DNA from: Pseudomonadota bacterium
GTDB lineage: Bacteria > Myxococcota_A > UBA796 > SXON01
Assembly (NCBI GenBank): GCA_005776735.1
Contig: SXOM01000167.1
Span: 1 to 32,064, forward strand
DNA: 32,064 nucleotides
Direction: 5' to 3'
This document shows, in pieces, positions 1-32,064 of the stretch. The position numbers and the translations under genes are program-made. Numbering within the stretch: the first letter of the stretch is position 1; each line of letters opens with the position of its first letter. The notes below the pieces were generated by a model. It was not told where the DNA came from and did not search any database. It saw only the letters and a list, made by a program, of their open reading frames with translations.

Positions 1-4
1 CGGC

Positions 5-49
5 GGCGCCGGGCGGGGTCGGCCGCCTTCGGGACGGTCGCGCGGCGCC
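5..49 (+). repeat. Intergenic REP-like element, copy A
   Basis: This 45-base element begins and ends with the self-complementary hexamer GGCGCC and contains the core TTCGGGACGGTCGCGCGGCG. It is nearly identical to a 44-base element at 30159-30202 in the same orientation. It lies directly past the 3' end of the minus-strand PfaD gene. The two ends can partly pair, so it could act as a terminator or a REP-type sequence; function is inferred from placement only. Confidence 0.7.
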
Positions 50-67
50 GCCCAGGGTGGGGCTCGG

Positions 68-1639
68 CTACAGCCCGAGCGGCGTGGGCCGGTAGTCGAA
101 CGCGGCCGCGGGGACCGGCACGCCGAAGGTGCGGAGCTGGGCGGCTCGCGTGACCACCGCGGCGCCTTCCAGCAGGTTCAGCGCGATCTGGCCCACCGTG
201 CGGGCCGCGGGTGCCTCGAGGAACGAGCCGCGCGCCCAGTCGTTGAACGCGCCCATCGCCGGGCCGCACCACACCTGGTAGTCGAGGACCCGGTCGGGGT
301 CGCCGTCGATGGCCCACCGGCTCGCTTTGCCCAGGTACCACCGGAACACCAGCGCCATCCGGTGCTTGGGCTCCTTCCGGGCGCGCTCGAGCTGCGCGGG
401 GTCGCGGGCGGCGAAGAACGCCTCGGTCTGCGCCCACACCGCGTCGAGCGGCGCACGGAAGACTTCGCGTTCCAGACGCTGGCGGTCGGCGGGGGGCAAG
501 GACTCGAGGCTGTCGTGGCGCAGGTACAGGTCACGCAACGACTGGCCGCGGGCGGCGAACATCGTGCCGCGGCGGAGCACCTGCACCTGCACGCCCATCT
601 CGAACATGTCGGCGGCCGGCGCCATCGCGACGTCGGCGAGCTGCGCCTTGGCGAGCAGCTCGCGCGCGGCCGGCGCGATGCCCGACTCGACCGCCGCCTG
701 GTTGACGGAGCCGGTCATCACGTACGCGGCGCCCATCCCGAAGGCCGCCGCCACGCTCGCTGGCGTGCCGATGCCGCCGGCGGCGCCGACGCGCGGAACG
801 GTGGTGTACCCCCGCTCGCGCGCGATGTGCTGCGCGAGGTCGCGGATGACCGGGAACGTGGCCACCAGGGGGCGGTTGTCGGTGTGGCCGCCCGAGTCGG
901 CCTCGACGGTGATGTCCTCGGCGACCGCGACCGTGCGGGCCAAGGCCGCTTCGGCGGCGGTGAGCTTGCCGTCGCGGACCAGGCCGTCGAGGAGCGCGGC
1001 GGGCGCGGGCTCGAGGAACTGGCGGGCGACCTCGGCGCGGCTGACCTTGGCCACCACGCGGTGCTTGCGCACCACCCGGCCGTCGGCGCCGCGCGTGAGC
1101 CCCGCGGCCGCATAGCGCACCACCGACGCCGTGATGCGCATGAAGGCGCTGGCTTCGACGGTTCGCACGCCGCGGGCGACGAGCAGATCGGCGACCTCGG
1201 CCTCGACGCGCGGCTCCTGCGGGGAGTGGATGAGGTTGACGCCGAACGGGGCGTCGCCGAGCTCGGCCTGGAGCCGATCCACCGCCTTGGCGACACGCTC
1301 CGGCATCAGGCCGGCCGCGCCGAAGAAGCCGAGGCAACCGGCGCGCGACGCGGCCACGACCACCTCGACCGTGGCGATCCCGTTGGCCATCGCGCCGGTG
1401 CAGTACGCGAAGCGGGTGCCGTGGGCCTCGCAGAACGCGCGGTCGCCGAGCCACTCCGGGTACAGCGGCGGCAGGGCGCCGAGCCAGTCGACCCCCGCGT
1501 CGACGCCGGGCGCGGCGGGTGCGACGCCGATGCGGCCCGCGGCGGGCGGGCGCTCGCGCACGACGTGGAGGGGCTCGCGGACGCGGGCGCACGCGGCCGC
1601 GATCTCGTCGGGGGTGAAGGCGCAGGGGAGGGGATTCAC
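68..1639 (-). CDS. PfaD-family enoyl reductase (2-nitropropane dioxygenase-like FMN oxidoreductase)
   Basis: The 523-residue product has the full architecture of the PfaD family, FMN-dependent TIM-barrel enoyl reductases that act in trans with polyunsaturated fatty acid and polyketide synthases. Visible signatures are the N-terminal GAMANGIATVEVVVAA and GCLGFFGAAGL segments, the barrel motif EADSGGHTDNRPL, the flavin-phosphate region RVGAAGGIGTPASVAAAF, and YVMTGSVNQAAVESG, a PfaD hallmark. The C-terminal region with KHRMALVFRWYLGKASRWA is also typical of PfaD and absent from simple nitronate monooxygenases. The start ATG at 1639 gives the family's expected N-terminus. It diverges from the gene at 1686 with only 46 bases between them. 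No polyketide or fatty-acid synthase is visible here, but the gene sits at the window edge, so partners may lie to the left. The family call is firm; the substrate is unknown. Confidence 0.9.
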   Translation of the reverse strand: MNPLPCAFTPDEIAAACARVREPLHVVRERPPAAGRIGVAPAAPGVDAGVDWLGALPPLYPEWLGDRAFCEAHGTRFAYCTGAMANGIATVEVVVAASRAGCLGFFGAAGLMPERVAKAVDRLQAELGDAPFGVNLIHSPQEPRVEAEVADLLVARGVRTVEASAFMRITASVVRYAAAGLTRGADGRVVRKHRVVAKVSRAEVARQFLEPAPAALLDGLVRDGKLTAAEAALARTVAVAEDITVEADSGGHTDNRPLVATFPVIRDLAQHIARERGYTTVPRVGAAGGIGTPASVAAAFGMGAAYVMTGSVNQAAVESGIAPAARELLAKAQLADVAMAPAADMFEMGVQVQVLRRGTMFAARGQSLRDLYLRHDSLESLPPADRQRLEREVFRAPLDAVWAQTEAFFAARDPAQLERARKEPKHRMALVFRWYLGKASRWAIDGDPDRVLDYQVWCGPAMGAFNDWARGSFLEAPAARTVGQIALNLLEGAAVVTRAAQLRTFGVPVPAAAFDYRPTPLGL

Positions 1640-1673
1640 GCGCCGCCGATTAGTGCCCCGGGCCGCTCCGCGC

Positions 1674-1686
1674 TACGATCCGCCGG
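1674..1686 (+). promoter_or_regulatory. -10-like hexamer with leaderless start
   Basis: TACGAT at 1674-1679 matches the TANNNT form of a sigma-70 -10 element and ends six bases before the GTG at 1686. A transcript starting at the usual distance would begin at or next to the start codon. No Shine-Dalgarno sequence is seen between them. Confidence 0.4.
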
Positions 1687-2606
1687 TGTTGATCGCCCTG
1701 TTCGCGTCCGCCCTCGCCGTGCCGGTGGCCGAGTGCCCCCGGCCGTTCACCTCCGCCGAGCTCTTGGCCGCGGCGGATGCGGCCGAGCGGCGCTTCGAAG
1801 AGCAGGACCCCGAAGGGTTCGACGCCGCGAGTCGCGAAGTGCAGGCACGACTCGGCTGCGTGGCCGATCCGCTCTCGGCACTCGACGTGGTGCGGGTGCA
1901 GCGGGTCATGGCGCTCGGTGCATTTTTTGCGCAGAACGACGCGCGGATGCGCGCCGCGGTCGCGGCGATGGTGCAGGTCGACATCACCGCACGTTTCCCC
2001 GAAAATGTGATTCCCAGTGGGCACAAGCTCGACAAGCTGGTCGACGAGCTGGCCGGCCTGCCCCACTCCGAGGGCACGCCGCTGCGCAGCTTCCCCGACG
2101 GCTGGATCGAGGTCAACGGGGCCTATGCGCCCACCGTCGCGGCCGACGTGTCGGCCACGCTCCAGCGGCTCGACAACCAGGGGAAGGTGGTGGAAACCCG
2201 GTACTGGACCCCGGGCGACGATCTCGGGGATTGGGTGTCTGCAACCGGGCAGACTACCGATGTTCCGCCGCCGCCGCAGGCGCGAAAGCGGCCCCCGGTC
2301 AAGCTCCCCGGCAAGGCGACGCCGGGGGCCACCACGCCCGGAAAGCTCACGACCGGGGCCCAGATCGCGAAGGAGAACGCGACCGCGCGCCACACCGCGC
2401 TCATCGCCTCCAGCGGCACCGCGCTCGTCGCGACCGGCGTCGTGTACGCCCTCGCCGCCGATGCCAAGAGCAGGGCGTTGGACCCCCAGGTTCCCGAGGT
2501 CGAAGCGATGGCGTGGCGCGACCAGGCCAACGGCCTCACCTGGGGGTGGATCGCGGGCTCGGTGGTGAGCGGCGGCTTGATGACCACGCTCGTGGTCACC
2601 TGGTAG
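1686..2606 (+). CDS. Secreted/membrane protein of unknown function
   Basis: I do not recognise this 306-residue protein. Starting from GTG 1686 (or TTG 1689) it begins MLIALFASALAVPVAECPRP, a short hydrophobic signal-like segment. The following ~190 residues are soluble with regular helices and carry conserved-looking Cys pairs only near the N-terminus. A Pro/Lys-rich linker (residues ~195-225) leads to two hydrophobic stretches: TALIASSGTALVATGVVYALAA, then GWIAGSVVSGGLMTTLVVTW at the extreme C-terminus. A periplasmic domain anchored by a C-terminal helical hairpin is a reasonable reading. The open frame extends far upstream to 1131, but that part overlaps the PfaD gene antisense and lacks coding character, so the start was placed at the signal segment. 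It is followed after 86 bases by the large lipoprotein gene. Confidence 0.7.
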   Translation: MLIALFASALAVPVAECPRPFTSAELLAAADAAERRFEEQDPEGFDAASREVQARLGCVADPLSALDVVRVQRVMALGAFFAQNDARMRAAVAAMVQVDITARFPENVIPSGHKLDKLVDELAGLPHSEGTPLRSFPDGWIEVNGAYAPTVAADVSATLQRLDNQGKVVETRYWTPGDDLGDWVSATGQTTDVPPPPQARKRPPVKLPGKATPGATTPGKLTTGAQIAKENATARHTALIASSGTALVATGVVYALAADAKSRALDPQVPEVEAMAWRDQANGLTWGWIAGSVVSGGLMTTLVVTW

Positions 2607-2647
2607 CGGGGGGGCCGGCCCGGCGCGACGGCGGGGCGTCCGCCGGC

Positions 2648-2653
2648 TATAAA
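2648..2653 (+). promoter_or_regulatory. Possible -10 element for the MopE/lamin-tail lipoprotein gene
   Basis: TATAAA lies 39 bases before the ATG at 2693 in an otherwise very GC-rich gap. A GAGG at 2684-2687 gives a plausible ribosome binding site five bases before the ATG. There is no convincing -35. Confidence 0.35.
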
Positions 2654-2692
2654 GGAGACACCCGCGCGTCCGACTCCAACGTCGAGGTCTCC

Positions 2693-5600
2693 ATGCTCCG
2701 TACCCGTCTCGTGGCCCCCGGCCTGCTCCTCCTCCTCGCCGCCTGCGCCGAGGCGCCGGTCGGGGACACCTCGCTGGACTCCGCACGCCCGGGTGTCGAC
2801 ACCGCCGGTGCCGCCAAGGTGATCGTCTCCAGCGCCGACGGCGACGGCGACGGCTACGACTCGAGCGTCGACTGCGACGACACCAACGCGAGCATCAACC
2901 CCGGGGCGGCGGAGTCCGACAACCTCACCGACGACGACTGCGACGGGTATGTCGACGAAGACTTCGTCGCGGCGGGCGACGTCCTCATCACCGAGGTCAA
3001 CAAGCGCTCGTTCGTGGGCGGCACGCTGGTGCAGTACAACGCGTCCTGGGTCGAGGTGTACAACAACAGCACGCGCACCGTCGACATGTCGAACTGGACC
3101 ATCGCGCGCGGCCACAGCACCGGGCAGCAGGTCGCGCTCGATCCCGCGTCGGCGCCGATCCTCGCCCCTGGCGACTACGCGGTCTTCTGCGACACCAACG
3201 ACTACGAGGGCAGCGCGGCCGCCTACCCGCTCACCTGCGACTACTACTGGGGCGACGAGTCCCAGGCGGCCACCTACCAGGGCGCGTACCACAACAACGT
3301 CTGGTACATGCGCAAGGACTCCGACGCCTTCGCGCTCTACGTCAATGGCAACCGCAGCACCGGCACGTTGGTCGACAAGGTCGACTACTACTACGACGCC
3401 ACCAGCGGCTACTGGCCGTACCAGGTGCGGTTCTCGATGTCGCTCGACCCGGCGTACTACGACGCCACGCTCAACGACAACGTCGGCGCGTGGTGCACCA
3501 CCAACGAAAACGCCTCCAACCTCGGCGTGCCGAGCACCACCTACCGCTGGTACGACGTCTCCGGCTCGGCCTACGACGAGTACGGCACCCCGGGCGCCGA
3601 AGGCACCGACTGCCAGAACGACCCCGACCTCGACGGCGACAGCTACAGCGGCGCCACCGACTGTGACGACGGCGACGCCGCGATCAACCCCGGCGCCACC
3701 GAGGTGTGCGACGGGGTCGACAACGACTGCGACGGGAACGTCGACAACGCGGGCGGCTACCTCGACGCCGACCTCGACGGCTACGGCGATCCCGCGTCGC
3801 CGGGCGGCTGCTCGGGGTCGGGCACCTACGTCACCAACAGCGACGACTGCGACGACACCAACGCCGCGGTGAGCCCCGCCGAGGTCGAAGCCGACAACCT
3901 GGTCGACGACGACTGTGACGGCTGGGTCGACGAAGACTTCGTCGCCGCCGGCGACCTCGTCATCAACGAGATCAACAAGCGCACGCTCAACGGCGGCACG
4001 GCGCTGGACAACGACGGGAGCTGGGTCGAGGTCTACAACACCTCGGCGCGCTCGGTGAGCCTCGCCAACTGGGTCTTCGCCCGCGGCACGAGCTCCTCGG
4101 GCAACCAGATCTACGTCGACCCGGACACGGCGCCGGTGGTGGCGGCGGGCGGGTACGCGCTGTTGTGCGACTCCAACGACTTCGAAGGGAGCGCGGTCAC
4201 CTACCCGTTGGCCTGCGACTACTACTGGGGCGACGAGAGCCAGGCCGCCACCTACGTGGGCACCTACCACGACAACACGTTCTACATCCGTCGCGACGCC
4301 GACACGCTCGCGCTGTACATCGGTGGCGACCGGACCACGGGCACGCTGATGGACAGCGTGGTGTACGCGTCGGGGTGGCCGAGCAAGGCCCGCTGGTCGA
4401 TCGGGCTCGACCCCGACACGCAGGACACCACGAGCAACGACAGCTCCGCGTCGTGGTGCAACACCAACCTCGGCGTCGAGAGCGACAGCTACCGGTGGTG
4501 GGACAGCTCGGGCACCACGCACGACGAGTACGGCACGCCCGGGGCCGCCAACTACGACTGCGCCACCGACCTCGACGGCGACGGCTACGACACCACCACC
4601 GACTGCGACGACACCGACAACACGATCAACCCCGGCGCGACCGAGGTGTGCGACGGCGTCGACAACGACTGCGACACCCTCATCGACGAGGGCCTGGGCG
4701 GCACGACCTACTACGCCGACGCCGACGCCGACACCTACGGCGATCTGGCCACCACCACCACGAGCTGCTCGGGTAGCCCGCCGGTGGGCTACGTCGCCGA
4801 CAGCACCGACTGCGACGACACCGACGCCAGCGTCAACCCCGCGGCCACCGAGGTGTGCGGCGACGGCATCGACCAGGACTGCGTCGACAACAGCGCAGTG
4901 TGCGAGTTCTCCGGCACGCAGGAGATCAAGGCGGCCTACGACTTCCGGGCCTACGGCACCGCCGCGAACATGGCGGTCGGCACCGCGGTGTGCAACAACG
5001 GCGACTACGACGGCGACGGTTACGACGACGTGGTCGTGGGCCAGGGCTTCTACGACGGCACCGCCACCGACATGGGCCGGGTCAACCTGTGGTACGGCCC
5101 GGTCACCACCGCCGACGACCTCACGACCGCCGACTACACCATCGACGGCGACTCCAGCCGCAACAGCGACCAGTTCGGCTCGACCACCCGCTTCGCCGGC
5201 GACGTCGACAACGACGGCAGCGACGACCTGTTCGCGGCCGCGTGGCGTTCGCACGCCGACGACCGCGGCACCGCCTACCTGTTCTACGGCGGCAACGCGT
5301 CGAGCTCGGTCAGCGGCGCCGACGCGAGCTTCAGCATGACCGGCACCACCACCTACGTCGGCTTCGCGCTCGACGGCGGCGACGCCGACGGCGACCTGCA
5401 GTCCGACGTCATCGTGAGCGCGTACGGCTACTCGTCCGGCGCGGGCCTGGTCGCCTACTACGACGCCACCACGATCAGCGGCGCGGAGGACCTGTCCACG
5501 TCGGCGACGGCGCTCTTCACCAGCGCCACCGCGGGCGAGAACCTCGGGTACTCCATCGCCATGGGCGACGTCGACAACGACGGCCTCGCCGACGCCATCC

Positions 5601-6265
5601 TCGGCGCGCCTTCGGCGTCGAGCGCCACCGCCACGGGCGGGGTGTACGTGTACCTCGGCCTCGGCTCGCTCACGGGCACGCTCGCCACGACCGCGGCCGA
5701 CTTCGTGCTCACCGGGGGCACTGCCGCCGATCGGGCCGGTCTCTCGGTCGCGGCGCTCGGCGACCACGACGGCGACGGCGCGGGCGACTTCGCCCTCGGC
5801 GCCGACAAGTCCGACCTCGCGTCGGCCGACGCAGGCGCGGTCTACATCATCACGACCTTGCCCACCGCGTCCAGCACCGCGGCGGCGGCGGCGGAGTCCA
5901 TCCTCACCGGCGAGGTCGCGTCCGACTTCTTCGGCCGCAGCGTGGCGAACGTCGGCGACGAGAACGGCGACGGCACCACCGAGATCATGGTGGGCGCGAC
6001 GGCGTGGGACTACGGCTCGCTCAGCGGCGCGGGCGCGGCCTACCTGTGGTACGGCCCGGTCGCGAGCGGCACCACGAGCGCGTCGACCTACGACGCCCGG
6101 TGGACGGGCGCGAACACCTCCGACGCGGTCGGCTACCAGCTGAGCGGCGGCGGCGACGTCAACAACGACGGCCTCGCGGACTGGATGTCGAGCGCCACGA
6201 GCTGGGACGGCTTCGGCTACCTCAACTCGGGTGGCTCGTGGTTGTACTACGGCCAAGGCCAGTAG
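2693..6265 (+). CDS. Large surface lipoprotein: MopE repeats, two lamin-tail domains, FG-GAP propeller
   Basis: The 1190-residue protein starts with a lipoprotein signal, MLRTRLVAPGLLLLLAAC, with the lipid-bearing Cys at residue 18. Domain order by eye: MopE-type putative metal-binding motif (~49-90), lamin-tail domain (~93-306, opening LITEVNKRSF and SWVEVYNNS), two MopE motifs (~312-416), a second lamin-tail domain (~418-619, LVINEINKRT, SWVEVYNTS), two more MopE motifs (~626-740), then seven FG-GAP blades (~766-1183) with calcium-site cores such as DYDGDGYDDVVVG and DVDNDGLADAILG. FG-GAP repeats form integrin-alpha-like beta-propellers. The two lamin-tail domains are clearly paralogous, so an internal duplication of a [MopE + lamin-tail] unit is likely. 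The ATG at 2693 was chosen over the much longer upstream frame because it directly precedes the lipobox. It is likely outer-membrane or cell-surface; ligand unknown. Confidence 0.9.
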   Translation: MLRTRLVAPGLLLLLAACAEAPVGDTSLDSARPGVDTAGAAKVIVSSADGDGDGYDSSVDCDDTNASINPGAAESDNLTDDDCDGYVDEDFVAAGDVLITEVNKRSFVGGTLVQYNASWVEVYNNSTRTVDMSNWTIARGHSTGQQVALDPASAPILAPGDYAVFCDTNDYEGSAAAYPLTCDYYWGDESQAATYQGAYHNNVWYMRKDSDAFALYVNGNRSTGTLVDKVDYYYDATSGYWPYQVRFSMSLDPAYYDATLNDNVGAWCTTNENASNLGVPSTTYRWYDVSGSAYDEYGTPGAEGTDCQNDPDLDGDSYSGATDCDDGDAAINPGATEVCDGVDNDCDGNVDNAGGYLDADLDGYGDPASPGGCSGSGTYVTNSDDCDDTNAAVSPAEVEADNLVDDDCDGWVDEDFVAAGDLVINEINKRTLNGGTALDNDGSWVEVYNTSARSVSLANWVFARGTSSSGNQIYVDPDTAPVVAAGGYALLCDSNDFEGSAVTYPLACDYYWGDESQAATYVGTYHDNTFYIRRDADTLALYIGGDRTTGTLMDSVVYASGWPSKARWSIGLDPDTQDTTSNDSSASWCNTNLGVESDSYRWWDSSGTTHDEYGTPGAANYDCATDLDGDGYDTTTDCDDTDNTINPGATEVCDGVDNDCDTLIDEGLGGTTYYADADADTYGDLATTTTSCSGSPPVGYVADSTDCDDTDASVNPAATEVCGDGIDQDCVDNSAVCEFSGTQEIKAAYDFRAYGTAANMAVGTAVCNNGDYDGDGYDDVVVGQGFYDGTATDMGRVNLWYGPVTTADDLTTADYTIDGDSSRNSDQFGSTTRFAGDVDNDGSDDLFAAAWRSHADDRGTAYLFYGGNASSSVSGADASFSMTGTTTYVGFALDGGDADGDLQSDVIVSAYGYSSGAGLVAYYDATTISGAEDLSTSATALFTSATAGENLGYSIAMGDVDNDGLADAILGAPSASSATATGGVYVYLGLGSLTGTLATTAADFVLTGGTAADRAGLSVAALGDHDGDGAGDFALGADKSDLASADAGAVYIITTLPTASSTAAAAAESILTGEVASDFFGRSVANVGDENGDGTTEIMVGATAWDYGSLSGAGAAYLWYGPVASGTTSASTYDARWTGANTSDAVGYQLSGGGDVNNDGLADWMSSATSWDGFGYLNSGGSWLYYGQGQ

Positions 6266-6612
6266 TGCCGGGGGGGCCGGCCGACATCGACGCGGCCCTC
6301 GCGGCGGCGACGCCCGAGGCCGCGGCGGTCCTGGCCGAGATTCGTCGCCGGGTCAAGGCGGCGGTTCCCGACGCGGCGGAGTGCATCGGCTACCAGATGC
6401 CCGCCTTCCGTCTCAAGCGCATTTTCTTCTACTTCGCGGCGTTCAAGAAGCACATCGGCGTATATCCCCCGCTTCGGGGCGACGCGGCGCTGGGGGCGGA
6501 GTGTGCGCCGTACCGGAACGAGAAGGGAAACCTCGCGTTCCCGCTCGACCGGCCGATCCCCTACGACCTGATCCAGCGGGTCGCGGTCGCCCTGGCCGCC
6601 GAAGCCGGGTAG
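6265..6612 (+). CDS. DUF1801 (YdhG/YjhX-like) family protein
   Basis: The 115-residue product shows the DUF1801 pattern: an N-terminal helical segment with the family's YQMPAFRLK, then FYFAAFKKHIGVYPP and the C-terminal KGNLAFPLDRPIPYDLIQRV. These are small cytoplasmic proteins. Some members are described as iron chaperones or YdhG-like, but the biochemical role is uncertain. The start is the GTG whose G is the last base of the preceding lipoprotein's TAG stop (TAGTG), giving a one-base overlap and suggesting reinitiation or translational coupling. Length matches the family. It converges on epmA, with seven bases between stop codons. Confidence 0.85.
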   Translation: MPGGPADIDAALAAATPEAAAVLAEIRRRVKAAVPDAAECIGYQMPAFRLKRIFFYFAAFKKHIGVYPPLRGDAALGAECAPYRNEKGNLAFPLDRPIPYDLIQRVAVALAAEAG

Positions 6613-6619
6613 CCGCGGT

Positions 6620-7459
6620 TCAGTCCGCTTCGTCGGGGAACCCCGCCGGTACGCGCACGTCCCGGATGTCGGTGGCGCCGGTGAGCGCCATCACGAGGCG
6701 GTCCACCCCGACGGCGATGCCGGCGCTGCGGGGGAATCGGTCCGACGCGTCGATCACCCCCACGTCGGTCGGGTGCGGCGCTCGCCCGCGCGCCGCGCGG
6801 GCCGCGGCGCTCGCGTCGAACCGGCGCGCGAGCTCGGGGCCGTCGCCGAGCTCGGAGAAGCCGTTGGCGAGCTCCAGGCCCCCCAGGTACAGCTCCAGGC
6901 GTTCGGCGACGGACCCACGCACTTCGGCCAGCGCGGCGTGCCGCGCCGGAAAGTCGAGCACCCAGGTCGGCGCGACCAGCGTCGGGTCGATCTGGTCGAC
7001 CCAGCGACGGTAGAAGGTGTCGTCGTCTTCGGGCACGTGCCCGCCGAACAACTCCGCCACGGTGGCCTGGTGGAAGTGTGGCCGCGCGACGCCCAACGCC
7101 TCGGCGGCGGCGTGCACCAGCCGCTCCACCACCGGGATCAGGTCCAGGTAGTTGGCATTGTGCAGGTACAACTCCAACATCGTGAACTCGCGGGCGTGGT
7201 GGCGCCCGCGCTCTTCGGCGCGGAAGACCGGCGTGATCGCGTAGATGCGCGGCAGGCCCGCGGCGAGCACCCGCTTCAGCGCGAACTCCGGCGAGGTGTG
7301 GAGCCACCCCTCCGCGCACGGCACGGCCTCGAGGTTCTCCTCGAGCGCGGGACCGGGCACGAGCACCGGCGGCTCGACCAGGACGAAGCCCTCCGCCCAG
7401 AGCGTCGTGTGCAACGCGCGTAGCACCGCCGCGCGTGCGCGCAGCAGGCCGACGTTCAC
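6620..7459 (-). CDS. epmA: EF-P (R)-beta-lysine ligase EpmA (PoxA/GenX)
   Basis: EpmA is a truncated class II lysyl-tRNA synthetase homologue that attaches beta-lysine to a conserved lysine of elongation factor P. The 279-residue protein keeps class II motif 2 (FRAEERG...HHAREFTMLE, residues ~79-97) and motif 3 (GIAVGVDRLVMALTG, ~247-261) and has no N-terminal anticodon-binding OB domain. That combination separates EpmA from LysS. The segment HTSPEFALKRVLAAGLPRIY is the family's substrate-site region. It is somewhat shorter than the ~325-residue E. coli protein, mainly at the N-terminus. The start is a GTG at 7459, 21 bases after the efp stop on the same strand, so efp-epmA form one operon. 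Confidence 0.92.
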   Translation of the reverse strand: MNVGLLRARAAVLRALHTTLWAEGFVLVEPPVLVPGPALEENLEAVPCAEGWLHTSPEFALKRVLAAGLPRIYAITPVFRAEERGRHHAREFTMLELYLHNANYLDLIPVVERLVHAAAEALGVARPHFHQATVAELFGGHVPEDDDTFYRRWVDQIDPTLVAPTWVLDFPARHAALAEVRGSVAERLELYLGGLELANGFSELGDGPELARRFDASAAARAARGRAPHPTDVGVIDASDRFPRSAGIAVGVDRLVMALTGATDIRDVRVPAGFPDEAD

Positions 7460-7480
7460 CGGGGTGGCCCGGGCTGCAGG

Positions 7481-8044
7481 CTAGAGGCGCGAGACGTAGG
7501 AGCCACCCTCGCGGGTGTCGACCTTGAGCAGGTCGCCTTCCTTGACGAAGATGGGCACCTGGATCTCGGCGCCGCACTCGAGCTTGCAGAGCTTGGTGAT
7601 GTTGTTGGACGTGTTGCCCTTCACGGCCGGCTCGGTGAACTGCACCTTGCTCTCGATGAAGTTCGGGAGGGTGACGTTGACCGCGCGGCCCTTGTAGAAC
7701 AGCACGTTGACCTCGAGGTTCTCCATCAGGAACTTCGCGTCGTCGCCGAGCACGGTGCCCTGGATCTCGACCTGCTCGTAGGTCTCGGTGTTCATGAAGG
7801 TGTACACACCCTGCTGCTCGTAGAGGAACTGCATCGGCTGCTCCTCCACATCCGCCTCGTCGAGGATCTCGCCGGTGCGGTAGGTGCGCTCGATCACGGC
7901 GCCGGTGAGCAGGTTCTTGAGCTTGGTGCGCGTGAACGCAGTGCCCTTGCCCGGCTTCACGAACTGGAAGTAGACGATGGTATAGGGAGCGCCTTCGGTC
8001 TCGACCTTGAGGCCGTTCCGGAAGTCCGAGGTTTCGTACGCCAT
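7481..8044 (-). CDS. efp: Translation elongation factor P
   Basis: EF-P binds ribosomes stalled at consecutive prolines between the P and E sites. The 187-residue protein has the normal three-domain length. In domain I the loop FVKPGKGTAF places the modified lysine at K33 (K34 in E. coli), the site for beta-lysylation. Domain III carries the usual ITKLCKLECGAEIQVPIFVKEGD-like segment (residues ~147-170) and ends DTREGGSYVSRL. The lysine-type loop agrees with EpmA and EpmB next door. The ATG at 8044 overlaps the epmB start codon on the other strand by two bases. Confidence 0.97.
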   Translation of the reverse strand: MAYETSDFRNGLKVETEGAPYTIVYFQFVKPGKGTAFTRTKLKNLLTGAVIERTYRTGEILDEADVEEQPMQFLYEQQGVYTFMNTETYEQVEIQGTVLGDDAKFLMENLEVNVLFYKGRAVNVTLPNFIESKVQFTEPAVKGNTSNNITKLCKLECGAEIQVPIFVKEGDLLKVDTREGGSYVSRL

Positions 8045-9017
8045 GAGTGCACCAGGGAGGCCGCGGGGCTATCACGCGGGGGCCGTGTTGGGTAGGCCGG
8101 AAGCGGAGGAGCGCTTCGTGTGGCTGCGATCGCAGCCGTGGGAGGCGGTGGCGGCCCGGTTCCCGATCCGCCTCCCGCGCGGGTACCTGGGCGACGCGAC
8201 GGCCCCCGACGATCCACGGCTCCTCACCGCGCTGCCCGACGCCGCCGAGCTCGTCGACGATCCCGGAGACGTCCCCGACCCGGTGGGTGAGCAGGCGCGC
8301 TCGCCGCTGCCGTGGGTGGTCCGCAAACACGAGGACCGGGTGCTCTTGTTGTTGACCAAGCGGTGCCACCTGTACTGTCGCTACTGCTTCCGGCGCGACC
8401 ACACGCCCGGCGAGAAGGAGGACCCGACGCCCGAAGAGTGGGCGGCGGCGCTGGCCTATACGCGGGGCTCCGGCGCGCGCGAGGTGATCTTCTCCGGGGG
8501 CGACCCGCTGGCGGTGCCCGACGCGCGGCTGTGCGAAGCGATCGATGCGGTGCGGCCGGAGGTCCCGGTGGTGCGCATCCACACCCGCGCGCCCATCACC
8601 TTCCCGCAGCGGGTCACGCCGCGGCTGGTGTCGGAGCTGCGGGCGCGCGCTCCGGTGTGGGTGCTCGTCCACGCCAACCACGCGCTCGAGCTCACCCCGC
8701 CGGTGCGCGAGGCGCTCGCGCGCCTGGTCGACGCGGGCGTGCCGGTGCTCAACCAGGCGGTCCTCTTGCGCGGGGTCAACGACGACGTCGAGGCCCAGGT
8801 GCAGCTCTGCGAGGCGCTCGTCGCGCTGCGGGTGTTCCCGTACTACCTGCACCACCCCGATGCGGCCCCCGGCAACGCCGCGTTCCGGCTGAGCCTGGAG
8901 CGCGGGCGGGAGATCCACGAGGGCATGCGTCGCCGCTTGTCGGGGATCGCCCTGCCCACCTACGTGATCGACCCGCCGGACGGGAGCGGGAAACGGTCCA
9001 TCGGCCCCGCGGTCTGA
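8043..9017 (+). CDS. epmB: EF-P (R)-beta-lysine-forming lysine 2,3-aminomutase EpmB (radical SAM)
   Basis: EpmB converts L-alpha-lysine to beta-lysine for EF-P modification. The 324-residue form has the radical SAM cluster motif CHLYCRYC (C108, C112, C115), GGDP at ~152-155 for SAM binding, and a C-terminal VIDPPDGSGK whose Lys (~317) sits where KamA-family enzymes bind PLP. Length and the RFPIRLPRGYL...DDP block before the cluster match EpmB rather than the longer clostridial KamA. The ATG at 8043 overlaps the efp start on the opposite strand. In-frame alternatives are GTG 8085 and GTG 8118; the latter has GGAGGA seven bases upstream and would remove 25 residues. The true start is therefore uncertain. 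Confidence 0.92.
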   Translation: MSAPGRPRGYHAGAVLGRPEAEERFVWLRSQPWEAVAARFPIRLPRGYLGDATAPDDPRLLTALPDAAELVDDPGDVPDPVGEQARSPLPWVVRKHEDRVLLLLTKRCHLYCRYCFRRDHTPGEKEDPTPEEWAAALAYTRGSGAREVIFSGGDPLAVPDARLCEAIDAVRPEVPVVRIHTRAPITFPQRVTPRLVSELRARAPVWVLVHANHALELTPPVREALARLVDAGVPVLNQAVLLRGVNDDVEAQVQLCEALVALRVFPYYLHHPDAAPGNAAFRLSLERGREIHEGMRRRLSGIALPTYVIDPPDGSGKRSIGPAV

Positions 9018-9021
9018 TAAC
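9016..9021 (+). promoter_or_regulatory. -10-like element just before the DUF4388 gene
   Basis: GATAAC overlaps the epmB TGA stop and ends eight bases before the ATG at 9030. The same GATAAC occurs ten bases before the ATG at 26765. This is consistent with a leaderless or very short-leader transcript. Confidence 0.35.
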
Positions 9022-9029
9022 GTGGCGGC

Positions 9030-10736
9030 ATGGCCGTCCGTTCCGCCTCCCGAACCTACCCGACGCTGCGCTCGTTCCTGGAGGACTGGCACGGCACGCT
9101 GCGGCTCGGCGCGGTGGCGCTCCCTCCCGGGAGCCTCGACGGCGAGCCTGCGGCCACCCTCAAGCTCGACCTCGTGGTGCCGCTGGTCGGGCGCGTCGGG
9201 CCCATCGAGGTGCAGCTCCTCCAGGCGATGCCCGGCGGCGGGGCGGTGTTCCGCGTGCCGGAGTGGCCGGCCGGGGTGCTCGACGCGGTGAAGCGGGTCG
9301 AGGACGAGGTGCAGGAGCTCAAGGCGTGGCTGCTCCAGAGCGGGCAGCTCACGCTCCCCCGTGGCGACGTCGACGGCGAGCTCCGGGCACTGCGCGCCCG
9401 GGTGCAGGACCTCGAGAGCCGGCCCGCGCGGGTCGGGGCGGCTCCTGGGGCGGCGGGGCCCGCCGCGGCGCCGGCGGCCGTCGAGGGCGGGGTGGTCGAG
9501 CGGGGTCTGCCGGTGCCCGACGTGTCGGGGCTCGCGCCGGCCCTCGCGGGGACCATGGGCGACCGTTCGTTGCGCGACGCGATGATGGAGCTCGCGCTCG
9601 AGCGGGTCACGGGGCTCTTGACGATCGAGCACCCCGACGGGTCGGTGCGCTGGGGCTACTGGCACAAGGGCGGGCCGGTCGCGTGGCGCACCGAGCCGAT
9701 CGTCGAGGACGAGGTGCTCGGCATCCTCCTGTTCCGCGCCAACCAGATCACGCGCGACAACCTGGAGGCGTCGCTCGACCTCATGGAGCGCAACGGCGTC
9801 CGCCAAGGCGAAGCGCTCATCGAGATCGGGGTCATCACGTTCGCGCAGTTGGTCCTGCTGTTGCAGAAGCAGTGCGAGTTCGTGTTTCAGCGGGTCGTGC
9901 GTGAACGGGAAGGCAAGTGGACGTTCCACGTCTTGTCCGAACTGCCCGAACGCTTCGTCGCGCCGGCGCTGCGGGTGCCCTCGTTGTTGTTCCGGTCGTT
10001 GCGGCAGCACGTCAAGGACATGGCGGCCGAGGAGTTGGCGACCACGCTGCGGCCGTGGCTCGACAAGTACGTCTACATCGCCGAAGGTGCGCCGCGGGTG
10101 CTCGACGAGATGAAGACCAACTCCGAAGAGCAGGGGTTCTTCAAGATCGTCGGGTCCACCAGCTACCGTCTGCGCGAGCTCTTCGCAGTCTCCAACCTGT
10201 CACGTTCGGCGACCGCGGGGATGATCTGGACCCTGGCCGACCTGCACCTCATCGAGTTCCGCGACGAAGAGGCGGGGAGCCGCGGGGTGGAGCGGCTGGC
10301 GCGGGTGCTCGACGACCGTCGCCGCGCCGTCACCAAGGGAACCCTTTTCGAAGCGCTCGACCTCCACTGGATCTGCACCTCTGCCGAGGTGGAGATGGCA
10401 TGGCGGCGGCTCTCCAAGGAGTACGGCCCCGACAGCCACGCACGATGGGGCGCAGAAAACGCCAAATCCATTGCTCAACTGTACGAAAAGTTGGAGGCCG
10501 CCTACAACCGCCTCCGGGTGGACGCCCGCCGGCGCGAGTACCGTGCCGAGATCCTCGAGAAGATGAAGATCGAACAGTCGGCCGAGATGTTGGCGAAGAA
10601 GGGCGAGATGGCGGTGATGAAGGAGAGCGCCCGCGAAGCGCTCGAGTGCTATGTCAAGGCCTGCGAGCTGATGCCGAACGTGGCCGAGTACCAGGCGGGC
10701 CTGCAGCAGGCGCGAAACATGCGTGGCGGGGGCTGA
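9030..10736 (+). CDS. DUF4388-type protein with degenerate J-like domain
   Basis: A 568-residue cytoplasmic protein with a layout common in Myxococcota regulators. Residues 1-130 form an N-terminal domain (possibly PilZ-like; uncertain) plus a short coiled region, followed by an Ala/Pro-rich linker (~134-155). Residues ~178-310 look like the DUF4388/PatA-N fold (SLRDAMMELALERVTGLLTIE..., then a GspE-N-like helical part, QITRDNLEASLDLMERNG). Residues ~438-505 align by eye with a J-domain (LFEALDL..., AEVEMAWRRLSKEYGPD..., YEKLEAAYNRLRVDARRREY). The HPD tripeptide that activates Hsp70 is GPD here (466-468). A helical TPR-like tail follows. Proteins of this kind are linked to gliding, development or signalling in myxobacteria, but no specific role can be assigned. 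It converges on the sulfatase-like gene, 40 bases away. Confidence 0.75.
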   Translation: MAVRSASRTYPTLRSFLEDWHGTLRLGAVALPPGSLDGEPAATLKLDLVVPLVGRVGPIEVQLLQAMPGGGAVFRVPEWPAGVLDAVKRVEDEVQELKAWLLQSGQLTLPRGDVDGELRALRARVQDLESRPARVGAAPGAAGPAAAPAAVEGGVVERGLPVPDVSGLAPALAGTMGDRSLRDAMMELALERVTGLLTIEHPDGSVRWGYWHKGGPVAWRTEPIVEDEVLGILLFRANQITRDNLEASLDLMERNGVRQGEALIEIGVITFAQLVLLLQKQCEFVFQRVVREREGKWTFHVLSELPERFVAPALRVPSLLFRSLRQHVKDMAAEELATTLRPWLDKYVYIAEGAPRVLDEMKTNSEEQGFFKIVGSTSYRLRELFAVSNLSRSATAGMIWTLADLHLIEFRDEEAGSRGVERLARVLDDRRRAVTKGTLFEALDLHWICTSAEVEMAWRRLSKEYGPDSHARWGAENAKSIAQLYEKLEAAYNRLRVDARRREYRAEILEKMKIEQSAEMLAKKGEMAVMKESAREALECYVKACELMPNVAEYQAGLQQARNMRGGG

Positions 10737-10776
10737 TTCCTTCCGCGTCGCCCCGCGCACCGACGCGGACCTCGCG

Positions 10777-12141
10777 TCAGGGCGGCCGCCCGATGATGCC
10801 GAGCCACCGCTCGACCGCCTCGGCGAGCGCGGGGGCCGCTTCGGGACCGACGACCTGGCGAGGGCCGCCGGTCGCGAGGTCGACCTGCTCCCACGCGCCG
10901 TCGTTCCACGTGGTGCGCACGGTACCCTCCCACTGGGCGGCGCTGCGCGCCTGCGCCGTCGGCTCGTGGTGGCCGGGGCGCGCCGGCCCCGGGCGGTTGC
11001 CGAAGCTCATGGGGGCAGCGAGCGCCGTCGGCGCGGCGCCCGTCTCAGCCAGCGCCGGCGCCAGGAGCGCCGAGGGGGCGACGGGCAGCGGCGCCGGGGG
11101 TTCGGAGCCCGCGACCAAGAGCGGCACGCGCACCAGGCGCTCGTCGACCGGGCCGCCGAGGCCGTAGGTGCCGCCCTCCCCGAGCTTGACGCCGCTGGTG
11201 CCGACGACGACCAGGCGCCAGGGTGCGCTGCGCCACCCCCACGCATCCAGCTCGTCGAGCGCGGCGCCCAGGTGGCGGTCGTCGGCGGCGACGCCGTAGT
11301 CGTACAGATCGGTCAGCTCCTCCACGAAGGCGCCCCGCGCCGCTTCGTCCATGCGGCCCGCGTGGAACGCGGCGCAGCGAGGCTGCAGCCGGCCAAAACA
11401 GCCGAGCCCCCGCCGTGGCGGCGCCCACGAAACGCCGTCGGGCACCGGGGTGAGCGGCTCCCGCGTGGCGGACAGCACCAACGTGAGGAAGAGCGGGCGG
11501 CTCGGGTCCAGCTCCGCGCCCAAGAGCGTCTGCACCGACTGCCGAAGGTGGGTGCTCCGCGCCCCGCCGAAGCGCGACGCCACCCGGCTCGACACAAACC
11601 CCGCGTCCAGGCCCGAGGCCGGCTTCAGGAGCGGGTTCTCGCTCACCAGGGCCGTCTGGTAGCCCGCGTCGAGCAGGCGCTCGGCCACCGTCTGGACCGA
11701 CGCCGCCAGGGGCCGCACCCCCGGGCGGAGCTCGCTGCCATCCGGGGCCCAGCGGCGAACCGTGTCGACGCCGTGCTCGGGCACACCGAGGCCGGTCAGC
11801 GCGGTCGCGATGCCGGGGGTGCTCCACGTCGAGGGGGCGATGGCGTCGCACCGAACCGCGGCCCCGGCCGCGACCAGCGACTCGAGCACCGGCGTGTTCG
11901 GTCGCGGGCCGGCGCACACGCCGAAGCGGTCGGGGCGCGCCGCCTCGACCAGGACGTACACCACCGTGGGCGCGGTACGCGCCCTGGCCCGCAGGCGATG
12001 GTTGAACTTCCGCGACGCCTCCGGCGGGAGCCAGACCACCACGGCGACGCCCACGAGCACCACGAGAAGTACGATCCAGCCAAGATGTATCGTGATGGCT
12101 TGTTCGTTTCGGTTTTTTCTGGTGGGGCGACGGGTGGACAT
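10777..12141 (-). CDS. Membrane-anchored sulfatase-fold protein, probably inactive
   Basis: The 454-residue protein has one N-terminal transmembrane helix (~19-38) and then an alkaline-phosphatase/sulfatase superfamily core. VVYVLVEAARPDRFGV (60-75) matches the usual 'ILVDTLRADHLG' strand, and APSTWSTPGIATALTG (103-117) matches 'SWTLPSHASLLTG'. Key residues differ. The first metal-binding Asp is Glu66. The nucleophile position is Ser107, with the following PS changed to PG. The 'SDHGEELGEHG' metal motif reads TSGVKLGEGG, missing Asp and His. It therefore looks like a pseudo-sulfatase, perhaps a binding or structural protein. The start ATG at 12141 lies 16 bases past the aldehyde dehydrogenase stop, so the two are probably cotranscribed. 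Confidence 0.75.
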   Translation of the reverse strand: MSTRRPTRKNRNEQAITIHLGWIVLLVVLVGVAVVVWLPPEASRKFNHRLRARARTAPTVVYVLVEAARPDRFGVCAGPRPNTPVLESLVAAGAAVRCDAIAPSTWSTPGIATALTGLGVPEHGVDTVRRWAPDGSELRPGVRPLAASVQTVAERLLDAGYQTALVSENPLLKPASGLDAGFVSSRVASRFGGARSTHLRQSVQTLLGAELDPSRPLFLTLVLSATREPLTPVPDGVSWAPPRRGLGCFGRLQPRCAAFHAGRMDEAARGAFVEELTDLYDYGVAADDRHLGAALDELDAWGWRSAPWRLVVVGTSGVKLGEGGTYGLGGPVDERLVRVPLLVAGSEPPAPLPVAPSALLAPALAETGAAPTALAAPMSFGNRPGPARPGHHEPTAQARSAAQWEGTVRTTWNDGAWEQVDLATGGPRQVVGPEAAPALAEAVERWLGIIGRPP

Positions 12142-12157
12142 GCGGGGGGCGCCCGGG

Positions 12158-13660
12158 TCAGAGCAAGTTGCCGAGCGGGCTGTCGTACAGCACCCGCAGC
12201 GCCTTCTTCAACAGCGGCAGGCGGCCGTTGTCGTACGGGAACCACCACAGCTCCTTGTCGAGCCACGGCAGCGCGTCGTAGTTGACGTGCCGCGCTTCGC
12301 ACATGTGGCGCAGCCCGTCGTCGCTGTGGGCCACACCGATGCCCGAGGCCTTGAGCCCCGCCCACGGCGTCTCGGGCGCGGCGGCGGTGGCCAGGACGTC
12401 GTTGACCATGACCGTCCCGCAGCGGATCTGCTCGGCCAGGCGCCGGCCGCGGCTGCCGCTCCGGGTGAAGACGTAGGCCAGAAGCCCCAGGTGGCTCCGG
12501 TTGGCCTCGAGGATGGCCTCGGCTTCGCTCCCGACCTTCATCACCGGGACCACCGGCCCGAACGTCTCCTTGTTCACGATGTCCATGTCGGCGGTGACGT
12601 CGGTGAGGACGGTCGGCGCGTAGAAGAAGCCGGGCCCCTCGATGCGCTTGCCGCCGCAGGCCACCTTGGCGCCGCGGGCCACCGCGTCGTCGACCAGCGC
12701 GGTCACGATCTCGAGCTGGCGCTGGTTCACCAGCGGCCCCACGTCGATCTCGCCGGGCTGGCTCGCGTCGCCCACGCGCAGCGACTTGACCCGCGCCACC
12801 AGCTTCGGCACGAAGGTGTCGTACACCGCCTGGTGCACCACCAGCCGCTCGATCGACGCGCACACCTGGCCCGCGTTGGCGAACCCGCCCCACAGCACCG
12901 CCTCGAGCGTCCGGCGCGTGTCGGCGTCCTCCATCACCAGGGCTGGCGCTTTCCCGCCGAGCTCGAGCACGCACGGGATGAGCCGCTCCCCACACGCCGC
13001 CGCCACCTTGCGCCCGGTGGCGACGCTGCCGGTGAACTCCACCATGTCGACGCCCGCGGTCACCAGGGCTGCGCCGATGTCGCCGTAGCCGTTGACCACC
13101 TGCAGGCAGCCTTCGGGCACGCCGGCGTCGAGGTACACCTTGCGGAGGATCTGCGCCGACAACGGGGTGAACTCGCTCGGTTTGAGCACGACCGCGTTGC
13201 CCGCGACCAGCGCCATCGCGACGCCCCCGAAGCCGAGGTGGTTGGGGAAGTTCCACGGGGCGATGATCCCGACCACACCACGTGGGCGGTAGTGCAGGTA
13301 GCTGGCCCGGTGTTTGAGGAGCCGCATCGGGATGGGGGAGGGGGCGAGGATGCGCTCGGCCTCCAGCCCGAAGTACGAGAGCAGCTCGAGCTGCGGCATC
13401 ACCTCGTGCAGGAGCCCCTCGTGGCGAGGTTTGCCCGACTCACGCGCGGCGTTCTCGACGATCGTGTCGGTCGCGTCGAGCATCTTGCGGCGCACGCGCA
13501 GGATCACCTCGGCGCGCTCGGCCACCGGCCGCAGCCCCCACTCGACCTGCGCGTCCCGGGCGCGCTCGACGGCGGCGCGCACGGTTTCGGGGGTGTCGAG
13601 GGGAACCTCGCCCACGAAGCTGCCGTTGGCGGGGGAGTGGACACGGAGGGTGGCGCTCAT
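12158..13660 (-). CDS. NAD(P)-dependent aldehyde dehydrogenase
   Basis: Oxidises aldehydes to carboxylates; 500 residues, the standard length. Visible active-site features are PWNFP (135-139), the cofactor-binding KPSE with K160, FTGS (209-212), the general base Glu233 in ELGGKAP, and the catalytic Cys267 in GQVCASIERL. The C-terminus has the usual NKETFGPVVPV and a tail rich in aromatic residues (LPWLDKELWWFPY). Substrate cannot be read from sequence; the medium-length C-terminal tail is like several broad-specificity family members in Myxococcota. It is the first gene of a likely two-gene unit with the sulfatase-like gene. The ATG at 13660 is followed immediately by a plausible N-terminus. 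Confidence 0.93.
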   Translation of the reverse strand: MSATLRVHSPANGSFVGEVPLDTPETVRAAVERARDAQVEWGLRPVAERAEVILRVRRKMLDATDTIVENAARESGKPRHEGLLHEVMPQLELLSYFGLEAERILAPSPIPMRLLKHRASYLHYRPRGVVGIIAPWNFPNHLGFGGVAMALVAGNAVVLKPSEFTPLSAQILRKVYLDAGVPEGCLQVVNGYGDIGAALVTAGVDMVEFTGSVATGRKVAAACGERLIPCVLELGGKAPALVMEDADTRRTLEAVLWGGFANAGQVCASIERLVVHQAVYDTFVPKLVARVKSLRVGDASQPGEIDVGPLVNQRQLEIVTALVDDAVARGAKVACGGKRIEGPGFFYAPTVLTDVTADMDIVNKETFGPVVPVMKVGSEAEAILEANRSHLGLLAYVFTRSGSRGRRLAEQIRCGTVMVNDVLATAAAPETPWAGLKASGIGVAHSDDGLRHMCEARHVNYDALPWLDKELWWFPYDNGRLPLLKKALRVLYDSPLGNLL

Positions 13661-13751
13661 GTCGGGAACCTACCCCGAACGCAGCGCGACGCGAGCCGGA
13701 CCCGGATTCCTCCAGGCCGGTCGCGTCGCGTCGCCCACCTGTGGGCTTCGA

Positions 13752-14702
13752 CTAGTCCTCGGTCGAGAAGCTCGCTTCGTCGGCGTAGCTCGCCGGGGTG
13801 AAGGCGCAGGCGCCCTCGTCGCCGACACCGGCGTGGATCCCGGCGTCGTCCACCCAGTAGCTCGTGAGGAAGTCGCTGCCCCAGCACTCGCTCGCGGTCA
13901 CCTCGCCCGCGGCCAGGTCGCCGCCGAGGATCTTCGCGTCGCCGCGGCCCATGCCGTCGGCCTGCCAGCGCGACTTCAGGGTGACGATCTCGTCGGTGCC
14001 GCTGAGGTTGAGGTCGGCACCGTAGGCGAGGTCCATCTCGCCGGCGCCGGAGTAGTCCTCGTCGTAGTCGTACACGGCGTCGTACTTCGGCAGGTTCTCG
14101 TAGCCGTAGTCCTCGGTGACCACCAGCGCGCTCACCCCCTCGGCGTCGTAGCTGTAGGTGGTGGAGAACGTGCCGACGTGGTGGATGGCCGGGTCGAGCG
14201 CGGCGGCGGTGGTGAAGTCGATGACGAAGCTGCCGGAGGCCTCCTCACGGGTGGCGCCGGCTTCGACCTCACCGACGATGATGTTGACCGCGTCAGCTTC
14301 GACCGTACCGCCGTTGGGGACCATGAACACGGTCCAGACGTAGCTTTCGTCCTCGTTCTTCTTCACGTAGACGCCGACGGACACCGGGTCGAGGCCGCTG
14401 TCCTTGTAGGGGCCCCACAGGGCCTCGGTCTTGGCCTCGTCGACCCAGGTGGGCTTCTGGGTGTGGACCACGGCCCAGGTGGTGCCGAGCACGACCTTGA
14501 TGAGGCCGTTGACGTTCTCGGTGACGCTGCGGGTGGTCGTGTAGAACTCGGCGTAGGCCGTGGGGTCCTCGGCGGACTTGGCGGCGTCGGACGCCACCGG
14601 CATGTTGATGGCGAGCTGGTCCTCGGTGGGGATGACGTCCTCGCCGAAGATGCTGTCGTCCTGGTTGAAACCGCAGGCGGAGAGGAGGAGGAAGAGGGAC
14701 AT
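13752..14702 (-). CDS. Lipoprotein of unknown function
   Basis: The 316-residue protein begins MSLFLLLSACGFNQDD, a very short lipoprotein signal with the lipid Cys at residue 10. GGAG lies about seven bases before the ATG. The rest is acidic and beta-rich with many Asp, Glu, Tyr and Thr residues and no recognisable motif. Segments such as SFVIDFTTAAALDPAIHHVGTF suggest a repeated beta-sheet fold. Only three cysteines follow the lipobox region, so it is not a MopE-type protein. It diverges from the MopE/beta-helix lipoprotein gene across a 100-base gap. Function unknown; outer-membrane or periplasmic anchoring is the likely location. Confidence 0.75.
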   Translation of the reverse strand: MSLFLLLSACGFNQDDSIFGEDVIPTEDQLAINMPVASDAAKSAEDPTAYAEFYTTTRSVTENVNGLIKVVLGTTWAVVHTQKPTWVDEAKTEALWGPYKDSGLDPVSVGVYVKKNEDESYVWTVFMVPNGGTVEADAVNIIVGEVEAGATREEASGSFVIDFTTAAALDPAIHHVGTFSTTYSYDAEGVSALVVTEDYGYENLPKYDAVYDYDEDYSGAGEMDLAYGADLNLSGTDEIVTLKSRWQADGMGRGDAKILGGDLAAGEVTASECWGSDFLTSYWVDDAGIHAGVGDEGACAFTPASYADEASFSTED

Positions 14703-14802
14703 CGTGGGCTCCGTGGTTCGGGGTTGCGCTTATCGGACCCTCGGACCGGGGCGCGTCGAAAAGAAAAGTGTAGGTTAGGCACAGCCGCCCTCGGAGCCTC
14801 GG
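14703..14802. promoter_or_regulatory. Divergent promoter region
   Basis: This 100-base gap separates two divergent lipoprotein genes. It holds the only A-rich patch nearby (GAAAAGAAAAGTG at 14758-14770) followed by TAGGTT, a possible -10 for the plus-strand gene. On the minus strand GATAAG (complement of 14730-14735) may serve the other gene. Exact elements are uncertain. Confidence 0.4.
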
Positions 14803-17421
14803 ATGCGCCCCTCCTTCCTGCTTCCCCTCGTGCTGCTCTTGGGGTGCCCGCCTGTCCCCGACTCCGACCCGGGGAAGGACACCGCGCCAAAGGGCCCGGC
14901 CGACGTGGACAACGACGGGTTCGACATCGAGTCGGATTGCGACGACGACGACGCGGCGGTGCACCCGGGGGCCGACGAGCTGTGCAACGAGATCGACGAC
15001 GACTGCGACGGCGTGGTCGACGATGCGCCGGTCGACGAGTCCACCTGGTACGCCGACAGCGACGGCGACGGGTTCGGGGACGCGTCCACGTTCCAGCGGT
15101 CGTGCAGCCAGCCCGCGGGGCTGGTGGCCGACGCCACCGACTGCAACGACGCCAGCGCCGACTACCACCCCGGCGCGCCCGAGACCGGCTGCACCGGTCC
15201 CGACTACAACTGCAACGGCACCTACGACGAGGGCGACGGCGACAGCGACGGGTACATGGCCTGCGACGACTGCGACGACACCCGGGCCGAGGTCAGCCCC
15301 GAGGGGGTCGAAGCGTGCGACGGCCTGGACAACGACTGCAACGGCACGATCGACGACGGCGCCGGCGGTTCGCAGACCTACTACCTCGACGCCGACGGCG
15401 ACCTGTACGGCGACCGGACCGAGCCGGTCGAAGCCTGTGCCCTCCCTCCCGGCTACAGCGAGACGGGCAACGACTGCGACGACGACGACGCCACCATCCA
15501 CCCCGGCGCCGACGAGACGTGCAACGGGATCGACGACGACTGCGACGACGATCGCGACGAGAACCCGATCGACCCCGACACCTTCTACGCCGACGGCGAC
15601 AACGACGGCTACGGGTCGAGCGCGGTCACCGCGGCCGCATGCGACGCGCCCGCCGGCTACGTCGCCGCCTCCGGCGACTGCAACGACCGCAACGCCAGCA
15701 TCAACCCTGCCGCGCTCGAGTATTGCGGGGGTACGGACTGGGATTGCGACGGCGCGGTCAACGAAGCGGACAGCGTCGACATCGCTTCGTACTACGAGGA
15801 CACCGACGGCGACGGGTACTACGGAACGTACGCGGGTGCGGCCTGTACCGCGCCTTCGGGCACGAGCTTCTCGAGCACCGACTGCGACGAGAGCGACGCC
15901 ACCATCAACCCCGCGGCCGATGACGTGTGCAACGACGTCGACGACGATTGCGACGGCGCCACCGACGACGGCAACCGGGTGCCCGAGGACTATGCGTCCA
16001 TCCAGTCGGCGGTGCTCGCGGCGTCGGCCGGCGAGCGGGTGTGTGTCGCGGGCGGCACCTACTACGAGGACGTCGACTTCTCCGGTCACAGCGTGATCCT
16101 CGAGGGCGAGGACGGTTCGGGGTCGACGACCATCAAGGGCACGGCCACGGGGTCGGTCATCACCATCGCTTCGGGCGAAGCGGCGCCCGAGCTGCGCGGC
16201 TTCACCATCACCAACGGCGACGCGGCGTACGGGGCGGGCCTGTACCTGTACGGGTCGCCCGCCGTGCTCGACGACCTCGTCATCACCGGCAACTCGTGCA
16301 CGGACACCTACTGCTACGGCGTGGGCGCGTATGTCTACTACGCCGACGTGCAGGCCACCGACGTGGAGATCTCCGACAACGCCGCGGTGCCGGCGGTCAC
16401 CAGCTCCACCACCTACTACTACACTTCGGGCGTCGGCCTGATGTACGCGGGTTCCTACGGTACGTGGGACGGCCTCACGGTGTCGGGGAACTACGCCTAC
16501 TACAGCGGCCTCTCCAGCAGCTCCCAGTACGGCTACGCCTACGGCGTCGGCATGTACCTGTCGAGCGACCACAGCACGATGGAGAACATCGTCGTGTCGG
16601 ACAACTACGCGTACCGGGGCTCCAGCACCTACGGCTACATCTACAGCTACGGTACCGGGGTCTACGCCAACTCGGGCGACTCGACGTTCGACGGCCTGGA
16701 GATCAGCGGCAACTACGCGTACCTGTACGGCACCTACGACTACATCACCGGGGCCGGCCTCTACTCCTACTACGACACGTGTGATTACAACCACCTCGAC
16801 ATCCGCGGCAACACGGCGGACGCCTACAGTATCAACGGCGTCGGGGCCTACATCGGGTACAACTCCACGCCGACCATCACCAACGCGGTGATCGCCGGCA
16901 ACAAGGGAACGTACTCGGTCAGCGGCTACAACTACATCCAGGGTGTCGGATTCGTCGCCGGCCAGAACGCGATCCCCGTGCTCACCAACGTCGACATCTA
17001 CGGCAACAAGGGCACGGCCGACTATGTGTACGGCGCCGGTATCTACCTCGACTACTACGGCGGGATCGACGCCACCAACATCGCGGTGTGCAGCAACACG
17101 GCGGCCTACAGCTCCTCGGGTGGCGGCGGCGCCGTGTACCTGTACTCGAGCAGCTACTCGTCGGGCTATTCGTTTGCCTACTCCAACTTCTACGGCAACA
17201 GCAGCAGCGAGTTCACCAACCTGTCCACGGTGGTCGGCTCGTCTGGCAACATCGCGGTCACCCCGGGCTACACCAGCGTGGTCTCGAGCGACCCGACGGC
17301 GTGGGACCTCACCCTCACGGCCAGCTCGTCGATGAAGAACGCGGGCGACGCGACGATCACCGACACCGACGGCACGCGCTCCGACATCGGCAGCCAGGGC
17401 GGCCCCGGCGGCGGCTGGTAG
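14803..17421 (+). CDS. Surface lipoprotein: MopE metal-binding repeats plus right-handed beta-helix
   Basis: The 872-residue protein starts MRPSFLLPLVLLLGCPP, with the lipid Cys at 15. Residues ~33-395 carry a run of MopE-type motifs of the form DCDDDDAAVHPGADELCNEIDDDCDG, with paired cysteines and dense Asp. Between them are YADSDGDGFGD-type connectors. From ~400 the protein becomes a parallel beta-helix typical of polymorphic outer-membrane or pectate-lyase-like folds: short repeats of the form 'GxGxYxxxxxPxxxxxxIxGN', for example GAGLYLYGSPAVLDDLVITG. This half is unusually rich in Tyr, Ser and Gly. The C-terminus ends with DIGSQGGPGGGW, the 'D.GA.GG'-like end common in such proteins. No catalytic motif is visible; adhesion or metal binding at the surface is likely. 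Confidence 0.88.
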   Translation: MRPSFLLPLVLLLGCPPVPDSDPGKDTAPKGPADVDNDGFDIESDCDDDDAAVHPGADELCNEIDDDCDGVVDDAPVDESTWYADSDGDGFGDASTFQRSCSQPAGLVADATDCNDASADYHPGAPETGCTGPDYNCNGTYDEGDGDSDGYMACDDCDDTRAEVSPEGVEACDGLDNDCNGTIDDGAGGSQTYYLDADGDLYGDRTEPVEACALPPGYSETGNDCDDDDATIHPGADETCNGIDDDCDDDRDENPIDPDTFYADGDNDGYGSSAVTAAACDAPAGYVAASGDCNDRNASINPAALEYCGGTDWDCDGAVNEADSVDIASYYEDTDGDGYYGTYAGAACTAPSGTSFSSTDCDESDATINPAADDVCNDVDDDCDGATDDGNRVPEDYASIQSAVLAASAGERVCVAGGTYYEDVDFSGHSVILEGEDGSGSTTIKGTATGSVITIASGEAAPELRGFTITNGDAAYGAGLYLYGSPAVLDDLVITGNSCTDTYCYGVGAYVYYADVQATDVEISDNAAVPAVTSSTTYYYTSGVGLMYAGSYGTWDGLTVSGNYAYYSGLSSSSQYGYAYGVGMYLSSDHSTMENIVVSDNYAYRGSSTYGYIYSYGTGVYANSGDSTFDGLEISGNYAYLYGTYDYITGAGLYSYYDTCDYNHLDIRGNTADAYSINGVGAYIGYNSTPTITNAVIAGNKGTYSVSGYNYIQGVGFVAGQNAIPVLTNVDIYGNKGTADYVYGAGIYLDYYGGIDATNIAVCSNTAAYSSSGGGGAVYLYSSSYSSGYSFAYSNFYGNSSSEFTNLSTVVGSSGNIAVTPGYTSVVSSDPTAWDLTLTASSSMKNAGDATITDTDGTRSDIGSQGGPGGGW

Positions 17422-17454
17422 GCGGGGGCCGACGCCATCGGGCGCGTTGGGGGC

Positions 17455-17477
17455 CGCCGCGCGACCGTCCCGAGGCG
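17455..17477 (-). repeat. Intergenic REP-like element, copy C (inverted)
   Basis: The reverse complement reads CGCCTCGGGACGGTCGCGCG plus GCG, the core of the element at 5-49, in opposite orientation. It lies 33 bases after the stop of the MopE/beta-helix gene. The flanks to about 17500 are also GC-rich and partly similar. Between 17422 and 17543 I see nothing else. Confidence 0.6.
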
Positions 17478-17543
17478 GGCAAAGGCGGCCCGGCGGCCCG
17501 GCGTCGGGGCGACGGGCGCCTCACGTCGGGCGCTTGCCCTCGG

Positions 17544-17843
17544 TCAGTCGCACTCGCGGGAGTCGCCGGCGAAGCTGGCCCAGTGCCAGGTCAGGTCCTT
17601 GTCCTGGACGCAGACGCAGGCGGGGGCGCCGCCGCCGCGGTGGTCGATGTCCATGTACATCCAGCCCGCGCGGGCCGGATCGCAGTAGTCGGGCGGGTGC
17701 TCGGCCATGGGCAACGCGAGGGCGACGCCCGACGGGGGGGCCTTGCGGGCCTTGAGCAGCTCCTTCGGCGTGAGGGCGAAGGCGGTGCCCGCGCCGAGCA
17801 CGAGGGCGGCCAGGCCGGCGGTGATCCAGGGCTTGAACGTCAT
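17544..17843 (-). CDS. Small exported cysteine-containing protein
   Basis: A 99-residue protein with a clean Sec signal peptide: MTFKPWITAGLAALVLGAGTAFA, predicted cut before LTPKELL. The mature ~76 residues contain four cysteines (C54, C76, C78, C98), which could form two disulphides, and aromatic-rich ends (WMYMDIDHRG, LTWHWASF). I do not recognise a family. The ATG at 17843 is supported by the signal peptide. It appears monocistronic; the 163-base gap to the tRNA contains only GC-rich DNA with a G6C6 inverted repeat near 17909-17921. Confidence 0.7.
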   Translation of the reverse strand: MTFKPWITAGLAALVLGAGTAFALTPKELLKARKAPPSGVALALPMAEHPPDYCDPARAGWMYMDIDHRGGGAPACVCVQDKDLTWHWASFAGDSRECD

Positions 17844-18006
17844 GGTCTCTCCAGAGGTGCGCGCGGCTAACCCGGTTGGCGGGCCGCGCCTTCCCGCGAC
17901 GCGAGGAGGGGGGCCCCCCGCGGCGGTGGCTGGCGTGGTGGGTGGGCGGCGACGGCGGCGAGGGCGGCGGGCGACAGTGGGCGCGGTGGGTTACGCGCGC
18001 GACCGC

Positions 18007-18081
18007 TGGGGCGTCGACAAGCGGTAAGTCAAGGGACTTTGACTCCCTCATCCGAAGGTTCGAATCCTTCCGCCCCAACCA
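18007..18081 (+). tRNA. tRNA-Gln (anticodon UUG)
   Basis: A complete cloverleaf can be drawn. The acceptor stem TGGGGCG pairs with CGCCCCA (18071-18077), the D stem is GAC/GTC, and the anticodon stem AGGGA/TCCCT encloses the loop CTTTGAC with anticodon TTG. The T stem GAAGG/CCTTC encloses TTCGAAT, the discriminator is A at 18078, and CCA is encoded at 18079-18081. UUG reads CAA and CAG glutamine codons. The next base after CCA is the first base of the stop triplet of a toxin gene on the other strand, so the tRNA end marks the edge of an accessory region. Confidence 0.96.
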
Positions 18082-18579
18082 CTAGGTAGAACGCCGGGTA
18101 TTTCGATGTGACGGAAGGTGCTCCCAGCGAATCACGGCGTTGATAGAGGAGTTCCTGCGTTCGGGTTCGGCGGCGAGCAACTCGGTGGCGAGGGCGTCGG
18201 GGTGTTCCGCTCGGAGCCCGATTGTGGTGAGGGCCTCGTCGGGGAAGTCCGACAGGTTGTAGGTGACGATCCTTGGGGCCTGGGCCGCAATCGCGGTGCC
18301 GACGACATGCGCATCGTCGGGGTCGGGGAGCGCGATGTCCACGGGCGTTGGCGGGACGGCGCCGCGCGGAAACGCCCGGGTCATGGCCCCCCGCAGCCGG
18401 TGCCGCTGGTCCTCCGTGATGTCGGGCCGAGTCCTCGCGAGCGCCGCGAAGCACTCGTCCAAGATGCGGCCGGACCACACCGGCTCGATGAGGCCGGCCG
18501 ACCCGAGCCGAAGGAGGAGGTCGCGGACCGCCGCGTCGTAGAGAACGCAGGCGTCGATGACGATTCGGGAGGACGCCAC
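18082..18579 (-). CDS. PIN-domain toxin (VapC-like RNase)
   Basis: The 165-residue protein has the acidic residues of PIN nucleases: D9 in VIDACVLYD, E42 in LDECF, D86-D89 in PDPDDAHVVGTAI and D111 in TYNLSDFP. The long form resembles the PIN_3 group of VapC-like ribonucleases. It is the second gene of a minus-strand operon, six bases after an HTH antitoxin. GTG start at 18579. Its stop codon abuts the encoded CCA end of tRNA-Gln, so the terminator of that tRNA must lie inside this gene. The target RNA is unknown. Confidence 0.85.
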   Translation of the reverse strand: MASSRIVIDACVLYDAAVRDLLLRLGSAGLIEPVWSGRILDECFAALARTRPDITEDQRHRLRGAMTRAFPRGAVPPTPVDIALPDPDDAHVVGTAIAAQAPRIVTYNLSDFPDEALTTIGLRAEHPDALATELLAAEPERRNSSINAVIRWEHLPSHRNTRRST

Positions 18580-18585
18580 GCCGTG

Positions 18586-19029
18586 TCAGTCGTAGAGGCC
18601 GAGTTCGTCCGACAGCCCGGTCAACTCGTCCAGCGCGGCACGGCGAGCCTCGTCGTCGCGCCTCTTGAAGGCGAGTACGTCGGCGAGGCGAATCCGTCGA
18701 TGGGTGCCGACTCGCCGGTGCGGGAGCTCGCCCGCGTCGAGCATTGCGACGAGGTGGGGACGGGAGACGTGCAGGAGTGCGGCTGCTTCGTTGGTCGTGA
18801 GCTCCTCGTCGTCGGCGACCACACGCACCGCGTGCCCGTTGCCGATGGTCTCAAGGACGTCTCCAAACACTTCGACGGCGGCGGCAGGCACCACGATCTC
18901 GATCACGCGTCCGGCGCGATCCTGGACGCGAAGAACGGCGTCGGCGGGACTCGACACGTCCGCCAAGGCTTCGCCGGCCTGGCGGGCGGTTCGCACCGTG
19001 TCGCGGTCCGGGGTGGTGTGGATGGACAT
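18586..19029 (-). CDS. Excisionase-type HTH antitoxin
   Basis: The 147-residue protein ends in a MerR/excisionase-like helix-turn-helix (~78-124: LTTNEAAALLHVSRPHLVAM, then RRVGTHRRIRLADVLAFKRR), the DNA-binding part that usually represses the operon. The N-terminal half, with VIEIVVPAAAVEVF, is typical of this antitoxin group. It directly precedes the PIN toxin gene in antitoxin-first order. The ATG at 19029 sits six bases after a good -10 element, and an 8-base palindrome lies in the promoter spacer, a natural autorepression site. Confidence 0.82.
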   Translation of the reverse strand: MSIHTTPDRDTVRTARQAGEALADVSSPADAVLRVQDRAGRVIEIVVPAAAVEVFGDVLETIGNGHAVRVVADDEELTTNEAAALLHVSRPHLVAMLDAGELPHRRVGTHRRIRLADVLAFKRRDDEARRAALDELTGLSDELGLYD

Positions 19030-19032
19030 GGA

Positions 19033-19341
19033 TCAAGGATAGCCACCGTACGGCCTAAGTGCAATATGTGAAACGCTGTCGCGCTCACGGATTCGGGCAC
19101 GCCGACGGCGGCGGGGGGCGAAGGACTCGAGCCACGGTGACCGGCCGAGGTCGAACATGGCAGCGGGGCGATGGGTGGCGAGGAGCGGGCCGAGGGTGGC
19201 GTAGTCGATCACCTCCTCGGGCGTGATCATGGCGACCTGGGCGCGGGCGAACCGCACCCGGCGGACGGGGGTGGTGCTCCCCCAGTCGGGGTTGTGGTAG
19301 TCGGTCCCCCGGAGGCTGGTGCCGCTCGAGTCCCAATGCAA
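19033..19341 (-). CDS. Hypothetical protein or gene remnant
   Basis: An open frame of 102 codons from a TTG, in the same frame as the crystallin-J1-like gene upstream and separated from its TGA (19399-19401) by 57 bases without a stop. Reading back from the TTG, the open sequence continues HVESFWHEGRGPELLRLHWD, which looks like protein, as does ARAQVAMITPEEVIDYATLG further on. The last ~30 codons overlap the promoter of the HTH antitoxin and look non-coding. It may be a gene that lost its 5' end, or the natural tail of a fused protein. I recognise no family. Confidence 0.35.
   Translation of the reverse strand: MHWDSSGTSLRGTDYHNPDWGSTTPVRRVRFARAQVAMITPEEVIDYATLGPLLATHRPAAMFDLGRSPWLESFAPRRRRRARIRERDSVSHIALRPYGGYP
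19036..19064 (-). promoter_or_regulatory. Sigma-70-like promoter of the HTH/PIN operon with palindromic spacer
   Basis: On the minus strand TTGCAC (complement of 19059-19064) and TATCCT (complement of 19036-19041) are separated by exactly 17 bases. The -10 ends six bases before the antitoxin ATG, so the message is probably leaderless. The spacer holds the perfect palindrome CCGTACGG (19046-19053), a likely operator for the antitoxin. Confidence 0.65.
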
Positions 19342-19398
19342 CCGGAGTAACTCCGGCCCGCGGCCCTCGTGCCAGAACGATTCGACGTGTATTGGGGA

Positions 19399-19752
19399 TC
19401 AAGGTGCCGCCGTGAACGAAGCCACCACCTCGATCTCACCGACGAGCGCGTCGTTGAACGCTTCCAGCTCCTCCGCCGGGATCCAGTACTCCTCGTGCTC
19501 GCGCGCGCCGACGACGTGCCGCTCGTACCGGTCCAGGAACGCCTTCCGCACCGCGAAGCGCGTCACGAACCCGACGCCGCTCTCCTTGACGTTCCAGCGC
19601 TCGGCGATCTCCCGCGCGTAGGCCTCGTTCGTCACCGGGTAGAAGATCGGCTGATCAGGCAGACGGCGCGGCCAGCGCAGCCAGCCCGAAGCCGCTACGA
19701 GCGCGAGCTCCTTCGGGCCGGTGGGGCGAAACAAGGTGACGACGTCTTCCAC
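19399..19752 (-). CDS. 'ADP-ribosylation/crystallin J1' family small protein, complete copy
   Basis: The 117-residue protein has the family pattern: VTLFRPTGPKELALVAASGW, then PRRLPDQPIFYPVTNEAYA, WNVKESGVGFVTRFAVRKAFL, and EEYWIPAEELEAFNDALVGE. The family name is historical and no enzyme activity is established. It is often found in accessory regions. The start was set at GTG 19752. The same codon is GTG in the second copy (20904) and ATG in the third (21770), which supports MEDVV as the N-terminus; an ATG at 19773 is also possible. It diverges from the UPF0175 antitoxin gene. Confidence 0.75.
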   Translation of the reverse strand: MEDVVTLFRPTGPKELALVAASGWLRWPRRLPDQPIFYPVTNEAYAREIAERWNVKESGVGFVTRFAVRKAFLDRYERHVVGAREHEEYWIPAEELEAFNDALVGEIEVVASFTAAP

Positions 19753-19809
19753 CCCGCCCTCGTACTCCCGCATCCACGGGCCGGCATCGTCGCCGGGCGC
19801 CTTCGGCGC

Positions 19810-19815
19810 TATGAT
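19810..19815 (+). promoter_or_regulatory. -10 element for the UPF0175/DUF3368 operon
   Basis: TATGAT ends six bases before the ATG at 19822, so this operon is also likely leaderless. No clear -35 is seen 16-18 bases upstream. Confidence 0.45.
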
Positions 19816-19821
19816 TGCTGC

Positions 19822-20094
19822 ATGTCCGCACCTGCCCGCACCGTCGATGTCGCCACCGCGCTGCCTTGGGGTCGCGCGGGAGAGCCCGACGTCCGCGCGC
19901 TGGCTCGCGAGCTGCGCCTGCTCTGGATCATCGAGGAGGTTCGCCAGCACCGCCTCGGGGTCGGCAAGGGCGCCGAGCTGGCGGACGTGCCCCGCGCGGC
20001 GTTCATGCGTGTCCTCGGGGAACATGGCGTGCCGGTGATCGACTACTCGGCCGACGATCTCGAGCGTGAACTCGGCACCTTCGGTCCCGGGTGA
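19822..20094 (+). CDS. UPF0175-family antitoxin
   Basis: A 90-residue protein whose C-terminal half matches UPF0175 antitoxins: GKGAELADVPRAAFMRVLGE, then HGVPVIDYSADDLEREL. This family pairs with DUF3368 PIN toxins, as here. Its TGA overlaps the GTG of the toxin by four bases (GTGA at 20091-20094), indicating translational coupling. The N-terminal ~25 residues are not conserved. ATG 19822 is the only good start after the stop-free upstream shadow. Confidence 0.83.
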   Translation: MSAPARTVDVATALPWGRAGEPDVRALARELRLLWIIEEVRQHRLGVGKGAELADVPRAAFMRVLGEHGVPVIDYSADDLERELGTFGPG

Positions 20095-20576
20095 TCGTCG
20101 TTCCGGACGCTGGCCCGCTGATCTACTTGGCGGGGGCGGGCCAGATCGAGTTGTTGCGGACCCTCTACACGGAAGTGGTCGTGCCACGGGTCGTCTACGA
20201 TGAGGTCACCGTCGGCGGCGCGGGGCTGACAGGCAGCGCGGAGGTTGCGGCGGCCGCGTGGATCCGGGTCGTCGACCAGGCTCCTGACGCCACGCTCCTC
20301 GGTCGCCTGGACGCAGGTGAGGCGGCGGCGATTCCACTGGCGGCGGCGTTGGGTGCGATCCTCCTTGTCGACGACGGGGAGGCGCGCGCTGTAGCCGGGG
20401 AGCGCGGCATCCCTGTCATCGGGAGCCTGGGCGTGCTGCTCGGTGCGAAGCAGCGGGGGCACGTCGCAGCGGTCCGTCCGGTTCTGGACCGGATGATGGA
20501 GCTGGGGATGTTCGTGTCATCGGCGCTCCGGGCGCGTGTGCTCGTGCTGGCGGGTGAGGGCGACGGCGGAAGTTAG
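20091..20576 (+). CDS. DUF3368 PIN-domain toxin
   Basis: The 161-residue product begins MIVVPDAGPLIYLAGAG, with the first PIN aspartate at residue 6. It continues with VPRVVYDEV, LDAGEAAAIPLAAALGAILLVDDGEARAVA and GIPVIGSLGVLLGAKQRG, the diagnostic blocks of DUF3368. PIN toxins of this group are predicted RNases. It is cotranscribed with the UPF0175 antitoxin. The next 434 bases contain no intact gene, only a remnant and a second crystallin-J1 fragment. Confidence 0.87.
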   Translation: MIVVPDAGPLIYLAGAGQIELLRTLYTEVVVPRVVYDEVTVGGAGLTGSAEVAAAAWIRVVDQAPDATLLGRLDAGEAAAIPLAAALGAILLVDDGEARAVAGERGIPVIGSLGVLLGAKQRGHVAAVRPVLDRMMELGMFVSSALRARVLVLAGEGDGGS

Positions 20577-20634
20577 AACTCCGCGAGTGGCTTCGGGGAC
20601 GCATCGAGGTCCGCGCGCGAGGCCGCTTACGGCG

Positions 20635-20724
20635 CTACTTCGCCGCCATCAAATACTCGAACTCCTCGATGGCGCTCTCCCCTGGATCGACCCAGAAAGT
20701 TCTATAATCATCCAATATGCCCAC
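20635..20724 (-). pseudogene. Small remnant frame following the second crystallin-J1 fragment
   Basis: Thirty codons reading MGILDDYRTFWVDPGESAIE and ending EFEYLMAAK, in the same frame as the fragment at 20725-20904 and directly after its TGA. The residues look like a real protein C-terminus, and the DNA around 20690-20720 is much more AT-rich than its surroundings (TTCTATAATCATCCAATATG). It may be the end of a gene whose front was replaced by recombination. The rest of 20577-20634 shows nothing. Confidence 0.35.
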
Positions 20725-20904
20725 TCAGCCAGGCCGCCACGGGCCGCCCGACGAGCCCGCGAGCCGTGCGTAGGCCTCGTTCGTCACCGGGTAGAAGCTC
20801 GGCTGCTCGGGCCGCCGAGGGGGCCAGCGCTTCCAGCGCGAAGCCGCCACGAGCGCGAGTTCCTTCGGGCCGGTCGGGCGGTAGAGGATGACGACGTCTT
20901 CCAC
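20725..20904 (-). pseudogene. Truncated copy 2 of the crystallin-J1 family gene
   Basis: Fifty-nine residues from GTG 20904: MEDVVILYRPTGPKELALVA, then PEQPSFYPVTNEAYAR, closely matching residues 1 to ~52 of the complete copy at 19399-19752. Similarity stops near 20769, after which the frame runs into unrelated sequence and a TGA. It lacks the WNVKESGVGFVTRF and WIPAEELE halves and is presumably non-functional. Its upstream region is shared with copy 3. Confidence 0.8.
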
Positions 20905-20961
20905 GGCTGCCCTGTACTCCCGCTCGCCGCCTCCGGCATCGTCGCCGCGCGCGCCTCGTTC

Positions 20962-20995
20962 TTCACGACGGCGACCGCGCGGTTATAACGTCGTT
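20962..20995 (+). promoter_or_regulatory. Promoter/operator of the AbrB-like/Doc operon
   Basis: TATAAC at 20984-20989, with TTCACG 16 bases upstream, resembles a sigma-70 promoter. The -10 overlaps the inverted repeat AACG-T-CGTT (20987-20995), a possible antitoxin operator. The ATG follows at 21011, with GAGG at 21001-21004. A diverged copy of this whole region occurs at 21840-21899. Confidence 0.45.
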
Positions 20996-21010
20996 CATAC
21001 GAGGTGCCCC

Positions 21011-21232
21011 ATGGTCAAGACGCTCTCCCCGATCGGCAACAGCCTGGGACTCATCATCGACAAGGCGATCCTTGATCTTCTCGGGATCTCCCGCGACACC
21101 CCCCTGGACATCAAGACGGACGGGGAGGCGTTGATCATCCGACCGGTGCGGACCGAGGCCACCACCGTCGCCGACTCGACGCGCCGGATGATGGACGTGC
21201 ACGCGGAGACGCTGCGGAAGCTCGCGAAGTGA
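21011..21232 (+). CDS. AbrB/MazE-type antitoxin
   Basis: A 73-residue protein with the swapped-hairpin DNA-binding signature MVKTLSPIGNSLGLIIDKAI, then LDIKTDGEALIIRPV. The C-terminal helix (TRRMMDVHAETLRKLAK) should bind the toxin. The stop TGA overlaps the GTG of the doc-like gene by four bases. The first codons (MVKTLS) are duplicated as MVTTLS at 21877, in the remnant at the island's right end. Confidence 0.85.
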   Translation: MVKTLSPIGNSLGLIIDKAILDLLGISRDTPLDIKTDGEALIIRPVRTEATTVADSTRRMMDVHAETLRKLAK

Positions 21233-21633
21233 GGTTCCTGTCGGCCGCGGAGGTGCTGGAGATCCACGCGGCCCAGCTCGCACGCTTCGGAGGAGGGAGC
21301 GGCGTGCGTTCGCCGGAGCTGCTCGAGTCCGCGGTGGCGCAGGCGGAGGCGACGTTCGCAGGCGAGTACCTTCACGTGGACGTGTTCGAGATGGCGGCGG
21401 CGTACCTCTACCACATCGTCCAGAACCACCCCTTCGTGGACGGGAACAAGCGCGCGGGGCTGCTGAGCGCTCTCGTGTTCCTCGATCTGAATGGCAGGAC
21501 GGTCGGGGTCTCGGACGAGCGGCTGTACGCGATGACGATGGCGGTCGCGAGTGGGGAGGCCGGGAAGGAACAGGTCGCCGCGCTCTTGCGGGAGCTGGCC
21601 GAAGGCGCGTCGCTACCAGGGGATGTTCGTTAG
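21229..21633 (+). CDS. Doc-type (death-on-curing, Fic-fold) toxin
   Basis: The 134-residue protein has the Doc form of the Fic motif, HPFVDGNKRAGL (H67, D71, K74, R75), and the N-terminal FLSAAEVLEIHAAQLARFGG typical of Doc. Doc of phage P1 phosphorylates EF-Tu; the same activity is likely but unproven here. Active-site residues look intact. It is coupled to the AbrB-like antitoxin by a GTGA overlap. Beyond its stop, 21634-21851 holds crystallin-J1 copy 3 and a promoter copy. Confidence 0.9.
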   Translation: MRFLSAAEVLEIHAAQLARFGGGSGVRSPELLESAVAQAEATFAGEYLHVDVFEMAAAYLYHIVQNHPFVDGNKRAGLLSALVFLDLNGRTVGVSDERLYAMTMAVASGEAGKEQVAALLRELAEGASLPGDVR

Positions 21634-21692
21634 AACCCACCACGTCTCTCGCGGGCCCTTTCCAGGTCCCTCGACGTACGCGTTCAGCGGTC

Positions 21693-21770
21693 CTACTTCC
21701 AGCCGGACGCCGCCACCAAGGCGAGCTCCTTGGGGCCGGTCGGGCGGTAGAGGACGACGACGTCTTCCAT
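21693..21770 (-). pseudogene. Truncated copy 3 of the crystallin-J1 family gene
   Basis: Twenty-five residues from ATG 21770, MEDVVVLYRPTGPKELALVA followed by ASGWK and a stop, matching the N-terminus of the complete copy. The DNA from about 21745 to 21810 matches 20880-20945 with only a few differences, so copies 2 and 3 share both gene start and upstream region. A one-base shift after the break opens a frame (VGPLNAYVEGPGKG...) that may be chance. Confidence 0.7.
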
Positions 21771-21851
21771 GTCTGCCCTGTACTCCCGCTCGCCGCCTCC
21801 GGCATTGTTGCCGCGTGGGACTCCTCCTTCACCATCGCGGCCGTGTGGTCA

Positions 21852-22829
21852 TTACATCGTTCCTACAGGGTGCTGCATGGTCACGACGCTCTCCAGGACG
21901 TTCGGCGATACGCGATCCAGGAAGCGGGTGACCGACGAGCGCCACAGCGCGGCGTCTGCGGAGTAGAGGCCGACGTGGCCCGCGCTGGGGAACACGACGA
22001 GCTCAGAGGGTCCCGCCAGCGAGGCACGAATGGACTCGACCTCGGCGAGGTGTGCCCGAGGATCGTCCTCTCCATTGAGGAGCAGGGTCGGCGTATCGAT
22101 GTTCGCCGCGAAGTCGACAGGGTTCATCTCGAAACCGTTGAACCCGAGCTCGACCCCGCCCCAGAAGACCAGCAGCGCCGCTCCGGGTTGCGCGGGGAGG
22201 CCCATCGCCTCGAACCGGTGGCCGACCGTCGTGAGGAGCCGGTCATAGGGGTTCTCGAGGACCAGGGCGTCCGCAGCGGCACCCAGCACCCCGACCGCGC
22301 GCAGCACCGCGGCGCTCCCCATCGACTTGCCGAACAGCACCACACGACCGTCGCCTTGGTGTGCGTTGGCGAGCGCGGCGACGATGTCCGCCTCGGCCCA
22401 GCCGAGCGACGTGGTGTTGCCAGGCGACTCCCCGGATCCCGGGAAGTCCACCATCACCGTTGTCCAGCCCGCGGCGTGGAGCACCGCGGCCTCGTCGAGC
22501 AGGTCCGACTTGGACCCGCCGTATCCGTGGAACAGCAACGCCGTCCCTCGGCCTGACCCCGGAACGGTCCAGGTTGACACCCCAGCCTGTACCGTACTCG
22601 AGGCGACGAGGCCGACATCGACGGGAAGTCGGCTCACGGTCGGTCTCGGCACCACGACGCCGGTGAGGGCCACCGCGATGCGCTCGGTCGCGGAGAGGGC
22701 TTCTGGATTGCCGGTCTTCGCCCCATCCGATGCGAAGTGGGTGAACCGCCAGGCGTGCGCGGCGACGATGACGTTGCCGCATGCGAGGGCGACAGACGCG
22801 GCGAGTACCGCCTGGCGACGACGCGTCAC
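21852..22829 (-). CDS. Alpha/beta hydrolase with N-terminal membrane anchor or signal
   Basis: The 325-residue protein starts at GTG 22829 with MTRRRQAVLAASVALACGNV, a signal peptide or anchor. The hydrolase fold is clear: oxyanion segment LLFHGYGG (99-104), nucleophile elbow GKSMG with S169, acid D255/D256 in NGEDDPRAH, and base H285 in SAGHVGLY. It resembles Bem46/'alpha/beta hydrolase family 1' proteins of unknown substrate. The core normally ends near FLDR (residue ~306). The last ~19 residues (SPNVLESVVTMQHPVGTM) and the TAA stop are encoded by the antisense of the duplicated antitoxin promoter, so the C-terminus was altered by recombination. The function may still be intact. Confidence 0.85.
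   Translation of the reverse strand: MTRRRQAVLAASVALACGNVIVAAHAWRFTHFASDGAKTGNPEALSATERIAVALTGVVVPRPTVSRLPVDVGLVASSTVQAGVSTWTVPGSGRGTALLFHGYGGSKSDLLDEAAVLHAAGWTTVMVDFPGSGESPGNTTSLGWAEADIVAALANAHQGDGRVVLFGKSMGSAAVLRAVGVLGAAADALVLENPYDRLLTTVGHRFEAMGLPAQPGAALLVFWGGVELGFNGFEMNPVDFAANIDTPTLLLNGEDDPRAHLAEVESIRASLAGPSELVVFPSAGHVGLYSADAALWRSSVTRFLDRVSPNVLESVVTMQHPVGTM
21877..21899 (+). pseudogene. Remnant of an AbrB-like antitoxin gene start
   Basis: ATGGTCACGACGCTCTCC differs by one base from the start of the antitoxin gene at 21011, and the 35 bases before it are also similar. After these six codons the sequence enters the antisense of the alpha/beta hydrolase gene. It is the cut-off right end of a duplicated unit. 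Confidence 0.65.
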
Positions 22830-22923
22830 AGCAATCCGCCTGCGCGAGCCAAGAGCCTGGCCGGGTCGAGGTCGGGTCGGTTGATCCTGCTTTCCGCGTG
22901 CGCCACCCGCCCGCGACGCCCGA

Positions 22924-23955
22924 TCACGGGGCCACCCGGGTGTTGGTGGCGTCGATCTCGGCCTGGAACGCCGCGGCGACCCAGGCGTGCCCGCGTTCGT
23001 TGAGGTGCACCGCGTCGTTGGAGTCCCGTCGCAGCGCGACCGGGTCGGCGGGCCGCGGGACCATGGCGACGTCGAGCCCCGCCTCGCGGGCGATCCCGGC
23101 CAGCTCGACGGGGCGCATCCACGCCGCCTCCAGCCGCGGCACCATGCGCGTGATCGGCCGCAGTTCGGCGAGTCGCCGGAGCGCCGGAACGGCCCGGCGA
23201 ACCTCCGTCGGCGCGGCCGGGAGCGTGGCGCTCCGGCCCGTGCGCAGCGCGAGCTGCCAGCTCGTGAAGCGCCAGGCCTCGGAGTGGGAGAAAAGCCACG
23301 GCCAGTGCGCGTCCTTCCAGACCGTGAACTGGGTGGGTGGGGAGGCCAGCGCCCAGCGCCCTTGCACCCGCGTGGCGCGCCGCGGCGTGACGTCGCCGAG
23401 GTCGTTGCCGCAGAGGAGGAGCAGGGTTCGCTCGGGACGCAGCCGGTCGCCGAGCGCCTCGATGAGCGCCACCAGGTCGCTCGGGTGGTACCCCACCTCC
23501 GCCAGCACACACACGGGTGGGCCCCCGGTCCGGATCGCCAGCGGCCAGGCGTTGGCGAAGTCGGTGGTGCGGCCACCGGCGGTGGTCTGCGTGGTGGTGC
23601 TGTCGCCGAGCGCGAGCCAGTGGGGCCGGGTCAGGTCGCAGGTCCCCCACCGGCTCGTGAACCCCGTCGGGGTCAGGGTGAATCCGCGTGGGACGTAGTC
23701 CACAGCGCTGAGATCGACGCCGTGGGCCGAGCGTGGCACCGTGTCGGTACCGGGCATCCCGGTGTTGAGTCCCTGCCACAGATCGAGGTGCTCCCGCCGC
23801 GCCCAGTGCTCGATTGCGCCGAGCGTTCCGACGAGGACCACCGCCGCCGCGCCGAGCAGGCGGCGCCTACGCAACGGAGCCCCCGCGCCCGCGTTGGGCG
23901 TCGCGCCGCGGTGGCTCGCAGGGAAGGCGCAGGGGAGCTCCGACGTGCAGGGCAT
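22924..23955 (-). CDS. SGNH/GDSL-family hydrolase
   Basis: The 343-residue protein carries block I WLALGDSTT (nucleophile S119), block III CGNDLGD (N184) and block V DAVHLNERGH (D314, H317), the catalytic set of SGNH esterases and acetylhydrolases. An RRRRLL-AAAVVLVGTL segment at ~29-45 is a signal anchor. The first ~28 residues may not be translated, and a start nearer the RRRR is possible. The enzyme likely acts outside the cytoplasm on an ester; substrate unknown. It precedes the alpha/beta hydrolase on the same strand with a 94-base gap. Confidence 0.88.
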   Translation of the reverse strand: MPCTSELPCAFPASHRGATPNAGAGAPLRRRRLLGAAAVVLVGTLGAIEHWARREHLDLWQGLNTGMPGTDTVPRSAHGVDLSAVDYVPRGFTLTPTGFTSRWGTCDLTRPHWLALGDSTTTQTTAGGRTTDFANAWPLAIRTGGPPVCVLAEVGYHPSDLVALIEALGDRLRPERTLLLLCGNDLGDVTPRRATRVQGRWALASPPTQFTVWKDAHWPWLFSHSEAWRFTSWQLALRTGRSATLPAAPTEVRRAVPALRRLAELRPITRMVPRLEAAWMRPVELAGIAREAGLDVAMVPRPADPVALRRDSNDAVHLNERGHAWVAAAFQAEIDATNTRVAP

Positions 23956-23982
23956 CCTACCTCGCGGACGGCGGCTCCGAAC

Positions 23983-24030
23983 GGCGCCGTGGGCCGGCCG
24001 GCGGACTCGGCGCGTGTCGGGACGGTCGCG
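23983..24030 (+). repeat. Intergenic REP-like element, copy D (divergent)
   Basis: Begins GGCGCCG at 23983 and contains the core GTCGGGACGGTCGCG (24016-24030), as in copies A and B, but the middle differs and the closing GGCGCC is replaced by GGGCCGG. It lies in the gap between divergent genes rather than after a gene end. Confidence 0.5.
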
Positions 24031-24058
24031 GGCCGGACCCCGAGAGGTGAATCGGTGC

Positions 24059-24064
24059 TATGAT
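24059..24064 (+). promoter_or_regulatory. Possible -10 element
   Basis: TATGAT, 27 bases before the ATG at 24092, in a divergent intergenic region. No strong -35 is seen. Confidence 0.35.
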
Positions 24065-24091
24065 CGCGGCCTCTCGTCCCGGGACCGCAGC

Positions 24092-26674
24092 ATGCACCGT
24101 CCGTCGTCCAGCCTCCTCCTCGCCCTCCTCGCTGCGTGCTCCGACTCGGGCGTGACGCAGCACAACGTCGACCCGGTCGCCGAGATCACCTCGCACCAGG
24201 ACGGGGACACGGTTTCCGAGGGGTACGCCGTCACCCTCCGCGGCAGCGTCGGCGACGACGACGACGCGCTCGACTCGCTCTCCGTGGCGTGGTTGGTGGC
24301 GGGGGTGCAGGTGTGCGAGGAGGCCACGCCGGACGCGGCCGGTGTGGTGGTCTGTGATCACACGTTCGTGCCGGCGGGTGGCCAGGTGGTCCTCGAGGTC
24401 GCCGACGCACACGGGGGCCGCGGTTCGGACACGCTCTCGCTCGGGGTCACGCCGACCGACGCGCCGACGGCCACCATCACCAGCCCCGTGGCCGACGGGC
24501 GGTACTACGCAGACCAACTCATCACGTTCTCGGCCCTGATCGGCGACGCGGAGGACGCCCCGTCGGCGCTGGTCCTGAGTTGGGAGACCGAAGCGCTCGG
24601 CGAGCTCGGCCTGGACCTGACGGTGGGCGACGACGGCGCGGTCGAGGGCTTCAGTCGGCTCCCGGCCGGAGACCACTGGTTGCGCCTGCACGTCACCGAC
24701 ACCACCGGCAAGGAGACGATCGACAGCGTCTTGTTCACCGTCGGACCGGACAATTCCGCGCCGACGTGCAGCCTGCTCGCGCCGGTGGACGGCGCGGCGG
24801 GTGCGCTCGGAGACGAGCTGCGGCTGGACGGCATGGTGGGCGACGTGGACGTGCCTGTCGACGTGCTGAGCGTGGTGTTCACCTCGAGCCTGGACGGGGC
24901 CCTCGGGGCGCCCACGGTCGACACCGATGGGCGGGTTCGCTTGAGTTGGGACGCCCTCTCGGCGGGCACCCACCTGTTGTCGCTGGAGGTGGTCGACGAC
25001 GTGGGCGCCACGTGTGTCACGAGCGTCTACTACACGGTCGGGACGCCCCCCTCGGTGGTGATCGACGCGCCGCTGGATGGGGAGGTGGTCAATGAGGGGG
25101 ACGAGCTCGACATCGAGGTCACGGTCTCCGACACCGAGAGTGATCCTACTGAACTCACGTTGTCTTGGGCGAGTGACCTCGACGGCGAGCTGGGCACCGA
25201 GGGGGCCGACTTCTCGGGGTACGCCGCGCTCGCCGCCACGTTGTCGGCGGGCGATCACCGCCTGACGGTCACGGCCACCGACCCCGAAGGGCTGTCGGCG
25301 GTGGACGCGGTCTCGGTGACGGTCAACGCCCTCCCGACCGCGCCCACCGTGACGTTGTCGCCCGATCCGGCCGGCACCGACGACGCGCTGACGGCGTCGG
25401 CGACGGGCTCGGTCGACCCCGACAGCTCCGGCACCCTCTCCTACACCTACGATTGGTACGTCGACGGCGTGCTCAGCGGCGCGTCCACCAGCGCCATCCT
25501 GCCCGCGGCCTACACGACCAAGGGCGAGGTCTGGCGGGTTGTCGTCACCCCCAACGATGGGTGGGGCGACGGCGCCCCCGGCGAAGCGAGCCTCACCATC
25601 GGCAACACCGCGCCGACGGTGAGCGTGAGCCTGACCCCCACCACCGCGCGCACCGACGACACGCTCACTGCCGCGCCGGTCACGAGCGACACCGATGGGG
25701 ACGCCGTGAGTGTCACCTATGACTGGTTCGTCGACGGCGTCCTGGTCCGCTCGGGCGCGTCCAGCACGTTGTCGGGCTCCTACTTCGACAAGGGCGAAGA
25801 GGTGGTCGTCGAGGCCGTCGCCGACGACGGGGTGACCACCACCACCGCCGCCTCGGCCGGCGTCGTCATCGCCAACACTCCGCCCGGGGCCCCGACCCTC
25901 GCCATCGATCCCTCGGGGGCCACCGCCGGAGACGACCTGTGGTGCGAAGTGACGGTCCCGAGCGTGGACGCCGACGGCGACACCGTCACCTACTCCATGG
26001 ACTGGTCGGCTGACGGCGTCGCCTACACCGCGCCCACCACCACCACCTGGACCGACGACACCGTCGACGGAACCGATGTCGGCGCCAGCGAGATGTGGAT
26101 GTGTGTCGCGACGCCCCACGACGGCGAGGACGTCGGCACCACCGCCTCGGCCAGCGTCACCACCACCACTTCGTCGTGGTCGGGCACCATCGAGATGCCT
26201 TCGACCTCGACGGTCGACGGGTTCAACCACGGCGAGTGGTCGGCGCTCAATGGCGGCGGGCGTGTCGCCACCCGCATCGATCTCACCGGCGACTGCGTGA
26301 ACCCGCGATTGGCGTTCTACCAGCACAGCTCGGCCGACACCTCGATCACCGGCTCGTTCTACGTCATGAACAGCTCCGGAACGGTCCTGGACTACTCGAC
26401 CTACGCCACCTACTCCGGCTGCAACGACTGTTGGCTCGGCCCCTCCTCCGACCTCTCCCTCACCATGAGCGCAGGAACGGTCTACTACCTCGGCTTCTCC
26501 AACGACTCCGGCGGCGACATGTCGGGCCCCTCCATCTACCTGGACGCCTCCAGTCGCACCGTCGGCATCGCGACATTCAGCGATCCGCGCGCCGACAAGC
26601 CGGCCTCCCCCACCCGCGGCCTCCCGAGCACCACGGTGAGCTGGCAGAATCGGTGGCGCGTGATCTGCAACTGA
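24092..26674 (+). CDS. Multi-domain Ig/PKD-like surface lipoprotein
   Basis: The 860-residue protein begins MHRPSSSLLLALLAACSDSG, with lipid Cys16. It consists of about seven immunoglobulin-like or PKD-like repeats of ~85-100 residues with recurring strands such as PVAEITSHQDGDTV, PTATITSPVADGRYY, PSVVIDAPLDGEVV, PTVTLSPDPAGTDDALTASA and PTVSVSLTPTTARTDDTLTA. The C-terminal ~170 residues (from SSWSGTIEMPSTSTVDGFNH) form a different beta-rich domain with two cysteine pairs. No enzyme motif is visible. Adhesion or structural display is likely. The ATG at 24092 was chosen because of the lipobox; the upstream open frame overlaps the promoter and the SGNH gene. Confidence 0.82.
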   Translation: MHRPSSSLLLALLAACSDSGVTQHNVDPVAEITSHQDGDTVSEGYAVTLRGSVGDDDDALDSLSVAWLVAGVQVCEEATPDAAGVVVCDHTFVPAGGQVVLEVADAHGGRGSDTLSLGVTPTDAPTATITSPVADGRYYADQLITFSALIGDAEDAPSALVLSWETEALGELGLDLTVGDDGAVEGFSRLPAGDHWLRLHVTDTTGKETIDSVLFTVGPDNSAPTCSLLAPVDGAAGALGDELRLDGMVGDVDVPVDVLSVVFTSSLDGALGAPTVDTDGRVRLSWDALSAGTHLLSLEVVDDVGATCVTSVYYTVGTPPSVVIDAPLDGEVVNEGDELDIEVTVSDTESDPTELTLSWASDLDGELGTEGADFSGYAALAATLSAGDHRLTVTATDPEGLSAVDAVSVTVNALPTAPTVTLSPDPAGTDDALTASATGSVDPDSSGTLSYTYDWYVDGVLSGASTSAILPAAYTTKGEVWRVVVTPNDGWGDGAPGEASLTIGNTAPTVSVSLTPTTARTDDTLTAAPVTSDTDGDAVSVTYDWFVDGVLVRSGASSTLSGSYFDKGEEVVVEAVADDGVTTTTAASAGVVIANTPPGAPTLAIDPSGATAGDDLWCEVTVPSVDADGDTVTYSMDWSADGVAYTAPTTTTWTDDTVDGTDVGASEMWMCVATPHDGEDVGTTASASVTTTTSSWSGTIEMPSTSTVDGFNHGEWSALNGGGRVATRIDLTGDCVNPRLAFYQHSSADTSITGSFYVMNSSGTVLDYSTYATYSGCNDCWLGPSSDLSLTMSAGTVYYLGFSNDSGGDMSGPSIYLDASSRTVGIATFSDPRADKPASPTRGLPSTTVSWQNRWRVICN

Positions 26675-26764
26675 CGGGGAGGCGCGCCGCGACCGACCGC
26701 TTCGAGCCGGTTTGGCGTGCGCGCGCCTCGGCGCGGGGGCGACGCTGCGATAACGCCGGGCCCC

Positions 26765-28798
26765 ATGCTCCTGTCGTGCTGGCTCCTGGCCTGTGACTCC
26801 GACGGCTCCCGCGTGGAAGCCGCGCCGGGCGCCGACACCGCCGCCGACACCGCCGCCGACACCGGTGACGTCGCCGCCGACACCGCCGACACCGCCGACA
26901 CCGCCGACACCGGCGATACAAGTGATACATCCGTCGATTCGGATACGGGATCGTCATGGGAGTTGCCTGAGCGTCCCGATCTCGACGCGCCGGCCGCCGA
27001 TGTGTCGTGGCGCTGGGGGGGAGGGGAGGGCTACCCCGACGCGGTGGACCCGACGTGGCCGGTGGTCACTCGGGTCTCCGACCGGGCGAGCCTCGAGGCG
27101 GCGCTCGGCGCGGCGGTCGCGGGCGACGTGGTGTGGGTCGAGGACGGTGTTTCCATCGACCTGACCGGGGCTTCGCTGTGTGTGCCCGCCGGGGTGTGGT
27201 TGGCCGGAGGCCGAGGCCAAGGTGGGGAGGGCGGGGCGCTCTTGTACAGCACCGCGGGCTCCAGCTCGCCGGTGCTGCGCGCGTGTGGGGACGGGGTTCG
27301 CATCACCGGGCTGCGGCTGCGTGGGCCCGACCCGGACACCTGTCCGGCCGAGTGGCCCGACCGGTGCCCCGAGGACGTGGCCGGCGACCCCAACTGTGCG
27401 TACTGCACCAAGACCGCCTACGCGATCGGCACCGACGGTTTCGACGCGCTCGAGGTGGACAACAACGAGCTGAGCGGGTGGACGTACACCGCCGTGGGTG
27501 TCAAGAACGCCGTGGGGGCCGACGTCCACCACAACCACATCCACCACGGGTGGCGTGAGGGCCTGGGCTACGGCGTGGTGTTGTACGGAACCGGCGCCAC
27601 GACGGCGATCATCCGTTGGAATCGGTTCGACGCCATGCGCCACGCCGTCGCCGGGCAGGGCTACGCGACCGAAGACTACGAAGCGCGCGACAACCTCGTC
27701 GGGACCGAGTCGATCGGCCACGTCTTCGACATGCACGGCCAGGACGAAGCGACCGGCGACGGGAGCAGCGCCGCGGGCGGGGACCTCCGCGTGCATGGAA
27801 ACGTGGTGCTCGTGCCCGACCAATACTCGTTCGTCGTGCGCGGACGCCCCGACACCGGTGCGTGGTTCTACGACAACTGCGTGGCGCCGGCGAAGGCTTC
27901 CGCCTACGACCAGCGCTATTTCACCGGCAACTTCTGGGTGGACCAGGCCCCCGACGGCAGCGCGGCGCCCAACGCCTATGGGCAGGGTGCGTCGGACTGC
28001 GGGACGGTGCGCTGGTGTGTCGCCGATCGGGCCAGCGGCCCCTACGCCTACGGGAGCGCGAGCGGAACCGACGTCTCGGGTCTCCGGGTCGGGGACTTCG
28101 ATGGCGACGGGCAGGACGACGTCTTCTCGACCACCGGGAGCCAGTGGCGGTGGGCCAACCCCCACGGGGGCAGCTGGGCCGCGCTGGCGACCTCCGGCGA
28201 CGCGCTCGACGACCTCGGCCTCGCCGACCTCGACGGCGACGGCGTCACCGACGTGTTCATCGCGACGGGCGCGGCGTGGCGGTGGTCACGCAGCGGGACC
28301 GGCTCCTGGTCGACGTTGCGATCCTCCACCCTCGGACTCGACGACGTACGCTTCGGGGACTTCGACGGCGACGGGGCCACGGACGTCTTCACCAGCGAGG
28401 GTGGCCGGTGGTACGCCTATCCTTCGGGCTCCGGGGCGGCGGTGGCGCTGGCCTCGTCCGGGGTGGACATCGCGGCGCTCCAGCTCGGCGACTTCGACGG
28501 AGACGGCGTCGCCGACGTGTTCTACGCCGACGGGACCGAGTGGCGCTGGTCGCGGTCGGGCACCTCGAGCTGGGCCACGCTTGCGTTGGCCTCCACCACC
28601 TCGGTGCGGCTCGCCGACGTCGACGGCGATGGGCGTACGGATGTCTTGGGGGTGTCGGGACACACGTTGCGTTGGTCGCGCAGCGGCGCGACGAGCTGGG
28701 CCGACCTCCGCCACCAGTCCGAGGGGCTCGACGACGTGCTCCTTGGCGACTTCGACGGGGACGCCGCGGACGACCTGCTCGTCGGTGGGTGCCTGTAG
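26765..28798 (+). CDS. Lipoprotein: Asp-Thr linker, beta-helix domain, FG-GAP/VCBS repeats
   Basis: From ATG 26765 the 677-residue protein starts MLLSCWLLACDSDG, a very short lipobox signal. A GTG at 26717 would add MRAPRRGGDAAITPGP and give a normal charged n-region, so the start is open. An Asp-Thr-Ala repeat linker (~20-58) follows. Residues ~90-430 look like a right-handed beta-helix of the pectate-lyase type (VSDRASLEAALGAAVAGDVV, then ALEVDNNELSGWTYTAVGVK and DVHHNHIHHGW). The C-terminus holds about six FG-GAP/VCBS-like repeats, each with a core like VGDFDGDGQDDVF and a WRWSRSGTGSW connector. It may bind or cut a polysaccharide, but no catalytic lyase triad is evident. Confidence 0.82.
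   Translation: MLLSCWLLACDSDGSRVEAAPGADTAADTAADTGDVAADTADTADTADTGDTSDTSVDSDTGSSWELPERPDLDAPAADVSWRWGGGEGYPDAVDPTWPVVTRVSDRASLEAALGAAVAGDVVWVEDGVSIDLTGASLCVPAGVWLAGGRGQGGEGGALLYSTAGSSSPVLRACGDGVRITGLRLRGPDPDTCPAEWPDRCPEDVAGDPNCAYCTKTAYAIGTDGFDALEVDNNELSGWTYTAVGVKNAVGADVHHNHIHHGWREGLGYGVVLYGTGATTAIIRWNRFDAMRHAVAGQGYATEDYEARDNLVGTESIGHVFDMHGQDEATGDGSSAAGGDLRVHGNVVLVPDQYSFVVRGRPDTGAWFYDNCVAPAKASAYDQRYFTGNFWVDQAPDGSAAPNAYGQGASDCGTVRWCVADRASGPYAYGSASGTDVSGLRVGDFDGDGQDDVFSTTGSQWRWANPHGGSWAALATSGDALDDLGLADLDGDGVTDVFIATGAAWRWSRSGTGSWSTLRSSTLGLDDVRFGDFDGDGATDVFTSEGGRWYAYPSGSGAAVALASSGVDIAALQLGDFDGDGVADVFYADGTEWRWSRSGTSSWATLALASTTSVRLADVDGDGRTDVLGVSGHTLRWSRSGATSWADLRHQSEGLDDVLLGDFDGDAADDLLVGGCL
26831..26911 (+). 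repeat. 9-base GCCGACACC microrepeat encoding Ala-Asp-Thr
   Basis: GCCGACACC recurs with occasional insertions over 27 codons, encoding a linker of ADT and AADT units. Such a tract can change length by slippage, which would vary the spacer between membrane anchor and domain. Confidence 0.75.
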
Positions 28799-28813
28799 GG
28801 TTAGCTCGGCGCC

Positions 28814-29407
28814 ATGATGTTCCTGTTCTTCGCCTGCGCGACGTCTCCCACTGATTCTGCCGACACGGCCGACACGAGCTCCGACACGGCCGACACCGGG
28901 GCCACAAGCGCCGCCGAGGGGGTCTGGCTCACGCCGGGGCCCGAGTTCAGCGCGTCCTGGGTCGGGGCGCAGGCGCTCACGGCGTGCACCGCCGCGTGGC
29001 AGGCCGACGCGCACCTCGCCGCGGTGTGGATCAACTTCATCTACACCGGGTACGCCGTGGCCTTTTCCGAGTCCGCGCCGGACGAGGTGTGCGAGTTCCG
29101 CGTCGACGACGCGGGGACGGGGGTGGCGTCGATCACGCCCGCCGCGCAGTACGCGCCCGGGTGGACGTGGACGGCGAGCGACCACATCGGGGGGTGGCAA
29201 TACGACAGTCCCGAGGCGGCGGCCGATCTGGGACACGACGAAGCGTCGTTCTACTTCTCGGTCAACCCGGCCCAGCACCGCGCCCAGACGGGGTGGCAGT
29301 CCACCCTGGAGGGCTACGCCGACAACGTCCCGGTGGTGCTCGTCGGCGCCGGCGTGAGCAGCCTGGACGGCCTGTTCGACGGACGGACGGGGGCGGGGAT
29401 CGAGTAG
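28814..29407 (+). CDS. Small lipoprotein with Asp-Thr linker
   Basis: A 197-residue protein starting MMFLFFACATSPTDSADTAD, with lipid Cys8 and an Asp-Thr/Ser-rich linker similar to that of the preceding gene. The folded part (~40-197) has only two cysteines, many Trp and Tyr, and no recognised motif (for example SASWVGAQALTACTAAWQAD). A -10-like TAGGGT (28796-28801) overlaps the preceding stop. The signal is unusually short and uncharged. Function unknown. Confidence 0.65.
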   Translation: MMFLFFACATSPTDSADTADTSSDTADTGATSAAEGVWLTPGPEFSASWVGAQALTACTAAWQADAHLAAVWINFIYTGYAVAFSESAPDEVCEFRVDDAGTGVASITPAAQYAPGWTWTASDHIGGWQYDSPEAAADLGHDEASFYFSVNPAQHRAQTGWQSTLEGYADNVPVVLVGAGVSSLDGLFDGRTGAGIE

Positions 29408-29418
29408 GGGGGGGGGGG
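29407..29418 (+). repeat. Poly-G tract (12 G)
   Basis: A run of twelve G begins in the stop codon of the lipoprotein gene and ends two bases before the GTG start of the next gene. It replaces any ribosome binding site and could slip in length, altering spacing. Confidence 0.85.
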
Positions 29419-29419
29419 C

Positions 29420-30109
29420 GTGCGGATCGGGACGTGGAACCTCGAAGGGCGATGGGACCCCCGGCACCGTGATCTTCTGGAGAGGTCGGACTGCGACGTC
29501 TGGCTGCTCACCGAGGTGCGCGAGGACGTCGCGCTCGTCGGGTACGTCGGGCACTTCAGCGCGGCCTCGGCCCCCGGGAGGGCGGTACGCTACGCGGCGG
29601 TCTTGACCCGGGGGGCGGCCGAGCCTGTGGCGAACCTGCACGGCGCGAGCGCGGCCGTCCGGGTCGGTGGGGTGGTGTACTGCAGCTCGGTCCTTCCGTG
29701 GCGCGCGTGTGGGGCGCAGGCGCCGTGGTGCGGCGCCAACCACGCGGAGCGAACGGCGGCTGCGGTCGATGCGCTGATGGCCGCCCTGCCCGACGACCCG
29801 CTGGTGTGGGGCGGGGACTGGAACCATGCGCTCGGGGGGCGCGAGTACGCCGGGAGTGCCGCAGGTCGGGCCCGAATCCTGGAGGCCGTGGAACGTCGAG
29901 GGTTGTGGGTGCCCACCCGAGCGCTCCCCCACCGCATCGAGGGGCTCGTGAGCATCGACCACATCGCCTTGCCGCAGGGGGTGTCCGCGACGGCCCACGC
30001 GGTGTCGGCGGTGGTCGACGGCGTGGCCTTGTCCGACCACGATCTGTACCTGGTGGAGGGTGTCGAATTGGAGCTCGCGCACCGGTCGCCCGCGGGGGGA
30101 GGGGAGTAG
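29420..30109 (+). CDS. Endonuclease/exonuclease/phosphatase (EEP) family protein
   Basis: The 229-residue protein has the EEP metal and catalytic residues: N7 in TWNLEG, E32 in WLLTEV, D133 and N135 in WGGDWNHAL, D180/H181 in SIDHIAL, and D206-H207 in SDHDLY. The fold includes nucleases, sphingomyelinases and lipid phosphatases; short single-domain members like this one are of unknown substrate. There is no signal peptide, so it is probably cytoplasmic. It starts at GTG 29420 directly after the poly-G tract. The 167-base gap that follows contains REP-like copy B. Confidence 0.85.
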   Translation: MRIGTWNLEGRWDPRHRDLLERSDCDVWLLTEVREDVALVGYVGHFSAASAPGRAVRYAAVLTRGAAEPVANLHGASAAVRVGGVVYCSSVLPWRACGAQAPWCGANHAERTAAAVDALMAALPDDPLVWGGDWNHALGGREYAGSAAGRARILEAVERRGLWVPTRALPHRIEGLVSIDHIALPQGVSATAHAVSAVVDGVALSDHDLYLVEGVELELAHRSPAGGGE

Positions 30110-30158
30110 GCGGCCGGCGGAAAACGCGCGCGTCGAGAACGGTTTGGGGCGACCGCGG

Positions 30159-30202
30159 GGCGCCGGGCGGGGTTGCGGCCTTCGGGACGGTCGCGCGGCG
30201 CC
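30159..30202 (+). repeat. Intergenic REP-like element, copy B
   Basis: Forty-four bases that match copy A (5-49) except for a short difference in the middle, including both end hexamers GGCGCC and the core TTCGGGACGGTCGCGCGGCG. It lies 49 bases after the EEP gene stop and before the HIT-HNH operon. Confidence 0.75.
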
Positions 30203-30276
30203 CCCCTTCGGCGGGCTGCCCCGGGGGGTGACGTAGGGTCCGTCGTGAGCGCGGCCTCGCGCGCTTCCCCACGCCC

Positions 30277-30684
30277 TTGCCGAGATACCTGCCGTTCGTG
30301 GACCCGCGCTGCCCGTTCTGCGTCCCCGACCCCGGCTGCCTGGTTCGGCGAGGCGCGCTCACGACGTCGCTTCGCGATGCTTACCCGCTCACGGAGGGGC
30401 ACTCGCTCGTGACCCCCGCACGGCACGTCGCGTGCCTGTTCGACCTGTCGTCGGCAGAGCGTGAGGCCGTCTGGGACGAGGTCGGCCGGGTCCGCGCCGA
30501 CCTGATGCGGAACCTCGGCGTCGAGGCGTTCAACATCGGGCTCAACGACGGCGTCGCCGCGGGCCAGACCGTCCTGCACGCCCACGTCCACGTGATTCCG
30601 CGGCGCCCGGGCGACGTTCCGGATCCCCGCGGCGGGGTCCGCTGGGTAGTCCCCACACGCGCTGCGTGGTGGGAGTCCCCGTGA
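30277..30684 (+). CDS. HIT-family nucleotide hydrolase/transferase
   Basis: The 135-residue protein carries the histidine-triad motif HAHVHVIPRR (H101, H103, H105), with the nucleotide-binding FNIGLNDGVAAGQTV before it and an N-terminal CPFC (C12, C15). HIT proteins cleave or transfer nucleoside phosphates from substrates such as dinucleoside polyphosphates or AMP conjugates. The ending DVPDPRGGVRWVVPTRAAWW marks a subgroup I associate with accessory, nuclease- or helicase-linked loci (recollection, not checked). The start is TTG 30277 or GTG 30298. Its stop overlaps the HNH gene's GTG by four bases (GTGA 30681-30684), so the two are translationally coupled. Confidence 0.88.
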   Translation: MPRYLPFVDPRCPFCVPDPGCLVRRGALTTSLRDAYPLTEGHSLVTPARHVACLFDLSSAEREAVWDEVGRVRADLMRNLGVEAFNIGLNDGVAAGQTVLHAHVHVIPRRPGDVPDPRGGVRWVVPTRAAWWESP

Positions 30685-31739
30685 GCCCGTGGGCGCCCCC
30701 GGCGCCGCAGGCGCAGGTCGAGTTCCTGCTGACGCTACAGCGGCTCCTCGCCGAGGGGAGCTTCGTCGCGACCTACAAGTTCGCCCTCCTGCACGCGCTC
30801 GCAGACCTCGCCCTCGTGAAAGGGGACGACTCTGGAGCGCCGCTGGCGCTGTCGACGGCGGACATCAGCAGCAGGATGGCCGAGTTGTACTGGCGCCAGG
30901 CCGCGCCGTATTCCGGTGGGACCCATCGCCATGAGGTGCTTCGTCACGCGACAGGCAGCCAGGCAGCCATCGTGAACGAGCTGCTGGCCGCGCGGCAGGA
31001 TGCAGAGGGTTCGCTGTCGCGCTTCCGTCGCGACCCGGCAGCATGGTGGGCGCTCGTGCGGCGCGTTGATCGGGTCGTTCGGCAGATGCCGCTGTGGAAG
31101 CTTCAGACCGTCGGCACCGAGCGTTTGGGCTTCCTATACGACAACGTGGACGGGGGGACGTCCATCGAGCTCAAGCCGGGCGTGGCGTGGTGTCTCCGCG
31201 CCTACTACAGCCTTGTCACCGAGCTCGTCAGGAGTGCGTGGCTGCGGTTCATCCGCCGGCACAACCCCGGATTGGAGTCTGGTGCGGACCTCGGCACGTT
31301 CCTGTTCGGCGGCGAACGCTGCGACCTGTCGCCCTACCTGCCGTTGCTCCGCGAGGTTCAACGCGGCGAGTGTTTCTACTGCGAACGGCGGCTGGTGGGC
31401 GAGGGGGCCGCGGTGGATCACTTCATCCCCTGGTCTCGCTACTCCGTGGATCTCGGACACAACTTCGTGCTGGCGCACGGGACCTGCAACGGGCGGAAGT
31501 CGGATCTCCTCGCGGCGGAGCGCCACCTCGAGCGGTGGGTGGAGCGCAACGAACGGACAGGTCTGTGGCTGGCCGAGGCATTCGGCGAGGCGGGCCTCCC
31601 CGCGGACATGGACGCGTCGGTCGGCGTCGCCCGATGGGCCTACGCACAGACCGCGCGGGCCAACGGGCAGGTGTGGACGCACGGCACCGAGCTGGAGCAC
31701 CTTTCCGGCTCGTGGATGACGTTGCTCGCAGCGTCGTGA
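30681..31739 (+). CDS. HNH endonuclease with large N-terminal helical domain
   Basis: The 352-residue protein has an HNH fold in its C-terminal third: CFYC (231-234), VDHFIPWSR (D246, H247), NFVLAHGTCNGRKSD (N261, H266, C269, N270, K273). This is a zinc-linked ββα-metal nuclease. Residues 1-225 are mostly helical (QVEFLLTLQRLLAEGSFVAT, YKFALLHALADLAL) with no recognised domain; they may sense or bind a partner. The start GTG 30681 gives a 4-base overlap with the HIT gene; GTG 30666 and 30669 are in frame but longer. No methylase or helicase is adjacent, so it is not a classical restriction system. A defence role is inferred only. Confidence 0.82.
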   Translation: MSPWAPPAPQAQVEFLLTLQRLLAEGSFVATYKFALLHALADLALVKGDDSGAPLALSTADISSRMAELYWRQAAPYSGGTHRHEVLRHATGSQAAIVNELLAARQDAEGSLSRFRRDPAAWWALVRRVDRVVRQMPLWKLQTVGTERLGFLYDNVDGGTSIELKPGVAWCLRAYYSLVTELVRSAWLRFIRRHNPGLESGADLGTFLFGGERCDLSPYLPLLREVQRGECFYCERRLVGEGAAVDHFIPWSRYSVDLGHNFVLAHGTCNGRKSDLLAAERHLERWVERNERTGLWLAEAFGEAGLPADMDASVGVARWAYAQTARANGQVWTHGTELEHLSGSWMTLLAAS

Positions 31740-31761
31740 AGCCCGTCCTGGGCGGGACCGG

Positions 31762-32009
31762 TCATCCGCCGCGCGGCGAGAAGGGTCGTGCATGCTCGGC
31801 GAACCAGCGCGGGAAGTCGCCGGGGCCGTCGTGGGCGCGCGTGGCGCGGTCCACGCGCGTGGGATCCGGCCAGATGCCGAAGTCGCCGACGTGCAGGACG
31901 TGTGCGAACCTCTCCCCAGCGCCGCCTCGAAGGCGAGCACATCCGCGTAGAGGCGGTCGAGGGCGCCGTGGATGTCGCCCGCGGCGCAGTAGAGGGGGCG
32001 GCTGCTCAT
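31762..32009 (-). pseudogene. Truncated, frameshifted metallophosphoesterase
   Basis: From ATG 32009 the frame reads MSSRPLYCAAGDIHGALDRL, with the calcineurin-type motif GDIHG. Coding then continues in another frame as RFAHVLHVGDFGIWPDPTR and FPRWFAEHARPFSPRGG, with the second metal motif GDFG. One base appears lost in the G-run near 31916-31920. The frame ends at a TGA at 31762, well before the GNHE motif that should follow, so the 3' half is gone. The loss borders the HNH gene, suggesting that the HIT-HNH insertion or a deletion cut it. Confidence 0.75.
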
Positions 32010-32064
32010 GGGAAGACTCGGACCGCGGAAGGCGGCGACCGAGGCGCTCTATCGCCGGGGAAGC

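Follow-up and report, generated by a model that had tools for sequence, protein, structure and literature searches.

The window, a stretch of 32,064 bp that is one whole contig, carries close to one end two genes of the same strand (Table 1), the first for a HIT protein and the second for an HNH endonuclease with a conserved N-terminal domain, for which we use the name STYK-HNH. The four-base overlap of stop and start signals reported in the preliminary description is present in the sequence and couples both genes. The contig ends 325 nt past the HNH gene, and just 3' of the latter, on the opposite strand, is a metallophosphoesterase gene that is truncated, as had been noted: its homology to two related genomes, in which the homologues are open frames of 308 aa (G004) and 293 aa (G021), stops at about position 31804, and a frameshift lies at about 31902-31926. 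A gene shortened and frameshifted in this way fits an insertion of the pair, and the break at 31804 is probably the junction of the inserted module. The HNH protein of the window is 54-56% identical to proteins from other phyla, as against 34-37% to those of its own genus or family that align over their full length, and the window HIT also groups with other phyla in the HIT tree. Together, these sequence comparisons point to lateral acquisition of the window copy. Composition gives no sign of such a transfer, since GC3 (0.88 for HIT and 0.86 for HNH) is near that of the three upstream genes (0.89-0.91). The only defence neighbour seen in the window itself, which extends 325 nt downstream, is the endonuclease/exonuclease/phosphatase-family gene. 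Its homologue in another genome (G006, 62% identity) adjoins two helicases, one of them a HIT-PLD (SauUSI-like) protein; the gene may be part of the same defence theme as the pair, its membership of the module being uncertain.

Table 1. Features of the HIT-HNH locus, with positions in the window
Feature	Positions	Strand	Remarks
Endonuclease/exonuclease/phosphatase-family gene	29420..30109	+	Pfam Exo_endo_phos 1.2e-6
HIT gene	30277..30684	+	TTG start, 135 aa; Pfam HIT 4.5e-17
GTGA overlap, HIT stop/HNH start	30681..30684	+	couples both genes; read from sequence
HNH endonuclease with conserved N-terminal domain (STYK-HNH)	30681..31739	+	GTG start, 352 aa; Pfam HNH 7e-5
HNH N-terminal domain, residues ~1-215	30681..31325	+	invariant Y32 K33 A35 P137 Q142 W187 L204 F209 R213; no known fold found
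HNH core, residues 231-275	31371..31505	+	CFYC...VDHFIPW...HNFVLAHGTCNGRK
Metallophosphoesterase gene, 5' part, shortened and frameshifted	31804..32009	-	DNA homology to G004/G021 ends 31804-31814

The HIT triad had been called intact and is so: within a HIT fold recognised by Pfam, none of the 47 aligned relatives departs from H101-x-H103-x-H105, as expected of the HIT superfamily. The aligned partner HITs also share a C-terminal motif, D(P)RGGVRWVxPxKAxYW, of which the D-P-R-G-G-V-R-W-V part is almost invariant. In 94 related genomes, 23 matches to the HIT alignment are strong (154-196 bits), and all others score 100 bits or less. Twenty genomes that carry the nuclease were checked, and every one has weaker HIT genes; in 16 of the 17 among them that carry the pair, a strong copy (169-214 bits) is present in addition, and G103 (locus L056), the remaining one, has HIT fragments only. 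The bit-score gap and the extra copies set the partner HIT apart from the housekeeping enzyme as a discrete subfamily, and wherever it is intact in the pair-carrying genomes checked it is extra to housekeeping HIT. A HIT gene of this type is also found in the Streptomyces phage phiSASD1 (L233:4054-5381), where it follows a PAPS-reductase-like (AANH) gene and has a dNMP kinase gene nearby; the group is a possible nucleotide-modification cluster.

The nuclease assignment is borne out by the Pfam match to residues 231-275 and by conservation of the motif. The 47 aligned sequences all have C231, C234, D246 and H247, and N261, C269, N270 and K273 are found in every sequence that covers them, so that the catalytic histidine and the metal-binding Asp/Asn motif of the HNH superfamily (D246/H247 invariant, N261/N270 conserved) are in place; the core pattern of the family reads CFYC..VDHF.P..N..A..CN..K. 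The N-terminal part has as its conserved features a TYK-A(L/V) motif at about residue 31 and the single residues from P137 to R213 listed in Table 1. Its approximately 220 residues have no match in Pfam, NCBIfam, PADLOC or PHROGs. An AlphaFold2 model of the nuclease (pLDDT 94.3, pTM 0.92), compared as a whole with the PDB and with viral models by Foldseek, matched them only around the HNH core, and no match had an E below 0.001. The preliminary description had spoken of an unrecognised helical N-terminus and had proposed a structure-based search: the region is indeed unrecognised, this search having returned no known fold beyond the HNH core, and it is helical in the main in the model, not purely. 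Neither the profile libraries nor the whole-model Foldseek search found a known modification-sensor domain (EVE, SRA, NEco or wH) in it, though the region may yet have a wH-like fold. The Foldseek matches include Cas9 HNH domains (probability 1.00, E 0.008 or weaker); membership of Cas9/IscB was rejected, the similarity being confined to the core domain.

Relatives of the nuclease occur in 12 of the 94 related genomes searched, and a further search of genome contigs gave 348, the best 80 of which were kept. In PLSDB, 28 plasmid records match the nuclease, most of the protein being covered in 13. A phage collection of 50,697 records holds no relative, and viral contigs hold three close ones (L117-L119, 36-41%), all of the methyltransferase type described below, the other viral matches being weak and mostly to the HNH core.

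Neighbours were examined at 94 loci of the HNH family. A HIT gene lies upstream of the nuclease, on the same strand, in 44 of them, and these loci span at least 10 phyla (Planctomycetota, Verrucomicrobiota, Gemmatimonadota, Acidobacteriota, Pseudomonadota, Thermodesulfobacteriota, Ignavibacteriota, Omnitrophota, Eiseniibacteriota and Krumholzibacteriota). With starts set by rule, the inferred HNH start is no more than 15 nt from the HIT stop in 35 of the 43 other pairs. The two genes thus behave as a unit whose pairing is kept across phyla. Distances between HIT proteins show a modest correlation with those between the HNH proteins (Mantel r 0.33, p 2e-4), which indicates that the two are not strictly co-inherited. 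The genes stand 1-2 kb apart in L064 and L095, and in L007 they are oriented towards each other.

The place of HIT upstream of the nuclease can be filled by other genes. In 33 of the 94 loci, mostly from Acinetobacter (methyltransferase-type loci among L027, L029, L033, L035 and L073-L119), it holds a gene for a class I SAM methyltransferase (about 195 aa); HIT and methyltransferase occur together upstream of HNH in none of the 94. One planctomycete without HIT has a NADAR-domain gene directly upstream of the nuclease (L037:2905-3498, Pfam 3.4e-54), and a single locus, L043, has a nucleotidyltransferase gene there. HIT and HNH of a Burkholderiales genome are separated by a Fic/DOC gene (L064:6082-6723, Pfam 1.3e-17), which hints at AMPylation chemistry. 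In L056 only a fragment of HIT is left (120-665), with a four-helix-bundle-like gene after it; the nuclease and a SauUSI-like helicase of this locus are intact.

The surroundings of the pair are rich in restriction and defence genes, and several HIT-HNH loci include type IV enzymes arranged as in an operon. GmrSD-like genes end 16 nt (L049) and 6 nt (L053) before HIT; the gene that gave the Pfam GmrSD match is a member of their cluster from L086. In L050 and L060 the start of HIT is overlapped by an EVE-HNH gene, the one in L060 being assigned through the same cluster, and the L050 protein matches PDB 6yex (E 9.8e-90), presumably the structure of VcaM4I. A SauUSI-like helicase and a NERD gene accompany the pair in L056, L074 and L079 (the NERD gene of L056 was read by eye), and a second HNH_2 family recurs in five loci. 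The presence of a type IV gene within the operon is confined to some of the HIT-HNH loci. The Acinetobacter nucleases of the methyltransferase type adjoin BREX, type I-F variant CRISPR and type I restriction genes. The 136 neighbours of HIT-HNH gave matches to 132 PADLOC models at a threshold of 1e-20, as against 27 for 145 genes around housekeeping HIT in nearly the same genomes, a coarse measure because the models overlap one another. The enrichment of defence genes near the pair, which had been proposed as a check, is thus seen against a matched control. The earlier proposal was to be given up if the pair were not conserved or had homologues only in housekeeping contexts; the pairs are found in at least 10 phyla and in restriction-rich neighbourhoods.

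The same HIT subfamily is also part of much larger proteins. Twelve of the 23 strong HIT matches are the N-terminal part of proteins with PLD and SF2-helicase domains, of up to about 1,500 residues; some of these reading frames are broken or cut by contig ends, and that of L170 is intact. The L170 protein (2380-6627) has the Pfam domains HIT, PLDc_2, ResIII and Helicase_C together with a LexA/S24-like domain, and matches the PADLOC model mREase_IV (2.3e-97). In these fusions the LexA/S24-like domain stands close to the C-terminus, in the place of the DUF3427 of SauUSI; this architecture is unusual for a restriction enzyme. L030, a relative of L170, carries DUF3427. The helicase of L054 matches PDB 7clg (E 1.1e-83), which we take to be SauUSI. 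The gene next to HNH in L054 had been read, by eye only, as MazG-like; Pfam gave this no convincing support, and the reading was discarded. In a tree of 75 HIT domains (132 columns, with uncertain fine branching), the helicase-fused HITs are scattered, well-supported branches force at least five changes of context, and the AU test rejects a single clade of helicase-fused HITs (p-AU 0.001). These results show that HIT moved repeatedly between HNH-paired and helicase-fused contexts.

SauUSI (PLD-SF2 helicase-DUF3427, type IV) is therefore related to the pair through HIT, the same subfamily being fused in front of SauUSI-like proteins in relatives of the window, and SauUSI-like helicases also adjoin STYK-HNH genes. 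In contrast to SauUSI, which has PLD, SF2 helicase and DUF3427 in one protein, the window proteins have none of these domains; there is no PLD-helicase in the window, and the cutting protein is an HNH nuclease that lacks an ATPase. VcaM4I, an EVE-HNH modification-dependent endonuclease (PMC7897488), is likewise an HNH nuclease with an N-terminal domain, and its homologue in L050 is directly upstream of HIT-HNH; however, the HNH subfamilies differ (PF01844 as against PF13391) and no EVE domain was found in the window protein. The HIT protein ThsC of type II Thoeris is also tied to defence, and the window HIT matches the PADLOC ThsC model (1.2e-10), but only over the HIT core, without the C-terminal motif. 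ThsA and ThsB (SIR2/SLOG, TIR) are absent from the three upstream genes scanned and from the recurrent neighbour clusters, and membership of Thoeris was rejected, the similarity being that of a core domain with no ThsA/ThsB seen. PtuB, the HNH protein of Septu and retron I-A, has a weak likeness to the HNH core (PADLOC 2.7e-6); Septu was set aside as well, because the partner is HIT, no PtuA ATPase gene is adjacent and the N-terminal domain is unrelated. The statement that neither methylase nor helicase accompanies the pair holds for the three upstream genes scanned, which include no cognate methylase of a type I-III restriction-modification system, and downstream it covers 325 nt only. As for BREX, an Acinetobacter STYK-HNH gene lies just upstream of a BREX locus; a catalogue of BREX-associated HNH proteins lists GmrSD, standalone, wHTH/SRA-HNH and OLD-linked HNH variants, and HIT is not mentioned in the passages found (PMC12839542).

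Because the pairing is conserved, because its neighbours are restriction and defence genes when set against a matched control, and because the same HIT is fused to SauUSI-like nucleases, we consider it likely that HIT-HNH is a defence or restriction module, and we infer that phage is what it restricts. A link with the restriction of modified DNA is somewhat favoured, and the pair would probably be an accessory to, or a variant of, type IV modification-dependent restriction. In the fuller form of this reading, to which we give about even credence, HIT-HNH is a mobile two-gene module whose HNH protein cuts DNA and whose HIT protein removes nucleotidyl groups at or near the damage. The N-terminal domain of the nuclease would most likely recognise invading, probably modified, DNA, a presumed specificity, and the C-terminal core would make the breaks. 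HIT would work with the nuclease, outside any separate signal circuit, and would hydrolyse a nucleotidyl group, presumably of the AMP type, through its catalytic middle histidine, H103. Of the tasks considered, the likeliest is one at the damaged DNA itself, where HIT might, for instance, strip the 5'-adenylate installed by DNA ligase at a break, so that damage made by the nuclease stays unsealed. Action of HIT at DNA ends is a tentative suggestion, on the unlikely side: the PDB structures closest to the HIT profile are those of Fhit, HinT and Ap4A-phosphorylase, which counts against it, and the HIT matches in the PDB at E of 1e-6 or below include no molecule named as aprataxin, a DNA-end deadenylase. 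Moreover, a role purely at DNA ends leaves the methyltransferase in the HIT slot of 33 loci unexplained.

The chief rival, which we consider unlikely, places HIT in the nucleotide pool, where it would destroy nucleotides that are modified or unusual, or nucleotide sugars, whether the phage makes them or the nuclease frees them in digesting modified phage DNA, and so keep them out of host DNA and spare the host from a modification-dependent nuclease. HIT enzymes hydrolyse nucleotides, and this property of the family would suit such a task, as would the phiSASD1 HIT gene with its PAPS-reductase-like and dNMP kinase neighbours. A MutT nucleotide pyrophosphohydrolase adjoins SauUSI homologues in Streptococcus (PMC7641849) and speaks for the same idea. 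However, an enzyme of the pool needs no fusion to a nuclease, yet HIT is fused in the SauUSI-like relatives; genes for the synthesis of modified bases do not recur at the loci, and the methyltransferase alternative is no better explained than by a role at DNA ends. Still less likely is a post-translational switch, in which HIT, or elsewhere the methyltransferase or NADAR protein, modifies the nuclease or its target by attaching or detaching a group, such as AMP placed by Fic, and keeps the nuclease off until infection. One slot filled by exchangeable enzymes (HIT, methyltransferase, NADAR) would suit a switch of this kind, as would the Fic gene of L064, but Fic lies between the two genes in that locus only, no conserved acceptor was identified, and the sharing of HIT by unrelated nucleases makes a specific acceptor unlikely.

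The preliminary description had likened the pair to signal-controlled immunity, and this comparison is not borne out: no nucleotide-signal synthase is found among the recurrent neighbour clusters, the nucleotidyltransferase of L043 being the sole hint of one, and the SauUSI-, VcaM4I- and GmrSD-like partners sense modified DNA directly. That HIT breaks down, by hydrolysis, a second messenger by which HNH is activated, in the manner of the off-switch role proposed for ThsC of Thoeris II (PMC8565338), is improbable; the match to ThsC agrees with it, but lacks the C-terminal motif, TIR, SIR2 and nucleotide-cyclase families do not recur among the neighbours, and the nucleases that share HIT recognise DNA by themselves. 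HIT is fused or closely coupled to different nucleases and has been exchanged between unrelated ones, which speaks for a site of action at the DNA or the nuclease, in the nuclease-DNA complex, and against a signal circuit. Finally, although HIT genes are present in every genome checked and HNH genes are common and mobile, an ordinary housekeeping HIT beside an HNH gene by chance is hardly credible in view of 44 adjacent or near-adjacent pairs in at least 10 phyla and of a discrete subfamily additional to housekeeping HITs, and the bit-score gap and extra copies led us to reject a plain housekeeping HIT.

The open-licence literature searched yielded no account of HIT and HNH as a defence pair, and in PADLOC HIT is known only as ThsC and the nuclease is matched at its core only. 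HIT-HNH is very probably an antiviral module that has so far not been described. A compact pair present in many phyla, and missing from the defence libraries used, links a nucleotide-processing enzyme to several type IV families; if confirmed, the defence catalogue would gain a system. The finding raises the question of why one nucleotidyl-processing enzyme is gained again and again by nucleases that attack modified DNA, and of what allows a methyltransferase to stand in for it. One answer, which we regard as doubtful, is that the HIT subfamily is a general partner of DNA-destroying immunity, common to HNH, PLD-helicase, GmrSD and EVE-HNH nucleases, and that it processes ends or adducts, making cuts irreparable, or acts on modified DNA. 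If HIT is indeed a general partner of restriction nucleases, it would represent a functional layer of restriction so far undescribed.
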